DNA of 64,000 nt from Gloeobacter violaceus PCC 7421 (GTDB lineage: Bacteria > Cyanobacteriota > Cyanobacteriia > Gloeobacterales > Gloeobacteraceae): NCBI RefSeq assembly GCF_000011385.1, contig NC_005125.1:3224001-3288000 (forward strand), written 5' to 3'. Below, piece after piece: positions 1 through 64,000 of this stretch. A program made the translations under genes and the position numbers. Position 1 is the first letter of the stretch. The number at the start of each line of letters is the position of its first letter. The notes under the pieces were generated by a model. That model searched no databases. It saw only the letters and a program-made list of their open reading frames with translations, and was not told the DNA's origin.

Positions 1-1261
1 CATCGGCGATAAAGCCGACGCCGTCCACTTTTTCGGCCTGCGAGCGCGGCGGCAGGCGAATTTCATCGGTGACCACGTAGCCCTCGCGCGCCTGCAGGCG
101 GGCGGAAAACGCCGGAAAACCCGGCACCTGCACATCGACCAGGTACTTACCAGCGGGCAGCTTCGAGATGAGAAACGAGCCGTCGGGCAAGATCGGCACC
201 GTGCGCCCTTCGACTTTGAGCACGCCTTTGGTAATCGGCTTACCGGCTACGTCGGTGATCACCCCGGCTACCGAGCCCGGCTGCAATGGGGGCAGTTCGC
301 TCACCGCAAAGGACTCGGGGGTGATGCGACGCAGAGCCTGGGTGCCCGCCTCAGCCACCAATAGCGAGTCGTCCTCCAACAGGACGATGCCGGTGGGCAG
401 GCGCCCGAGGGGACGGCTTTTGACAATCTGGCCCGCTTCAAGATCGACAATCTGCAGCCGGTCGCTCTCGCCGCTGGTCACATAGGCGTAGCGGCCGTCT
501 CGGGAGAGCACCAGCCGGCTCGGCCGCCAGTCGAGGCCGACGGTGCGCACGGTGCGGGCCGTGGCGCTCAGGGGCACCAGGGTCAGATCGTTGCTGCCGG
601 AGTTGAGCACCACCGCCTGCTGGTGGACCAAGTCGAGCACCATATCCTCGGGGGTGGCGCCGCTTCTGAGGCGGGCAAGCAACTCGCCGTTGGCCAGATT
701 GACGATGGCGAGCCCCAGCGGATCGCTCCCACCCAGGGTGACCAGCAAATTGCCGTTGGCCGACTGGATGGCGGCGGCCAGGGGCGGCCCCGGCATCGGA
801 AAGATGCGCACCTGACCCGTGGAGGGGTTGACCACCGAAATGCGGTCCGCCGCCGGGTGGGTGACCACGATGCGACCCCGCTCCGCGTCCACGGCGATAT
901 CAAAAATGCCCGACCCCAGGTCGATCTGGCGGGTAACTTCCTGCTTCTCAAAGTCCACCAGCACCAGGTTGCCGCTGGCCGGACCGCCCACCGCCGCCAC
1001 GTTGGTAGCACCGATACGGCGCACCACCAGCGGTCGGATACCCAGAGGCGTGCGGCTTTTGATCTGCTTGCTGGTCAGGTCCACAACCGCCAGGGCTTCT
1101 TCGTCGAGCAGCCCCACCAGGGCCATCGGCCCCTGCTTGGTGTAGAGCACCTCAATTTTGTCGGCCCGCGCCCCCAGGGGCACCGTCACCTCCGCCGCCC
1201 GGGCAGGGAGGCTTCCCGCCGCCAGCAGCAGCAGGACTGTGCCGATTGCCGCTCGTTTCAT
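1..1261 (-). CDS. Exported YVTN-type beta-propeller protein, C-terminus cut by window edge
   Basis: Reading leftward from an ATG at 1261, an open frame of about 420 codons runs off the left edge with no stop. It begins with a signal peptide (KR, then a Leu/Ala-rich stretch ending in ARAA). The body has repeated blade-like units (for example VVDLTSKQIKSR, LVDFEKQEVTRQ, IVNLANGELLAR, IVDLEAGQIVKS) typical of 40-residue YVTN beta-propellers, probably periplasmic or surface located. After about residue 330 a carboxypeptidase-regulatory-like beta domain follows (SVAGVITDVAGKPI ... GSFLISKLPAGKYLVDV). The ligand is unknown. A scaffold or binding role is inferred from the fold. Confidence 0.75.
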   Translation of the reverse strand, partial: MKRAAIGTVLLLLAAGSLPARAAEVTVPLGARADKIEVLYTKQGPMALVGLLDEEALAVVDLTSKQIKSRTPLGIRPLVVRRIGATNVAAVGGPASGNLVLVDFEKQEVTRQIDLGSGIFDIAVDAERGRIVVTHPAADRISVVNPSTGQVRIFPMPGPPLAAAIQSANGNLLVTLGGSDPLGLAIVNLANGELLARLRSGATPEDMVLDLVHQQAVVLNSGSNDLTLVPLSATARTVRTVGLDWRPSRLVLSRDGRYAYVTSGESDRLQIVDLEAGQIVKSRPLGRLPTGIVLLEDDSLLVAEAGTQALRRITPESFAVSELPPLQPGSVAGVITDVAGKPITKGVLKVEGRTVPILPDGSFLISKLPAGKYLVDVQVPGFPAFSARLQAREGYVVTDEIRLPPRSQAEKVDGVGFIAD

Positions 1262-1326
1262 CGCCTGCACTCGATGCTGAACTGAAATAGTAGTGATAAC
1301 CTAACCGACCCCACAGGTTCCTGCCC

Positions 1327-2067
1327 ATGGCCAAGCAGACCATCGAGCGCACCGACTACGAAGACGATCTGCTTGCCCGCCTCTACGACGCGGAGTACGA
1401 CGCTTTTGACGGCGATGTGGCCTATTACACCGAGCGCCTGGCCCCCGGTCCGGTGCTGGAACTGGCCTGCGGCAGCGGCAGGCTCGCTGTGCGCTTGGCG
1501 GCGGATGGTCGGCGGGTAGTGGGGATCGATTGCTCAGAGGCGATGATCCGCCGCGCCCGCACCCGGCGTACTCACAATGTCCGTTGGAAAGTCGGCGATA
1601 TGCGCAACTTCGCACTGGAGGAGACGTTCGCCAACATCGTCGTCGCCTTCTCCGGTCTGGGGTTCTTGCAAAGCGAGGCGGATCGCCGCGCCTGTCTGGT
1701 CTGCTGCCGCCGCCATCTGCGTGCGGGCGGCCTGCTGGTGCTCGATCTGATCAATCCTGCCGCTGCGCTCGCCACGGGCGAGTTGCCGGGCGAACGGACG
1801 GTGGTCGACCCGCAGACCGGAGCGGTATTTCACAAGTCCACGGCGGTTGCCGCCGAGGCCGAGCAGATCCGCATCCGCTATACCTGGCGATCTCAAGCGG
1901 TGACGTTGGTCCAGATGCTCACTCTGCAACGGCTTGGGGCTCCCCGGGTCGAAGCGGAATTGGAGGGGTGCGGATTTTATCTGCTGGATCGCCACGGCGA
2001 CTACCGGGCCAACCCGCCGACCGATCGCGCCCCTCGCCTGATCTTGCTGGCCGCTCCGTTCGCCTGA
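1327..2067 (+). CDS. Class I SAM-dependent methyltransferase
   Basis: 246-residue protein with a clear Rossmann methyltransferase core. Motif I is VLELACGSGRLAVRLA near residues 43-58, followed by the acidic strand VVGIDCSEAM and the post-II region WKVGDMRNF. LLVLDLIN near residue 137 is the later beta strand. The length and the divergent C-terminal third fit the broad Methyltransf_25/11 group, so the substrate cannot be named. It lies head-to-head with the beta-propeller gene across about 65 bp, implying a shared promoter region. The ATG follows the sequence TTCCTGCCC without a strong ribosome binding site. Confidence 0.8.
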   Translation: MAKQTIERTDYEDDLLARLYDAEYDAFDGDVAYYTERLAPGPVLELACGSGRLAVRLAADGRRVVGIDCSEAMIRRARTRRTHNVRWKVGDMRNFALEETFANIVVAFSGLGFLQSEADRRACLVCCRRHLRAGGLLVLDLINPAAALATGELPGERTVVDPQTGAVFHKSTAVAAEAEQIRIRYTWRSQAVTLVQMLTLQRLGAPRVEAELEGCGFYLLDRHGDYRANPPTDRAPRLILLAAPFA

Positions 2068-2145
2068 GCACGACTACGAAAAAGATGTCTAGGCATATAC
2101 TGCCTAAATGATCACTCCTGCATCACCAGAGGTTGGGAAGTACAG

Positions 2146-2418
2146 ATGATTGCCCTCGACAAGATGACGATCGACCTGCTCAAGTCCATCCAGCAACAAA
2201 AGCGCCCGACGATCTACAGCCCCCAGAACGGGGATCTGGCGGGTTTTCAGGTTCGGGCGGAGCGGCTGTTGTTTCTGGCGGATGTCGGATTTATTGAACT
2301 GTCCTTTGCGCCCACCCGCGAGACCAAAAGCGGTCGGGGCTATGTCGAGGATGTGGTTGTGCGCAATATCACGCCGCGCGGCCTGCGCGCCATCGCCGAG
2401 GCCGATCCGCTCGCGTAG
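2146..2418 (+). CDS. Conserved-looking hypothetical protein, 90 aa
   Basis: Small reading frame with normal amino-acid composition and regular hydrophobic patterning (AERLLFLADVGFIEL; VEDVVVRNITPRGLRAIAEA). That resembles a compact alpha/beta or winged-helix fold, but no family is recognised. It sits alone between a methyltransferase and lpd, all on the same strand. Upstream lies a small inverted repeat (TAGGCA-TATAC-TGCCTA, about 2090-2106) containing a TATACT -10-like hexamer, which may be its promoter. Function unknown. Confidence 0.6.
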   Translation: MIALDKMTIDLLKSIQQQKRPTIYSPQNGDLAGFQVRAERLLFLADVGFIELSFAPTRETKSGRGYVEDVVVRNITPRGLRAIAEADPLA

Positions 2419-2533
2419 TGCCCGCACCCATCCATCGAATCAATACCGGCAAAAAAGATCCCTATTCACCCCGGCAGCGGCCGTTGGACATCCTGGCGTA
2501 GGATAAATTCACGTTTGCATTGGGGGATGGACC

Positions 2534-3913
2534 GTGGCATTCGACTACGACTTGCTGATCATCGGCTGTGGCGTCGGCGGGCACGGGGCGGCCCTGCACG
2601 CGGTGGCCCACAAGCTCAAAGTGGCTGTGGTCGAGGCCCGCGACCTCGGGGGCACCTGCATCAACCGCGGCTGCATCCCTTCAAAAGCGTTGCTCGCCGC
2701 CGCCGGCCGGCTCCGGGTGCTGCGCGAGAGCGAACACCTGGGAATCAGCGTCGGCGAAATCAGCTTCGACCGTGCCAAGATTGCCCACCACGCCGCGAGC
2801 GTCGTCGATAAAATCCGCGCGGATCTGACCAAGAGCCTTCAGAAACTGGGGGTAACCATCCTGCACGGCCATGCCCGCCTCAAAGGTTCCCAGACGGTCG
2901 AAATCGACCCGGGCGAAGGCGGAGGCGAAGTCCAGGTGCTCACCGCCCGCGACGTACTCATCGCGAGCGGCTCACAGCCTTTTGTGCCGCCGGGGATTGT
3001 CACCGACGGCAAGACCGTTTACACCAGCGACGAGGGCGTGCGCCTCGAACACCTCCCCGAGCACATCTGCATCATCGGCTCAGGCTACATCGGCCTCGAA
3101 TTTTCGGACGTCTACACAGCCCTGGGGACCAAAGTGACGATGATCGAAGCGCTCGATCGGCTTATGCCGGGTTTCGATCCGGATATCGCCCGCCTTGCCG
3201 CCCGCCTGCTCGTCAAATCCCGCGACATCGACACCAAAGTCGGCGTCTTCGCCAAAAAAGTCACCCCCGGCCAACCGGCGACGGTGGAACTCTCGACCGG
3301 CGAGCAACTCCAGTTCGACGCGGTGCTGGTGGCCTGCGGCCGGACTCCCGATACCAAGAACCTGGGTCTGGAGTCCGTGGGTCTCGAGACGGCCAGGGGC
3401 TTTATCCCGGTGGACGGACGCATGGCCACCTCCGCCGAGCACCTCTGGGCAATCGGAGACGCAACCGGCAAGATGATGCTCGCCCACGCCGCCTCCGCCC
3501 AGGGGATCGTCGCGGTCGACAACATGCTGGGTCACGAGCGCACGATCGACTACCGCTCGATCCCGGCCGCCTGCTTCACCCACCCGGAAATCGGCTTTGT
3601 GGGACTCACCGAACCCCAGGCCAAAGAGCAGGGTTATAAAGTTGGGGTGGTACGGACGTACTTTGGCGGGAATTCTAAGGCCATCGCCCAGGGGGACACC
3701 GAGGGGATGGCCAAAATCGTCTACGACCAGACCACCGGCGAACTGCTCGGTTGCCACATCATCGGCCCCGAGGCGTCGCTGTTGGTGGCGGAGGCGGCCC
3801 AGGCCATCGCCGGTCGCGACCGCATCGAGCGGCTCGCGCACCTGGTGCACACCCACCCCACCCTCAGCGAGATTCTCGACGAAGGGTACAAACGGGCAGC
3901 CGCCGTCCTGTAG
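2534..3913 (+). CDS. lpdA: Dihydrolipoamide dehydrogenase (E3)
   Basis: 459-residue FAD/NAD(P) disulfide oxidoreductase that reoxidises dihydrolipoamide in pyruvate dehydrogenase and related complexes and in the glycine cleavage system. The N-terminal FAD site is LIIGCGVGGHGAALHA. The redox disulfide is GGTCINRGCIPSKALL (two Cys near residues 43 and 48). The NAD site is CIIGSGYIGLEFSDVY. The C-terminal dimer interface carries the His-Glu base in HTHPTLSEIL. It starts with GTG at 2534. A ribosome binding site is not obvious. The gene is followed after 14 bp by hfq, so the two may be cotranscribed. Confidence 0.95.
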   Translation: MAFDYDLLIIGCGVGGHGAALHAVAHKLKVAVVEARDLGGTCINRGCIPSKALLAAAGRLRVLRESEHLGISVGEISFDRAKIAHHAASVVDKIRADLTKSLQKLGVTILHGHARLKGSQTVEIDPGEGGGEVQVLTARDVLIASGSQPFVPPGIVTDGKTVYTSDEGVRLEHLPEHICIIGSGYIGLEFSDVYTALGTKVTMIEALDRLMPGFDPDIARLAARLLVKSRDIDTKVGVFAKKVTPGQPATVELSTGEQLQFDAVLVACGRTPDTKNLGLESVGLETARGFIPVDGRMATSAEHLWAIGDATGKMMLAHAASAQGIVAVDNMLGHERTIDYRSIPAACFTHPEIGFVGLTEPQAKEQGYKVGVVRTYFGGNSKAIAQGDTEGMAKIVYDQTTGELLGCHIIGPEASLLVAEAAQAIAGRDRIERLAHLVHTHPTLSEILDEGYKRAAAVL

Positions 3914-3927
3914 GAATCTGCCGTTCC

Positions 3928-4152
3928 ATGAGCACTCTCGATCTCGCCGTTCCGAGTACCCGTTACTTACAAAAGCTCATCCGCGACCAGTCGCCCGTCT
4001 CGATCGCCACTCGGGCCGGAGACGCCTTCAATGGCGTCCTGCGCTGGCAGGACGGCGAGTGTCTGTGCCTGAAGACCGCCGAAGGCGAGATCCTCCTCTG
4101 GCGTTCTGGACTGACTTTTATCCGCCCGCTGCCGCCTGGGCCCAATCGATAA
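3928..4152 (+). CDS. hfq: Cyanobacterial-type Hfq (Sm-like RNA-binding protein)
   Basis: 74-residue protein with the Sm fold layout: an N-terminal helix (STRYLQKLIRDQSPVSI), strands around a TRAGDAFNGVLRWQDGECLCL Sm1-like segment, and an Sm2-like C-terminus (ILLWRSGLTFIRP). Cyanobacterial Hfq lacks the canonical RNA-binding KH motif of the proteobacterial protein and in Synechocystis acts with the pilus motor in motility; this sequence matches that short, divergent type. It follows lpdA by 14 bp. The last 35 bp overlap the 3' end of the opposite-strand DUF362 gene, so the mRNAs are partly antisense. Confidence 0.75.
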   Translation: MSTLDLAVPSTRYLQKLIRDQSPVSIATRAGDAFNGVLRWQDGECLCLKTAEGEILLWRSGLTFIRPLPPGPNR

Positions 4153-4897
4153 GCTCCAGATAAGCTGGCATCCCTTCGCCTGCCAACCGGCAGGCTTCGC
4201 GATCCACAGCGAGCAAGTCATCTCCCCAGATCACCTTGCCGCAGGGGGCGGGGGTGCCGATATCGGGTTGCCAGTCTTTGCTGATAAATTTTTGCGTCCC
4301 GTCCACGACCGCGCCGTCGAAGAGAATGCCGATGGTTGTGTACACGTCGCAAATAACCCGGTGCACATCGGGGCGGTGCAGTTGGCCGCGCGCATGGGGA
4401 CTGCGCGCCCGGTAGCGCTCGCGCGGAAACAGGCCATAGAGATTTTTAAGGGCACAACTCATCAGCACGGCGTCCTTGAGGACGGTGCGCTTCAGGGCGC
4501 CGACGCTGATGCGGCAATCGACTTCTTCCAACAGTTGCGGCGCCCACAGCTCGGCGAAGCGCTGGGGAACTTTTGCCCGGTTGGGATAGGGCTTGCAGGG
4601 CAGATTGTCGGCGTCCAGGAAGTGCACACCTTCGGTAAGCAAAGCGTCCAGACCCAATTTGCGGGCGATCACCGCGGCCTCCAACCGGTGGCAAACGCCT
4701 TCGACAATCCAGATCTCCGTAGAGCCGTTGACCCGGCGAATCCCGGCAATTACCTCACCCAGTACAGACATACCCACCGTCACCGGCGGCCCTGCCGGGT
4801 AGCCCAGGTTGGGTTTGATCAGGACTTGCCGGGCGTTATGGGCGGCAGCCGGGGGCACATAGACAAACTTTTCGGCGTCGACGAGGTGAACACGCAT
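4118..4897 (-). CDS. DUF362 domain-containing protein
   Basis: 259 residues starting at the ATG giving MRVHLVDAEK. The frame is open further upstream, but that extension has an Arg/Pro-rich shadow composition and would overlap the neighbouring gene. The sequence has the DUF362 hallmarks: an early VLIKPNLGYP segment, IWIVEG, and a central SVGALKRT...LSCALKNLYGLFP region. No ferredoxin Cys clusters are present, unlike longer family members. The biochemical role of the family is not established. It is divergent from the aldo/keto reductase gene, with about 60 bp between starts, and converges on hfq with an overlap. Confidence 0.75.
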   Translation of the reverse strand: MRVHLVDAEKFVYVPPAAAHNARQVLIKPNLGYPAGPPVTVGMSVLGEVIAGIRRVNGSTEIWIVEGVCHRLEAAVIARKLGLDALLTEGVHFLDADNLPCKPYPNRAKVPQRFAELWAPQLLEEVDCRISVGALKRTVLKDAVLMSCALKNLYGLFPRERYRARSPHARGQLHRPDVHRVICDVYTTIGILFDGAVVDGTQKFISKDWQPDIGTPAPCGKVIWGDDLLAVDREACRLAGEGMPAYLELIDWAQAAAGG

Positions 4898-4959
4898 CGG
4901 TGGATGGAGGAAACCCTCTCCATTGTGTGGTCGGATCGAACGAGAGTACGGAGGCTGCC

Positions 4960-5895
4960 ATGGCCGAAGAACTGAACCGTCGCGAATTTCTCGTCGCAGG
5001 GTTTGCGGCGGCTGCCGCGGCCGGGGCCAGTGAGCCCGCCGCCGCCGTGGGCACGCTTCCTGCGCGGATTTTGGGGCGTACGGGGGAGCGGGTAACGCTC
5101 TTGGGTCTTGGGGGCGCTTCGACGCGTACGCCGCTCTCCAACGGCCGACGGGAGGAAGCAATAGCAATCATTGAGCGTGCCGTTGCTCTGGGGATCAAAT
5201 ACTTCGACACCGCCGCCACCTACGACACCAGCGAGGAGTACCTGGGCGAGGTAGTGGCTCGCCGCCGCAAAGGCATGTTTCTGGCCACCAAAAGCGACGA
5301 GCGCACCCGCGACGGAGCCTGGCGCGAACTGGAGCGCTCGCTGAAGCGCCTGCGCACCGACTACATCGATCTCTGGCAGATGCACCGCGCCTCGCTCCCC
5401 GAGCGCGACACCGCCCCAGCCTTCGCCAAAGACGGCGTCATTCGCGCCATCGAAGAAGCCAAAGCCCAAAAACTGATTCGCTTTGCCGGGGTCACCGGCC
5501 ACCACCGCACCGATGTGCTCGCCGACTGGCTGGAGCGCTACCCCTTCGACGCCCTGCTCACCGTGGTCAACGCCGTCGATATCCACCACGCCGACTCGTT
5601 TATTCGCAAACTGCTGCCGGTGGCGCGGGCGAAGAACGTCGGGGTGATCGCCATGAAGGTGCCCGCCTACGGCCAGATCCTCTCGGATCTGGACATCAAA
5701 GCAGCCATGCACTACGCACTGTCGCAGCCGGGGGTGGCCTGCTGCATCATCGCCTGCGACAGCGTCGCCATGCTCGAAGCCAACGTCGCCGCCGCCCGCG
5801 ATTTTGCGCCGCTTACCGCCGAGCAGCAGGCGCGCATCACTGAACGCACAGCGGGCAACTGGCAGCGGGCCAGTTTCTATCGCGGCTGGACATAG
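4960..5895 (+). CDS. Tat-exported aldo/keto reductase
   Basis: 311 residues from the ATG at 4960 (an in-frame GTG at 4900 is less likely). The N-terminus has a twin-arginine signal (LNRREFLVAGF followed by an Ala-rich stretch), implying folded export with a bound cofactor. The AKR core follows: FDTAATYD carries the catalytic Asp and Tyr, ATKSD the Lys and LWQMHRAS the His, so the tetrad is intact. Strand and helix spacing fit a compact (beta/alpha)8 barrel like other Tat-linked AKRs. NADPH-dependent carbonyl reduction is inferred from the family; the substrate is unknown. Confidence 0.88.
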   Translation: MAEELNRREFLVAGFAAAAAAGASEPAAAVGTLPARILGRTGERVTLLGLGGASTRTPLSNGRREEAIAIIERAVALGIKYFDTAATYDTSEEYLGEVVARRRKGMFLATKSDERTRDGAWRELERSLKRLRTDYIDLWQMHRASLPERDTAPAFAKDGVIRAIEEAKAQKLIRFAGVTGHHRTDVLADWLERYPFDALLTVVNAVDIHHADSFIRKLLPVARAKNVGVIAMKVPAYGQILSDLDIKAAMHYALSQPGVACCIIACDSVAMLEANVAAARDFAPLTAEQQARITERTAGNWQRASFYRGWT

Positions 5896-5909
5896 AGTTC
5901 GCTGCTACG

Positions 5910-6572
5910 GTGGCTGTGATGCGCTTGCGGAGCAAGCAGGCAATGGTGTTGGAAACACGACCGGCGGCGGAGCAAAGAGTCCTACTGCACAATGTGCCCT
6001 GGCAAACCTTCGAGCATCTGCTGGAAGTGCTGGGGGATAAACGGGCGGCCAGGCTTGCCTACGATCAGGGAACCCTGGAGATCATGAGCCCACTCGATCG
6101 GCACGAATCGGCGAAAAAGTTGATTGCGAGGCTGATCGAGACCTGGAGTCTCTTTCAGAACATAGATATCGCCAGCCGGGGCTCCCTCACCCTCAGGCGC
6201 GAAGACCTGGCCCGCGGTGTCGAGCCGGACGAGTGCTACTACATCCAAAACGAAAGCACTATCCGAAGGGTTGCGCGAACCGATCTTCGCCGCGATCCTC
6301 CCCCAGACCTGGTGGTGGAAGTCGACATCACCAGTCCCTCTTCGCTGCGCATGGCCATCTACGCGGCCCTGGGGGTGCCCGAAGTCTGGCGCTACAACGG
6401 AGAGACTCTGCAGGTCTTTTGCCTGGAACCGCAGGGTGGCTACCTGATGCAGTCCACCAGTCGGGAGCTGGCTGGATTTCCCGTCGAGCGGGTGGCGCTA
6501 TGGCTTGAGCAGGCGAAGATTGTCGGCGAGAGTGCCGTTGTCCGACAATTTATGGCTGAGTTTGACCAATAG
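5910..6572 (+). CDS. Uma2 family (DUF820) putative PD-(D/E)XK endonuclease
   Basis: 220-residue protein of the Uma2 family, which is greatly expanded in cyanobacteria. It carries RLAYDQGTLEIMSPLDRHES, GVEPDECYYIQNE and PDLVVEVDITSPSS, where Asp and the Glu-x-Asp triad form the restriction-enzyme-like metal site. Some starts (GTG 5910, ATG 5919) are equally possible. Its last 23 bp overlap the convergent acetyltransferase gene. The cellular role of these proteins is unproven, although many sit near mobile DNA. A second, only distantly similar copy is at 53.9-54.5 kb. Confidence 0.85.
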   Translation: MAVMRLRSKQAMVLETRPAAEQRVLLHNVPWQTFEHLLEVLGDKRAARLAYDQGTLEIMSPLDRHESAKKLIARLIETWSLFQNIDIASRGSLTLRREDLARGVEPDECYYIQNESTIRRVARTDLRRDPPPDLVVEVDITSPSSLRMAIYAALGVPEVWRYNGETLQVFCLEPQGGYLMQSTSRELAGFPVERVALWLEQAKIVGESAVVRQFMAEFDQ

Positions 6573-7092
6573 CGGCGAAGCTGCTTTCGATGGCGTAGTA
6601 CTTATCCATGTAGCACTTGCCCGAGGAGGCCTTGTACTCTTTGATTCCCTCGTAGCGCATGCCGCATCTCTCCATCACCCGCCAGGAGGCGACATTTTCG
6701 GGCATAGCGGCAGCGACGATGCGCGTCAAGCCCATGCCCAAACCGTAGTCGAGCACGGCGCGTACCGTCTCGCTCATGTAGCCCCTGCCCCAGAAGGGTT
6801 TACCCAGGCCGTAGCCCAGTTCGGTATCGGGAGTCTCCTGCAAAAACCTCAAAAAGCAATACCCTGCGAACGCCCCAGACTCCCGGACGGCAATGGCCCA
6901 GGCGCCGTGGCCGGAATGCTGGTTGTACTGTACCCAGCGCCGGGTCATCTCCTGGACGACTTCGCGCGCGAGGGGCGTCTCGGAGGTATAACGGACCACC
7001 TCCGGATCACTCCAGAGCGCGCACAGTTCGTCTTCATCCGCGAGCACCAGGGGCCGAAGCTGCAGCCTGGCCGTGTCGATCACGGGCAACAT
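6550..7092 (-). CDS. GNAT family N-acetyltransferase (RimJ/RimL-like)
   Basis: 180 residues with the typical N-terminal strand TARLQLRPL and the acetyl-CoA motif GYGLGKPFWGRGYMSETVRAVLDYGL (motif A, Q/RxxGxG/A-like). It ends with the conserved SWRVMERCGMRYEG segment. This layout belongs to the Acetyltransf_3 group that includes RimJ/RimL and other N-terminal or small-molecule acetylases; the acceptor is unknown. The stop is 3 bp before the preceding divergon, and it lies 3 bp downstream of queD on the same strand, so it may be cotranscribed with queCED. Confidence 0.87.
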   Translation of the reverse strand: MLPVIDTARLQLRPLVLADEDELCALWSDPEVVRYTSETPLAREVVQEMTRRWVQYNQHSGHGAWAIAVRESGAFAGYCFLRFLQETPDTELGYGLGKPFWGRGYMSETVRAVLDYGLGMGLTRIVAAAMPENVASWRVMERCGMRYEGIKEYKASSGKCYMDKYYAIESSFAAIGQTQP

Positions 7093-7095
7093 TCG

Positions 7096-7503
7096 CTACT
7101 GAGCCTCCAGACGCAAAATCGTCACCCGCTCCGGCGATTCGGCGACACTCACCGCGAGCAGGCTCACGTGCGGCTCCAGCGCAAGCGTGGCGAAGTAGTG
7201 GCACAACTCCTCGGTGGTGCCGTGGGGGCAGAGCGGGCAGTCGTTGAGCACCTCCGGCAGGGCGGCGACCCACCGCTGCAACTGCTGCTCCAAAGCCACC
7301 ATATCCAGGCCGTACAGACCCGTACTCGGGCGCACAGCAGCGAGGTCGAGCGTCACCGCAAAATCGTGCTCGTGCCGGTCGTGCCACAAAGGCGGATTGG
7401 CATGGCGGCGGCGAAAGTGCGCCCCGATGCGGTAGGCGTAGCGGATGGCCCCCTGGTGCACCTGCTCTTCGGGCGGCACCGCCTGTAGGTAAGCGCTCTG
7501 CAT
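7096..7503 (-). CDS. queD: QueD-like 6-pyruvoyl/6-carboxytetrahydropterin synthase family protein, catalytic residues missing
   Basis: 135 residues. The zinc-site pattern is visible: His near 29 (RIGAHFRRR) and the pair in DRHEHDF (His44, His46). A late SVAESPE supplies the substrate Glu. However, the catalytic Cys of QueD (as in KCGRLHGH of E. coli) is absent, with Trp at the aligned place, and the Asp-His pair of the second half (LDHHYLND) is replaced by ALPEVLND. The start ATG overlaps the queE stop by one base (TGATG), which indicates operon membership. It may be a non-canonical synthase or a substrate-binding paralogue. Confidence 0.7.
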   Translation of the reverse strand: MQSAYLQAVPPEEQVHQGAIRYAYRIGAHFRRRHANPPLWHDRHEHDFAVTLDLAAVRPSTGLYGLDMVALEQQLQRWVAALPEVLNDCPLCPHGTTEELCHYFATLALEPHVSLLAVSVAESPERVTILRLEAQ

Positions 7504-8147
7504 CACGGCACCTGGAGGTATTTGTGCAACTGCACCGAGAGCCGGTAGCGGGGATGGGCCTTGAGCAGTTCGAGGGTCAAGGGCAGCGTGCGCTCGCGCG
7601 CTTCCCACTCCGGCTGCAGCGAGACGGGCACCCCCGGCGGCAAAAAGCGCCGGTAAACATCGAGTTCCGCGCCGCCGGCAATCACGATTTTGACCTCGTT
7701 GGCCCGCCGCCACATCTGCGGGTTCACCGGATGGCGGGGCGAGACGTGTTCTTTGGGACTGAGGGTCACCCAGGCCCAATCGGGCACCGGCTGCCAGAAG
7801 GCTCCCGACGTCTCGATCGCCACGGCCCGGCCGGTCCTGCCGATTGCCTCGACCAGAGCCGGTAGGGCTGCATGAATGAACGGCTCTCCCCCGGAGATGA
7901 CCACCCGCGGCGACTTCAGCTCCAAAATCAAGTCTGAAAAGGTCCGCACTGCGCGCGGCAGTTGGGGGCCGCCGTCTGCGTAACCTGTATCGCACCAGGG
8001 ACACCCGACCGGACAGCCGTAGAGGCGGATGAAATCGACCACAGCGCCCGCCCAGTACCCTTCACCCTGAATAGTAGGGCCAAAGGTTTCCTGCACCGGG
8101 ATGCTTTGGGCGGACACGGGTTTGACAACAGTCGAAGCAGCGTTCAC
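7503..8147 (-). CDS. queE: 7-carboxy-7-deazaguanine synthase (radical SAM)
   Basis: 214 residues starting at GTG 8147, whose codon overlaps the queC stop (GTGA). The enzyme converts 6-carboxytetrahydropterin to CDG using a 4Fe-4S cluster, SAM and Mg2+. Seen directly: [11 protein letters not shown]-like start ([13 protein letters not shown]), the radical SAM triad CPVGCPWC (C-x3-C-x2-C), and [11 protein letters not shown] as the SAM-binding GGE motif. The C-terminal VSLQPEWEA and [12 protein letters not shown] match the family. It lies between queC and queD in the order expected for preQ0 synthesis. Confidence 0.93.
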
Positions 8148-8848
8148 AGCGAGACGGGCTCTTTGCGAAATTTCCAGATCGGGTCGGGCACCCCCGCCTC
8201 GCGGAAGCCCCGGTCGCGCAGGATGCAGGCGTGGCATCGGCCGCAGCCGCCCCGCACCCCCGCATAACAAGTGTGGCTCAGCGCAAGCACTTCTTCAAAG
8301 CGCTCCCCCAACACTTCGACACTCAACTTTACAGTCTCGGCCTTGGTGAGACGCATCAGCGGCGTGTGGATGCGTATAGCATTCGCATCGCCGTAAATGC
8401 CCTCGCCCAGGGCTCTGGCCATCGCCTCGACAAACACCTGTCGGCAGTCCCAGTAACCGGCAAAATCGGCCTCGCACACCCCGATGACGATGTCGCCCGT
8501 CCCCAGACAAAAGGCGCGGTTGGCCGCCAGGGTGAGAAACAAAATATTGCGCCCCGGCACGAAGGTGGGCTCCACACCCGCAGGCAGTTCCGCCGCCGAG
8601 GCGTACTGCCCGAGGGGCGCGTCGCTGACCAGGGGACTGGTGCCCTTGAGTAACGGACCCAGGCGGATAAATTCGTGACCGGTAAGACCCAGAGCCTGCC
8701 CCACCGCCCGCGCACTCTCCAGTTCGATGGCGTGGCGCTGGTTGTACTCGAAGGTGACCGCGTGCACCTCGTCGTACTCGCGGCAAGCGAGGGCGGCGCA
8801 GGTGGTCGAATCCTGACCGCCCGAGAAGACCACCAGCGCTTTTTTCAT
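8144..8848 (-). CDS. queC: 7-cyano-7-deazaguanine (preQ0) synthase
   Basis: 234 residues from ATG 8848; an upstream in-frame TTG at 8872 is less likely. The ATP pyrophosphatase loop is [15 protein letters not shown]. The C-terminal zinc site is [19 protein letters not shown], four Cys. QueC ligates ammonia to CDG to give preQ0, the precursor of queuosine tRNA (or of deazaguanine DNA bases). First gene of queC-queE-queD, with a four-base overlap to queE. No deazaguanine DNA-insertion genes are seen nearby, so a tRNA role is the default inference. Confidence 0.94.
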
Positions 8849-9058
8849 GGCCGTCATCCCGTTTATCGGCAAATTTTATCCTGCGATTGTAGCTCCAGCG
8901 GGATTGTCCCTACCCGGGGATCGGCCGCGCCACCCACCGCTGAGCGTCCATGCAAAGAAGTGTTAATCTCTGTTAAGCAATCGTACGCATTGAGGGCGAT
9001 CGGTCGTTAATATCTTTTCAAGACCTAATGTTGCCGCTTAGCCCGATAAGGGAGAACC

Positions 9059-9619
9059 ATGAGTGAATCCGCAGCCCAAGAAATTCCGATGAGTCGGCGC
9101 CAGTTGCTCTCCTTCGTCACCGGCGGAGCGATTGCAGCGACGACGGCAGCCACTCTTTACCCTGTGGTCCTGTACTTCCTGCCGCCTTCCACGGCCGGCG
9201 GCGGTGAGGGGGTCGCCGCCAAAGACAAAGAAGGCAAGGACATTTCTGTCTCCAAACTGCTGGCCGCAGCGACACCGGGCGAGCCGGTGCTCACCCTGGG
9301 CCTCGATGTCAACGGCGGCGACGCCACCTACATCGTGATCAACGATCAAAAAGAGATCGCCAATTTCGGAATCAACGCCGTGTGCACCCACCTGGGCTGC
9401 GTGGTGCCCTGGGACAACGGCGCCAAGCAATTCAAGTGCCCCTGCCACGGATCGGTCTACAATGCCGACGGTGGTCTGGAGCGCGGTCCGGCGCCTCAAC
9501 CGTTGGCGTTGGTCAAAGCCACCGTCTCCGATGACAAGGTGCTGATTGCACCCTGGACCGAGCAGGACTTCCGCTGCACCGACTTGTGGTGCAACAAGGA
9601 TCCGTACTGGGTGAAGTAA
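9059..9619 (+). CDS. petC: Cytochrome b6f Rieske iron-sulfur subunit
   Basis: 186 residues. A Tat-like N-terminus ([13 protein letters not shown]) leads into a transmembrane helix ([14 protein letters not shown]). The 2Fe-2S ligands are visible: CTHLGC (Cys109, His111) and CPCHGS (Cys127, His130), with the disulfide Cys pair between. It transfers electrons from plastoquinol to cytochrome f at the p-side of the energy membrane. petA follows after 22 bp, the standard cyanobacterial petCA operon. The ATG at 9086 is an alternative start, but 9059 has the clearer ribosome site (GGGAGAAC). Confidence 0.97.
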
Positions 9620-9641
9620 GCAACGCAGAGGGTATCGAAGC

Positions 9642-10670
9642 ATGAAAAAGCAATGGATAGCCGGTGCCTTCGGCTTGACGGCGGCGCTGGCAGGACTGGT
9701 GAGCGTGCCGCAGAGCGCCTTGGCCTGGCCGAGTTTTGCCGCAGGCTACGAGGAAGCGCGCGAGTCCTCGGGCAAGATCGTCTGCGCCAACTGCCACCTG
9801 GCGGTCAAGCCGACCGAAATTGAAGTGCCGCAGTCGGTGCTGCCCGGCAAGGTTTTCGACTTGAAAATCCACGTCCCCTACGACACCAAAATCCAGCAGG
9901 TGGGGGCGGACGGCAGCCCGGCGCCGATGCAGATCGGCGCCTACATTCAGTTGCCGGAAGGTTTTACTGTCGCCGACGAGAAAGAGTGGAGCGCCGAGGC
10001 CAAAGAGTCGATCGAGAAGTACGGCGGGGTGACTCCTCTCTATGCCGACAAGCCCGAGCGCTCGAATATTTTGATCATCAATCAGATAGACGGCTCGACG
10101 GTGCCGGGGCAGGAATTTATCGTGCCGGTCAAACCCCCCGACCCGAACGCCAAAGACGCCAAGGTCAACTTCGGCAAGTACGGCGTCTATGTGGGCGCCA
10201 ACCGCGGTCGTGGCCAGGTTTACTCCAACGGTGTGGCGAGCAACACCGCCCAGTACAACGCCCCGGTGGCAGGCACGATTAGCGCCGTCCAGACGGGGGT
10301 CACCTTTACCGACAAGCTGCAGTACGGTCTGGGCACCGAGGCTACCGACTTCGAGTACACAAACGGCACCCGGGTGACGATCACCGACGAGAAGGGCAAG
10401 GCGAGCATCGTCAATATCCCTCCCGGCCCCAAACTGCTCGACACCGTCAAGCAGGGCGCCCAGATCAAGGCGGGCCAGCCGCTGACCAACGACCCGAACG
10501 TCGGCGGTTACGGCCAGGAGGAGCGCGACATCGTTCTGCAAGATCCGCAGCGGGTGACCTGGCTGGTGGCTTTTCTGGCGGCAGCCTTCATCTGCCAGTT
10601 GCTGCTGGTGCTCAAGAAAAAGCAGGTCGAAAAAGTGCAGGAGTTCGAGGCGCAGAAGCAGGGTCTTTAA
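9642..10670 (+). CDS. petA: Cytochrome f precursor
   Basis: 342 residues. A 28-residue signal ends at SALA, and the mature protein would begin WPSFAAGYEEAR. The haem site is CANCH (Cys48-Cys51-His52). The C-terminal membrane anchor is around VTWLVAFLAAAFICQLLLVL, followed by KKKQVEKVQEF. Cytochrome f accepts electrons from the Rieske centre and passes them to plastocyanin or cytochrome c6. The mature N-terminal residue is Trp, whereas most cytochromes f have Tyr there as the second haem ligand. It is followed by a strong terminator. Confidence 0.97.
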   Translation: MKKQWIAGAFGLTAALAGLVSVPQSALAWPSFAAGYEEARESSGKIVCANCHLAVKPTEIEVPQSVLPGKVFDLKIHVPYDTKIQQVGADGSPAPMQIGAYIQLPEGFTVADEKEWSAEAKESIEKYGGVTPLYADKPERSNILIINQIDGSTVPGQEFIVPVKPPDPNAKDAKVNFGKYGVYVGANRGRGQVYSNGVASNTAQYNAPVAGTISAVQTGVTFTDKLQYGLGTEATDFEYTNGTRVTITDEKGKASIVNIPPGPKLLDTVKQGAQIKAGQPLTNDPNVGGYGQEERDIVLQDPQRVTWLVAFLAAAFICQLLLVLKKKQVEKVQEFEAQKQGL

Positions 10671-10691
10671 GCGCAATCCATTGCGACTTCA

Positions 10692-10723
10692 GGGGCCGGG
10701 GAATGCTCCCCGGCCCCTTTTTT
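10692..10723 (+). terminator. Rho-independent terminator of petCA
   Basis: A perfect 10-bp GC stem, GGGGCCGGGG / CCCCGGCCCC, with loop AATGCT, then six T. It lies 22 bp after the petA stop. The T-tract runs into the stop codon of the opposite-strand hemJ, so it could also end transcripts of that gene. Confidence 0.9.
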
Positions 10724-11294
10724 ATTGCTGGCCCCCTTGGGAAGCGAGTTGTTTTTCTTTGTCCAGGCGTCGCTTGCGGGCGTAGAGCTGAATGGTGACA
10801 GCGAAGCTGATCACCAGCCCGAAGACGATCCAGGCGGTGGCGTCGGTGGGCAGATCGTTTTTGAAGACCGCCAGCAGCACGATGGTCACCAGCAAGATGG
10901 TCGGCGCTTCGTTGAGGGCGCGCAGTTGCTTTGGACCCCAGCGGCAGGTGCCCGCCGCCAGTTGCGTGCGCAGTCGCATGCAGTAGAAGTGATAGCCCAT
11001 GAGCAGCACCACCAGGGTCAGCTTGATGTGCAGCCAGCCCGCTTTGAGCCAGTCAGGCTGCACGACGAGCATGCCCACGGCCATCGCCACCGTCAGCACC
11101 ATGCCGGGAGTCGTGATGATGTTGAGCAGCCGTTTTTCCATGATCTCGTACTGCTTTTTGAGAATGGCCCGGGCCGCTTCGGGCTGCTCGTTCGCCTCGA
11201 CGTGGTAGATAAACAGGCGCACCAGGTAAAAAAGCCCCGCAAACCAGGTGACAAACCCGACGATGTGAAACGCTTTGAACCAGAGATAGGCCAT
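10722..11294 (-). CDS. hemJ: Protoporphyrinogen IX oxidase HemJ
   Basis: 190 residues from the ATG giving MAYLWFKAFHIVGFV. Four to five hydrophobic segments are seen. The family-defining His is in the first helix (FKAFHIVG); other conserved residues include KRLLNIITTPGMVLT and the KAGWLHIKLTLVVLLMGYH segment. HemJ is the cyanobacterial enzyme for the penultimate haem/chlorophyll branch step. The frame extends 13 codons further upstream. It converges with petA, sharing the terminator region. A Lys/Arg-rich tail (KRRLDKEKQ) is likely cytoplasmic. Confidence 0.88.
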   Translation of the reverse strand: MAYLWFKAFHIVGFVTWFAGLFYLVRLFIYHVEANEQPEAARAILKKQYEIMEKRLLNIITTPGMVLTVAMAVGMLVVQPDWLKAGWLHIKLTLVVLLMGYHFYCMRLRTQLAAGTCRWGPKQLRALNEAPTILLVTIVLLAVFKNDLPTDATAWIVFGLVISFAVTIQLYARKRRLDKEKQLASQGGQQ

Positions 11295-11476
11295 CTTTTC
11301 GCTTCGACGCGGCAACGCCATCAATGGTGGCACTCCCCACCGCGCACCGCAACACCGCTCAAGCAGGGGGTGCGGCCCTGTCCGATACTGGTACGATCGA
11401 CTCGTTGCCGATTGTGTTTGGCGCGTTCGTGGGGGAGCGTCGGGCCGGCTGGGGCAGTCTCAGCCCAAGGGCGATG

Positions 11477-12316
11477 ATGAGCGAAACCTGGCAAATCACC
11501 GGTTGCTCCGTGCGCGGCGCATCCCACTACACCAGCGGCCTGCCCAACCAGGACGCCATTACCTGGCGCACCGGCGAGCGGCCCATTTTGGCAGTCGCCG
11601 ACGGCCACGGCAGCATTCGCCACTTCCGAAGCCAGAAAGGATCGCGCCTGGCGGTCGAGGCGATGGCGAGCACGCTCGAAAGTTTCCCGGCCACCCTCAC
11701 CGATCCGGCGGATCCGGCCGCAGTCGAACATGTGGCCCACGCCCACTTCAGAGTGCATCTGGTGGAAACTTGGCGGCAAATGGTAGCGGAGCACCTGGCA
11801 AAAAAGCCGGTCACCGAGGCCGAGTGGCAGCAACTGGAGGCCGCCGCCGGTCCCGCCGCCCGTTTCTTTCAGCAGCACAGTCCCGAAACCGCCTACGGTT
11901 CGACCGCGCTGGGGGTGCTCGTTACCGAGGCGTATCTGCTGTTTGTGCAACTGGGGGACGGAGACATGCTCTGCGTTGATGCACAGGGTGCCACAAGCCG
12001 TCCTTTTGAGCGCGACCGCCGTTTTGCTCTCAACCAGACCACTTCGCTGTGTTTGGAGGAGGCGGCCGAGGAGACGCGTGTGTGCATCTGGCCGACGCCA
12101 TCCCCCACCTTGATTCTGATTGCCACCGACGGTTACGCCAACTCTTACCGCACTGAAGCGGCTTTCGAATCGATTGGTTCTGAGTATCTGCAATTTCTGC
12201 GCGCCCAGGGGATCGACCAATTGCGCGCCGAACTGCCGACGGTGCTGGAGGATATCACCCGCCGCGGCAGCGGCGACGATATCACCTTGGGTGTTCTTTA
12301 CCGCGCGTCGGCCTGA
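11477..12316 (+). CDS. PP2C-type (PPM) serine/threonine phosphatase
   Basis: 279 residues from one of two adjacent ATGs (11474 or 11477). PPM metal-site motifs are present: ILAVADGHGS (Asp binding Mn/Mg), YGSTALGVL, FVQLGDGDML, LILIATDGYANS, and the C-terminal RGSGDDITLGVL that completes the dinuclear site. The starting GCSVRGASHYTSGLPNQD segment matches the bacterial PP2C-like domain (Pfam PP2C_2). No membrane segment or additional domain. The target is unknown. It starts divergently from hemJ and converges with the matrixin gene 40 bp downstream. Confidence 0.85.
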   Translation: MSETWQITGCSVRGASHYTSGLPNQDAITWRTGERPILAVADGHGSIRHFRSQKGSRLAVEAMASTLESFPATLTDPADPAAVEHVAHAHFRVHLVETWRQMVAEHLAKKPVTEAEWQQLEAAAGPAARFFQQHSPETAYGSTALGVLVTEAYLLFVQLGDGDMLCVDAQGATSRPFERDRRFALNQTTSLCLEEAAEETRVCIWPTPSPTLILIATDGYANSYRTEAAFESIGSEYLQFLRAQGIDQLRAELPTVLEDITRRGSGDDITLGVLYRASA

Positions 12317-12355
12317 ACGAACCACGGCACAGCACGGCTCCATGGCAAGTCCGCT

Positions 12356-15037
12356 CTAAGGCCGCGTGATCCCGGCGGGCATGGCGTACAGACGCCAGAG
12401 CGTCTGCAGATCCCGCCCGGACGGTTCGTGCACACCGCGCATCTCGGGATACATGATGTCCTCGGGGTCGTCGCTGTGGCCCCACAGTCCAATGGCGTGG
12501 CCGAGTTCATGCACCGCGAGCATCTGGACGTACTCGGGCAAATCACCCGGTCGCTCGCCCAGCAGGTGCCCGAGGCCGAGGGTGACTTTGAGCATGGGCA
12601 TGCGGTTGCCCAGACCGGTGAAGGTGGCATGGCCCGCCCGCCCTTCGCGGTCCGCCGCGACAAAAACCACGGCGATATCCGCCTGGAGGGGGTCTTCCAC
12701 CTGCATGAACTGCACCGCGCCGCCGCTGCCGGTCTGCCATTTGAGGGCGGCCCGCCAGACGGCGGCGGCCATTTCCGGTTCGGGGGCGCCACCGGTATAG
12801 AGCCGAATCGGCAGGCGCGTGAAGCGGACCACCTGACCGCGCACCAGGCTCGAATCGATGTAGTCCGCCGTGGTCGGTCGGGCAGGCTCACGGGCAAACA
12901 GCCGACCGGAGCCCCCCAGTTCTTCGCCCATGGAAAGATCGAAGCGCGCGGCCAGATGACGGTAGTAGGCCAGCTGGACCGGCGAGCGGTTGGCCGATGC
13001 TTTGGCTGCAAGCAGACGGCCGTAGGCGGCGCTCAGCAACCTCGAAGCGTTGACGCTCCTGGGGCGCAGGTGCACAGCCAGTTCCAGCCAGGCTGCCGCC
13101 GTGGCCGCATCGCCCCGTACCAACAGCTCCTGGCCCATTCGCTCGTAGACCCATCCCAGGGCGGAACGCGCCGGTTGCGACGGCAACAATATCAGCGAAG
13201 CCTGCCATAGCGCCGCCGCCGATTGCCATTGCGAGGCGGCAGCAGCCCGCACACCCTGGTTATAAAAAGCGAGAGCTTGTTTTGGATCGCGGCGCCCCGG
13301 CAGGTTGCCGCTTAGCAACTCTCCGACTACCGCTGTGCGGGCAGGAGTTGCCTCGGACGGTTTACCCGGAGCATTTCCCTCCAGCACCACCGGCTCCCGC
13401 AGACGCGCCCCCACCACCTGACCGTCGTAGACCGTGGCAAAGTAGCGGTTGAACAGGTCGCCCCCACCGTAGAGGCCGCTACGCAACTCGAACTCTTCTT
13501 TGAGCGGGAGCACCTCCGATTCAGCCGCCACGGGATTCGCGCCAAGACTGGCGAGTACCAGCCGCACTCCCACCGGGGCTGTCGGAACGAGTTGCCCCTG
13601 TACCGCAGTGCCCGCCCGAACAAGCGGTATGCCCCGCCGGTCGCGCGCGTCGTAGAGCACCCTGCCTGTGATGTCCTGCCCTTCGTTGGGCGGCGGTCCG
13701 TCGGCCGGCCAGTCCAATTGCACCGGCAGGTAAGTGCCGGCCTCGATCGTCACGGGCGCGCTGCGCCAGGGCAGTTGAGCCGCCTGCGCCTGCACCCCGG
13801 TTTCGCTTACCACGGCCCGCCAGGGCTGCGCCGGCGCCTCCACCTCGACCGCAAGCGCCCGAACCCCGGAAGGCTGCAACCGCCGGAAGAGTGCTCCTGT
13901 CCGCTCCCGCAGCACGGCTTCGCTTGCGAGCGGCCCGACGACAACCAGGGGTTCGCTATCCGGTCCTTCGACAGACCGCACGTTTCCCCAGCCGAAGATC
14001 TGCTCAGCCTCCAGTCGGGAAGAAGGCGGGAGGACCGGCAGCGCACCGAGCGGCCGGGGTGGCTCCTCGGGCTCCAGCGGCACCACCGAATCGAGCAGCG
14101 CCAGGTTCATCGTCCGTTCGCTGCCGCCGCGCCGGTAGGTGAGGGCGACCTGCTCGCCCGGCCGACGGCGCCTGAGCATCGCCGAGAGATCCGCGGTGCT
14201 GTCCACGGCCCGTCCGTCGAGGGCCACCAAACGATCCCCGGTGCGCAGACCGCTATGGCGCGTCTGGCTTGCCACCCAGTTGACGATGGCAAGTCCCGGC
14301 CCGCCCCCTTCGCCGATCCCCAGACCCAGCATCAAAGGCACGGGTCTAGGCTCCATCGGCACCCGCAGCTGCCATTCGGGTTCGGCAGTCGGTGCGGATT
14401 TGGCGACCGGTCTGCTTCGGGGGACGGCGGTTGCTTTGGGAGTACGGACAGAGGCGACGGTCGGGGTGCCGTACTGGCGGATGCGGCTGGTCGCCGACCG
14501 GTACAAAGTGCTGTCTCCCTGGGCCTTCGCCAATTGGGCCGCCTTTTTGAGGTCGCCCAAAGCCCCGGCGGTATCTCCCAAAGCGGCGCGGGCCAGGGCG
14601 CGGTTGTGCAGCGCCAGGGCATTGTTCGGATCGCGGCGGATCACTTCTGAGTAGTCCGCCGCCGCCCCCGTGCGATCTCCCAGCGCGGCGCGGGCGTTGC
14701 CCCGGTTGCCGTAGGCCACCGCCAGATCCGGGTCGAGGCGGAGGGCCTCGGTGCAATCGGCGATTACCCCTTGCAGATCGCCCAGTTTCAACCGCGCCCG
14801 TGCCCGGTTGCTGTAGGCCAGGGCATGACCGGGATCGAGGCGGATGGCCCGGCTGTACTCCTCGATCGCCCCGGCAAAGTCCTGGCGCTGCAGTTTGACG
14901 TCACCCCGGCTGAGCAACCGGGCGGCTTGATGATCGGCTGCCGGTTGTGCCACAGCGGTCAGCGGTGCGGTAGGAAGGCACAGACCAAAAACCAGCAGAT
15001 GGATCAACCAGAAAGAGGATTTCGGCTTCATGGCCAC
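12356..15037 (-). CDS. Exported TPR-PDZ-matrixin multidomain metalloprotease
   Basis: 893 residues. Signal peptide at 1-30 (WLIHLLVFGLCLPTA). Residues about 35-175 are four to five TPR units (AIEEYSRAIRLDPGHALAYS and copies). Around 230-315 is a PDZ domain (GLAIVNWV...SGLRTGDRLVALDGRAVDS). A less defined beta-rich middle follows, then more TPR-like helices at about 600-690. The C-terminus is a metzincin: HELGHAIGLWGH (His843, His847, His854) with Met-turn DIMYP at 862. The third zinc His is one residue later than in classical matrixins. Likely a periplasmic protease or processing enzyme. Confidence 0.85.
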   Translation of the reverse strand: MAMKPKSSFWLIHLLVFGLCLPTAPLTAVAQPAADHQAARLLSRGDVKLQRQDFAGAIEEYSRAIRLDPGHALAYSNRARARLKLGDLQGVIADCTEALRLDPDLAVAYGNRGNARAALGDRTGAAADYSEVIRRDPNNALALHNRALARAALGDTAGALGDLKKAAQLAKAQGDSTLYRSATSRIRQYGTPTVASVRTPKATAVPRSRPVAKSAPTAEPEWQLRVPMEPRPVPLMLGLGIGEGGGPGLAIVNWVASQTRHSGLRTGDRLVALDGRAVDSTADLSAMLRRRRPGEQVALTYRRGGSERTMNLALLDSVVPLEPEEPPRPLGALPVLPPSSRLEAEQIFGWGNVRSVEGPDSEPLVVVGPLASEAVLRERTGALFRRLQPSGVRALAVEVEAPAQPWRAVVSETGVQAQAAQLPWRSAPVTIEAGTYLPVQLDWPADGPPPNEGQDITGRVLYDARDRRGIPLVRAGTAVQGQLVPTAPVGVRLVLASLGANPVAAESEVLPLKEEFELRSGLYGGGDLFNRYFATVYDGQVVGARLREPVVLEGNAPGKPSEATPARTAVVGELLSGNLPGRRDPKQALAFYNQGVRAAAASQWQSAAALWQASLILLPSQPARSALGWVYERMGQELLVRGDAATAAAWLELAVHLRPRSVNASRLLSAAYGRLLAAKASANRSPVQLAYYRHLAARFDLSMGEELGGSGRLFAREPARPTTADYIDSSLVRGQVVRFTRLPIRLYTGGAPEPEMAAAVWRAALKWQTGSGGAVQFMQVEDPLQADIAVVFVAADREGRAGHATFTGLGNRMPMLKVTLGLGHLLGERPGDLPEYVQMLAVHELGHAIGLWGHSDDPEDIMYPEMRGVHEPSGRDLQTLWRLYAMPAGITRP

Positions 15038-15205
15038 CGGTCACCAATTGCCTGGAGGAAGGACAAAAAAATATTACCTGCTGTCGCCTGTCTTCTGGGG
15101 ATAGAGAATGCACTTACCGGTTGGCAGCCATCGGCAATCATCAGCGACGGCGGCGGGTAACGTCTGTGCGACACGGCCTTTTTCGAGACCGCTCGGGCCT
15201 GGAAT

Positions 15206-15838
15206 TTACTTTATTTCCTCAAGAAGATTATTGCTATATTTCAGTAACTGCCTTTCGTTGGAGACAAAATTGTTGCAGTACGGAATCGCAGCAAATATTG
15301 AATAGTATAAGTTCTTCTGACCGAGAGCATACTGGTTCACAAGATTAGAACCGCACCGGTTCCTGAAATCCAGGGCTTTCTCCTGAGTTTCATAAACATT
15401 TGCGACAAGAAGCCTGGTCTCATAATCCATATGGGCTACAGCCTGGGAGGCTTGGGCCGTCCTCCAGGCAATCGAGTCAAATTCGGTGTAAGGTAACCCT
15501 CGCACTTTTTTGTCATTTAGCGTGTCGACAAGTTCTTTAAGCGTCACAACCTTCGGGCTGAGTAACTTGTCGCTGTCGACCTTGGTGGCATTGAGGTCTA
15601 CGAGCTTGTTCAAACCGGACAGCAACGCTTCGTGAGCCACAAAGTCTTTTTGCAGATTTTTTCTGTTATTGAGAACTTCTTTTCTGATATTTTTTAATGC
15701 TTTATCAACTAACTGACGATTTTTGGCATTCTCGCGCAACTCGTCGATTCCCAGAGCAAGCAAGATGGATACCACGATGGAGAATATTTCGACAAGAAGC
15801 ACCGGTAGGGCAAACGGTTTCGCTTTGATTGACCTCAT
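15206..15838 (-). CDS. AT-rich predicted single-pass membrane protein
   Basis: About 210 residues; the ATG at 15838 is preceded by GAGGA at good spacing, with a longer frame from 15880 possible. One N-terminal transmembrane helix (PVLLVEIFSIVVSILLALGI) is followed by a Lys-rich alpha-helical extracytoplasmic or cytoplasmic domain (ALKNIRKEVLNNRKNLQKD). This plan resembles a widespread family of membrane-anchored helical proteins of unknown function. Its DNA is markedly AT-richer than its neighbours, which suggests recent acquisition. No partner gene overlaps it. Confidence 0.7.
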   Translation of the reverse strand: MRSIKAKPFALPVLLVEIFSIVVSILLALGIDELRENAKNRQLVDKALKNIRKEVLNNRKNLQKDFVAHEALLSGLNKLVDLNATKVDSDKLLSPKVVTLKELVDTLNDKKVRGLPYTEFDSIAWRTAQASQAVAHMDYETRLLVANVYETQEKALDFRNRCGSNLVNQYALGQKNLYYSIFAAIPYCNNFVSNERQLLKYSNNLLEEIK

Positions 15839-15932
15839 AAAAGTCCTCGTCAAGACCTGGAAGCTCAGTAATGACAACATTTTCGCCCATTATGCAACGC
15901 CCTATTTTCAGGTGAGAGCCAAGCCAAGCACT

Positions 15933-16475
15933 TCACCGAAAATCAATGTTCCCCTCTCGAAACCAACGAGCTGCGATCTTCGGGTGTGCCACTAGTAAAT
16001 CATGGTCAGGGCGCTTGATTTCGCCGACTAGGCCCGGCACAAGCCGAAGCAATTCGGCGTCGAAGTCTTTGAAATTTGCTGTGATGAGTATTCTGGCTCG
16101 TCCGGCAACGGCAGTCCCGAGCACATGGGCGTCCTCCTCGTCTTTGAGGGCGACCACCCCCATCCCTCCAAGAGTCACACTGGGGAATTCCTGGAATGGA
16201 CCCAACCGGGCTAGTTCTGCCACCGCCTCGGCGAACCCCTTGGAGGCGACCGGGTCGTAGCCCAGGCGCATCAGAACCACCTCAAGGCGATTGAGCATCC
16301 CCCAGGAAACGACCAGTTGCAGCGGACCCAAAGCGCAAGAGCCGTCCCGCACGCACTGCACCAGAAACTGCGCCGCCGTATCCGTCCGACCCTTACTTAA
16401 GCCGAGGACGTAGGCCACAAAGACATTGAGGTCAAGCAACACCCGCCACACAGGCGGGGGAATCCTCTGGCTCAA
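15933..16475 (-). CDS. PIN-domain toxin (VapC-like)
   Basis: 180 residues with a PIN-like nuclease core: an N-terminal LLDLNVFVAYVL (first catalytic Asp), a middle LEVVLMRLGYDP helix, DEEDAHVLGTAVAG (acidic cluster) and ARILITANFKDF (final acidic strand, Asn in place of Asp). It would cleave RNA when freed from antitoxin. The first codon is TTG overlapping the antitoxin stop by four bases (16472-16475), so they are translationally coupled. The tail IAARWFREGNID is unremarkable. Confidence 0.8.
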   Translation of the reverse strand: MSQRIPPPVWRVLLDLNVFVAYVLGLSKGRTDTAAQFLVQCVRDGSCALGPLQLVVSWGMLNRLEVVLMRLGYDPVASKGFAEAVAELARLGPFQEFPSVTLGGMGVVALKDEEDAHVLGTAVAGRARILITANFKDFDAELLRLVPGLVGEIKRPDHDLLVAHPKIAARWFREGNIDFR

Positions 16476-16825
16476 GGACGAATCCCCTGCCCGTCCACGG
16501 CGTCCACCGCCATCGCAAGGATGGCGTCCTCATCCTCGGGAACCGATGCATTTGCAGGCAAAGACTGCGCCACTCTGCGGGCCGCGGCATCGAAACGATC
16601 AGCCCGCACCACCCCTGCTATCCGGTTTACCAGATGCCTGAACGCCTCCTCATCTCCTTCCAGTTCGCGCAGGGCGCTTCGCACATCCCCGCTCAGCAGT
16701 GCGTACAGCTTGAGCGCCGCCCCCGCCACCTGCGCCACCGAACGCGACTCCGCACGGGCAATCTCGCGGATCGCCTGGGCTGACTCGGCATCAGAGTACG
16801 CCGTGACTACTTCCTTGCCAACCAT
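16472..16825 (-). CDS. Antitoxin of the PIN-toxin pair
   Basis: 117 residues. The N-terminal half resembles a small DNA-binding fold of the ribbon-helix-helix kind (DAESAQAIREIARAESRSVAQVAGAALKLYALLSG). The C-terminal part (DEEAFRHLVNRIAGVV...VPEDEDAILAMAVDAV) would bind the toxin. It precedes and overlaps the PIN gene, as antitoxins do. A perfect 13-bp palindrome lies 14 bp upstream of its ATG and probably is the operator for autoregulation. Identification is positional as much as sequence-based. Confidence 0.72.
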   Translation of the reverse strand: MVGKEVVTAYSDAESAQAIREIARAESRSVAQVAGAALKLYALLSGDVRSALRELEGDEEAFRHLVNRIAGVVRADRFDAAARRVAQSLPANASVPEDEDAILAMAVDAVDGQGIRP

Positions 16826-16839
16826 CGTCGATGCCTTAT

Positions 16840-16868
16840 ATAACTCTTATAAACATTATAAGAGTTAT
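16840..16868. promoter_or_regulatory. Operator palindrome of the toxin-antitoxin operon
   Basis: ATAACTCTTATAA-ACA-TTATAAGAGTTAT is a perfect inverted repeat with 13-bp arms and a 3-bp centre, immediately upstream of the antitoxin start. It is strongly AT-rich in GC-rich surroundings and includes TATAA-like hexamers, so it likely covers the promoter. Dimeric antitoxins bind such sites. Confidence 0.75.
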
Positions 16869-17208
16869 CTCAATTATGAGAGGCTGGTAATTTCCTGGAG
16901 GCCATCAACTTTCGGGGAGTGGGGCGATTTCTGTTTGGAAGGCTGATGTTCCCCTCGAAAAACGCTCCGGACGGTACAAAGAAAGTTACCTACACGACAT
17001 CGCCTCAGAAGCACCTGGGAACCCAAGTACCCCAGGTGTCCCCCGGAAATTGATGGCCTCGGGATGTCATCCGCTCAGGGCAGCCATTCTTAGAACGAGT
17101 TGGCACTTCATGGCACGATCGCTCGTGCAGGGACGTATAGGTGACAGGCACAGGTGCCCGGGGCTATTTTTGGTTGGCGGCCGGCACCGCGCAAGGAGAA
17201 ACCGACAG
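16869..17208. other. Intergenic region with a hairpin, no gene seen
   Basis: 340 bp between the toxin-antitoxin operator and the MOSC gene. It holds one 8-bp stem (CACCTGGG ... CCCAGGTG, about 17012-17038) and an AAGGAGAA ribosome site at its end. No coding or RNA gene is convincing. Confidence 0.5.
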
Positions 17209-17772
17209 ATGGAAACGCAGAGCACACACATCACCACCGAAGCGTTCGAGGCGGCCCTCGCGAAGCTTCTAGACTCTCCCCGTGACGCGGGTCTTCTGGA
17301 GATGATCGTCGCGCGGCTTCCCAAAGAAAAGCGGCGCACCTGCTCTGAGGTGTATCTGTCTCCCGACGGCGGGCTCGCGGGGGATCGCTGGTTGCTCGGC
17401 AAAAACGGCCGCGCGCCGGATCCGCGGGCGCAGGTGTCGCTGATGAATGCGCGGGTACTGCGCCTGATCGCCGGGGAGGAGGACCGTATGCCCCTGGTCG
17501 GGGACAACCTGATTGTGGATCTGGACCTAAGTGAAGTGAATATCCCGATTGGCCAGCGCCTTGCGGTTGGCGAAGCGATCCTGGAAGTCACCGATAAGCC
17601 CCACACCGGCTGCTCAAAATTCAACGCCCGATACGGCAAAGCGGCGCTGCAATTTATCAACGCTCCTGAGCGCAAAGAATTGCACCTGCGCGGAATCTAT
17701 GCGCGGGTTGTGCAGGCAGGCGTGGTCCGCCTCGGAGATAAAGTGCACAAAATCGAAGGGATTTATTCGTGA
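17209..17772 (+). CDS. MOSC domain protein
   Basis: 187 residues from ATG 17209, preceded by AAGGAGAA. It is a stand-alone MOSC beta-barrel without the N-terminal MOCO_N module. The conserved Cys is in TDKPHTGCSKFNARYG, the residue that carries sulfur or binds molybdenum cofactor. GGLAGDRW and VGDNLIVDLDLSE are other family landmarks. MOSC proteins sulfurate or transfer Mo cofactor or reduce N-hydroxylated compounds; which applies here cannot be told. A frame upstream to 17050 exists but the ribosome site chooses 17209. Confidence 0.85.
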   Translation: METQSTHITTEAFEAALAKLLDSPRDAGLLEMIVARLPKEKRRTCSEVYLSPDGGLAGDRWLLGKNGRAPDPRAQVSLMNARVLRLIAGEEDRMPLVGDNLIVDLDLSEVNIPIGQRLAVGEAILEVTDKPHTGCSKFNARYGKAALQFINAPERKELHLRGIYARVVQAGVVRLGDKVHKIEGIYS

Positions 17773-18095
17773 AAAATTCAACTTTTTTCTCGCGGTGCTT
17801 GCGTTTTTCTTTTTTGGTCCCTAGCTGCCTGCGTACCCGAAAGTAGAAGCTTGACCGCGCTTCTGGCGGGCGACATGGCCGATGGTTTGAGCTCTTCCAG
17901 GAAGCCGGATGTTTCAGAGCATCCGCTTGAGCATAAAGAATTCGACTGTGAAGGTGATGCGGCTAATTTCTAGGCTACAAGCCAGGTTCCGCATTTTACT
18001 ATGGATAATCTAGACCAAGCATCGGCTTAGCCTTTTAACCGGAAGGCGATCAATTATCTGTCTGCTTTCGACATTGAGAGAAGGCAAGCAAAGGT
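17773..18095. other. Intergenic region, no gene seen
   Basis: 323 bp between the MOSC gene and the exported protein. Moderately AT-rich, with T-runs just after the MOSC stop that might act in termination. No RNA gene or clear operator was recognised. Confidence 0.4.
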
Positions 18096-18878
18096 ATGAA
18101 ATCCTTACCGTTTTTTGGATGGGCTACGGTCACCTTGGCCGCCCTGATGTCTGCACCCGTTATCGCTTCGGCTGCCCCGCTTGTCCGTCAGGCAACCGGA
18201 CCCGATGCCAGCGCAATTCAATCGGCAGTCGACTTGTTCCGGGCCGACATCGGCGGCGCCAACAATGGTGCCAGCGGTTCGTTTGCTGACGGTCGGCGCG
18301 AGGTGAACTGGGATGGTGTACCGGACGATTCTTCGGCTCCGAATGCCTTCCCGCCCGACTTTTTTAATGTCAATTCCGCCCGTGGGGTCGTCTTTTCCAC
18401 TCCCGGCGAGGGCTTCCAGGTGAGCGCCAATGACGGCACCGGCACGCCCATCTTGTTCGGCAACCTCAACCCCACCTATCCCGCCGAATTTCGCATCTTC
18501 AGCCCCCAGAAGCTGTTCACGGCCATCGACAGCAAATTCACGGACGTCTTTTTCTTCCTTCCCGGTACCGAGACGCCGGCCACCGTCAGCGCCTTTGGCG
18601 CCGTCTTCACCGACGTGGACACCAACACCAGCAAGATCGATTACTACGACGCCAAGGACAATCTGCTGCTCAGCCTGCCGGTCCCCTTCCAGCAGGGAGC
18701 CAACAACCAGCAAAGCCTCGCCTTCATCGGCGCCAGTTTTGCCAATAAGCGCATCTATCGGGTCCGGATCACCAGCGGCAACATTGCCCCGAGTGCCACG
18801 GCAACCGATGGCAAACGTGGCTACGATGTCGTCACCATGGACGATTTCATCTACGGCGAGCCCCAGATCCTGAAGTAA
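18096..18878 (+). CDS. Exported hypothetical protein of a recurring bacterial family
   Basis: 260 residues. A signal peptide (TVTLAALMSAPVIASAAP) is followed by a beta-rich domain. Memorable segments include GRREVNWDGVPDD, PPDFFNVNSARGVVFSTPG, FSPQKLFTAIDS, TDVFFFLPG and FGAVFTDVD, a pattern I recall from exported proteins in unrelated bacteria. No catalytic motif is seen. It is preceded by AGAGAAGGCAAGCAAAGGT and followed at once by a terminator, so it is a single-gene transcript. Function unknown. Confidence 0.7.
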   Translation: MKSLPFFGWATVTLAALMSAPVIASAAPLVRQATGPDASAIQSAVDLFRADIGGANNGASGSFADGRREVNWDGVPDDSSAPNAFPPDFFNVNSARGVVFSTPGEGFQVSANDGTGTPILFGNLNPTYPAEFRIFSPQKLFTAIDSKFTDVFFFLPGTETPATVSAFGAVFTDVDTNTSKIDYYDAKDNLLLSLPVPFQQGANNQQSLAFIGASFANKRIYRVRITSGNIAPSATATDGKRGYDVVTMDDFIYGEPQILK

Positions 18879-18894
18879 ACGTCAGCTAGGCAGG

Positions 18895-18938
18895 GCCGTC
18901 TGCCAGTCCTGCAGTGCGGGGGCGGCAGACGGCTTTTT
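18895..18938 (+). terminator. Rho-independent terminator
   Basis: GCCGTCTGCC and GGCAGACGGC form a perfect 10-bp stem with a 19-base loop, followed by TTTTT. It ends the exported-protein transcript. Confidence 0.8.
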
Positions 18939-19001
18939 CGGCGCGGGCAAAATGGGTGGTTTTCTCCCCAGGGGCGGAGGACAGGCGGAGCGCTCTCCCC
19001 G

Positions 19002-20243
19002 ATGATCTGCCATGGAGATTATCATCCGTTGAAGAGGAGCAAAGACATTACCCCTCCGCTGTTGTTCAACACTGCGGCCGTCGGCCGCGAGCCGCTGTCG
19101 GTGGGCGAAGCGCTCACCCGAGCCGGGCAAGTCGCCGATTTTTGCGCCGCCAACGCCGCGCGCATCGACGAAGACGGCGCCGTGCCGATCGAAGAATTTC
19201 GGCGGCTGGCAGCGGCGGGACTGTTGGCCGTTCCCCTCGATGCGTCTTTGGGCGGGGCTGGACTCGGGGTGAGCCCCGGCCGCACGCTGGCGCTGCTGAG
19301 CGTGCTGGAGCAGGTCGGGCGGGGCAACCTGGCGGTGGGCCGCATCTACGAGGGGCACGTCAACGCCCTGCAGCTGATTCAGATTTTCGGCTCGCGCGAG
19401 CAACAGTCGGCCTGTGCCGCAGCCGTGCACGGCGGCAAAATTTACAACGTCTGGAACACCGAGGACGAGGACGGCACGAAGATTGTCCCGCTGCCGGGGG
19501 ACCGCTATCGCCTGGAGGGGGCTAAGACCTTCGCCTCGGGCACCGGGTTGGTGGAGCGGCCGATCATCGGTGCGGCCCGACCCGACGGCGGCTGGCAGAT
19601 GGTGATCGTTCCGATGGAACTGTACACGGGGCGCGTCGATCCTGACTGGTGGCAACCGCTCGGGATGCGCGCCTCGGCCAGCTTCAAAGTCGATTTTTCG
19701 GGCATCGAGCTGGGAGAAGACGCCCTGCTGGGCGTTCGCGGCGATTATTTGCGCCAGCCCTGGCTGACCGCCGGGGTGGTGCGCTTCGCAGCGGTGCAGT
19801 TGGGCGGAGCGGCGGCCCTGCTCGACTGCACCCGCGAACACCTGAGAAACCGCGGCTGGCAAGAACACCCCTACCAGCGCGAGCGCATGGCCCGCGCTGC
19901 CATCGCTGTCGAAGGGGGACGCCTGTGGTTGCAGGGGGCGGCCGAGCGCATCGACCGGTGGTTGGACAATCCGGCCGGGCCAGCCGGCGGCGAGGGGTTG
20001 GTGGCCTACGCCAACATGGTGCGCACCGCCGTCGAAGCCGCCTGTCAGGAGGTCGTGCAACTGGCCGCCAAGTCCGTGGGGGCGCGCTGTCTGTTGCGCC
20101 CACACCCGGTCGAGCGCATCGTGCGGGATCTGACGCTCTATTTGCGCCAGCCCGCCCCAGATGCGGCCCTTGCCCAACTGGGTACCTACGTCATCGAACA
20201 AAACGCTCCCATTCAGGCGCTGTGGCACGATGGGCGTCACTAG
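19002..20243 (+). CDS. Acyl-CoA dehydrogenase-like flavoprotein
   Basis: About 413 residues. The N-terminal helical domain, central beta domain (GAKTFASGTGLVERPIIGA; LGMRASASFKVDF) and C-terminal helices (AAVQLGGAAALLDCTREHL ... VEAACQEVVQLAAKSVGARCLL) follow the acyl-CoA dehydrogenase fold. The N-terminal segment GRIYEGHVNALQLIQIFGS fits a substrate-binding region. The catalytic Glu could not be placed. It is the first gene of a four-gene group; the next gene starts 14 bp inside it. Oxidation of an acyl or amino-sugar intermediate is inferred from context. Confidence 0.8.
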   Translation: MICHGDYHPLKRSKDITPPLLFNTAAVGREPLSVGEALTRAGQVADFCAANAARIDEDGAVPIEEFRRLAAAGLLAVPLDASLGGAGLGVSPGRTLALLSVLEQVGRGNLAVGRIYEGHVNALQLIQIFGSREQQSACAAAVHGGKIYNVWNTEDEDGTKIVPLPGDRYRLEGAKTFASGTGLVERPIIGAARPDGGWQMVIVPMELYTGRVDPDWWQPLGMRASASFKVDFSGIELGEDALLGVRGDYLRQPWLTAGVVRFAAVQLGGAAALLDCTREHLRNRGWQEHPYQRERMARAAIAVEGGRLWLQGAAERIDRWLDNPAGPAGGEGLVAYANMVRTAVEAACQEVVQLAAKSVGARCLLRPHPVERIVRDLTLYLRQPAPDAALAQLGTYVIEQNAPIQALWHDGRH

Positions 20244-20994
20244 CGCCGCCCTGGGCGAGACTCCCCTGCACCCGCCCGAGGCGGCCGCCGCCCTCGGTTC
20301 GACGCTGGTGGTCGCCCCGCACCCGGACGACGAGTCGCTTGGCTGCGGCGGGACCATCGCCCTATTGCGCCGTCTGGGCCTGCCTGTGCGGGTGCTGGTG
20401 GTGAGCGACGGCACCCGCTCCCACCCCAACTCCCGGCGCTACCCACCCGCGGCCCTGCGCGCCCTGCGCGAGGCGGAGGCGCGCGCCGCCCTTGCGGTGC
20501 TGGGGGTCGCCCCGGCCGCCGTCACGTTTTTGGGCCTCAAGGACGGCGCAGTGCCTTTTGAGGGGGACGCCGATTTTGCCGATGCGCTCGGCCGTTGCCG
20601 CCGCTATCTGGCCCAGCTGGAGCCCGTGCGGACCGTCGTGCTGCCCTGGCGGCGCGACCCGCATCCGGATCACCGGGCCGTCTGGAACCTGATGCACCGC
20701 GCGAGCGACGGCTTCACGGCCTTCGCACGCAGCCTCGAATACCCCATCTGGCTGTGGGAGCAAGGTGAACGTTTCCACCGGCCGATGGAAGGCGAGGTCT
20801 GTATCTGGCGGCTCGCCATCGGCCCGGTGTTGGCGCTCAAACGCGCCGCCGTGGCCGCCCACCGTTCCCAGACCAGCGATCTCATCGACGACGACCCGGA
20901 AGGTTTTCGGCTCACCCCCGAGACGCTCACCCACTTCGAGCGCCCCTGGGAATGTTACCTGGAGGCACCATGCAACCCGAACGCCCCTCGCTGA
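20230..20994 (+). CDS. PIG-L family N-deacetylase
   Basis: 254 residues from ATG 20230, overlapping the previous gene by 14 bp. The zinc site is VVAPHPDDESLGCGG (AHPDDE hallmark) and DPHPDHRAVWNLMHRA later. This family removes acetyl from N-acetylglucosamine conjugates, as in GPI-anchor, mycothiol and bacillithiol synthesis. Here the neighbours are an acyl-CoA dehydrogenase, a NodS-like methyltransferase and a glycosyltransferase, so an acylated or methylated amino-sugar product is plausible. The next gene also overlaps its end. Confidence 0.88.
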   Translation: MGVTSAALGETPLHPPEAAAALGSTLVVAPHPDDESLGCGGTIALLRRLGLPVRVLVVSDGTRSHPNSRRYPPAALRALREAEARAALAVLGVAPAAVTFLGLKDGAVPFEGDADFADALGRCRRYLAQLEPVRTVVLPWRRDPHPDHRAVWNLMHRASDGFTAFARSLEYPIWLWEQGERFHRPMEGEVCIWRLAIGPVLALKRAAVAAHRSQTSDLIDDDPEGFRLTPETLTHFERPWECYLEAPCNPNAPR

Positions 20995-21551
20995 TGCCCG
21001 AGTACTTTGAAGCGCTCTACTGCGAAAACGCCGACCCCTGGGACTTCGAGACCAGCCCCTACGAGGATGCCAAATACACGGCGACCCTCGACGCCCTGTC
21101 TAAGCCCCGCTACCGCTCGGCGTTTGAAATCGGTTGCTCGATCGGGGTGCTCACCGCCCGCCTCGCCGAACGTTGCGAGGCGCTCCTGGCGGTGGATGTA
21201 TGCGATAAGGCGCTCACCCGGGCGCGCGCGCGCTGCCGGACGCTCGCCCAGGTAAGCTTCGAGCGGTTGCGGGTGCCCGAGTGCTACCCGAGCGGACCGT
21301 TCGATCTGACCCTGGTCTCGGAGGTGGGCTACTACTGGTCCTGGAGTGAACTGCGCCGGGCCCAGAGGTTGCTTTTGGAGCACCTGGAACCCGGAGGTCA
21401 ACTGCTTTTGGTGCACTGGACGCCCTTTGCCAGGGACTACCCGCTCAGGGGCGACGAAGTGCACGATGCCTTCGACTCGCTCGCGGGGCTCAGCCACCGC
21501 CTCGGGCGGCGCGAGGAGCAATACCGACTGGACCTGTACGAGCGGATTTGA
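20970..21551 (+). CDS. NodS-like class I SAM methyltransferase
   Basis: 193 residues from ATG 20970. The start overlaps the deacetylase by 25 bp. It opens with EYFEALYCENADPWDFETSPYEDAKY, the NodS-family signature, then FEIGCSIGVLTARLAERC as SAM motif I and LLAVDVCDKALTRAR as motif II. Members include NodS, which N-methylates deacetylated chito-oligosaccharide in Nod factor synthesis. N- or O-methylation of the deacetylase product is inferred. Its last 62 bp overlap the convergent glycosyltransferase gene. Confidence 0.85.
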   Translation: MQPERPSLMPEYFEALYCENADPWDFETSPYEDAKYTATLDALSKPRYRSAFEIGCSIGVLTARLAERCEALLAVDVCDKALTRARARCRTLAQVSFERLRVPECYPSGPFDLTLVSEVGYYWSWSELRRAQRLLLEHLEPGGQLLLVHWTPFARDYPLRGDEVHDAFDSLAGLSHRLGRREEQYRLDLYERI

Positions 21552-22743
21552 GCGCCTGCTTCCAGAGGACAATGCGCCTGCGCAACTGCCGGATCGCTTC
21601 TTCAACCTCGCTTTTGGGGGCGTTCGCGGGATCTTCGGGGTTCAACCGCTCCCAGAGCAAGCCAAAAGCTTGGCAAGCGGACAACTCCTCCGCAAGGCGT
21701 TCCGACGGCACCCGCAATCGGGTTGCCAGTGCCGCAACCTCTGCGTCGGTCGATGCCAGGCTGCGGGGCTGACGCCAGAGTTGGCGCAACCGAATGCGAT
21801 TGACCAGGCGCTCCTCGGTCCTGCCGACCGCTTCGACCAGATACGGCTTGCGCCCGGCGCCCACGGTGCTCCAATCGGCCAGTTGGGCGGCCAGACCCAT
21901 CCCTGCACGTCCATAGCGGCGGGCACTGGTGATCACTTTCACCAGCGGGCTGTGGCGGATCCCGGCGTCGATGCGCCGCAGGGCGCAGTAAAGGGCGACA
22001 TCTTCGGGGGAGCGCACGGCGGGCAAGCCCCCCGCCCGGGCGTAAGCCTCGGCGCTGAGCGCCAGGCTGGCGCCGAAGTGCTGGTAATGGCGGGGCCAGG
22101 CGTCGAGCGGATCCGGGTCGATGCAGGCTTCCAGTTGGGCCGTCAGATACTGGTAGCCCACGTCGTACAAAAAGCAACGGCGCGCCTGGGCCTCCAGAGC
22201 CTGTCGCTCGTTGTCGTCGGTGAGGATGCGGCCCCCCACGGCGTCGGCACCGCGGTCGATCTCGAAGGCGGTGGCCGCAAGCCAGTCGAGAGCCACCCGG
22301 GTGTCGCCGTCGGTGGAGGCAATGATCCCCCGGGCTTTGCCGGCCCCGGCGAAGCGCCGGTAGGCTTCGTCCATCAACAATTGCCGGGCGCGGCCGACGT
22401 GCGCTTCGGCGGCGGGCAGGGTCAGCTCGACGATGTGCAAGCGCAACTGCGGCCGGTCGTCGGCGAAGCGGCGGGCGATGTCTGCCGTCTGGTCGCGGCA
22501 GTTGTTGGCGAGCACGATCACTTCGTAGCTGCGCGGATCGAGGGGTAAGCCGGGCCGTTCGATCTGGTAGGCGAGAGCAGCGAGGGTGCTCTCGATCCGT
22601 TCCGCCTCGTCGCGCACCGGCACAATCACACAACTGCGGCACTGCGGCAGCAACGGCGCATCGACCAGGGGCAGATGGGACAGGCGGGCGAGGAGGGGAC
22701 TCGCGGACCCTAGCGGCCGCAGCGGGCGGCAAATGTGCAGCAT
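21490..22743 (-). CDS. Family 2 glycosyltransferase
   Basis: 417 residues. GT-A core: SCVIVPVRDEAERIESTLAAL and YEVIVLANNCRDQTADIARRF are nucleotide-sugar binding strands. IIASTDGDTRVALDWLAAT contains the DxD metal motif. A C-terminal helical region (about residues 280-410) has no transmembrane helices, so it is likely cytoplasmic. It converges on the NodS-like gene with a 62-bp overlap, unusual for unrelated genes. It probably belongs to the same pathway as the three plus-strand genes. Confidence 0.82.
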   Translation of the reverse strand: MLHICRPLRPLGSASPLLARLSHLPLVDAPLLPQCRSCVIVPVRDEAERIESTLAALAYQIERPGLPLDPRSYEVIVLANNCRDQTADIARRFADDRPQLRLHIVELTLPAAEAHVGRARQLLMDEAYRRFAGAGKARGIIASTDGDTRVALDWLAATAFEIDRGADAVGGRILTDDNERQALEAQARRCFLYDVGYQYLTAQLEACIDPDPLDAWPRHYQHFGASLALSAEAYARAGGLPAVRSPEDVALYCALRRIDAGIRHSPLVKVITSARRYGRAGMGLAAQLADWSTVGAGRKPYLVEAVGRTEERLVNRIRLRQLWRQPRSLASTDAEVAALATRLRVPSERLAEELSACQAFGLLWERLNPEDPANAPKSEVEEAIRQLRRRIVLWKQALKSARTGPVGIAPRAARGGG

Positions 22744-23058
22744 GGTTGGCCTCGTGCAGAGGAAGACTGCCGCGACGCACGGAATCGCGGCTTACACCGA
22801 CATCGAGCGGCTTGACAGAAAACCGCCCGGCCGCCTTGAAACAGGCGTTTGTACCGGAAGCTGACTGCGCCTCAATAGCAAGTAAGCCCACTTACAAGCG
22901 CCGAAGGTACTGCCCCAGGACAGATCCTCTTTCGGCCTCAAGTAGTGAGGTTCGCCATCGGGCTCAACAGCTCTCCAGGCACCTCCTGCAGCGCAGTCGC
23001 CCCATCCGAAAAAGACATACCATATGGGCAGACATGGCACCGATCCGGCAGGAGACCC
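22744..23058. other. Intergenic region, no gene seen
   Basis: 315 bp between divergent genes. It contains a GTA-N8-TAC palindrome at about 22882-22895, but no -10 element at the right spacing for NtcA, so it is treated as chance. An aggag ribosome site for the next gene lies at its end. Confidence 0.4.
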
Positions 23059-23457
23059 ATGATCACAAGCAACCTGAGAACCAATCAGCTTTCTGCCACT
23101 GCGTACGAGTGGTACCTGACCTATCTGACGGCGCTCGATGCGAAGGATCTGCAACAGTACGAGCAATTCCTTGCCGACGAGTGCACCATGTATTCCAACA
23201 ACGACCCGCCGATGGTGGGAAAGGCGACCATTGTGCAGGGGCTTTCCCAGTACTGGCCGAGTTTCGGCACCCTGGAGCACGATCTGCTCAACATTTACGG
23301 AACCGACGCAGCCTTCGTGCTCGAAGCGCTCAATCATTACACCCGCACAGACGGCCGGGCGATCACGCTGAGGGCCGTGGCTTTCACCGACCGCAACGCG
23401 GCCGGGTTGGTGAGTGGGGTGCGCTTCTACACCGACACCGGTCCGCTCTTTACCTAG
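23059..23457 (+). CDS. SnoaL/NTF2-like protein
   Basis: 132 residues from ATG 23059, preceded by GGCAGGAGACC. The pattern AYEWYLTYLTALDAKDLQQYEQFLADECTMYSNNDPPMVGKATIVQGLSQYW followed by beta strands (LRAVAFTDRNAAGLVSGVRFYTD) is the cone-shaped NTF2 fold of small isomerases and scaffold proteins. No catalytic residue set is obvious. Convergent with the nuclease gene 7 bp later. Function unknown. Confidence 0.72.
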   Translation: MITSNLRTNQLSATAYEWYLTYLTALDAKDLQQYEQFLADECTMYSNNDPPMVGKATIVQGLSQYWPSFGTLEHDLLNIYGTDAAFVLEALNHYTRTDGRAITLRAVAFTDRNAAGLVSGVRFYTDTGPLFT

Positions 23458-23464
23458 CTCGGCT

Positions 23465-24565
23465 CTAAAGATCTTCCGGCAGCGACAGGCACAAACGGGA
23501 TTCGATTTCTTCGATGCTGGGCAGGCTGCGCTTGATCTCCTCCGGGAGCAGTTCGTAGGTGGAGACACCCATCGGACGGCGGGCATCGCGCAGGGTGTAC
23601 TCGGCAATTACCCGGTTGCTCGATTTGCATAAAATCAGCCCGAGGGTCGGCCGATCGTCGGGATGGCGCAACAGATCGTCCACCGCCGACAGGTAAAAGC
23701 CGAGCTTACCCGCGAATTCGGGCTGGAAGCTGCCGGTCTTGAGATCGATGACCACGAAGCATCGCAGCTTGAAGTGATAAAAAAGCAGGTCGATATAAAA
23801 ATCTTGATCGCCCACCTCCAGGTGGTACTGGCTGCCCACGAAGGCAAAGCCCCGGCCTAGTTCCAGCAAAAACTTGCGGATGTGTTCGAGCAAACCCTGC
23901 TCCAGGTCGCGCTCCCGTGCCGCCGGCCCCAGCGATAAAAAATCGAACAGATAAGAGTCCTTGAGCGCCTGCTGCGCCAGATCCGACTGCACCGGCGGCA
24001 GCGTGGCCGCGAAGTTGGTGGCGGCACCGCCCTGGCGCTCGAAAAGCCCAACGCCTATCTGGTGGGTAAGCACGCTGCGGCTCCAGCCCTGGGCAATCGT
24101 CTGGCGGACGTACCAGGCGCGGGCGGCAGGCTCTTTGACGGCATCGAGGATGGCACAGTTGTGAAACCAGGGAATTTGTGCAGCAAGCTGCTGCACAAAC
24201 CCTTCGTCGGGATAAGCCTCGGCGAAGGCGCGCATGTATTTGAGGTTGCGCACGGAGAACCCTTTGATCTCAGGGAATTCACGGCGCAGATCGCCCGAGA
24301 GGTGATCGATCACCTTGCTGCCCCAGCCCTGACAGCGCTGCTGCCGCAGCACGTCGCGGCCAATCTGCCAGTAGAGCGCCACCAGTTCGCGGTTGACCGC
24401 CAGGGCCGAGCGGATCTGGGCGGCGCGGATGCGCGCTTTGAGACCGCCCAGGTACTCCTCGTAACCGTCGAAGGTCAACTCACCGGCCACGGACCTACCC
24501 CCATCCGACCAAACATGAACGCTTGTCCATGATTTCATCAAAACACCAGATGGACAATTGTGCAA
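23465..24565 (-). CDS. DUF1016/YhcG-type PD-(D/E)XK nuclease domain protein
   Basis: 366 residues; the start may instead be the ATG at 24538. The N-terminal helical DUF1016 domain has LVALYWQIGRDV, VIDHLSGDLRREFPEIKGFSVRNLKYMRAF and IPWFHNCAILDAV. The C-terminal nuclease fold shows GDQDFYIDLLFYHFKLRCFVVIDLKTG, giving the Asp and the Asp-x-Lys metal site. Its family is often found near restriction or mobile elements, but its action is not characterised. No methyltransferase partner is present. Confidence 0.85.
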   Translation of the reverse strand: MHNCPSGVLMKSWTSVHVWSDGGRSVAGELTFDGYEEYLGGLKARIRAAQIRSALAVNRELVALYWQIGRDVLRQQRCQGWGSKVIDHLSGDLRREFPEIKGFSVRNLKYMRAFAEAYPDEGFVQQLAAQIPWFHNCAILDAVKEPAARAWYVRQTIAQGWSRSVLTHQIGVGLFERQGGAATNFAATLPPVQSDLAQQALKDSYLFDFLSLGPAARERDLEQGLLEHIRKFLLELGRGFAFVGSQYHLEVGDQDFYIDLLFYHFKLRCFVVIDLKTGSFQPEFAGKLGFYLSAVDDLLRHPDDRPTLGLILCKSSNRVIAEYTLRDARRPMGVSTYELLPEEIKRSLPSIEEIESRLCLSLPEDL

Positions 24566-24633
24566 CTGTGCGGGGACGGAAGCCGAAAACGGTAGCCCAG
24601 TCCACTACTTTTCGGGTGCCATTGGGCTGAAGT

Positions 24634-26238
24634 ATGCGTATGAAACCTGCCAAATCCGCGCCGCGCCGGCTGGTCCGAGGCGACATCGACGGTTTTTTCG
24701 GCCTGGCCCTCGACAATCTCATTCAGGTTTTGCTGATCGTCGGGCTGTGCCGGGGGGTGCTCGGCTTCAGCTCCGAGTTGCTCTACGGGCGGGTGCTTCC
24801 TGGGGTGGCCCTCTCGCTGCTGGTGGGCAACCTGTACTACGCCTGGACGGCCGACCGCCTCGCCCGCCGCGAAGGACGCGACGACGTGACGGCGCTGCCC
24901 TACGGCATCAACACGGTCAGTTTATTCGCCCATGTCTTTCTGGTGATGTTGCCGGTGAAGCTGGCGGCGATGGGGGCGGGCCAGTCGCCCGAGCAGGCGG
25001 CGGAATTGGCCTGGCAGGCAGGACTGGTGGCTTGTCTCGGTTCGGGGCTGATTGAACTGGCAGGGGCGTGGGTCGCTGACCCCCTCAGAAAACTTGCCCC
25101 CCGGGCCGCCTTGCTCTCGACTTTGGCCGGGATCGCCCTGACGTTTATCGCCCTCGGCTTTCTATTTCGCACCTTTGCCGCCCCAATAGTCGCGATGTTG
25201 CCGTTGGGGATCATCTTGCTCACCTACTTTGGCGGTGTGCGCTTCGGGCCGCTGCCGGGGGGGCTGGTCTCGGTGCTGCTGGGGATCGCGCTTGCCTGGG
25301 GAACGGGGCTGGTCGGTTGGGACGATGCCCGCTTTGCGGAGGCCCTGGCTCCGGCAGGATTCTATCTGCCGCGGTTGTGGCTTGGAGATCTCTGGGAAGG
25401 GCGCGCCGCCCTGGGCGCCTACCTGAGCGTTATTCTGCCCATGGGTTTGTTCAATCTGGTGGGCAGTCTGCAAAATCTCGAAAGCGCCGAGGCGGCGGGG
25501 GATCGCTTCGAGACCGCCCCCTGTCTCGCCGTCAACGGCCTCGGTTCGATCGCGGCGGCCGTGGCGGGCTCGTGCTTTCCGACGACGATTTATATCGGCC
25601 ATCCCGGCTGGAAGGCGCTCGGGGCGCGCGTCGGCTACTCGGTGCTCAACGGCGTGGCGATGGGCCTGTTGTGCCTGAGCGGTACGGTGGCGCTGGTGGC
25701 TTACTTTGTGCCCATCGAGGCGGGTATGGCGATTGTGCTCTGGATCGCGGTGGTGATCGCCGCCCAGGCTTTTACCGCCACCCCCGCCGCCCACGCCCCG
25801 GCGGTGGTGATCGGCCTACTGCCGGGGATTGCAGGCTGGGGCGCCTTGATGGCCAAGAATGCCCTGAGGGCGGCGGGCCTCGCCACCCCCGACAACCCGC
25901 TCACACCGGAATTGGCGGCCAAATTTCGCCTGAGCGACACGTACATCGAAGGCGCCTTTGCGCTGGAGCAGGGATTTATCTTCTCGGCGATGATCCTCGC
26001 CGCCGTCACCGTCTTCATCGTCGAGCGGCAATTTTGGAAAGGGGCGCTCTGGGCACTGGCGGGGGCTGTCCTCTGCTGGTTCGGATTGATGCACAGCTTT
26101 CGCTGGACGGCGACCGACACGATTATCGACCTGCGCCCCGGCGCGGGGGCCGGCTGGGCGATAGGTTACGTCCTGGTAGCCCTGGCGCTGCTCTATGCCC
26201 AGTGGGCCAAAGGGCGCAGCCGGACCGACAAGGCTTAA
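24634..26238 (+). CDS. NCS2-like xanthine/uracil/vitamin C permease family protein
   Basis: 534 residues with about 12-14 hydrophobic segments. The N-terminal DIDGFFGLALDNLIQVLLIVGL and DDVTALPYGINTVSLFAHVFLV match a permease group annotated as NCS2-like. NLVGSLQNLESAEAAGDRFE and GSCFPTTIYIGHPGWKALGARVGYSVLNGV are recurring landmarks. Substrate uncertain (purine, pyrimidine or other). The stop codon overlaps the convergent pentapeptide gene by four bases. A start six bases later (24640) is also possible. Confidence 0.75.
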   Translation: MRMKPAKSAPRRLVRGDIDGFFGLALDNLIQVLLIVGLCRGVLGFSSELLYGRVLPGVALSLLVGNLYYAWTADRLARREGRDDVTALPYGINTVSLFAHVFLVMLPVKLAAMGAGQSPEQAAELAWQAGLVACLGSGLIELAGAWVADPLRKLAPRAALLSTLAGIALTFIALGFLFRTFAAPIVAMLPLGIILLTYFGGVRFGPLPGGLVSVLLGIALAWGTGLVGWDDARFAEALAPAGFYLPRLWLGDLWEGRAALGAYLSVILPMGLFNLVGSLQNLESAEAAGDRFETAPCLAVNGLGSIAAAVAGSCFPTTIYIGHPGWKALGARVGYSVLNGVAMGLLCLSGTVALVAYFVPIEAGMAIVLWIAVVIAAQAFTATPAAHAPAVVIGLLPGIAGWGALMAKNALRAAGLATPDNPLTPELAAKFRLSDTYIEGAFALEQGFIFSAMILAAVTVFIVERQFWKGALWALAGAVLCWFGLMHSFRWTATDTIIDLRPGAGAGWAIGYVLVALALLYAQWAKGRSRTDKA

Positions 26239-26906
26239 TCGAGCAATCGGCCGTCCGGCAGGGTGGCGCCCCGCAGACGCGCTCCGCGCAAACTGGCGTC
26301 GTCGAGCAAAGCCCCGCGCAGCTGCGCCCCTTCGAGGTTCGCCCAATAGAGGCTCGCCCCGCGCAGATCGCCGCCGATCAGCTTGGCACCCTGCAAGTCG
26401 GTGCCGCTCAAATTCGCCCCGACCAACTCCGCGCCGCTCAGATCCGCCCGTTGCAGGCGGGCGGCGGCAAAATCCGCACCGACGAGCGACGCGCCCGTGA
26501 GCACCGCCGAGCGCAAACCCGTTCCCACCAACCGCGAACCGCTCAAGTTGGCTTCGAACATCCGGGCGCCGTCCAGTGCCGCCGTGCTCAAATCGTCGCC
26601 CACCAGCGCCACCTTCAAGAAACTGCGTTGGCCCCGCCGGTAGCGCGCAAGCAACTCACCCGCACCCATCGAACGCACCGGACGGCGCACAGCAGCGAAG
26701 GGCCGCCCGCACAATTCACACCGCTCGGCGCGCTGCACCCCAAAGCGCGCCTCAAGCCTGCACTCCACCTTCTTGATCTGGGGCCACTCCTCGCCGCCGC
26801 CGCCGGACCACTGGCTGAAGAGCAAACGACGGTGACAGCGCTCACAGACGATCGAAAAGCGCATCCAGTCGTGCCAGAGGACGTGGGGGTTGACAAGCAT
26901 AGGCAC
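26235..26906 (-). CDS. Pentapeptide-repeat protein with N-terminal Cys pairs
   Basis: 223 residues. The N-terminal 75 residues carry two Cys pairs (CERCHRRL and CELCGR), a possible zinc ribbon. Residues about 105-220 are tandem pentapeptides of the A(D/N)LxG type (FEANLSGSRLVGTGL, ADLSGAELVGANLSGTDLQGAKL), forming a right-handed beta-helix. Such proteins are numerous in cyanobacteria; a few mimic DNA and protect gyrase. The start could be 26900. It lies downstream of a small gene in the same direction. Confidence 0.85.
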   Translation of the reverse strand: MPMLVNPHVLWHDWMRFSIVCERCHRRLLFSQWSGGGGEEWPQIKKVECRLEARFGVQRAERCELCGRPFAAVRRPVRSMGAGELLARYRRGQRSFLKVALVGDDLSTAALDGARMFEANLSGSRLVGTGLRSAVLTGASLVGADFAAARLQRADLSGAELVGANLSGTDLQGAKLIGGDLRGASLYWANLEGAQLRGALLDDASLRGARLRGATLPDGRLLD

Positions 26907-26998
26907 CGACGGCAGAGGTTCCTTTTACTTTTCCTGTATCCTCCGTACCGCGAGCCTCTATCCGACGGTGGAAAACGTGGGGATCTCCCCCTCGGGGA

Positions 26999-27205
26999 TC
27001 AATTCCATTCTTCCAAACGGCCGATTTGATCGCGCAGGCTGTAGAGAAGCTCTTCGTACCAGGGACGCACTTCCAGGTAGTCAACCGCGTCGCGCAACTC
27101 CTTCAGGCAGTTATCCAGGTGCTTCGCTTCGCCGGTGCTGCGGTACAGATAGATCTCACTCTGAATAAACAGGATCAAATTGGCGGTGTCTTGATCGTGG
27201 GGCAT
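26999..27205 (-). CDS. Small helical hypothetical protein, 68 aa
   Basis: Starting at ATG 27205, the sequence has regular heptad-like hydrophobic spacing (TANLILFIQSEIYLYRSTGEAKHLDNCLKELRDAVDYL) and no low-complexity bias. It probably is a helical bundle or dimer. Overlaps no other convincing gene, and lies 92 bp upstream of the pentapeptide gene in the same direction. No family recognised. Confidence 0.6.
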   Translation of the reverse strand: MPHDQDTANLILFIQSEIYLYRSTGEAKHLDNCLKELRDAVDYLEVRPWYEELLYSLRDQIGRLEEWN

Positions 27206-27301
27206 GGCAATCGCCGGCGACAGCGCCCGCGGTGGGGGGCGAGTCTGTCCATCCTACGCCAGGGGCTTGTGCGAGACTGGGATAGCTGCACCGTTGGCGA
27301 G

Positions 27302-27715
27302 GTGGGTTTGAGCGCTCTAGATACGCTGGTCTGGCCGGGTCTGGTCACCGTTGCCGCGCTGGTGGTCTACTATGGCCTTTCGTTGAATGTCGGCCGCGCC
27401 CGTGTGCGCTACGGCGTTGCACCACCCGAGACCAACGGCAATCCCGACTTCGAGCGGGTATTGCGTGTCCAGGAGAACACTACCGAGCAACTGGTGCTGT
27501 TCCTGCCGTCGCTATGGCTGTACGCGCTGTTTGTCAATCCGCTGTGGGCAGCCGTCCTGGGTAGTGTCTGGGTTGTCGGGCGGGTGCTGTACGCACTCGG
27601 CTACTACGAGGCTTCCGAGCGGCGCACCCCCGGCTTTGCCGTCTCCGTCGTCGCCACGCTCATTTTGCTGGGCGGCGCGCTGGTGGGACTGTTGCGGCGG
27701 CTGGTTCTCCCGTGA
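27302..27715 (+). CDS. MAPEG family membrane protein
   Basis: About 137 residues; the start is GTG 27302 or TTG 27308, because the longer upstream frame has shadow-like composition. Four hydrophobic helices (WPGLVTVAALVVYYGLSLNV, VLFLPSLWLYALFVNPLWAA, VVGRVLYALGYY, VVATLILLGGALVGL). RVLRVQENTTEQLVLFLPSL, including the RxQxNxxE motif, is the MAPEG signature (eicosanoid/glutathione metabolism). In bacteria these are glutathione transferase-like membrane proteins. The next gene follows after 7 bp. Confidence 0.82.
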   Translation: MGLSALDTLVWPGLVTVAALVVYYGLSLNVGRARVRYGVAPPETNGNPDFERVLRVQENTTEQLVLFLPSLWLYALFVNPLWAAVLGSVWVVGRVLYALGYYEASERRTPGFAVSVVATLILLGGALVGLLRRLVLP

Positions 27716-27722
27716 CCTGCCG

Positions 27723-28616
27723 ATGACCGCCGCGTTTTTGCCCCCGGGTGCCCGTATCCTGAGTGAACCCGGTTCGCTGGAGATGGCGCGGCGGCTCGAG
27801 CTGGTGTCGGTACGGCTGGAGGGTCGAGTAAACCGGACCGTGGCCACCGGCTGCGTGCATAGCGGTGCCGGAGAACCGCCCGCGCTGCTGCTGCATGGTT
27901 TTGACAGTTCGGTGTTCGAGTTTCGGCGATTGCTGCCGCTGCTGGCTGCGCGCCGTGAGGTGTGGGCGATGGATCTGCTGGGTTTCGGCTTTACCGAGCG
28001 GCCCGCGGGAATTGCCTACGATCCGCGCGCGATTGGTGACCATCTGGCAAGCTTCTGGGAGCAATACATCGGCCGCCCGGCGCTGTTGGTGGGCGCTTCG
28101 ATGGGTGGGGCCGCCGCCATCGATTTGGCCCTCGCCCGCCCGGAGGCGGTGGCAAAACTGGTGCTCATCGACAGCGTCGGCTTTGCGAAGCCGCCCGCCG
28201 TCGGTCGCTGGATGGTGCCGCCCATAGACCGCTTCGCGGCGGCATTCTTGCGCAACCCGCGCGTGCGCAGGCGGGTGAGCCTCGGCGCCTACACCGACCC
28301 GACGCTGGTCACCGAAGATGCCCAGATCTGCGCGGCGCTCCATCTGGCGATGCCCGGCTGGGAGCAGGCGATTATCGCCTTTACTAGAAGCGGCGGCTAC
28401 GCACCGCTGGGCGAGAAACTGCCCGCCCTCAGTCCACCGACCCTGATTCTCTGGGGCGAAGACGACCGCATCCTCGATCCGCGCGACGCCCACAAGTTTT
28501 ACAAAGCGATCCCCGATAGCCGCCTGGTCTGGATACAAAATTGCGGCCACGTGCCGCATCTGGAAAAGCCGCAGGTGACCGCCGGGGCGATCGAACAATT
28601 TGCAGGAGGCGACTAG
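27723..28616 (+). CDS. Alpha/beta hydrolase
   Basis: 297 residues. Oxyanion-hole strand [15 protein letters not shown]; nucleophile elbow [15 protein letters not shown] (Ser in GASMG); acid [15 protein letters not shown]; catalytic His in [11 protein letters not shown]. This is a complete catalytic triad of an esterase, lipase or C-C hydrolase type. Seven bases after the MAPEG stop, so probably cotranscribed. The end overlaps rpsR on the opposite strand by four bases. Substrate unknown. Confidence 0.87.
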
Positions 28617-28837
28617 CCTTCCTGGTTGACAAACGGCAGCAGGGCCAGCAAACGGGCGCGCTTGATGGCCACGGTCAGGTCGCGCTGCTGCTTGGCCGTC
28701 AGTCCGGTAATTCGCCGGGGCAGAATCTTGCCGCGCTCGGTGATGAACTTGCGCAGCAAATCCACTTCCTTGTAGTCAATCTTGTCCTTGGGCGGGATCG
28801 GTGAAACCCGCTTGCCGCGATATCCGAACGACGTCAT
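28613..28837 (-). CDS. rpsR: 30S ribosomal protein S18
   Basis: 74 residues with the conserved core [49 protein letters not shown], the S18 signature that sits at the 30S platform with S6. Normal length for bacteria. It lies 2 bp downstream of rpmG in one operon, as is usual in cyanobacteria. Its stop overlaps the hydrolase stop. Confidence 0.97.
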
Positions 28838-28839
28838 GG

Positions 28840-29031
28840 TTATTTGGTCTCTTTGTGTACGGTGTGCTTGTTGCAGTTGGGGCAGAATTTCTTCAGCTCC
28901 ATGCGCCCCGTGGTGTTGCGCTTATTTTTGGTGGTGGTGTAGCGCGAGACGCCGGGCCGGCGCTTGGCCGTGTTCGTCCGGCACTCGGTACATTCCAGGG
29001 TAATAATGATGCGGGCACCAGGCTTCGCCAT
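28840..29031 (-). CDS. rpmG: 50S ribosomal protein L33
   Basis: 63 residues with both zinc-binding Cys pairs (CTECR and CPNCNKHT), so a zinc-containing C+ form of L33. ATG at 29031. Cotranscribed with rpsR, which follows after 2 bp. Divergent from amtB, with about 250 bp between. Confidence 0.95.
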
Positions 29032-29182
29032 CGAACGGTCCTCTTTTTTCTTTGCGCGATCTCTAATTATTCCACAAAGTCCGCCCGATCGAAAAGACCA
29101 CGCCCCCGCTTCCTCCGGGGGCCCGAGCGCTATCCAGTTGTGTTGCCGCTTCTTAAACGGCATTTTATCGAAATTTATCCAT

Positions 29183-29224
29183 GTAGTCATTGATACAAAT
29201 GAGTCGCGACAGATTCGCTTAACT
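29183..29224 (+). promoter_or_regulatory. Putative NtcA-activated promoter of amtB
   Basis: GTA-GTCATTGA-TAC (29183-29196) matches the NtcA consensus GTA-N8-TAC exactly. Twenty-two bases later is TTAACT (29219-29224), a plausible though imperfect -10 element, at the spacing of class II NtcA promoters. About 60 bp upstream of the amtB start. NtcA is the cyanobacterial nitrogen regulator. Confidence 0.6.
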
Positions 29225-29288
29225 CTCCTTATTCGCCAACCGGCTGAAGCTTTTCAGTGGGCGTGATCTCGCTCTGGGGAGAATGTTA

Positions 29289-30719
<1,431 letters not shown>

Positions 30720-30742
30720 TTTTTCTGGCAACTGATTTGCCT

Positions 30743-30769
30743 GCCCCCTTTGCCAGGGGGCATTTTTTT
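30743..30769 (+). terminator. Rho-independent terminator of amtB
   Basis: GCCCCC-TTTGCCA-GGGGGC stem with a tract of seven T after one A, 24 bp after the amtB stop. Confidence 0.85.
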
Positions 30770-30793
30770 GGTTTATTAGCGAATTGGGACTTG

Positions 30794-30984
30794 GCACGAC
30801 AGTCTGTGGAGCGAGAGGCGGAACCCCCTTCGGGTTCCCCTCTCGCGCTCTCCAACCTCCCCGCGTCGAGGGGCGTGCCACCCCCCCGACACCCCCCCGG
30901 ACTCGATGGCGAGGTGGGCGTGAGAGTCGGTGGGTGGGATGGGCTTACTCTTCCAGGGCCTGCACGACGCGTGTCGACTGCGGC
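30794..30984 (+). repeat. Interspersed structured repeat, copy A
   Basis: About 190 bp shared with copies B and C, with a few base differences (for example GGGCGTGCCACCC where B and C have GGGCTGCCAGCCC). It contains a strong hairpin (GCGAGAGG ... CCTCTCGC with an inner GGAACCC/GGGTTCC stem). It fills most of the gap between amtB and the TldE gene, with no protein gene. Copy A lacks the terminal 40 bp present in B and C. Confidence 0.85.
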
Positions 30985-31016
30985 GAAGCGGCTGGCTGGT
31001 CGTTGGGGCACCTCAC

Positions 31017-32351
31017 CTAAACACTGTCCGTGACGCTGGTGAACCGAAAAGCACCTGAGCGCACGGCGGGAACTACCATCGGGCCGTAGCGTTGGGCGGC
31101 ACCTACCGCGTCGATGTCGCGCAGCAGGTGGGGCAGGCTCTGGTTGAAGCGCAGGTTGCGGATCGGGTAGGCTATCTGGCCGTCTTCGATCCAGAAGGTG
31201 CCGTCGCGGGTCATGCCGGTGACGGTCAGCTCGCGGGGGCTGATGGCCCGCACGTACCAGGCGCGGTGCACCAGTACCCCCCGCTCGGTACGGGAGACCA
31301 GATCCATCGGACTCGCCCCGGAGCCGGCCATCGTCAGGGGGAAAAAGGCGCCCGTGGGGGCGCAGCCTTTGCGGGCGGCCCAGTAGCGGCTGTGGTGCAA
31401 CAGCTCGGGCACGCCCTCCCGGATGAGGGTGAGGGGCCGGTTGGGCTGGCCGTCGGGCAAGAAGGGAGCGCTTTGCAACAGCGGATGGGCCGGATTGCGC
31501 TCCAGGTGCACCAGGGGGCTGAACATGGCCTCACCCAGGCGGGTACCGCCGTCGGGGCGGGACATAAACGAGCGGCCCTCGTCCGCCGCGCGCGCGTCTA
31601 GATTCCAGCCCACCCAGGCAAGCAATTCGGCAAAGGCGGCGGGGTGCAGGATGACTGGGTAGAGACCGGGAGCAATGGCCCGCGGCGAGCGGGCGCGGTG
31701 GGCACGCTCGATCAGTTCTTCCGCCAGTTCGTCGCAATTGAGGGCGCCTAGATTCCAGGCGGTGCGCTCCCCCCAGCTCGAAGCGCCGCCGGTGCGGGCG
31801 GTGAAACCAAAACTGGCGGCGGTCGAGCGGCCGGCGGCCCGCAGTCCCCGGGAGTTGCCCACGGCCCGCAGGCGGCTTGCGGTGGCGAGCGTGCCTGCCC
31901 CTTCTATGCCCGCCGCCGCCGTTGCCCGGCACACCCGCTGGACGATCCGGCCGCGCTGCAGGGGCGAGCAGGCGGCTGTCTCCTCGTCGAAGGCCGCCTG
32001 GCGATCGTCGTAAGTCTGCAGCTCCAACAGCGGCACCCACTCGGGATCTTCCGGGGCGACGCGCGCCAGGGCCTCGCAACTGCGCAAAGCCGCCTCGATT
32101 GCCTCCGGATCTCCCGCAGTCGCAGTAGTCGTGGCACTGCGGGCACCGAAATAACTGGTGATGCTGATCGAACAGCGCTCCTGGTTGACGTTTTGGGTCA
32201 TCTGGTTGCCGCAAAAGCGGCTCAGCGCTTCGTCGCTGCTTTCGAGGGAAACGAACACACCCTCGGCTTCGGATCTGGCCGTCACCTGCTCGATGAGTTC
32301 TAGAGCCTGGGTCTCAGAGGCAATCTCGATGGGTAGAGCGTACAGAGTCAT
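31017..32351 (-). CDS. TldE/PmbA-like subunit of a TldD/TldE protease
   Basis: 444 residues of the TldD/PmbA family. It lacks the HExxxH metal motif, so it is the TldE (non-catalytic) partner. Landmarks are VQTYDD-like LLELQTYDDRQAAFDE, GNSRGLRAAGRSTAASFGF, a LHPAAFAELLAWVGWNLDARAADEG segment and FFPLTMAGSGASPMDLV. TldD/TldE heterodimers degrade or trim peptides, including RiPP leaders such as microcin B17. ATG 32351 overlaps the preceding P450 stop by four bases, so it is translationally coupled to a P450. Confidence 0.87.
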   Translation of the reverse strand: MTLYALPIEIASETQALELIEQVTARSEAEGVFVSLESSDEALSRFCGNQMTQNVNQERCSISITSYFGARSATTTATAGDPEAIEAALRSCEALARVAPEDPEWVPLLELQTYDDRQAAFDEETAACSPLQRGRIVQRVCRATAAAGIEGAGTLATASRLRAVGNSRGLRAAGRSTAASFGFTARTGGASSWGERTAWNLGALNCDELAEELIERAHRARSPRAIAPGLYPVILHPAAFAELLAWVGWNLDARAADEGRSFMSRPDGGTRLGEAMFSPLVHLERNPAHPLLQSAPFLPDGQPNRPLTLIREGVPELLHHSRYWAARKGCAPTGAFFPLTMAGSGASPMDLVSRTERGVLVHRAWYVRAISPRELTVTGMTRDGTFWIEDGQIAYPIRNLRFNQSLPHLLRDIDAVGAAQRYGPMVVPAVRSGAFRFTSVTDSV

Positions 32352-33724
32352 TGTCCGGCTGTCGAAGTGCGTGATAGAAGACGGCTTGCTGAGCGCTCGC
32401 CGGTCGGGACCAGGTAAAGTCCTTCCGGCGGGGCGAGGGTGACGCCGCGGCGCACCGGCCGCAAAAGGCGCGGTTGCACCAGACGCAAATCCCGTTCCAA
32501 GAGCACCGTGGCGATCACCAGTTTCATTTCGTAGAGGGCAAAGGCCATGCCGATGCAGCGCCTGCTGCCGCCTCCGAAGGGGACAAATTCGTAGGGCGAA
32601 AAGGTCCGCTCCAAAAAACGCTCAGGCCGGAAGCGCTCGGGCTCGGGGTAGGTTTCGGGACGATGGTGGGCCAGATAGATGCCCGCAGCCAGGCGGGTAC
32701 CGGCCTCGTAGTCGCGCTCCAGAATCCGCACGGTGTGCCGGGCGACGCGCGGCGAAGCAATCAGGGCCACCGGATAGATGCGCAGCGTCTCCGAGCAGAC
32801 CGCCCCCAGGTACGGCAGCCGGGCGATCGCCTCCGGGTCGGGATCGCTGCCCAGGCTGTCCAGTTCCGCCAGCAGTCGCTCGCGCACTTGCGGTAGATAG
32901 TGAATCCAGTAGAGCGCCCAGGCCATCGCCGTGGCCGTCGTCTCGTGACCGGCCACGAGCAGCGTCATCAACTCGTCGCGCAGTTCGGCGTCGCCCATGG
33001 CCGCCCCCGCCTCGTCGCGGGCGGCCAACAGCAGGCCGAGAATATCGCCCGCCCCTGCGTCGAAGTGCTCCCGCCGCTCGCGGATTTCGGCGTAAAGCAG
33101 CTCGTCAATCGCACCCAGGTGAGCCTGCAATCGTGCCCGGGGGCTCCAGGGGCCAAAGTCCTCCGGCAACATCAACAACATCGCCATGCTCAACGGCGAA
33201 CTCATCGCATCGAGCATGCTACCCAGTGCCTGTCGCAGCCGAACCAGGCGCGTTCCGTCGTGCAAGCCGAAGACCGCCTGCAAGATCACCGCAAGCGAGA
33301 TGCGCTGCATCGCATTGCGTACCAGAAATGGTTTGCCCGGCTGCCAACGGACGATCACCTCCTCGGTGACCTGGCGGATGAGTTCACCGTAGGCGCGCAT
33401 GCGCTCGCCGTGAAAAGGCGGGGTGAGCAAGCGGCGCTGCTGCTGGTGGCGCTCGCCATCGAGCAACAGCAGCGAGTTGGCGCCAAGGGTGGGCCTGAGG
33501 GCGACGTTAGAGGCACCGGCGTCGAAGGTGCCCGCTTCGGCGGTAAAAAGCTGTTGAATGGCCCGTGGGTCGCTGAACATCACCAGGGGCGGGAACACTC
33601 CGACGCGCATCGTGAACGGATCACCGTAACGCGCGGCCGTCGTATGCAGGTAGTCGGTCGGGCAGCCGATCCACTGCATCAGCTGGAACGGTGAGGGTGA
33701 GGAAGGGCCGGGGGGCAGGGACAT
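32348..33724 (-). CDS. Cytochrome P450 (CYP110-like), copy 1
   Basis: 458 residues from ATG 33724. I-helix VAGHETTATAMAWALYWIH, K-helix ETLR (CSETLRIYPVALI) and haem loop FVPFGGGSRRCIG (Cys ligand) are all present. The heme loop and C-terminal ALYEMKLVIATVL match cyanobacterial CYP110 proteins, often linked to fatty-acid or terpene oxidation. No redox partner gene is nearby. The stop overlaps the TldE start. Long stretches of DNA are identical to the next P450 copy. Confidence 0.92.
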   Translation of the reverse strand: MSLPPGPSSPSPFQLMQWIGCPTDYLHTTAARYGDPFTMRVGVFPPLVMFSDPRAIQQLFTAEAGTFDAGASNVALRPTLGANSLLLLDGERHQQQRRLLTPPFHGERMRAYGELIRQVTEEVIVRWQPGKPFLVRNAMQRISLAVILQAVFGLHDGTRLVRLRQALGSMLDAMSSPLSMAMLLMLPEDFGPWSPRARLQAHLGAIDELLYAEIRERREHFDAGAGDILGLLLAARDEAGAAMGDAELRDELMTLLVAGHETTATAMAWALYWIHYLPQVRERLLAELDSLGSDPDPEAIARLPYLGAVCSETLRIYPVALIASPRVARHTVRILERDYEAGTRLAAGIYLAHHRPETYPEPERFRPERFLERTFSPYEFVPFGGGSRRCIGMAFALYEMKLVIATVLLERDLRLVQPRLLRPVRRGVTLAPPEGLYLVPTGERSASRLLSRTSTAGQ

Positions 33725-33799
33725 GGCGGTAAGCCGGGATGGGGTTGTGTTGCTTTCAACCACCCTAACCGCTGGCGGCTGCGGCAGGGAGCGGTGCTG

Positions 33800-35176
33800 C
33801 TAGCAAGCGGGCAGCAGATCGCGATGACCGGAGCGCAGCGCTGTGGGGATCAGGTGCAGATCTTCGGGTGGGGCCAGGGTGAGCCCGCGGCGGACCGGCA
33901 GCCGGGGTCGCGGATCCGCCAGGCGCAGTTCCACGCGCGAGAGCACTGTGGCGAGGACCAGCTTCATCTCGTAGAGGGCGAAGGCCACACCGATGCAGCG
34001 CCTGCTGCCGCCTCCGAAGGGGACAAATTCGTAGGGCGAAAAGGTCCGCTCCAAAAAACGCTCAGGCCGGAAGCGCTCGGGATCGGGGTAGGCTTCGGGG
34101 CGGCGGTGGGCCAGGTAAATATTGGGGATGAGAAAGGTTCCAGCCGGGTACTCCCGATCGAGGATCCGGACAGGCCGTCTGGGCACGCGGGCAAAGGCAA
34201 CCATGGCCACGGGATAGATGCGCAGCGTCTCCGAGCAGACCGCCCCCAGGTACGGCAGCCGGGCAATCGCCTCCGGGTCGGGATCGCTGCCCAGACTGTC
34301 GAGTTCCGCCAGCAGTCGCTCGCGCACTTGCGGCAGACGGTGGATCCAGTAGAGCGCCCAGGCCATCGCCGTGGCCGTCGTCTCGTGACCGGCCACGAGC
34401 AGCGTCATCAACTCGTCGCGCAGTTCGACGTCACCCATGCCCTGGCCTGCTTCGTCGCGGGCGGCCATCAGCAGGCTTAGAATGTCGTCGGCCCGAGGAT
34501 CGGGGCGCTCCCGGCGCTCACGAATCTCGGCGTAAAGCAGTTCATCGATGGCATCAATCTGGGCTTTGAGTTGGCCCATCGGGCTCATCGGACCCGCATC
34601 CTGCGGGAAGATTAGCCGCAAGCCGAACAGCAATGGCGAGGCGGACGCATCGATCAGGTTGCCCAGCAACCGGCACACCCGCAGATAGCGCGTGCCGTCG
34701 TGCAGACCAAAGACTGCCTTGAGAATCACCCCGAGCGAGATGCGTTGCATCGAGCGGCGGGCCTGAAAGGGTGTGCCCAGGTTCCAGCGGGCCGTTACTT
34801 GTTCGGCAAGAGTGCGGATAAGTTCGCCGTAAGAGCGCATCCGCTCACCATGAAAAGGCGGAGTGAGCAGGCGGCGCTGCTGTTGATGACGCTCACCGTC
34901 GAGCAAGATCAGCGAGTTGGTCCCGAACAGCAAGTTGAAGGTGGACGAAGCGTTGGCCCCGCCGGAGTCGAACAACCCCGGCTCAGTGTTGAACAACTGC
35001 TGAAAAGCCTCCGGGCTGCTGAAAAAAACGCCCGTCACCGGCGAGTGGAGCCCCAACCGCATCGTAAACGGGTCACCGTAGCGCCGGGCCGTTCGCTCCA
35101 GGTAATCGGTCGGGCGGCCGATCCACTGCAGCAGTTGAAGCGGCGGCGGCGAAGCGGGACCGGCAGGCAAAGACAT
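33800..35176 (-). CDS. Cytochrome P450 (CYP110-like), copy 2
   Basis: 458 residues from ATG 35176. It keeps the same landmarks (AGHETTATAMAWALYWIH, CSETLRIYPVAMV, PFGGGSRRCIG). The C-terminal two-thirds is near-identical to copy 1, but the N-terminal substrate-recognition regions are clearly different (for example GLHSPVTGVFFSSPEAFQQL in place of GVFPPLVMFSDPRAIQQL). First gene of the P450-P450-TldE transcript, with a 75-bp gap to copy 1. Substrates probably differ. Confidence 0.92.
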   Translation of the reverse strand: MSLPAGPASPPPLQLLQWIGRPTDYLERTARRYGDPFTMRLGLHSPVTGVFFSSPEAFQQLFNTEPGLFDSGGANASSTFNLLFGTNSLILLDGERHQQQRRLLTPPFHGERMRSYGELIRTLAEQVTARWNLGTPFQARRSMQRISLGVILKAVFGLHDGTRYLRVCRLLGNLIDASASPLLFGLRLIFPQDAGPMSPMGQLKAQIDAIDELLYAEIRERRERPDPRADDILSLLMAARDEAGQGMGDVELRDELMTLLVAGHETTATAMAWALYWIHRLPQVRERLLAELDSLGSDPDPEAIARLPYLGAVCSETLRIYPVAMVAFARVPRRPVRILDREYPAGTFLIPNIYLAHRRPEAYPDPERFRPERFLERTFSPYEFVPFGGGSRRCIGVAFALYEMKLVLATVLSRVELRLADPRPRLPVRRGLTLAPPEDLHLIPTALRSGHRDLLPAC

Positions 35177-35270
35177 AGGGACGCTCCGAAAAGAGACACT
35201 TTTGCCTTCCAGGCTAGTGCAGATCCCCAATTGCAAGTAGAAGCACCCGGGTTCGCCATTGCCAGCCACC

Positions 35271-35500
35271 CTCCTCGGCGCAGTGACTCACCCAGGACCG
35301 TGCCGCAGTCGACACGCGTCGTGCACGCACTGGAAGAATAAACCGATCCCACCCACCGACTCTCCCGCCCACCATGCCGCTAAGTCCGGGGGGGTGTCGG
35401 GGGGCTGGCAGCCCCTCGACGCGGGGAGGTTGGAGAGCGCGAGAGGGGAACCCGAAGGGGGTTCCGCCTCTCGCTCCACAGACTATCGTGCAAAACCAAC
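35271..35500 (-). repeat. Interspersed structured repeat, copy B
   Basis: About 230 bp; inverted relative to copies A and C, and more similar to C (GGGCTGCCAGCCC; the common 3' end with GTGAGTCACTG). It lies between the P450 operon promoter and the end of the TldD gene. Contains the same GCGAGAGG hairpin. No protein gene. Confidence 0.88.
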
Positions 35501-35548
35501 TGTCAGGCCTCAGGTAGCAAACCGTTGGCCGGGCAATCACAAACCGCT

Positions 35549-37033
35549 CTAGTTAGGGCTGCCCAGGGCGATATCGCGCACGCGCACCGGCACGCAGGCG
35601 TGGCTCATCTGGGCAATCTGCATCGGCTCACCCTTACCGCAAATGTCAGTACCCCACTGCTCAAGTTCGCCAGCCGGCCCCAATGCATCGACGCGGTTCC
35701 AAAAATCGGTGGTCATCGCACAGTAGGTGACATCTTTGAGCATATGGACGATTTTGCCCTTCTCGATCTTCCAGAACGCATCGCCGCCAAACTGAAAATT
35801 GCGCCGCTGCTGGTCGATCGAATAGCTGCCAATGCCGTCGATGAGAATGCCCTCTTTAGTGTCGGCGATCATCTCTTCGAGCGTAGCGGTGTACGCCCCC
35901 CCGTCGGGGCCGGGCTCCAAACCCAGATTTGGAATACGCACCATCGGCACGCCCGCCCAACTGTCGGCAAAAGCACAGCCGTTGCTCCCCGCGCGTCCCA
36001 GGCGGTGGGCCGTCTCGCGGTCGGTGAGGTAATCGATTAAAATTCCGTCTTCGACCACCCGCCAGCTCTGGGCCGGCACCCCCTCGTCGTCCCAGCCGCA
36101 GGTGGCCCGTCCCCCCGGCTGGGTGCGATCAGCGCGGAAGTTGACCCCGGGGGCGGCGTAGCGCAGTGAACCCAATTTGTCGGTGGTGGCGAAACTGGTG
36201 CCTGCAAAGTTGGCCTCGTAGCCGTAGACCCGGTCAAGTTCGGTAGGATGGCCGACCGATTCGTGGATCGTCAAAAACAAATGGCTGGGCTTGAGGACGA
36301 GGGTAGAGCACACACCCTCCGGCCCTTTGGGAGCGCGCACTTTTTGGATCGCTTCGGTTGCCACCCGCTCGACCTGTGCCAGCAGGTCCGCTGCATTGAT
36401 GTGCTCGTAGCCGATATTGAGGGGTGGTCGCTCGTAGGAGCGCTCCTGGGCGTCGCCGTCGGCCACCGCCGTGCAGCTGAAGCCCGGATAACTTCGGTAA
36501 ATCGTCTGCTCGATGAGCGCCCCTTCGGTGGAGGCGAAGAGCTTCTCTTCACGCCCGAAGCGCAAGAACGATCGCACCTTGCGGATGCCCTGATCGCCAA
36601 AACGCAACAGCCGCTCGTTGATCTCCAGCAGCAATTGCGCCTTATTCTCGACCGGCACCGCGAAGGGATCGATCCCGATGGGAGTGACGTAACTGCCCCG
36701 CTCGGGGGCAACCGGGACCAGCCGGACGCGCGCATTTTGGGCCAACCGGCTTGCCTTCGCCGTCTCCACCGCGAGCGCCACGATGCGCTGCATCTGCCCG
36801 GCACCGAGCCGGTGGCTTGCGGCGAAGCCCCAGGCACCATCCAGGAGCACCCGCACCCCAAAACCGGTGCTGCGCCGCTCGCTCAACTCGTCCAGCGATC
36901 GATCCCGGGCGGTGAGGCGCTGGGTCTGATAATTTGCAAAGCGCACCTCGCCGTACTCGCAACCCGAGCGGCGCAGACAGTCAATCGCAAGGGCTGCAAG
37001 TTCTTTGCGGGTGAGCGGGGCGGCCAGAACCAT
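35549..37033 (-). CDS. TldD-like metalloprotease subunit
   Basis: 494 residues. The catalytic zinc motif HESVGH at 257-262 (HExxxH) is followed by PTELDRVYGYEANFAGTSF, the TldD signature. CysGKGEPMQIAQMSHACVPVRV-type C-terminal region, with DICGKGEPMQ, is also typical. It should pair with the TldE-like protein 3.2 kb away in the same direction. It is divergent from the MIO lyase gene (172 bp between). Catalyses peptide-bond cleavage in short or partly unfolded peptides. Confidence 0.9.
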   Translation of the reverse strand: MVLAAPLTRKELAALAIDCLRRSGCEYGEVRFANYQTQRLTARDRSLDELSERRSTGFGVRVLLDGAWGFAASHRLGAGQMQRIVALAVETAKASRLAQNARVRLVPVAPERGSYVTPIGIDPFAVPVENKAQLLLEINERLLRFGDQGIRKVRSFLRFGREEKLFASTEGALIEQTIYRSYPGFSCTAVADGDAQERSYERPPLNIGYEHINAADLLAQVERVATEAIQKVRAPKGPEGVCSTLVLKPSHLFLTIHESVGHPTELDRVYGYEANFAGTSFATTDKLGSLRYAAPGVNFRADRTQPGGRATCGWDDEGVPAQSWRVVEDGILIDYLTDRETAHRLGRAGSNGCAFADSWAGVPMVRIPNLGLEPGPDGGAYTATLEEMIADTKEGILIDGIGSYSIDQQRRNFQFGGDAFWKIEKGKIVHMLKDVTYCAMTTDFWNRVDALGPAGELEQWGTDICGKGEPMQIAQMSHACVPVRVRDIALGSPN

Positions 37034-37205
37034 GGGGCATTCCTGCGGCGGCGGTGTGCCCCATTGTACCCAGCGGTGCTCCAGCCTTGCGCGAACCGGT
37101 AAAGCGCACAGTATCGGCGGGTTTGCGAACGATCGTTGCGCCGACCGTCAGCGGCGGGGGGTAGTTGATTAGCATGGCGAATGGGTAGAGCCACAAAGGC
37201 GAACG

Positions 37206-38750
37206 ATGAAACTATTGACCGATTGGTTGGTGCTCGACGGTTGTTCTCTTGCTGTCGATGATCTCGTCGCCGTTGCCCGTGGCGGTGTACCGGTGAGGCT
37301 CTCGCCTGCCAGCCTGGAATTGGTCCGCCGCTCGCGCGCCTTTGTCGAAGCGTTGCTTGAAGGCGATGAGATTGTTTACGGGATCACCACCGGCTTCGGC
37401 TACTTCAAGAACCGGCGCATCCCCCGCTCGGCGGTCGAGCAGTTGCAGCAAAATTTGCTGATGAGCAGTGCCGCCGGGTTGGGGGAACCCTTCGGCCGCG
37501 AAGTGGTGCGGGCCATGCTGCTGCTGCGGGCCAACACCCTGGCGCAGGGGTATTCGGGGGTACGCCCCGAGACTTTGCAACTGCTCGTGGCGATGCTCAA
37601 CCGGGGGGTGCACCCGGTGGTGCCCTGCCGGGGATCGGTGGGGGCGAGCGGCGATCTGGCTCCTTTGGCCCACTTGGCGTTGGTGCTCACCGGTGAAGGG
37701 GAGGCGGAGGTAGGGGGCGAGGTGCTTCCCGGGGCAGCAGCCCTGGCCCGCGCCGGTCTCGAACCGATTCGGTTGGGAGCCAAGGAAGGCCTGGCGCTTA
37801 TCAACGGCACCCAGGCGATGAGCGCCCTCGGGGCGCTCACCGTCCACCGCGCCCAGCGGCTTGCCAAACTCGCGGATCTTGCCTGTGCGATGACCCTGGA
37901 GGCTACCCTCGGGTCGCGCTCGGCCTTTTTGCCCCATTTCCACCGCCTGAGGCCCCATCCCGGCCAGCAGTCGAGTGCGCGCAATTTGCTGGTGCTCACC
38001 GAAGACAGCGCTCTGATTGCTTCCCACGCGGGCTGCGACCGGGTACAGGACGCCTATTCGCTGCGCTGCGCGCCCCAGGTGCACGGGGCGAGTCTGGATG
38101 CCATCAGCTACGCCGCCGGGGTGATCGCAATCGAAATCAACTCGGTCACCGACAATCCCCTTATCTTTGCCGACACTGGCCAGGTGGTGACCGGCGGTCA
38201 CTTCCATGGCCAGCCCGTCGCCATGGCCTCGGATGTGCTCGCGATTGCCCTCGCGGAACTGGCCGACATCTCCGAGCGGCGCACCGAGCGGCTGGTCAAC
38301 GCCGATTACTCCAACGGTCTGCCGATGTTTCTCACCGAGGCAGGCGGTTTGCACTCGGGCTATATGGTCGCTCAATACACTGCCGCCTCGCTGGTCTCCG
38401 AGAACAAAGTGCTTGCCCACCCCGCCTGCGTCGACTCGATCCCGACTTCCGCTGGTCAGGAAGATCATGTGAGCATGGGGCTCACCGCCGCCCGCAAAGC
38501 GGTCACCGTCTGCGACAACTGCGAGCGGGTGATCGCTATCGAACTGATGTGTGCTGCCCAAGCACTCGATTTGCGCGGCAAACTCACCCCCGGCCGCGGC
38601 AGCCGGGTGGGTCTGGAGGTGATTCGCGCGGCCGTGCCGCACCTGGAATCCGACCGCATCGTCAGCCGCGATATCGAAAAAGTGGTTGAACTGATGGCCG
38701 ACGGCCACTTGCTTGAAGCGGTCGAAGCGGCATGCGGCCGGCTCGATTAA
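37206..38750 (+). CDS. hutH: Histidine ammonia-lyase-like MIO enzyme
   Basis: 514 residues. The MIO cofactor is made from ASG at residues 147-149 (GSVGASGDLAPLAHLAL). Tyr58 (VYGITTGFG), LINGTQAMSALG, and QEDHVSMG (acidic residue typical of histidine lyase) are present. The His that contacts substrate in P. putida HutH (NLVLSHAAG) is replaced here by Ser88 (NLLMSSAAG), so the substrate may not be histidine. No hutU, hutI or hutG genes follow, so histidine catabolism is not supported by context. Confidence 0.88.
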   Translation: MKLLTDWLVLDGCSLAVDDLVAVARGGVPVRLSPASLELVRRSRAFVEALLEGDEIVYGITTGFGYFKNRRIPRSAVEQLQQNLLMSSAAGLGEPFGREVVRAMLLLRANTLAQGYSGVRPETLQLLVAMLNRGVHPVVPCRGSVGASGDLAPLAHLALVLTGEGEAEVGGEVLPGAAALARAGLEPIRLGAKEGLALINGTQAMSALGALTVHRAQRLAKLADLACAMTLEATLGSRSAFLPHFHRLRPHPGQQSSARNLLVLTEDSALIASHAGCDRVQDAYSLRCAPQVHGASLDAISYAAGVIAIEINSVTDNPLIFADTGQVVTGGHFHGQPVAMASDVLAIALAELADISERRTERLVNADYSNGLPMFLTEAGGLHSGYMVAQYTAASLVSENKVLAHPACVDSIPTSAGQEDHVSMGLTAARKAVTVCDNCERVIAIELMCAAQALDLRGKLTPGRGSRVGLEVIRAAVPHLESDRIVSRDIEKVVELMADGHLLEAVEAACGRLD

Positions 38751-38814
38751 TCCTGGAGGGTCCAGCTGCTCCTGCCTGGAAGCCTGTTTTCACCCTGGCA
38801 CTTGGCATCTGGCG

Positions 38815-39043
38815 GTTGGTTTTGCACGCGAGTTTGTGGAGCGAGAGGCGGAACCCCCTTCGGGTTCCCCTCTCGCGCTCTCCAACCTCCCCGCGTCGAG
38901 GGGCTGCCAGCCCCCCGACACCCCCCGGACTTAGCGGCATGGTGGGCGGGAGAGTCGGTGGATGGGCTCGGTTTACTCTTCCAGTGCGTGCACGACGCGT
39001 GTCGACTGCGGCACAGTTTTGTGTGAGTCACTGCGCCGAAGAG
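38815..39043 (+). repeat. Interspersed structured repeat, copy C
   Basis: About 230 bp with the same hairpin (GCGAGAGG ... CCTCTCGC), a GGGCTGCCAGCCC inner stem and the right end GTGAGTCACTGCGCCGA shared with B. It starts 64 bp after the lyase stop and fills the gap up to 39044. Confidence 0.88.
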
Positions 39044-39171
39044 AATGGCAGTAGTGGTACAGATTTGTATCAGATTTTGTAGGCCTCACGCCCATACCCG
39101 AATCGGACACCCCCGAGAAATTGCGGCGGCTGTGTCAGGCTTCGCTCGGCAGTTGACGCCGGAAACTTCCT
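39044..39171. other. Short intergenic segment, no gene seen
   Basis: 128 bp between repeat copy C and the 3' end of the tandem-repeat protein gene. AT-richer just after the repeat; nothing recognised. Confidence 0.4.
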
Positions 39172-40014
39172 CTAATCGAACGAGATGAGTTCGTCGCCTT
39201 CGATCGCGTTCGAAGCAATGGGCCGGTTGTTGGGCAGCGGGCTGTGTTCGGGTACAGCCAAGCCGCCTTTGAAGACCGGGCGGTTGTTGATCATGGGCAG
39301 GTTCTCGGCCACCTCGACGGTACTCGGGAAGACCGGGCGGTAGCCGTAGGGCAGGTCGCCTTCGGGGTGGAAGCGTCCGGTCGCTTCGACAGGGCGCCCA
39401 CCGGGCAGCGGCGTCGTATCGAGGATCTTCAAGTCGCTTTTGAACACCGGACGGCTGAAGACCGACGGCAGACTGGTGACTACCTGGGTCGGATCCGCAA
39501 ATACCGGCCGTGGGAAAGAGTCGCGCAGCTTCTCGGGGGCTTTGAACTTGCTCGCCTCGATGGGGCGGCCGTTGGGCAAAAAGGTCTGGGGCAACACTTT
39601 CAGTTTGCTCTTGGCGATCGGACGGCCGCCGGGCAGATTGCTCTCGGGCATCATCTCGACGTCGTCTTTGGTGACCGGGCGGTTTTCGCCCAGCACATGC
39701 ACAATATTGAGCTTGCTTCTTTCGATGGGACGCCCCTCGGGCAGCGGGGTTTCCGGCAAAATCTCGATTTCAGAAGGAAAGATCGGCCGCAGGCCAAGCT
39801 CGCGGGTGGTGCGGTAGACCGTCAGTTCGCCCGACGGCTGGGTCGCCTTGGACGATTCGACGCGCAGCGCCGGGGCTGTATGGTACTGGACCGGCTCCAG
39901 GTGCGGCTCGCCGCTGCCTTGGACAATCTCGGCCCCCGCCGGGTGGCCACCGCTCTCGGCATTCCCGTTCGGGAGATTCTCGCTGCTCGGTGCTTCCACC
40001 AGACTGTCACTCAT
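39172..40014 (-). CDS. Tandem NRP/GRP-repeat protein, unknown function
   Basis: 280 residues with about 10 imperfect copies of a 17-25-residue unit: LPxGRP(I/V)xxSxLx(I/V), for example LPGGRPIAKSKLKVL, LPNGRPIEASKFKA, MINNRPVFKGGLAVP. The first 65 residues are acidic and non-repetitive. No Cys, no signal peptide, no transmembrane helix. The regular spacing of RP(I/V) suggests a short beta-strand repeat or an extended linker, cytoplasmic. It is isolated, so context says little. I recall similar repeats in other cyanobacteria. Confidence 0.75.
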   Translation of the reverse strand: MSDSLVEAPSSENLPNGNAESGGHPAGAEIVQGSGEPHLEPVQYHTAPALRVESSKATQPSGELTVYRTTRELGLRPIFPSEIEILPETPLPEGRPIERSKLNIVHVLGENRPVTKDDVEMMPESNLPGGRPIAKSKLKVLPQTFLPNGRPIEASKFKAPEKLRDSFPRPVFADPTQVVTSLPSVFSRPVFKSDLKILDTTPLPGGRPVEATGRFHPEGDLPYGYRPVFPSTVEVAENLPMINNRPVFKGGLAVPEHSPLPNNRPIASNAIEGDELISFD

Positions 40015-40176
40015 ACAAATGTCCCTCTTTGTTTACTGCGTCGTCCCGAGATGAAGCCGGGGTAAGTGTAACAATCCATCAAGAACTTCAACGAAGTTCC
40101 ACTGGCATTATAGAGAGGAACTTCACAAAAAACACTGCCAGTTCCCGGCCGTGCCTGCGGGCCGGGGGGCGGTAAG

Positions 40177-40881
40177 ATGATTCTGTCGCAGGAGTTGTCC
40201 ATGCCGCCCGGATTGGTCTGGTCCCGTTGGAAGGTGAATGGGCCGCTTGCCCGTCCTGGCCCTTCGCCCCAGGCGGGGACGCTGATCATTTTTGCTGCAG
40301 CCCTGGGGACATTTTTCTACTGGGACAGTCCTGTTTTGCGTCTGGCACGCCAGATGGTCGACCGGCTGGAGGGCTTTTTCTATTACCTGCTGGTGGCCCT
40401 GAGCGGCACACCGGGCGCCGGGGGTACCCACCTGGTGCAACTGGCGGCCTCGGTGGCGGTGGCGGCGGTGGCGGCCTGGCTTGCGGCCAGTGCGCGCTAC
40501 ACCGATCGTCAGCGCCTCGCCGCCGCCGCCCTGGCGCTGTTTTGTGCGGTGCTGCTCATCTGGAGCGGCGAGCGCGGAGCGGCGTTCTGGCAGGCCGCGG
40601 GCTTGCTTTCGGGTTGGTTGACGGCCAACGTCGTGCTCGGACGCCGGGCCGTCTACCTCAATCTGGCGGTTGCCTACGTGTGGTGCAGTTGCATCGCCCG
40701 CGATTTTGCCGAACCCACCGGCGAAGGGTTTCGCCACGCGGTCGCCTTTGCCCGGAGCTGGGGTGTGGAGTTTCTCGGCTGGCCCCTGGGAGTTGGAATC
40801 TTGATGGTCGTCGGCTATCTGGTCTCCTGGACGGCGGGCCGTGCCTTCGGCGCCGCGCGCGCCGACCGCTTCATCCCCTGA
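40177..40881 (+). CDS. Predicted multi-pass membrane protein
   Basis: 234 residues with about five to six hydrophobic helices (GTLIIFAAALGTFFYW, AASVAVAAVAAWLAASA, LAAAALALFCAVLLIW, FLGWPLGVGILMVVGYLVSW). The loops are Arg-rich. No recognised family. A start at ATG 40201 is also possible. It is followed 42 bp later by glcD on the same strand, so it may share its transcript. Confidence 0.65.
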   Translation: MILSQELSMPPGLVWSRWKVNGPLARPGPSPQAGTLIIFAAALGTFFYWDSPVLRLARQMVDRLEGFFYYLLVALSGTPGAGGTHLVQLAASVAVAAVAAWLAASARYTDRQRLAAAALALFCAVLLIWSGERGAAFWQAAGLLSGWLTANVVLGRRAVYLNLAVAYVWCSCIARDFAEPTGEGFRHAVAFARSWGVEFLGWPLGVGILMVVGYLVSWTAGRAFGAARADRFIP

Positions 40882-40923
40882 AGCCGGGTCTACACTGAAG
40901 CCGGAAGCCTCGCAACCCAAGCC

Positions 40924-42393
40924 ATGATGCCCACCCTCACCAAGCGCAACTGGCGGGTCATCGCCCAGCAGATGGAACAAATTGTCGGCAAAAGCGGCGT
41001 CGTCTGGACGCCGGAGGAATTGCTGGTCTTCGAGTGCGATGGGCTGACCAGCTACAAACAGCGCCCTGCCCTCGCCGTCCTGCCGCGCACCACCGAAGAA
41101 GTCTCCCGGGTTCTCGCTTTGTGCTATCGGGAAGGATTGCCCTTTGTGGCGAGGGGCTCCGGTACGGGCCTCTCGGGTGGAGCATTGCCGGTCGAAGGGT
41201 GCGTGCTGGTGGTCACTGCGCGCATGAACCGGATTCTGGCCGTCGACTTGGACAATCGCCAGGTGGTCGTGCAGCCGGGGGTCATCAACAACTGGGTCAC
41301 CCAGGCGGTGAGCGGCGCCGGTTTTTATTACGCCCCGGACCCCTCCAGCCAGAGCATCTGCTCCATTGGCGGCAACGTCGCCGAAAATTCCGGTGGCGTG
41401 CACTGCCTCAAGTACGGCGTCACCACCAACCACGTGCTCGGCCTCAAACTGGTCCTGCCGGACGGCGAGGTGGTCGACGTGGGCGGTCGGGTGCCCGAGA
41501 CGCCCGGGTACGACCTGGCGGGGGTGTTCGTGGGCTCCGAAGGCACCCTGGGGATCGCCACCGAAATCACCCTGCGCCTGCTGAAGTCCGCCGAATCGAT
41601 CCGGGTGTTGCTCGCCGATTTTGCCGCCATCGAGGAAGCGGGTGCGGCGGTCACGGCCATCATCGCCGCCGGGATCGTGCCGGGAGGCATGGAGATCATG
41701 GACAACCTGAGCATCAATGCCGTCGAAGATGTGGTGGCCACCGACTGCTATCCGCGCGACGCCGGGGCGATTTTGCTCGTCGAAGTGGACGGGCTTGCAG
41801 TCGAAGTCGAGGCAGCGAGTGCCCGGGTGGAAGCCCTCTGCCTAGAGGCCGGAGCGCGCGCGGTGCGCACCGCCACCGACCCCGCCGAGCGGCTCAAGCT
41901 CTGGAAGGGTCGCAAGGCCGCCTTTGCCGCCATGGGCCAGCGCGCCCCCAACTACTACGTACAGGACGGGGTGATCCCGCGTACAAAATTGCAGTTTGTT
42001 CTTCAGCAGATTGAATTGCTGAGCGAAAAGCACGGCTACCCGGTGGCGAACGTCTTTCACGCGGGCGACGGCAACCTGCATCCGCTGATTCTCTACGACG
42101 GGCGGATCGCCGGGGAACTCGAAAAAGTCGAGCTTCTCGGAGGCGAGATCCTCAAGCTCTGCGTCGCGGTGGGCGGCAGCATCTCGGGCGAGCACGGCAT
42201 CGGTGCCGAAAAGCGCTGCTACATGAGCGACATGTTTACCCCGGCTGATCTAGAGACCATGCAGTGGGTGCGCACCGTGTTCGATCCGAAGGGCCTTGCC
42301 AACCCCACCAAGCTCTTTCCTACCCCGCGCACCTGCGGCGAAGCCGCCCGCGCCGAATCCACCGCCCGCTTCCCCACGGTGGAACGGTTTTGA
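40924..42393 (+). CDS. glcD: Glycolate dehydrogenase FAD subunit
   Basis: 489 residues, FAD-linked oxidase. The FAD-binding domain shows ARGSGTGLSGGALPV and PDPSSQSICSIGGNVAENSGG; the C-terminus shows NVFHAGDGNLHPLILYD, GGSISGEHGIGAEKRCYM. It oxidises glycolate from photorespiration to glyoxylate and passes electrons to the quinone pool with GlcE and GlcF. In E. coli the three are contiguous; here glcD is split from glcE by two opposite-strand small genes. Confidence 0.95.
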   Translation: MMPTLTKRNWRVIAQQMEQIVGKSGVVWTPEELLVFECDGLTSYKQRPALAVLPRTTEEVSRVLALCYREGLPFVARGSGTGLSGGALPVEGCVLVVTARMNRILAVDLDNRQVVVQPGVINNWVTQAVSGAGFYYAPDPSSQSICSIGGNVAENSGGVHCLKYGVTTNHVLGLKLVLPDGEVVDVGGRVPETPGYDLAGVFVGSEGTLGIATEITLRLLKSAESIRVLLADFAAIEEAGAAVTAIIAAGIVPGGMEIMDNLSINAVEDVVATDCYPRDAGAILLVEVDGLAVEVEAASARVEALCLEAGARAVRTATDPAERLKLWKGRKAAFAAMGQRAPNYYVQDGVIPRTKLQFVLQQIELLSEKHGYPVANVFHAGDGNLHPLILYDGRIAGELEKVELLGGEILKLCVAVGGSISGEHGIGAEKRCYMSDMFTPADLETMQWVRTVFDPKGLANPTKLFPTPRTCGEAARAESTARFPTVERF

Positions 42394-42432
42394 GTACTCC
42401 TGCGAACCGATCCGACATTGACTCCGCGCGGG

Positions 42433-42606
42433 TTAGCCCTCTGGGCGGCTTGTTAAAAGCTCTGCGTTGCGGCGCAGCAGATCGTCTTCGATAGCCTGCA
42501 ATTCCAGATTCATTTCGCGCAGGCTGGAAGCGGCTGCCAGCAAAGAGCGGCGCAGCCGTTCACGGGTTTTGGGATCCGGAAGGCGAGGTACTGATTCGTC
42601 GTTCAT
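42433..42606 (-). CDS. Small hypothetical protein, 57 aa
   Basis: The ATG at 42606 overlaps the stop of the upstream small gene in the ATGA manner; a longer start at 42618 is also open. Sequence is charged and helical (RERLRRSLLAAASSLREMNLELQAIEDDLLRRN), probably a coiled coil. No family recognised; not in the direction of glcD or glcE. Confidence 0.55.
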   Translation of the reverse strand: MNDESVPRLPDPKTRERLRRSLLAAASSLREMNLELQAIEDDLLRRNAELLTSRPEG

Positions 42607-42947
42607 GGTAATTGCCATGCAATTTTTACTTCCTGAATACTGCGGATGGCTGGTGCGATACGCTCTCCGGTCCGCAAGTACGCCTGCCTCAACAGTCTCA
42701 TACTATCAACTGCGGTTCGTGCAGGCGAGCTGGCGATGTTGCTCATCAGGCTCGACATCCGCCGGTAGGAATCTTGTGCTTCTTCGCGGATGCTTACCAA
42801 AGCATTTAGGTCACCTTCGGTGCGGGTGGTTTCACCAAAGGCATCAGCCAGGTTGCGCTCAGCAGCGGCGGCTTCGTCGATGATCTCATTTAGCAAAATT
42901 GCCTGGAGATCAAGGATATCCCGCAATATTGGTTCATGTATTTTCAT
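42603..42947 (-). CDS. Small helical hypothetical protein, 114 aa
   Basis: From ATG 42947 (MKIHEPILRDILD) the product is nearly all helix (DLQAILLNEIIDEAAAAERNLADAFGE, AYLRTGERIAPAIRSIQEV) without Cys or membrane segment. It is coupled by overlap to the 57-residue gene, so they form a two-gene unit, lying opposite to glcD and glcE. Not recognised. Partner-forming coiled-coil proteins, or regulators of the adjacent enzymes, are possible but speculative. Confidence 0.55.
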   Translation of the reverse strand: MKIHEPILRDILDLQAILLNEIIDEAAAAERNLADAFGETTRTEGDLNALVSIREEAQDSYRRMSSLMSNIASSPARTAVDSMRLLRQAYLRTGERIAPAIRSIQEVKIAWQLP

Positions 42948-43027
42948 ATATACATAACTGCAGGGATGCGTCCCGCTGGGTGGAACGGTGTTGATCCCCG
43001 TATAGTGGGAAAGCACCGAACGTCCGG

Positions 43028-44335
43028 GTGGCCGTGAGTAGTACTTCCAGACCGATCTTCCAGACCCTCGAAGCGATCGTGGGCAATGCCGGCTGGTGCA
43101 CACTCAATCGATATTCCCCTACTGCTTTCCAGACCTCCAAGCAAACGGGCCTCGATCCCGAAACACCCGTGGTACTGCCGGACAGCCCCGCGTCGCTTGC
43201 CGAGGTGATGACCTGTGCCCATCGCGAGCGCTGGCGGGTTCTGCCCGCGGGCCGCGGATCCAAGCTCGGTTGGGGAGCCCTACCCCGGGCAGTCGATCTG
43301 TTGGTGAGCACCGCCAGACTCAACCGGCTCGTCGAGCACGCCGCCGGGGATCTGACAGTTACCGCAGAGGCAGGTATCGGCTTTGCCGTGCTGCAGGAAA
43401 AGCTGGCCAAGGCCAACCAGTTTCTCGCGCTCGATCCGGCCTACCCCGAGCAAGCTTCCCTGGGCGGGGTACTTTCTACCGCCGACAGCGGCCCTTTGCG
43501 CCACCGCTACGGCGGCGGGCGCGACATGTGCCTGGGGATATCCGTGGTGCGCGCCGACGGCAAAATGGTCAAAGCCGGCGGGCGCGTGGTCAAAAACGTG
43601 GCGGGCTACGACCTGATGAAGCTATTCACCGGCGCCTTCGGCACCCTCGGGATCGTTTCAGAACTGACCTTCAGGCTCCATCCGCTGCCTGAAGCCTGGC
43701 GCACGGTGGTGCTGAGCGCACCGACAGCTGAGGATCTATCCCGTGCGGCTGCCTCGCTGCTCGCTTCAGCCCTCACGCCGCTGGCGGTCGAAATCGTCGA
43801 CGAAGGCACCCTTGCGGGATTGGGACTGGGCGACAAGTCGGGTCTAATCGTGCGCTTCGGCGGGATCGAGGCGAGTGTGGGTGAGCAAAGTGCACGGCTG
43901 TTGGCTCTTGCTCCCGCTCTCTCGCCGCAAGTCCTCGAAGGGCAGGAGGAAGGGAGGCTCTGGGAGCAGCTGCGCTCTTATTTCTGGCGCACAGCGACGC
44001 CCGAAGCGGTGGTCTGCAAGCTGGGGATGCCGCCCGCGCGGGCGGTGGCGGCCCTGGGGCGGGCCTGCGAGCGCGGTGCGCACGTTTGCGTGCGCGGCGG
44101 CAACGGCATCGGGATCGTGCGTTGGGAAGCTCCGAATGCCGCCGCGGTGGTCGCGGTGCGCGATTTTTGCCGCGCCGAGGGCGGCTATTTGACGATTCTG
44201 GAAGCCCCCGCCGCCCTCAAAGACGCCCTCGATGTCTGGGATATTGCCCCCGGCACCGCCGCCTTGATGGGCCGCCTCCGCCGCCAGTTCGACCCTGAAC
44301 AGATTTTTGCCTGCCGCCCCTTCGGGTCGGGCTGA
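43028..44335 (+). CDS. glcE: Glycolate dehydrogenase FAD-binding subunit
   Basis: 435 residues from GTG 43028. RVLPAGRGSKLGWG and LGGVLSTADSGPLRHRYGGGRDMCLGISVV are FAD_binding_4 landmarks; the frame continues with VKNVAGYDLMKLFTGAFGTLGIVSELTFRL. Shorter than GlcD and without the C-terminal HGIG region, as expected for GlcE. glcF starts 64 bp downstream. The three subunits together feed electrons from glycolate to the respiratory chain. Confidence 0.93.
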   Translation: MAVSSTSRPIFQTLEAIVGNAGWCTLNRYSPTAFQTSKQTGLDPETPVVLPDSPASLAEVMTCAHRERWRVLPAGRGSKLGWGALPRAVDLLVSTARLNRLVEHAAGDLTVTAEAGIGFAVLQEKLAKANQFLALDPAYPEQASLGGVLSTADSGPLRHRYGGGRDMCLGISVVRADGKMVKAGGRVVKNVAGYDLMKLFTGAFGTLGIVSELTFRLHPLPEAWRTVVLSAPTAEDLSRAAASLLASALTPLAVEIVDEGTLAGLGLGDKSGLIVRFGGIEASVGEQSARLLALAPALSPQVLEGQEEGRLWEQLRSYFWRTATPEAVVCKLGMPPARAVAALGRACERGAHVCVRGGNGIGIVRWEAPNAAAVVAVRDFCRAEGGYLTILEAPAALKDALDVWDIAPGTAALMGRLRRQFDPEQIFACRPFGSG

Positions 44336-44398
44336 TCCCGGCCGGGCACACCGTCCGGGTGTACCTTGCAAGCAGGCGCGATCCCAGCGAGTTGACCC

Positions 44399-45745
44399 AT
44401 GGAGAACCAGCCCCGGCCCACCGTCCCCAGAGCCTTCGATGCGGACCACCCCCCCGATGCGCAGATCATCGACACCTGCGTACACTGCGGCTTTTGCCTT
44501 GCTACCTGTCCGAGCTACCGGGTGCTCGGCAAGGAGATGGACTCGCCCCGGGGCCGCATTTACTTGATGGACGCGCTCAACGAGGGACAGATTCCCCTCT
44601 CCCAGACAACCGCGGGCCATTTCGACAGCTGCCTGGGCTGCCTCGCCTGTGTCAGCACCTGTCCCTCCGGCGTGCAGTACGACCAGCTCATCACCGCCAC
44701 CCGCCCCCAGGTGGAACGCAACGTCGAGCGCTCCGTGCCCGACCGGCTGCTGCGCGCCTTGATCTTTAACCTGCTGCCGTACCCGCGCCGGTTGCGCCCG
44801 CTGCTCGTACCGCTGGCGATCTATCAGAAACTCGGAGTGCAGAAGCTGGTGCGCAAAAGCGGCCTGCTGCAAAAAGTCGTCCCCCGCCTTGCCGCGATGG
44901 AGTCGATCCTTCCTGAAGTGCCCGCGAGCGCCTTTGCGGCCCCGATGCCCGAGCGGGCGGCCGCCCGGGGCAAGCAGCGCTTTCGGGTGGGACTGATCAC
45001 CGGCTGCGTGCAGCGGCTATTTTTTGACCGGGTCAACCGCGCCACGCTGCGGGTACTCACCGCCATCGGCTGCGAGGTGGTCATCCCCCGCTCCCAGGGC
45101 TGCTGCGCAGCCCTTCCCCAGCACCAGGGCCAGAGTGGGCAGGCCCGGCAAATGGCCCGCGACCTCATCGACAGTTTTGCCGACAGCAATGTCGATTATC
45201 TGATCATCAACGCCGCCGGCTGCGGCCACACTCTCAAGGAGTACGGCCACATCCTGGCGGAGGACCCTGTCTACCGCGAGCGGGCCGCCGCCTTTGCCGC
45301 GAAAGTGCGCGACGTGCAGGAATTTTTGTACTGGGCCAAGATCCCCGTCCCCCTCCAACCGATTGCCGACGGGCCGCTTGCGGTCGTCTATCAGGACGCC
45401 TGCCACCTGCTGCACGGCCAGCGCATCAGCCTGCAGCCGCGCCAGTTGCTTGCTCAGATTCCTGGAGTGCAAGTGCGCGAACCGGTGGATGCGGCCCTCT
45501 GCTGCGGCAGCGCCGGGGTCTACAACATTCTGCAGCCGGAGATCGCCGAGGAACTCGGCCGTCAAAAAGTCGAGAATCTGCTCGCGACGGGTGCCGTGCT
45601 CATCGCTTCTGCCAACCCCGGCTGCGCGCTGCAGATCCGCAAGCACCTGGAATTGACCGCTCAGGCAGTACCCGTGAGGCATCCCATGGAACTCATCGAC
45701 GCCGCCATTCGCGGGGTGAAAGTTGCGGATCTTCCCGCAGGCTGA
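44399..45745 (+). CDS. glcF: Glycolate dehydrogenase iron-sulfur subunit
   Basis: 448 residues. Two 4Fe-4S ferredoxin sites are present, CVHCGFCLATCP and CLGCLACVSTCP. Two CCG domains follow: ITGCVQ...GCCAALPQHQG and DACHLLHGQRIS...ALCCGSAGVYN. These pass electrons to quinones. It follows glcE on the same strand with a 63-bp gap. Confidence 0.95.
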   Translation: MENQPRPTVPRAFDADHPPDAQIIDTCVHCGFCLATCPSYRVLGKEMDSPRGRIYLMDALNEGQIPLSQTTAGHFDSCLGCLACVSTCPSGVQYDQLITATRPQVERNVERSVPDRLLRALIFNLLPYPRRLRPLLVPLAIYQKLGVQKLVRKSGLLQKVVPRLAAMESILPEVPASAFAAPMPERAAARGKQRFRVGLITGCVQRLFFDRVNRATLRVLTAIGCEVVIPRSQGCCAALPQHQGQSGQARQMARDLIDSFADSNVDYLIINAAGCGHTLKEYGHILAEDPVYRERAAAFAAKVRDVQEFLYWAKIPVPLQPIADGPLAVVYQDACHLLHGQRISLQPRQLLAQIPGVQVREPVDAALCCGSAGVYNILQPEIAEELGRQKVENLLATGAVLIASANPGCALQIRKHLELTAQAVPVRHPMELIDAAIRGVKVADLPAG

Positions 45746-45837
45746 GGCCGATCCCCGCGACAAAAGCCGGTAAATTCTCGCTGTACTATGAGGAGACGCG
45801 CACCAGCCGCTCTCCAGTCAAGTTTCGAGGATCTCCG

Positions 45838-48054
45838 ATGGTCGTCACGCCGCAGCAGTTGTCCACCCTGCCCGCTTTTTGCGAGGGTATCCAGTACTTT
45901 GCCGAACCCGGCGACTTGTTCGCGATCCACAGCAAGCAGCCGGTGATCACCCAGGGCCAGGATGCCGTCGCCGATCCGGCCGACCCCGAGGCGGTCTTCC
46001 AAACCCTGCTGGCAGCCGACGCGCTGCGCTACTTGACGTTGCAAATCACCGCAAGCAAGGCTAGCGGTCACCCCGGCGGTTTTGCCAGCAGCGCCGAGGC
46101 GGTGGCGGCGCTGTTTATGCTCGGGCACAAAAATATGCCGACCGAAGTGGGTCACCACGCGCCCGGGTACTACAGTGCGATGTTCCTGGATCGCTCGCTG
46201 GAGGCGATGGGCATCGAGACGGTCGCCCAACTGCGCGAGCGCTACCGCGAAAGGCACGGGCTGCTGGGGCACCTGTCGGGCTTCATCCCCGGCATCCTCT
46301 CCCCTGCCGGTCCCCTCGGTCAGGGCCAGCACTTTGCGATGGCAGGGGCGAAGCTCTATCCCGGTACGCTCTTCCCGGTCACCATCGGCGACGGCGGCCT
46401 GGGCGAACCCTACGTGCTGAGCGCCTTCGGCCACTTCCACACCGCCTTTCCCGAGATCACCAACTTTCTGCCGGTGCTGGTCTGGAACGGCTTCAGCCAG
46501 GAGCACCACTCGATGGTCTCGACGGTCGGCAACGAAGCGATGATCAACCTCTGGCGCGCCCAGGGCTTTGAAGAGGTGTTCCTCGTCGACGCCAAGTCCT
46601 TCGACGATCAAGACCAGCAGGGCGGCCCTTACGTCGACAGCACCCGCTTCGGGTTCACCCAGCGGCTCGCCTTTACCGCCGCGGTGCTCGCCGCCGCCCA
46701 CCGGGCCGCCCAGGCGGCCCTCGGGGGAAAATTGTGCGTGCTGATCATCAAACAGCTCAAAGGTGCGGGTGTACATGCCCACGGCGCCAAATCCCACAAC
46801 CTCTACGCCCAGCACACCCTCGACAACCCAGACATCGTCTCGGCCCTGCAGAGCCGTGCCCTCCCCCCGGAGGCCTGGGCTCTGGTGCGCGCCAATTTTG
46901 AGCGCGCCGGGGGCGGCCCGGCGGCCCGGGTGGCGGTCACCGAGTCGGTCAGACCCCTGCCGCAACTGGGAGAATTGCCCTGCGAAGCATTTGAAGTGGG
47001 CGGCCCCGCGAAGGTGGCGACCACGGCCATGGGCAACCTGGTGGCCGCCGTCGGCCGCGCCGACCGCAGCTTTATCGTCAGCAACGCCGACGGCAACGAA
47101 GCCTCGGGCATCGCCAACATCAACCAGGCGCTGCGCATCGTGCACCCCACCGCCGATGCGCTGTACTACCAGGAGCCGGGCGGACAGGTCTACGAACCCC
47201 TCAGCGAGGACGCCTGCGCCGGACTTGCCGCCGCCCTGTCGCTGTTGGGCTGCCGCAGCCTCTGGTGCTCCTACGAGTCGTTCGCCATCAACGGATTGCC
47301 CATCTGGCAGACGGTCACCCAGGCGATGGCCGAACTGCGCCGCCCCACCCCTTCGACCGTCTGCCTGTTCACCGCGGGCGCCCTCGAACAGGGCCGCAAC
47401 GGCTGGACCCACCAGCGGCCAGAGATCGAAAACTACTTTGCCGCCCTGATGCGCAACGGCAACGTCTATCCGGTATTTCCCGTCGATGCCAACAGCATCC
47501 AGGCGACCTACACCTGGGCTCTGGGTACGGTCAACAAGGGTATCGCCATCTTTGCCAGCAAGACGCCCCTGCCGGTGCGCATCACCCTCGATCAAGGCCG
47601 TCAAGCCCTGGCCGAGGGGGCGATCACTCTGCTCCAGAGCAGTGAGACGCCCCGGGTCACCTTTGCCGTGGTCGGGGACATGGCCCTGCTACCGGTCTTC
47701 GAAGCCGCCCAATCGCTCGCAGCGCTGGGCATCGCCGGCCGGATCGTCTCGGTGGTCAACCCGCGGCGGCTCTACCGACCGAGCGACGTTGCCTGGCAAA
47801 GTTGCTCCGAAGCGGACGGCGAATTTCTCAGCGACGAGGGTTTCGAGCGGCTGTTCGGCACCGAAGTGCTCGTCGGAGTCACCGGCGGCGCCGGCGGCAT
47901 GCTCGAACCGGTATTCCTGCGCTCACAGGCCCGCCGACGCGAAACTTTCTGCTGGAAGCGCGGCGAGACCACCGCAAGCCCGGGCGAACTGATGGCCTTT
48001 AACGGCCTGACCGCCGCTTCCCTGTGCGAGCGTGTTCAGCAGCTGCTGCTTTAG
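45838..48054 (+). CDS. Transketolase-like thiamin-diphosphate enzyme
   Basis: 738 residues. The N-terminal segment ITASKASGHPGGFASSAEAVAALF is transketolase-like; VTIGDGGLGEPYVLSAFGHFH...VLVWNG fits the thiamin-diphosphate GDG...N motif. The middle includes PALPTADALYYQEPG-type and ALGTVNKGIAIFASKTPLPVRI regions seen in proteins often annotated as phosphoketolase-like or xylulose-5-phosphate epimerase. The real reaction is uncertain. It begins about 90 bp after glcF, so coordination with photorespiration or the Calvin cycle is plausible. Confidence 0.7.
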   Translation: MVVTPQQLSTLPAFCEGIQYFAEPGDLFAIHSKQPVITQGQDAVADPADPEAVFQTLLAADALRYLTLQITASKASGHPGGFASSAEAVAALFMLGHKNMPTEVGHHAPGYYSAMFLDRSLEAMGIETVAQLRERYRERHGLLGHLSGFIPGILSPAGPLGQGQHFAMAGAKLYPGTLFPVTIGDGGLGEPYVLSAFGHFHTAFPEITNFLPVLVWNGFSQEHHSMVSTVGNEAMINLWRAQGFEEVFLVDAKSFDDQDQQGGPYVDSTRFGFTQRLAFTAAVLAAAHRAAQAALGGKLCVLIIKQLKGAGVHAHGAKSHNLYAQHTLDNPDIVSALQSRALPPEAWALVRANFERAGGGPAARVAVTESVRPLPQLGELPCEAFEVGGPAKVATTAMGNLVAAVGRADRSFIVSNADGNEASGIANINQALRIVHPTADALYYQEPGGQVYEPLSEDACAGLAAALSLLGCRSLWCSYESFAINGLPIWQTVTQAMAELRRPTPSTVCLFTAGALEQGRNGWTHQRPEIENYFAALMRNGNVYPVFPVDANSIQATYTWALGTVNKGIAIFASKTPLPVRITLDQGRQALAEGAITLLQSSETPRVTFAVVGDMALLPVFEAAQSLAALGIAGRIVSVVNPRRLYRPSDVAWQSCSEADGEFLSDEGFERLFGTEVLVGVTGGAGGMLEPVFLRSQARRRETFCWKRGETTASPGELMAFNGLTAASLCERVQQLLL

Positions 48055-48226
48055 AGAACTTTTGCCGGGCGCCGCTCGTCTCACTGGGCTATCGCAGGGA
48101 AAACCGCATCGGACCGTTTTCGGTCGAGCTATTCCCCAAAGTGGGATTTAATGGGACAGTCCCTCCGGACCTTTGGGCATCCTGACTTCCCCACGCGGTC
48201 AGTGCACTTTTGAAGCGGAAACTGCA

Positions 48227-48811
48227 ATGAACGGCGGCACCCATGTGGCCATCGCCAATCTGGCCTACCTGGCTTTGGGTCTGGTGACCCAGACCCAAGG
48301 CTGGTCTTTGCCGGTCGACTGGTCCCATCTGGCAGTGGTCTCAGTGGCCGGGGTACTCGCCGATATCGACTGCCCCACCTCCTGGTTGGGCTTGCAGGTG
48401 CCGCTTTTGGGACGCCTGCTGGAGCGGAATCTGGGCCGCCGCGGGTGGATGCACACATTTTGGGCGGCCTTGCTGGTGAGCGTGCCCTGGCTGGGGGCCA
48501 GCTGGAGCCTCGCCCTGGCCGTGTTTGTGGGCTACACTTCCCACCTGGCGTGCGATGGGTTCACCTGGCCGGGTCTGCGCCCCTGGCCGCCGTTTCCACT
48601 GCCCTTCGGGATGGTGCTGTTTCGCAACGGCGGCTTTTGGGACGTGGTTATCGGCATGGTCGCTATTACCGGCAGCTGGATCTGCCTGGTCCACCGGGTC
48701 GGTTCCGCCGCCGCCCGCGCTATCGAAGATCCGCTGACCTGGGGCCTGATCTTGCTGCTGGTGGCACTGTTGCCGGGATGGTTGCTGTCCACTACGATCC
48801 GGCGCATCTGA
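48227..48811 (+). CDS. YdjM-like membrane-bound metal-dependent hydrolase (DUF457 type)
   Basis: 194 residues from ATG 48227. MNGGTHVAIANLAYLAL begins with the GTHxxxA landmark of the family. GRRGWMHTFWAALLVSVPW and GYTSHLACDGFTWPG contain the His and Asp ligands. Four hydrophobic helices are seen. E. coli YdjM is a LexA-regulated phospholipase-like protein, but no LexA box was noticed here. Isolated gene. Confidence 0.75.
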   Translation: MNGGTHVAIANLAYLALGLVTQTQGWSLPVDWSHLAVVSVAGVLADIDCPTSWLGLQVPLLGRLLERNLGRRGWMHTFWAALLVSVPWLGASWSLALAVFVGYTSHLACDGFTWPGLRPWPPFPLPFGMVLFRNGGFWDVVIGMVAITGSWICLVHRVGSAAARAIEDPLTWGLILLLVALLPGWLLSTTIRRI

Positions 48812-49505
48812 ATTTACTATGCAATTTACACAATCCCTTTCGAAGACCGGCCCCTTATTTCGCCTTCCTGGCCTTTAAACAGCGCTTGCGGCACAACCAA
48901 ATGCATCCATTTTCGTTGCCCCGGGCAGACCTGAAGATGAGAGACAGCATTTTGTAGCAAATGCTACAGATTTTTTATGACACGGTATTGTATTAATCAT
49001 TCTAAGTCCTTCCCCTGCTCTTGCTGGTTGTATGTCTCGATTATTTTTTTCTTATCGGTGCCTGCGTCGGCAGTCTTTGTCCAGGCACCGGGCTGTTTGT
49101 CTGTCGTACACCCAGCCGTCGCAGTACTTTCGCTGGATTTGCCATTGCGGGCCGGTGCTCTAGTGTTTCCGCAGGTCCGAGCGCTTTCACCAGTATTGTC
49201 GAGTGATTCGCTACATCGAGCTTCTTTGACTCCTGTATTTGAGGGGTGGCTGAAGTTGCTACCTCCAGCAATCTTTTTGTACATCCACGAAGGTACTTTG
49301 CGGGCCAACTGATAATCACCTCTAAAATTCCGCGGGGCTGGCCCCTACGCTTCAAATGCCCGAAGAGCGCTCTACGGAATGCACAGAGAGGATGATGCGT
49401 CTTCTGTCGGTTCAGTTCACTTCGAAAGGAGGAGTCTAAACATTGTCATCTACGGAATAATCTATTTATCTATCCGCAATCGACACGAGCCAATGGAGTC
49501 ACACT
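48812..49505. other. Long intergenic region with an inverted repeat; no convincing gene
   Basis: 694 bp, AT-rich relative to its surroundings. It includes a 7-bp perfect inverted repeat TGTAGCA-AA-TGCTACA (about 48953-48968) followed by TTTTTT, which could be a weak terminator or an operator. Two overlapping antisense frames of about 100 codons (48977-49312 plus; 48997-49308 minus) have unusual composition and were not accepted. The last 60 bp contain AGGAGGAG and lead to the regulator. Confidence 0.5.
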
Positions 49506-50204
49506 ATGTCTCGTTCAGCCACGGAACATGACAGCGCCAGGGTTGCGGTCATATCCGATCACCCGCTTACTGCGTATGCACTCAAAAAGCTTATTGAGGA
49601 ATGCACACCGTTGGATCTGGTTCTGCATGTAACCACCGGCTCGGTTAGCCGCGAAATATTTACGCAGACTCCTATCGACTTTGTCGTCTTTGAGGTGCGC
49701 TCTGTCGGACCTTTCGAGCATCAGATTGTTCAGAATCTGCGAGCCTGGTCTCCGCAGCTGCGTCTGCTGGTGGTACTTTTGTCTGCGAACCTTGAAGAGG
49801 CGGCCAGGTTCATTGAATCGGGGGCCGATAGCCTCTGGACTGAGCAATCTTCGGTTTCGGTTCTGCTGCGGGCGATGCGCAAGACTACCCTGGGACAGCG
49901 GTGGGTGGATCCGGCCTGCGAGGTTACCTCCACGCTGCTTGAATCGAACCGATCGCCCCAGGTCGCTGCCGCGCCGGTGGTTCCAGGCCACCGCGCCGGG
50001 GTCACCCAGGCCGTAGCGCTCTCCCGTCGCGAGCGCGAGATTCTGCAACTGATTCAGCAGGGCCTTTCTAATCAGCAGATTGCCGATCATCTCTATTTAA
50101 GCGTCAACACCGTCAAAAACCATATGAGCCGCATCTTTACCAAGCTCAGCGCCACCAACCGCACCCAGGCGGTGCTCAAGGCGATGGGCACCGGCCGCGA
50201 ATAG
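49506..50204 (+). CDS. NarL/LuxR-type response regulator with degenerate receiver
   Basis: 232 residues. The receiver domain (about 1-120) has VAVISDHPLTAYALKKLIEE at its start, but the phosphorylated Asp region reads DFVVFEVRSVG with Glu, and the end lacks the conserved Lys (SLWTEQSS), so it may be phosphorylation-independent. The C-terminal LuxR helix-turn-helix is intact (LSRREREILQLIQQGLSNQQIADHLYLSVNTVKNHM). It precedes cobN by 32 bp on the same strand, so it might control or be cotranscribed with it. Confidence 0.85.
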   Translation: MSRSATEHDSARVAVISDHPLTAYALKKLIEECTPLDLVLHVTTGSVSREIFTQTPIDFVVFEVRSVGPFEHQIVQNLRAWSPQLRLLVVLLSANLEEAARFIESGADSLWTEQSSVSVLLRAMRKTTLGQRWVDPACEVTSTLLESNRSPQVAAAPVVPGHRAGVTQAVALSRREREILQLIQQGLSNQQIADHLYLSVNTVKNHMSRIFTKLSATNRTQAVLKAMGTGRE

Positions 50205-50236
50205 GTAAGGGTTTGTGCGTGCTAAGCTGACCCTCT

Positions 50237-53200
50237 ATGCATCGCACTTCGGCAGCGGCGGGCGGTTGGGAACCGCAGGGCGAGGCGACCACCCTGATGG
50301 AGCAGACAGCGGCGCCGCTCATCTTTTTGAGCGCGGCCGATACCGAGATTCAGGCGCTCGCCGCCGCCCTTGAGCACCTGCCCGTTGGGCTTGGCCCCGT
50401 GCGGGCGGCAAGCCTGCTGCAGCTGCACCGGCAGGTGGCTGTCGACCACTACGCCGAGACGGTCCTGGCCCACAGCCGGGGCATCGTGCTGCGGCTTTTG
50501 GGCGGCCGGGCCTACTGGTCCTACGGGTTGGAGGTGGTCTGCGCGCTGGCGCGCGAACGTGGTATCGCTCTGGCGGTGCTGCCGGGCGACGAGCAGCCCG
50601 ATTTGGATCTGCTCGCGTGCTCGACGGTAGGTCCGCTGGTGGCCGAACGGCTCTGGCGCTACTGCCGCGCCGGTGGCCCGCTCAACCTCGGCCGCGCTCT
50701 GCAACTACTTTGCGACTGTGCATTGGGGACCGCGTTCGATCCTGGCCCGCCCGTGGAAACCCCCCGCACCGGCCTGTACGAATGGGGAAGCGGACCCCGA
50801 CCGGGACGGGCGGCGGTGGGGGTACTTTTTTATCGCGCTCACCTGCTGAGCGGCAACACGGCGGCCGTCGATGCGCTGTGCGCGGCGCTCGACGCACGCG
50901 CTCTGCAGGTGCGCCCGATTTTTGTCAATTCGCTGCGCGATCCGGACGCCGCAGCCCAGCTCAAATCGCTGCTCGCGGGTGTGCAGTGTTTGATCAACAC
51001 GACCAGTTTTTCGCTGGCCCGCCTGCGCGGTGAATCGGACGGGGCAGAGCCGCCGGATCTTTGGGCGGTCCTTGACGTGCCGGTGATTCAGGCGATCTTC
51101 GCAGGCTGCACCCGCGATGATTGGCAGGCCGGTACCGCCGGGCTCGGGGCGCGCGACGTGGCGATGAACATCGCTCTACCGGAGGTCGACGGCCGCATCG
51201 TCGGCCGCGCCGTCTCCTTCAAGCACGCCGCATCGGTGGCTGCGTCCCTCGAAGCGCCGCTGGTAAGCTACCGGCCGCAGCCCGACCGGGTGGCCTTCGT
51301 GGCGGAATTGGCGGCGCGCTGGGTGGCATTGCGCCGCACGCCCGTCCATCGCCGCCGCATCGCCCTGGTGCTGGCCAATTACCCCAACCGCGACGGCAGG
51401 CTCGCCAACGGCGTCGGCCTCGACACTCCCGCCAGTTGCGTCGCCATCCTCGCCGCCCTCGCCGCCGCAGGCTACGACACCGGCCCTCGGGCCCTGCCTG
51501 CCGATGGCGACGCGCTGATGGCACTGATCACGGCAGGGCTTACCAACGACCCCGAGGGCTTCGACTGGCGCCCCCTCGGGCAGTGGGTAGCTTTTGACGA
51601 TTACGAACGCTTTTTTGCGACTTTGCCGGTAATGGTGCAAGAGCGGGTGCGCAGTCGCTGGGGAGCGCCGCCGGGTGCGTGGGGTGTGCGCCCGGAGGGG
51701 CTGCCGGTCAGCGGAGTGTGCTTCGGCAATCTATTTGTGGGCGTCCAACCCGCCCGCGGCTACGACGCCGACCCCGCCTTCAACTATCACGCCCCGGATC
51801 TGGAGCCTCCCCACCCTTATTTCGCCTTTTACCACTGGCTGCGCGACATCTGGGGGGCGCAGGCAATCGTGCACATGGGTAAGCACGGCAACCTCGAATG
51901 GCTGCCCGGCAAGGCCAACGCCCTCGGGCCGGAATGCTTCCCCGAGGCGGTCTTTGGTGCGATGCCCCACCTGTACCCGTTCATCGTCAACGACCCGGGC
52001 GAAGGTTCCCAGGCCAAACGGCGCACCCAGGCAGTGATCGTCGATCACCTGACGCCGCCGATGGCCCGGGCCGAGACCTACGGCGACCTGCTCGATCTCG
52101 AAAACTTAATAGACGAATACCACGAAGCGGCCAGCCTCGACCCCGACCGTCTGCCGATTATCCGCTCCCGGCTTGCGGAATTGATTCACCAAACTCAGCT
52201 GCACCGCGACTTCGGCCGGGCCGAGCCTCCTTCTGAAGCGGATTTGCCTGCCTTTCTCTCCCTTGCCGACGGCTATCTGTGCGAACTGAAAGAAGCGCAA
52301 ATCCGCGACGGTTTGCACATTCTGGGCCAGGCCCCCACGGGCGAGCAGCGCCTCGGGTTGCTCGCGGCCCTGGCGCGGGTGGGAAGCGGCGGACGCCCCG
52401 GCCTGACCCAGGCCCTCGCCCGCGATCTGGATCTTGAATTTGACCCGCTCGCAGCCGACGGCGCCTTGCCCTTCGGCGGCACCGCCCTGTCCGGCTGCCG
52501 CACGGTGGGCGATGCGATCGAAAAGCTCGAAGCGCTGGGTCATAACTTGCTGGACCAACTGCCGGGGCTCCCGGAGGATCTGCCTGTTACCCGCGCGGTG
52601 CTAGGTTGGGTGCGCGACTTTCTCGCGCCGGCCCTCGCTGCCACCACCGACGAAATCACCGCCCTGCTGCATGGCCTGGCCGGTGGTTTTGTACCACCTG
52701 GTCCGAGCGGTGCACCGACGCGGGGACGGCCGGAGGTGCTGCCCACCGGGCGCAACTTCTTTTCGGTCGATTTGCGGGCGCTGCCCACCCCGAGCGCCTG
52801 GGATGTCGGGCGGCGGGCGGCCGAGGCCCTCGTCGAGCGTTACACCCAAGATTGCGGCGAGTACCCCCGCGCGATCGGCCTTTCGATCTGGGGTACGAGC
52901 ACCATGCGCACCGGCGGCGACGATCTGGCCCAGGCACTGGCTCTGCTTGGGGTGCAGCCGGTGTGGGACCGGACCACCCGGCGGGTGATCGATTTTGAGA
53001 TTCTGCCGGTCGGTACCCTGGGTAGGCCCCGTGTCGATGTCACCCTGCGCGTGTCGGGCTTTTTTCGCGATGCCTTCCCGAACCTGATCGATTTGTTCCA
53101 TAGCGCGGTACTGGCTGTGACCCGCCTGGAGGAGCCCGAAGAGGACAACCCGCTTGCCGCCGCGGCGCGCGAAGAGGCTGCCGAGGGCGATGGGTTGTTT

Positions 53201-53941
53201 CGGGTCTTCGGCCCCAAACCCGGGGCCTACGGTGCGGGGTTGCAGGGGCTCATCGACTCGCAAGCCTGGCAGGATGAAGCGGATCTGGCGCGCGCCTACT
53301 TGAACTGGAGCGGCTACGCCTACACCGGCAAAGGCGACGGGGTGGCCGCCCCCACAGCCCTCGCGCGCCGGTTGCGGCAGATCCAGGTGGTGCTCCACAA
53401 CCAGGACAACCGCGAGCACGACCTGCTCGATTCGGACGATTACTATCAGTTTCAAGGGGGCATGACCGTCGCTTCCCGGGTGCTCGCGGGCCGCCAACCG
53501 CAGACCTACTTCGGCGATCATTCCCGCCCCCAAAATCCCAAAGTTCGTGCCCTCAGCGAAGAGGTCTCCCGGGTCTATCGATCGCGGGTGGTCAATCCCA
53601 AGTGGATCGCGGGCATGCTGCGCCACGGCTATAAGGGAGCCTTTGAACTGGCGGCGACGGTCGATTATCTGTTTGCCTACGACGCCACCGCCCGCTGCGT
53701 CGAAGATTTTATGTACCAGGGGGTAGCCGAGCGCTATCTCTTCGACCCGGTGGTGCAGGACTTCGTGCGCGCCAAAAATCCCTGGGTGCTTCGGGACATG
53801 GCCGAGCGGCTGCTCGAAGCCCACCAGCGCGAGCTGTGGCAGGACGCCCCGCCCGAGTTGCTCGCCCGCCTGCGCGAACTGGTGCTCTCTTCTGAAGAAG
53901 CAATCGAAACCCGCAGTGCCCCCCAAGCGGGAAGCAGCTAA
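50237..53941 (+). CDS. cobN: Cobaltochelatase CobN-type large subunit
   Basis: 1234 residues (or 1214 from ATG 50297). It belongs to the CobN/BchH/ChlH large-subunit family. [48 protein letters not shown] is the strongly conserved core with GKHGxxEWLPGK. Then [32 protein letters not shown] and the C-terminal [44 protein letters not shown]. CobN inserts Co into hydrogenobyrinic acid diamide in aerobic B12 synthesis with CobS/CobT or ChlI/ChlD helpers, which are not in this window. No B12 riboswitch was seen upstream. Confidence 0.85.
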   Translation: [1234 protein letters not shown]

Positions 53942-54504
53942 GGCATTGTCAGATCGTTCACGGTGATGTGGGGCAAGCCGGTGTTGTCCAGGCCGGAAAG
54001 CACCCGAATACTCTGCCAGGTACCGTCCGATCTCGCCTCTTCGTGCACATGCAAGGTTCGTCCCTGCACATCCAACACCCAGTAGGTCGGCACCCCGGCC
54101 CGGGCGTAGGCAGCGGCCTTCGCGCCGAGATCGAATCCGAGGCTCGAATCGGCCACTTCAACTACCAGCAGCAGATCTTCCGGCCGTGGGTGCCGCTCCA
54201 GGTAATCTTTCAGCTCACCGCGCACCACGCACACGTCAGGCGAGGGTTGGCTGCGTTCTTCCAGACTCACAGGCCGGTCGGTGAACACTTCGAACTGAGC
54301 GAAGGCAGCGGTAAGAATCTTGGTGACAAGGCGCACCAGTGCTGCGTGCAGCGGTCCCTGCGGACTCATCTCGATGATTGCCCCATCGACCAGTTCGAGA
54401 CGCTCCTCGTGACCGAAGATGCCGAGTCTGGCCATTTTTTCAAACTCGTCGGCTGAAACCAGTCTCAGCCTGGGGGTCTGTTGCTCGATTGCCTGCACAA
54501 GCAT
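53938..54504 (-). CDS. Uma2 family putative endonuclease
   Basis: 188 residues. SADEFEKMARLGIFGHEERLELVDGAIIEMSPQGPLHAALV and QPSPDVCVVRG...PRPEDLLLVVEVADSSLGFDLGAKAAAYARAGVPTYWVLDV match the canonical Uma2 core (Asp and Glu-x-Asp-like residues in VVEVADSS). Its stop overlaps the cobN stop by four bases, convergent. A divergent relative of the copy at 5.9 kb. Located next to an AT-rich defence-like island. Confidence 0.87.
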   Translation of the reverse strand: MLVQAIEQQTPRLRLVSADEFEKMARLGIFGHEERLELVDGAIIEMSPQGPLHAALVRLVTKILTAAFAQFEVFTDRPVSLEERSQPSPDVCVVRGELKDYLERHPRPEDLLLVVEVADSSLGFDLGAKAAAYARAGVPTYWVLDVQGRTLHVHEEARSDGTWQSIRVLSGLDNTGLPHITVNDLTMP

Positions 54505-54543
54505 GATCCATTGGCTACACCAACAGGGTCCACTTTACAGAAT

Positions 54544-55179
54544 TTATTCGAATAAACGTACCAGCCAATCGGTAAATTTTCGCGCGATGCTTGTTTGAGG
54601 CTGAAGCGATTGACTTGTGATTGCTTTTCCCAGAGGATAGCCCGGCTCATCGCACCAAGCAAGATAGGTATGGATAACTGCTTTGCTCCGATGCACCTCT
54701 TTGAAAGTTGCTATTTGCATTGCACTGGCATCGTCAACACATTTTCGCGCGAATTCGAGCGATGCTGGCTCTGCAAGCTGTGCGCAGAAGTCCTCTAGCA
54801 TTGCACTATCTTGATTGTTTGGCATGAGCCAGAATCCAAGCTTAGGTATATCTGTGTTGCTTGTGACTATAGTTCCATCAGGATCAGGAGTCTGTGGCAA
54901 TATATAGTCATACTGATTCAATTTTGCATTTACGCTCTGCCATCTGCTTTGAATGGAAGGGTTGTCTGCATCAAGCATGACACCTATCGCTTGTGGCGGA
55001 TCAGGACGCACAATGAGGGCATTCATTCGGCTCAAAACCCTTTTATCTGAACCACATTGGTAAATGCCAAAAGTTTCCGGAACATTACGTGCTTTGCACA
55101 AAGACATGACAACATGGCAATCATTAACTCCTTCAACGAGCAATACTTTGCCTAAATCTTGTTCGCAAATTTTGCTCAT
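54544..55179 (-). CDS. TOPRIM-like (DUF3226-type) protein, partner of ATPase
   Basis: 211 residues. Motif VLLVEGVNDCHVV (Glu16, Asp20) and GVMLDADNPS (Asp70-x-Asp72) give a TOPRIM-like metal site. The rest is helical with no known catalytic motif; the C-terminal SIARKFTDWLVRLFE is amphipathic. It starts 2 bp after the ATPase stop in the same direction, strongly suggesting a joint system. The DNA is AT-rich compared with surroundings. Reminiscent of Gabija/PARIS/OLD pairs in which an ATPase and a TOPRIM nuclease act together. Confidence 0.78.
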   Translation of the reverse strand: MSKICEQDLGKVLLVEGVNDCHVVMSLCKARNVPETFGIYQCGSDKRVLSRMNALIVRPDPPQAIGVMLDADNPSIQSRWQSVNAKLNQYDYILPQTPDPDGTIVTSNTDIPKLGFWLMPNNQDSAMLEDFCAQLAEPASLEFARKCVDDASAMQIATFKEVHRSKAVIHTYLAWCDEPGYPLGKAITSQSLQPQTSIARKFTDWLVRLFE

Positions 55180-55181
55180 GC

Positions 55182-56318
55182 CTACCGCACTTCAACATCC
55201 ATTTCAATGGCATCGGTGAGCGTTTCAGATGTATACTCAGTCGCTTTAATGAATTGATCTTTTACGTCTAGCCTGAAGAATGCACCAAGGGCAGGGTATT
55301 TATTCCACGCAATATCAAATCCTTCGATACAATCACGGCTGTGCGTTGTTGCAAAAACTTGAACATTAAGTCTTTTCGATAGTTGGAAAACAATGTCCCA
55401 AACTTTTGGTTGAATACTCCAATGTAATCCATTTTCGAATTCATCGATTAGTAAAAGTCCGTTCCCCGCGTTTACAAGAGCAACGATTATATGGAACAAA
55501 CGAGTCATACCGTCTCCCATACTTTTGAGAGGAATCGGTTCATCTATCCCTTTGATCTTTACTAATGGAATACGTCTCTCGGCTGAGCGTCCTCTGTTTA
55601 GATCTCTGCTGATATCTTCTACAAAAGCAATTCCTGAAACTCGCTCATCAATCAGGCCAAGTGCAGAAATGACTTCAGACTCCAAGTCGGTTAAACTTGT
55701 TAAATCCCAGAGAGCTGCTAATTTTCGCGTAGGCATGTTCTCAGTTGGAACAAATTGCCATTTATAATTTATACTAGGCTCTTGTCGTTCATAAAAAATC
55801 CGCGAACTCCGCTGAATTTCTCTTACATCTCTATCAAGCCTGAAAAGTCTTCTAGTTCTCTCGCCCTGTTCCACTACAAGAAAAATCTCAGCATTGGATG
55901 GATCTTCATCAAATTGCTCATTCGATATGCGAATTTTTCTTGTTGTTCCTGCGTTATCGTTTTCGTCTAAATATGCTGCAGTACCAATGTGAAGCTTTGA
56001 GCCGGAAGATATTTCCCCAAGCGTAATGCCCTCCCCTTGCATTCTCGGTAGCTTTCGATTGTAGAAGAGATGCCTCGCGGAATGACCAAGAAAATTTTGA
56101 AAATGATTCTGAACTTCGCCCAACCAAATTTCTTGCCTAGATTCTACAAGTTCAATAAGTACATTGGATGAAGCATTACTCGCATAGAGCTCCACTGCTT
56201 CAAGAAATGCGCTTTTTCCAGCATTATTTTTACCGACAACTAAGTTGACACGACTTAGTCTGCCCACCTCAAGGTGTCGAAAGAGCCTGAAATTGTTAAT
56301 CATAAAGGATTTCAGCAT
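55182..56318 (-). CDS. AAA ATPase of OLD/AAA15 type
   Basis: 378 residues. Walker A is VGKNNAGKSAFLEA (29-36), the signature-like PLKSMGDGMTRLF lies at 264-275, and Walker B is LLLIDEFENGLHW (288-300) with the His switch THSRDCIE at 326. The N-terminal MINNFRLFRHLEVGRLSRVNLVVGKN is typical of ABC-like SMC/RecF/OLD ATPases. No nuclease domain of its own, so the TOPRIM partner downstream is likely the effector. AT-rich gene in GC-rich chromosome: foreign origin is likely. Confidence 0.85.
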   Translation of the reverse strand: MLKSFMINNFRLFRHLEVGRLSRVNLVVGKNNAGKSAFLEAVELYASNASSNVLIELVESRQEIWLGEVQNHFQNFLGHSARHLFYNRKLPRMQGEGITLGEISSGSKLHIGTAAYLDENDNAGTTRKIRISNEQFDEDPSNAEIFLVVEQGERTRRLFRLDRDVREIQRSSRIFYERQEPSINYKWQFVPTENMPTRKLAALWDLTSLTDLESEVISALGLIDERVSGIAFVEDISRDLNRGRSAERRIPLVKIKGIDEPIPLKSMGDGMTRLFHIIVALVNAGNGLLLIDEFENGLHWSIQPKVWDIVFQLSKRLNVQVFATTHSRDCIEGFDIAWNKYPALGAFFRLDVKDQFIKATEYTSETLTDAIEMDVEVR

Positions 56319-56429
56319 GGGACAGCCCCTAACCCTTTGCCACTAGTGTACTAGATGAGTGCATGGGCTCCGATAAGTTCGAACAGCCGCTGGCCGCTCC
56401 AACCCATCAAACGAATCTCCAGATACCCT

Positions 56430-57491
56430 TCAACTGAAAGCACAGCCAGTAGCTTGCTGCAGGTGCTCGAACCCCGAGCGCTCCAATCGGGTAGCCAGGC
56501 TCGCGAGGATGCGGCGTACCATCCAGGGGCCTTCGTAAATCCAGCCGGTGTAGACCTGCAGCAGGCTGGCGCCATGGGCAATTTTCTCCCAGGCGTCCTC
56601 GCCGCTGAAGATACCTCCCACGCCGACAATCGGTAGCTGTCCCCGGGTGCGCCCCCAGATATGGCCGATCACTTCAGTGGAACGGTTGCGCAGAGGCGCT
56701 CCACTCAAGCCTCCTGTCTCCTGAAGGTCGCTTCTCAGGCCCGAACGGGCAATCGTCGTATTGGTGGCGATCACACCCGCCAGGCGATGCTCGCCACACA
56801 GATCGACTACCGCATCGACAGCATCCCAACCTAGATCCGGGGCAATCTTGACCAGCAGCGGTTTAGATTCGCGATTTGCACATTGCAAACGGGCCAGAAT
56901 TTCCCCCAGGCGGTCCGCCTGCTGCAGTTCGCGCAGTCCCGGCGTGTTGGGGGAACTGACGTTGACGACAAAATAATCGCCCAAGTGATAAAGCCGCTCG
57001 AAACTGTACAGGTAATCGTCGCTCGCCTGCTCCAGCGGCGTCACTTTCGACTTGCCCAGGTTGATTCCGATCGGGATCCCCCACCTGCGCCCCGCCAGCC
57101 GCAACGCCAGGGCATCGGCCCCGTCGTTGTTGAAACCCATCCGGTTGATCGCCGCCTGGTCCGCGGGTAAACGGAACAATCGCGGGCGCGGATTGCCAGG
57201 TTGGGCGTGGCGGGTGACGGTGCCCACCTCCGCAAAACCGAAACCCAGGTGCTCCCAGGCACCGACAGCCTCGGCGTTTTTATCGAATCCGGCCGCGAGC
57301 CCCAGTGGATTGGCAAAAGATAGTCCCCAGAGCTTTACTTCCAATCGGGGATCTGGGTACCCAAATACTGAGTCCAACCACCCGGCCCATAGCTGCTCCG
57401 CCGCCCAGGCCAGTGCCCCGAGCGCCCGGCGATGGGCATCCTCCGGATCGGCCCGAAAGAGCAGCGGACGCGCCAGCCGATACAGGTCCAC
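56430..57491 (-). CDS. pyrD: Dihydroorotate dehydrogenase (quinone)
   Basis: 353 residues from GTG 57491, one base overlapping the upstream MOSC stop. Class 2 enzyme: NPLGLAAGFDKNAEAVGAW, GFGFAEVGTVT, RLFRLPADQAAINRMGFNNDGAD, FVVNVSSPNTPGLRELQ (nucleophile Ser), LLVKIAPDL and GVIATNTTIARSG. FMN enzyme in the membrane, fourth step of pyrimidine synthesis. Third gene of the gyrA-MOSC-pyrD cluster. Confidence 0.96.
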   Translation of the reverse strand: MDLYRLARPLLFRADPEDAHRRALGALAWAAEQLWAGWLDSVFGYPDPRLEVKLWGLSFANPLGLAAGFDKNAEAVGAWEHLGFGFAEVGTVTRHAQPGNPRPRLFRLPADQAAINRMGFNNDGADALALRLAGRRWGIPIGINLGKSKVTPLEQASDDYLYSFERLYHLGDYFVVNVSSPNTPGLRELQQADRLGEILARLQCANRESKPLLVKIAPDLGWDAVDAVVDLCGEHRLAGVIATNTTIARSGLRSDLQETGGLSGAPLRNRSTEVIGHIWGRTRGQLPIVGVGGIFSGEDAWEKIAHGASLLQVYTGWIYEGPWMVRRILASLATRLERSGFEHLQQATGCAFS

Positions 57492-58306
57492 TAGACCGGC
57501 CCGGCAAGGGCGGCCACTTCGAGCGCATCGCCCAGAGCGATCCGGCCGGGGGAGGCATGGACCATGTTCTGGCCGAAGATTTGGCCCTTGTCGATTTGCC
57601 GGTAGGTGGCCAGGGTGCGCAGGGGCTCCTCGCCCGTGGGACGGGCGGTCTGTTGATCGATGGTCGTGATCTTGCAGCGCACACAGGGTTTGGCGGCCCG
57701 CAGGGTCACTTCTCCCACGCGCACGGCGGGCCAGGTGTCTTCGGCATAAGCTTCGCAGCCTGTGACCACCAGGTTGGGCCGGAAGCGGTCCATGGGAAGC
57801 GGCTCGGCGAGGCGAGTATTGAGGTCCGCCAGCGAAGCTTCCGAGAGGACCAGAAGCGGATAGCCGTCGGCAAAACCCACCTGGGAGCCGGGCGGGGCGT
57901 AGCGGGGATTGACCGGCCGCACCCAGTCGGGAGCCATGCGCACCAGACGGCAGGGGGTCTTGAGCAGCTCGCCGAACCAGCGGGCCGCTTCTTCGCCCTG
58001 ATCCACTGCTGCGCAGCGGTCGCCCCAGACGGTCACCTCAGCGGCGGGGCCAGGCTCATGGGCGAGAGGCACTTCGATATAGCCCATCTCCGGGGCGCTC
58101 AGCCGCAGCCGCGCCTCGGTGAGCGCCGTTTCGACCAGGGCCAGCCGCACGTAGCTGCGCTGGCTGATGAAGGTGCCGCGCTCGTTGACCACCATCCACT
58201 CGCGGTCCAACCGGATGCCCCGGGTACCCAGTTCGGCCGCCTCCAGGGCGATCCCCCGGCAAGATTTGACCGGATAGACGAACAGGCCCGAGACGTGGGT
58301 GGCCAT
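57491..58306 (-). CDS. YcbX-like MOCO_N-MOSC protein
   Basis: 271 residues. The N-terminal MOCO_N beta barrel has VSGLFVYPVKSCRGIALEAAEL and DREWMVVNERGTFISQRS. The MOSC domain has RFRPNLVVTGCEAYAEDTWP and LRAAKPCVRCKITTIDQQT, with the key Cys. Such proteins reduce N-hydroxylated bases using Mo cofactor. The ATG is directly next to the gyrA stop and its stop overlaps pyrD, so it is in that operon. Why a MOSC protein sits with gyrase is unclear. Confidence 0.88.
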   Translation of the reverse strand: MATHVSGLFVYPVKSCRGIALEAAELGTRGIRLDREWMVVNERGTFISQRSYVRLALVETALTEARLRLSAPEMGYIEVPLAHEPGPAAEVTVWGDRCAAVDQGEEAARWFGELLKTPCRLVRMAPDWVRPVNPRYAPPGSQVGFADGYPLLVLSEASLADLNTRLAEPLPMDRFRPNLVVTGCEAYAEDTWPAVRVGEVTLRAAKPCVRCKITTIDQQTARPTGEEPLRTLATYRQIDKGQIFGQNMVHASPGRIALGDALEVAALAGPV

Positions 58307-60829
58307 TTATGCTTCCGCTTCCTCTTCTTCTTCGGCGGCAAAGGCACTGCCGCCGTCTTCCGCCGACTCCGGCACCACGGCGACGCCCACGATCGTATCG
58401 TCTTCGTCGAGGCGCTGCACCCGCACCCCGGTGGCCGCCCGCGACTGCTGGGAGATTTCTTCGCTCTGTTGACGGATGATCACCCCCCGGGCGGTGACGA
58501 TCATCAGCTCATCCTCGCAGCTCACCACGCGCAAGGCCGCCAGTTCGTCCCCCTGGTCGCGGAACTTGGTGGCGATCACCCCCATGCCGCCCCGGTTCTG
58601 GGCACGAAACTCGCTGAAGGGCACGCGCTTGCCGAAGCCGTCGGCGGTGACCACCAACACCCAGGGGCCGCACTCGCCGTTCGCCTCGGCCCGCTCGCGC
58701 TGCTCGCAGCTCAAGATGTCCATGCTGACCAGCTCGTCGCCCTTGCGCAGTTCCATCGACTTGACCCCGCGGGCGGTGCGACCCAGGGGCCGCAGCTGCT
58801 CTTCGTCGGCGCGAAAGCGAATCGCCATCCCGGCGCGCGAACCGACCAGGATGTCGTCCTCGGCGCGCGCCCGGCGCACCCAGCGCAACTCGTCGCCCTC
58901 TTCGAGGCCGATGGCGATGAGGCCGTTGGCCCGCAGGTTGGCAAAAGCGGCCAGGGCCGTTTTCTTGATAAAGCCCGTGCGGGTGAGCATCACCAGAAAT
59001 TCGTCGCTCGCAAATTCCTGCACCGGCACAATTGAAGTCACCTTCTCCTCGATCGGAATGGGCAAAAGCTGCACGACGGGCGTGCCCTTGGCGGTGCGCG
59101 AACCGGCCGGGATCTGGTAGCCGCGCAGGGCGTAGACGACGCCGCGGTTGGTGAAAAACAGCACCGTGTCGTGGTTGCAGCAGGTGATAAAGTGCTCGAC
59201 CGCGTCGTCCTCGCGCATGCGGGCGCCGGATTTGCCGCGGGTGGCCCGCCGCTGGCGATCAAAAGTGTCGACGGGCAAACGCTTGATATAGCCTTGCTCC
59301 GTCACCAGCACCACCATCTCCTGATTGGCGATGAGGTCGGCGTCGTCGATCTCGCCCTCGGCTTTTTCGATGATCGTGCGGCGTGGGTCATTCAGGCGCT
59401 GCTTGGCTGTCAGCAACTCGTCGCGGATGATCTGGTCGATGCGCTCGCGCCGCTCCAGCACATCGCTGAGATCGGCGATTTTGGCGATCAATTCGCGGTG
59501 TTCCGCCTCGATGCGCCCCGCCTCCATGCCGGTGAGCCGCCGAAGCTGCATTTGCAAAATCGCTTCTGCCTGGGCCTCGCTCAGCTCGAAGCGGTTCACC
59601 AGTTCGGCGCGCGCGGAGGCCGTGTCGTCAGCGGCGCGAATCAAGGCGATCACCGATTCGAGGTTGGCAAGCGCCACCAGCATCCCCATCAAAATGTGGT
59701 CGCGCTCGCGGGCCTTGCGCAGCTCGTAGTGGGTGCGGCGGGTGATCACCTCGGCGCGAAAATCGATAAAAGTCTGCAGGAACTCTTTTAAATTCAGCAG
59801 CCGCGGCTCGCCGTTGACCAAGGCCAGCATGTTGCAGCCGAAGTTGGTCTGCAGGGGTGTCAGTTTGAAAAGGTTGTTGAGCACCACCCGCGGGTAGGCG
59901 TCGCGCTTCAGTTCGATGACCGCCCGCAAGCCGTCGCGGTCCGATTCGTCGCGGATGTCGCTGATGCCGTCGATGCGCTTGTCGTTGACCAGTTCGGCGA
60001 TCTTTTCGATGAGGGCCGCCTTGCAGACTTGATAGGGCAATTCGGTGATCACGATCGCCTCGCGGTCCGGCCGGCCGCGCACCTGGATCGTCTCGATGGC
60101 CGCCACGCCGCGCATCGTGATCGAGCCGCGGCCGGTGGTGTAGGCTTCGCGAATGCCCGACTGGCCCAAGATCGTGCCGCCGGTCGGAAAATCGGGGCCG
60201 GGGATATAGCGCATCAACTCGGGAATGCCCAAATTGGGGTTGGCGAGCAGCGCGGTGACCCCGTCGACCAGTTCGCCCAGCTGGTGGGGGGGAATATTCG
60301 TGGCCATGCCGACGGCGATTCCGGCGCTGCCGTTGAGCAACAGCTGCGGCAGGCGCGAGGGGAGCACCGTGGGCTCCTGCTGCGAACCGTCGAAGTTGTC
60401 GCTAAAATCGACCGTCTCCGCTTCGAGATCGGCCAGCAGCGTGTCGCGGGTAAGGGGGGTCAGGCGGCACTCGGTGTAGCGCATCGCCGCGGGCGGGTCG
60501 TTGTCTACCGAGCCAAAGTTGCCGTGGCCGTCGATGAGCAGATAGCGGGTCGAAAAATCTTGTGCCAGGCGCACCAGCGCGTCGTAGACCGCCGAGTCGC
60601 CGTGGGGGTGGTACTTGCCCAGCACGTCGCCCACGACGCGGGCGCATTTGCGGTAAGGACGGTCCGGTCCCAGACCCAGTTCGTGCATCGCAAAGAGAAT
60701 GCGCCGGTGCACCGGTTTGAGCCCGTCGCGGGCATCGGGCAGCGCCCGCCCGACAATCACGCTCATCGCATATTCGAGGTAGGAGCGCTGCATCTCGTTG
60801 CGCAAGTTGGTCGGGATGATCGTCGTCAT
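58307..60829 (-). CDS. gyrA: DNA gyrase subunit A
   Basis: 840 residues. [37 protein letters not shown] and the active site [10 protein letters not shown] (catalytic Tyr) are seen. The C-terminal beta-pinwheel has the GyrA box [10 protein letters not shown], needed for negative supercoiling. Acidic tail (EEEEEAEA). ATG at 60829. The upstream 130 bp hold its promoter. It heads a compact operon with the MOSC and pyrD genes. Confidence 0.97.
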
Positions 60830-60966
60830 GTACCTGTGGGCTCCCAGATAAGATGACCGCCCGCTCCCCTGCGCTCATGGCGTCAGTGAAACGGGCGATC
60901 AATGCGGCTCAAAATGTCCAATGCATTACATTATCTTAGCATTTTGCCCCGCCCGCCGGGCCGGGT

Positions 60967-61251
60967 TCAGGGCTTGAGAGCGAGGCTCACGTAGGCGTGG
61001 ACGGTGCCGTCGGGATCGTTCAAGTGCAGCGCCGGCAGCGTCGCGGGCAAATTCTCCTCGGTCTTCTCGTCGATCGGGTTCATCACCACTCGCCCGGCCT
61101 CGCGCTCCACTTCGATGTAGCGGGTCAGCTGCTCCGTGTTCAGCCCAAACGCTTCGCCGATTGCCCGCAACGACACAAAGGGATAACCGAATTTCCCTTC
61201 CTGCGCGTCTGAAAGTGCTTTGAGCCGCTTTTGAAACTCCCGCTGATTCAC
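60967..61251 (-). CDS. Conserved-looking hypothetical protein, 94 aa
   Basis: From GTG 61251 (VNQREFQKRLKAL). It contains a possible DNA-binding helix-turn-helix (FVSLRAIGEAFGLNTEQLTRYIEVEREAG), then a short tail with TVHAYVSLALKP. The gene starts 7 bp after the sugar nucleotidyltransferase stop, so the two may be cotranscribed. Family not recognised. Confidence 0.55.
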   Translation of the reverse strand: MNQREFQKRLKALSDAQEGKFGYPFVSLRAIGEAFGLNTEQLTRYIEVEREAGRVVMNPIDEKTEENLPATLPALHLNDPDGTVHAYVSLALKP

Positions 61252-61258
61252 GCCCTGT

Positions 61259-62242
61259 CTACAACGTCGGTACGCCCAGTGCCACCTGTTTATCATCTCC
61301 GTAGATCGAGCGCACCAGTTCATCTGCCACAGTAAGCGAAATCTGCTCCGCCGCCCAGACGATGCTGTCGAAGACCGTCGCCCCCGAGCGCACCACGCAG
61401 CCGTCGCCGATGCAGCTGTAGCCCATCACCACCGCACCGCGCTCGATGTGGCAATTCTCGCCAATCAGCGCATGGCTGGAGAGAATCGCCCCCGGCTCGA
61501 TCACGGTGCCTTTGCCGATGCGCTGCTTGAGGTGCGGGTGGCAGAGCAAATCCCAGTGGGTATAGAGGTACTGGCCCAGGGTGCCGACATCGGACCAATA
61601 GTCGCCTGTGCCCATCGCAAACACCGGTGCGCCCTTTTCGACCAGGGCCGGGAAGAGATCTTTGCCAAAATCGTAGAATTGCCCCTCGGGAATCCAGTCG
61701 AAGACCTCCGGTTCGAAGACATAGATGCCCGTATTGGCCAGATTGGAGCGCTCGGTACCAGCGGCGGGCTTTTCTTGGAATGACTGGATTTGACCCGCTG
61801 CGTCGGTGACGACGATGCCGAAGCGGCTCGGATCGCCCACTTCCTTAACCGCCATGGTTGCAATAGCCCCATGGGCTTTGTGAAAATGCACCAGACGGGT
61901 GATGTCCAAGTCGGTGACCACGTCGCCGGAAATCACCAGAAAAGTACCATCCCCCAAGAATTCTGCCTGACGGCGCACACCGCCCGCCGTGCCCATCAGC
62001 TCTTTTTCCCAGGAATAATCCAGGCGCACACCGTACTGCGAACCATCCTCGAAATGGCGGCTGATCTTCTCGCCTTTGTAGTGCAAGTTGGCCACGACCT
62101 CATCAAAACCGTGGGTGCGGCACAGATCGAGCACGCGGGCCATCACGGGCCGGTTGAGCACCGGCACCAGCGGCTTGGGGATGTCGTCGGTGAAGGGCCG
62201 CAGGCGGGTGCCCTTGCCGGCGGCGAGCACGAAGGCTTTCAT
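61259..62242 (-). CDS. Sugar nucleotidyltransferase with left-handed beta-helix
   Basis: 327 residues. The N-terminal NTP transferase motif AFVLAAGKGTRLRPFTDDIPKPLVPVLNRPV is intact. ELMGTAGGVR, VISGDVVTDLD (metal Asp) and FQEKPAAG follow. The C-terminal hexapeptide repeat region (GTVIEPGAILSSHALIGENCHIERGAVVMGYSCIGDGCVV) forms a beta-helix. Similar to mannose-1-phosphate guanylyltransferase, but without the phosphomannomutase domain fused in some cyanobacteria. Nucleotide and sugar uncertain; it makes an activated sugar for cell-envelope glycans. Confidence 0.87.
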   Translation of the reverse strand: MKAFVLAAGKGTRLRPFTDDIPKPLVPVLNRPVMARVLDLCRTHGFDEVVANLHYKGEKISRHFEDGSQYGVRLDYSWEKELMGTAGGVRRQAEFLGDGTFLVISGDVVTDLDITRLVHFHKAHGAIATMAVKEVGDPSRFGIVVTDAAGQIQSFQEKPAAGTERSNLANTGIYVFEPEVFDWIPEGQFYDFGKDLFPALVEKGAPVFAMGTGDYWSDVGTLGQYLYTHWDLLCHPHLKQRIGKGTVIEPGAILSSHALIGENCHIERGAVVMGYSCIGDGCVVRSGATVFDSIVWAAEQISLTVADELVRSIYGDDKQVALGVPTL

Positions 62243-62369
62243 GGATGGTTCCTCGCACGAAGGTTGGCTGACAGGTGCAGCGAATAATGCAGCATTTCGA
62301 CCTTATACATTTCGTTAATGCCGTTCATGTTCCTATGGGAACATCGTAAAGGCTCAGTTACCTTCTGTC

Positions 62370-63596
62370 CTACACCAAAAGCGTGAAGACTTCGTTGGAC
62401 AGCAGCAGTCCCTCCGGGACGCTCAGCCGCAAGCGGCCGTCGTATAGTATCAACAGTCCCCGCTCCAGGGCGCTTTGCAACGCCTCGAGCTGGTGCGTGA
62501 CTGCAAGGTGGCCGAAGCGCTGCACCAGCGCATTCACTTCCACCCCTTCGAGCAGCCGCAGGCCCAACAGCAGCGTATCGGCTAACTCTTCTTCGGGCAT
62601 GACCGGTGCACCCGCCGGAAACTCGCCCCCCTCGACCCAGGCAAAATAATCGTGCAATCGGCGCGGTCTCTCGACGCGCGCCCCCCGGACATAACCGGTC
62701 GCACCGTTGCCGATTCCGTAGTAGGGCCGGTTGTCCCAGTAAACCCGGTTGTGGCGGCAGCGAAAACCGGGCCGGGCAAAATTGGCAATCTCATACTGCC
62801 GGTAGCCCTGCCCCTGCAACCGCTCGCAGGCGCGCAGGTACATCGCCACGGTGTCGTCGTCACCCGGCAGGGGCGCCTGACCCCCCAGGAACTCCCGGCC
62901 AAAAGGGGTCTCTTCTTCGAGAATCAGGTCGTAGAGCGATAGATGGGTAGGCTCCAGCCGCAAAACTTCAGAGAGCGAAAACTCCCAATCGGCAAGGCTC
63001 TGGTGGGGCAGACCGAAGATGAGGTCGAGGTTGAAATTCTCGAAACCTGCCGCCCGCACCGTAGCCACGGAGGAGTAGACCTCCTCAAGTCCGTGGGAAC
63101 GGCCGCAAAGGGCCAGTAGGTGGGACTGAAAGGCCTGGACGCCGACGCTCAGGCGGTTGACCCCCAGCGAGCGGTAACCGGTGAGTTTCTTGCAATCAAA
63201 AGTGCCGGGGTTGGCCTCCAGCGAAATTTCGGCATCGGGGGCAAAACCGCCGAAGTGCTCCCGCAGAGCCGCCAGAACGCGGCCGAGTTGTTCGACCGAC
63301 AACAGCGACGGCGTGCCGCCTCCGAAGTAGACCGTGTCCAATCCCTGGCCCCCGCTCGGGGTCAAGGCGATCTCCGCGAGCAAAAAGCGCACGTACTTTT
63401 CGATCAGCCCTTCGGTGCCGACGGTGACGGCAAAGTCGCAGTAGCGGCAGCGCGTGCGACAAAACGGAATGTGCAGGTAGGCGGCGGTGGGCAGTTCACC
63501 GAAGCGCCCTGGGCAAGTTTGAGGAAGTGTTGCACAGGGAGGATGCGGGACGGTAGAGGCTATAATCTGTGTGTTCGCCTCGTCCTGTCGTTCCAT
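62370..63596 (-). CDS. hemW: Radical SAM haem chaperone HemW
   Basis: 408 residues with the radical SAM cluster CRTRCRYCDF (Cys46-Cys50-Cys53, CxxxCxxC). VYFGGGTPSLLSVEQL, EANPGTFDCKKL and RLSVGVQAFQSHLL are HemN-family landmarks. It lacks the N-terminal extra Cys of true HemN, which supports HemW rather than coproporphyrinogen oxidase. The ATG at 63596 is 30 bp before a divergent gene. The N-terminal extension of about 35 residues may be partly untranslated. Confidence 0.88.
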   Translation of the reverse strand: MERQDEANTQIIASTVPHPPCATLPQTCPGRFGELPTAAYLHIPFCRTRCRYCDFAVTVGTEGLIEKYVRFLLAEIALTPSGGQGLDTVYFGGGTPSLLSVEQLGRVLAALREHFGGFAPDAEISLEANPGTFDCKKLTGYRSLGVNRLSVGVQAFQSHLLALCGRSHGLEEVYSSVATVRAAGFENFNLDLIFGLPHQSLADWEFSLSEVLRLEPTHLSLYDLILEEETPFGREFLGGQAPLPGDDDTVAMYLRACERLQGQGYRQYEIANFARPGFRCRHNRVYWDNRPYYGIGNGATGYVRGARVERPRRLHDYFAWVEGGEFPAGAPVMPEEELADTLLLGLRLLEGVEVNALVQRFGHLAVTHQLEALQSALERGLLILYDGRLRLSVPEGLLLSNEVFTLLV

Positions 63597-63617
63597 TCGC
63601 GAGCGGAATTGTTCCGG

Positions 63618-64000
63618 ATGTTAGATGTCGCCATCGTTTGCCTTTTCATCCTAGCAGGGGCAGGAATCGGCTTTAACAGCATCGCTTTTCTGCCTTCCTC
63701 CTGGACGGCAAACGCCGACATCAGCGGCGTGCGCTGGGTGACTTTGGGGTTCGGTTTTGTCTTCGGTGCCGCCCTTGGGGCCGTCGTGCGCTCCGCCTAC
63801 CGACGCCTGGAGCGCAACATCCGCGAGATGCCCACCGACGCCCTTTTGACCCGCTCGGTCGGTCTGGTGGGCGGTCTGTTGCTCGCGAACTTTCTGCTCG
63901 GTCCCATCTTTTTGTTTCCGTTTCCCGAGTCCCTCGCGTTCATCAAATTTCTCGCGTCGATTTTGGCGAGTTTGGTGTTTGCGTACCTGGGCATGACCCT
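63618..64000 (+). CDS. YacL-like PIN/TRAM membrane protein, N-terminal part
   Basis: 127 residues before the window ends. MLDVAIVCLFILAGAGIGF and WVTLGFGFVFGAALGAVV are N-terminal helices; the conserved MPTDALLTRSVGLVGGLLLANFLLG and KFLASILASLVFAYLGMTL are typical of the YacL family, whose later PIN and TRAM domains are off the window. Divergent from hemW. Confidence 0.8.
   Translation, partial: MLDVAIVCLFILAGAGIGFNSIAFLPSSWTANADISGVRWVTLGFGFVFGAALGAVVRSAYRRLERNIREMPTDALLTRSVGLVGGLLLANFLLGPIFLFPFPESLAFIKFLASILASLVFAYLGMT

Follow-up and report, generated by a model that had tools for sequence, protein, structure and literature searches.

Four overlapping genes in the genome of Gloeobacter violaceus PCC 7421 raise the question of whether a flavoprotein, a deacetylase, a methyltransferase and a glycosyltransferase act in one pathway and, if so, what that pathway would make. 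The genes lie in the window that we analysed (the whole stretch of 64,000 nucleotides), and all four products score above the Pfam gathering cut-off:

19002..20243, plus strand: gene 1, acyl-CoA dehydrogenase (ACAD)-fold flavoprotein (PF08028/PF02771)
20230..20994, plus strand: gene 2, PIG-L (LmbE-type) zinc N-deacetylase (PF02585, E 9e-25)
20970..21551, plus strand: gene 3, NodS-like class I SAM methyltransferase (MT; PF05401, E 1e-17)
21490..22743, minus strand: gene 4, family 2 glycosyltransferase (GT2; PF00535, E 7.5e-9)

Organization of the locus

The three plus-strand genes overlap one another, and gene 4 converges on gene 3, with which it shares 62 bp. The sizes of the first two overlaps depend on the choice of start codons. 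ATG starts at 20230 for the PIG-L gene and 20970 for the MT gene give overlaps of 14 and 25 bp; the longest open reading frames begin at 20161 and 20952 and would give 83 and 43 bp instead. We prefer the starts at 20230 and 20970 because a start codon is retained there in orthologue alignments. With these conserved starts, the arrangement described in an earlier note on this DNA is exact, including its overlaps of 14, 25 and 62 bp. Short overlaps between genes 1 and 2 and between genes 2 and 3 are seen again elsewhere (for example, 4 bp in Roseomonas and Bradyrhizobium), and the GT2 gene also overlaps convergently in the cassettes of Komagataeibacter and Deinococcus.

Co-occurrence of the four genes

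We examined the linkage of the genes by performing four profile searches of 96 cyanobacterial genomes. The same 18 genomes contained an orthologue of each gene and, PIG-L paralogues aside, none of the four occurred without the other three. The PIG-L profile also matched paralogues elsewhere, with far weaker scores. All four genes reside on one contig in each of the 18 carriers; in one of these genomes the GT2 gene lies 34 kb from the rest of the cassette and is still retained. The chance that two independent draws of 18 from 96 genomes are identical is 7e-20, a figure that is optimistic given shared descent. The same pattern was observed at the genus level (13 of 59 genera).

Using the MT alone as a query over 84,980 species genomes, we listed its best loci (at least 80). 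Genes 1 to 3 stood together at 77 of the 80 best loci and all four genes fell within 8 kb at 68, several of the others being contig ends. Among the best loci listed, the GT2 gene was downstream and convergent in 67 of 71. Pairwise distances of the four proteins were correlated (0.69-0.84, 24 loci), and six Gloeobacterales genomes carry the same four genes in the same order. A Gloeobacterales genome other than this one (L023) encodes an in-frame fusion of PIG-L and MT, in line with the earlier note's mention of such fusions elsewhere. A single frame spanning GT2 and ACAD in Methylobacterium aquaticum (L010) was set aside; its linker resembles an out-of-frame C-terminus and may reflect a frameshift. 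No fifth partner gene recurred across lineages in the cassette neighbourhoods. Finding the arrangement in six phyla, together with the identical presence pattern in 96 genomes, places it far beyond chance. The four genes are a real functional unit, as the earlier note had supposed.

Distribution

The cassette occurs in Cyanobacteriota, Bacteroidota, Chloroflexota, Deinococcota, Pseudomonadota and Actinomycetota, on both plasmids and chromosomes. Plasmid records containing cassettes or near-cassettes came from Deinococcus, Methylobacterium, Roseomonas, Bradyrhizobium, Sulfitobacter, Komagataeibacter, Sphingomonas, Paracoccus, Limimaricola, Rubrobacter, Acinetobacter, Novosphingobium, Sphingobium, Cupriavidus and Kitasatospora. 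The distribution is patchy, since the cassette is rare in Bacteroidota (2 strong matches in 148 genomes) and Chloroflexota (1 strong match in 251 genomes). Such patchiness is as expected for an accessory pathway that is transferred or frequently lost. Retention or loss as a block in several phyla implies that the pathway must make something specific.

Two Chloroflexota loci contain ACAD, MT and GT2 genes and lack an orthologous PIG-L. We found no PIG-L substitute beside either cassette (one locus stops at a contig end), and the two genomes hold distant PIG-L paralogues only. No relatives were present among viral contigs. Two records filed as 'Acinetobacter phage MD-2021a' (CAKLQH020000004.1 and CAKLQF020000002.1) were rejected as viral carriers; they span 230-300 kb, have ordinary bacterial metabolic genes around the cassette and are probably misfiled host contigs. 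A PADLOC search returned only a weak match, of the methyltransferase to mads_2.

Gene 1 resembles flavin monooxygenases

Gene 1 and its relatives are usually annotated as acyl-CoA dehydrogenases, and Pfam and NCBIfam both assign gene 1 to that superfamily. The pathway might accordingly make a glycolipid, with gene 1 acting as a true acyl-CoA or acyl-ACP dehydrogenase on the acyl chain. A profile built from 15 gene 1 sequences ranked DszC, MsuC and TdsC above every true dehydrogenase, with the KijD3 nitrososynthase close behind. DszC and TdsC were also the top matches of the AlphaFold model (mean pLDDT 84) by Foldseek and VIA-align. Fold alone leaves the class of gene 1 undecided because the lead of DszC/TdsC is just 1-2 Z units; true dehydrogenases, short-chain enzymes among them, score nearly as well as the monooxygenases (Z 39 vs 41).

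The catalytic residues separate the two classes more clearly. We compared gene 1 with MCAD and IVD at the positions that we take, from collinear alignment, to be equivalent to MCAD Glu376 and IVD Glu254. The former is proline (P384) in 28 of 28 gene 1 sequences, and the latter, before R261, is V, I, L, A or M. Gene 1 has the fold and Pfam domains of the acyl-CoA dehydrogenase superfamily but lacks the catalytic glutamate of canonical members at both positions. It contains an invariant E-G-H-x-N-A motif; in the alignment, the histidine of this motif falls on that of the 'GYH' in DszC. At 48.1 bits, it falls far below the DszC equivalog cut-off of 850. From profile, model and residues, gene 1 is probably a flavin-dependent monooxygenase-like oxidase, and the earlier note's plain 'acyl-CoA dehydrogenase' gives way to this assignment. 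The missing glutamate and the closest resemblance to DszC-type flavin monooxygenases make oxidation of a sugar product likelier than dehydrogenation of a lipid. Neither acyltransferase nor ACP genes are recurrent neighbours of the cassette, and we consider the glycolipid reading unlikely.

In Deinococcus, gene 1 carries an extra N-terminal domain of 390 residues that Pfam does not recognize. Its relationship to GH1 glycosidases (E 1e-20 against a GH1 gene nearby) points to a sugar. It is present in four ACAD proteins:

L018:4584-6947, GH1-like-domain ACAD protein
L012:4657-6996, GH1-like-domain ACAD protein
L017:3230-5602, GH1-like-domain ACAD protein
L107:4896-7244, GH1-like-domain ACAD protein

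PIG-L, methyltransferase and GT2 are intact family members

The catalytic motifs of the other three proteins are intact in aligned orthologues, and none of the four proteins has a strongly hydrophobic (membrane-like) segment. PIG-L scores 88 bits against PF02585 (cut-off 28.2), and its zinc motif PHPDDE...DPHPDH is invariant in 26 orthologues (H54, D56, D57, D166, H168, D170 and H171). The MT profile matched the solved methyltransferase 4isc with E 9e-50 and NodS (3ofj) with E 9e-27; against the NodS equivalog (NF041650) the MT reaches 77.7 bits, below the cut-off of 300. GT2 scores 36 bits against PF00535 (cut-off 23.3) and has a DxD-type motif. Its TDxD and ED motifs (T144, D145, D147, E247 and D248) are invariant in 26 orthologues. 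The fold matches of GT2 have low TM-scores and point to neither donor nor acceptor.

These families leave room for a natural product that contains no amino sugar, in which PIG-L would serve as an amidase for some other substrate and oxygen or carbon would be methylated by the MT. PIG-L superfamily substrates are diverse, and the structural relatives of the cassette protein include 4-oxalmesaconate hydratase and LnmX. The NodS-like family, too, is broad. The closest structure to the PIG-L profile, however, is diacetylchitobiose deacetylase, and the nearest PIG-L structures are sugar deacetylases. The exchange of PIG-L for a polysaccharide deacetylase in Rubrobacter, described below, also argues against a product without a sugar, and we regard this reading as quite unlikely.

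Variant cassettes point to an amino sugar

In Rubrobacter, PIG-L is missing and a polysaccharide deacetylase (CE4, PF01522) takes its place in the same run with ACAD-like, MT and GT2 genes. This variant lies on a Rubrobacter indicoceani plasmid (L102:2981-7632), where a Pyr_redox_2 flavoprotein gene sits between MT and GT2; its product may supply electrons to the ACAD-like protein. The relatives next in line to the cassette MT are NodS-like domains within long proteins, each with a polysaccharide deacetylase domain; GT2 is present as well in three of the following four:

L101:2955-6431, NodS-like MT plus polysaccharide deacetylase
L119, NodS-like MT plus polysaccharide deacetylase
L120:2322-5840, NodS-like MT plus polysaccharide deacetylase
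L121:2726-5449, NodS-like MT plus polysaccharide deacetylase

Of three cases newly read, two have the GT2 domain, as does Gloeothece; none was detected in the MT-CE4 protein of a Chloroflexota genome. The long proteins apparently represent a related system contained in a single chain, found in cyanobacteria and one Chloroflexota genome.

The Rubrobacter replacement and the GT2-MT-CE4 proteins indicate that the same three activities recur with unrelated deacetylases. NodS methylates the terminal glucosamine amine only after deacetylation (PMC5080398). An amino-sugar substrate is the best reading of the deacetylase swap and the NodS-like MT/CE4/GT2 proteins, which lend weight to the earlier note's analogy with Nod-factor chemistry.

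The same observations would also suit a cassette that adds N-methylated amino sugars to a polymer or to a glycan of the envelope (exopolysaccharide, LPS or a chitin-like oligomer) in the manner of Nod factors. Additional GT4/GT2 genes adjoin the cassette in Novosphingobium and Sphingobium, and glf and a GT gene lie downstream in some Deinococcus. Export, polymerase and flippase genes, by contrast, do not recur beside the cassette across phyla, and the lack of membrane-like segments in the four proteins also speaks against this reading. We view glycan decoration as unlikely.

Neighbouring genes and a possible link to stress

Outside cyanobacteria, a catalase gene lies within about 8 kb at 7 of 19 plasmid-record loci. 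Assuming four catalases per 5 Mb, a generous figure, 0.2 would be expected; the association was spotted post hoc and the 19 loci are not independent. Other non-cyanobacterial loci adjoin Ku/LigD, Dps, trehalose genes or spore photoproduct lyase. The Gloeobacter cassette is without obvious stress-gene neighbours. Many carriers, in genera such as Deinococcus, Hymenobacter, Rubrobacter, Nostoc and Methylobacterium, are tolerant of drying or radiation. These neighbourhoods hint that the cassette product is a stress metabolite, which we take as a lead only.

Several other features of the window were recorded. Slightly downstream of the cassette, positions 23465-24565 (minus strand) encode a YhcG-type PDDEXK nuclease with a DUF1016 N-terminal domain. 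Two small genes at 15933-16825 (minus strand) overlap by 4 bp and look by eye like a toxin-antitoxin pair with a PIN-domain toxin. An A/T-rich island (54544-56318, minus strand; GC about 0.40 around 55-56 kb) contains what look, by eye, like an AAA15/OLD-like ATPase gene (55182-56318) and, after it, one for a small protein (54544-55179) resembling DUF3226/Toprim partners. The two genes are possibly an imported defence pair.

A proposed pathway

We propose, with a probability of roughly 0.5, that the cassette encodes one self-contained pathway for a small N-methylated, oxidised amino-sugar conjugate. GT2 would move an N-acetylated sugar onto an acceptor, and PIG-L would take off the N-acetyl group. 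The NodS-like MT would methylate the amine freed by PIG-L, and the ACAD-fold flavoprotein would then use reduced flavin and oxygen to oxidise the product, in the way of its DszC or nitrososynthase relatives. In many lineages the conjugate would probably be part of a stress response. The linkage, the all-or-none co-occurrence, the intact motifs of PIG-L, MT and GT2, the missing dehydrogenase base and the exchange of deacetylase are observations; the kind of sugar and acceptor, the sequence of reactions, the type of oxidation and the physiological role are inferences. More tentatively, the six-phylum cassette may yield a previously undescribed N-methylated, N- or C-oxidised amino-sugar metabolite that protects against oxidation, desiccation or radiation.

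All parts come from known enzyme families. The pathway and what it makes seem not to have been described before, and a keyword search of open-access papers returned no literature on the cluster. The separate annotations ('acyl-CoA dehydrogenase', 'PIG-L', 'nodulation S protein' and 'glycosyltransferase') become one testable pathway, in a cassette compact enough to be expressed whole.

Comparison with known systems

We compared the cassette with characterized enzymes and pathways. Gene 1 is matched best, by profile and by fold, by the flavin monooxygenases DszC, TdsC and MsuC and the enzymes KijD3 and DnmZ. Nucleotide amino sugars are the substrates of KijD3-type enzymes (entry 4kcf). These monooxygenases differ from gene 1 in sharing about 20% identity with it, and gene 1 scores 48 bits against the DszC cut-off of 850; in a collinear reading, Q383 of gene 1 occupies the position of DszC His391. 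Judged by sequence, the cassette MT and 4isc very probably belong to the same family; that entry was deposited merely as 'Methyltransferase', with no function attached.

BshB and MshB are among the relatives of the cassette PIG-L. They share its fold and the same kind of zinc motif and act on a GlcNAc conjugate, a resemblance that would suit a bacillithiol- or mycothiol-like thiol pathway. The cassette PIG-L scores far under the equivalog cut-offs (55.8 and 47.8 bits vs 195.25 and 182.5 for BshB; 23 vs 224 for MshB), and the cassette has no cysteine ligase. BshC is absent from this genome and was detected in three control genomes by the same search. The BshA and MshA glycosyltransferases are GT4 enzymes, whereas that of the cassette belongs to family 2. 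A thiol product is very improbable, and the bacillithiol-type chemistry raised in the earlier note is not supported.

The Nod-factor core of NodC, NodB and NodS differs from the cassette in several parts. The cassette has PIG-L instead of the CE4 enzyme NodB, lacks a membrane-type NodC and adds a flavoprotein, and its MT reaches 78 bits where the NodS model asks for 300. A search for the NodA acyltransferase gave no match in this genome, nor in control genomes. What the two systems have in common is a GT2, an N-deacetylase and a NodS-type N-methyltransferase, which in the Nod-factor core work in series on a glucosamine residue.
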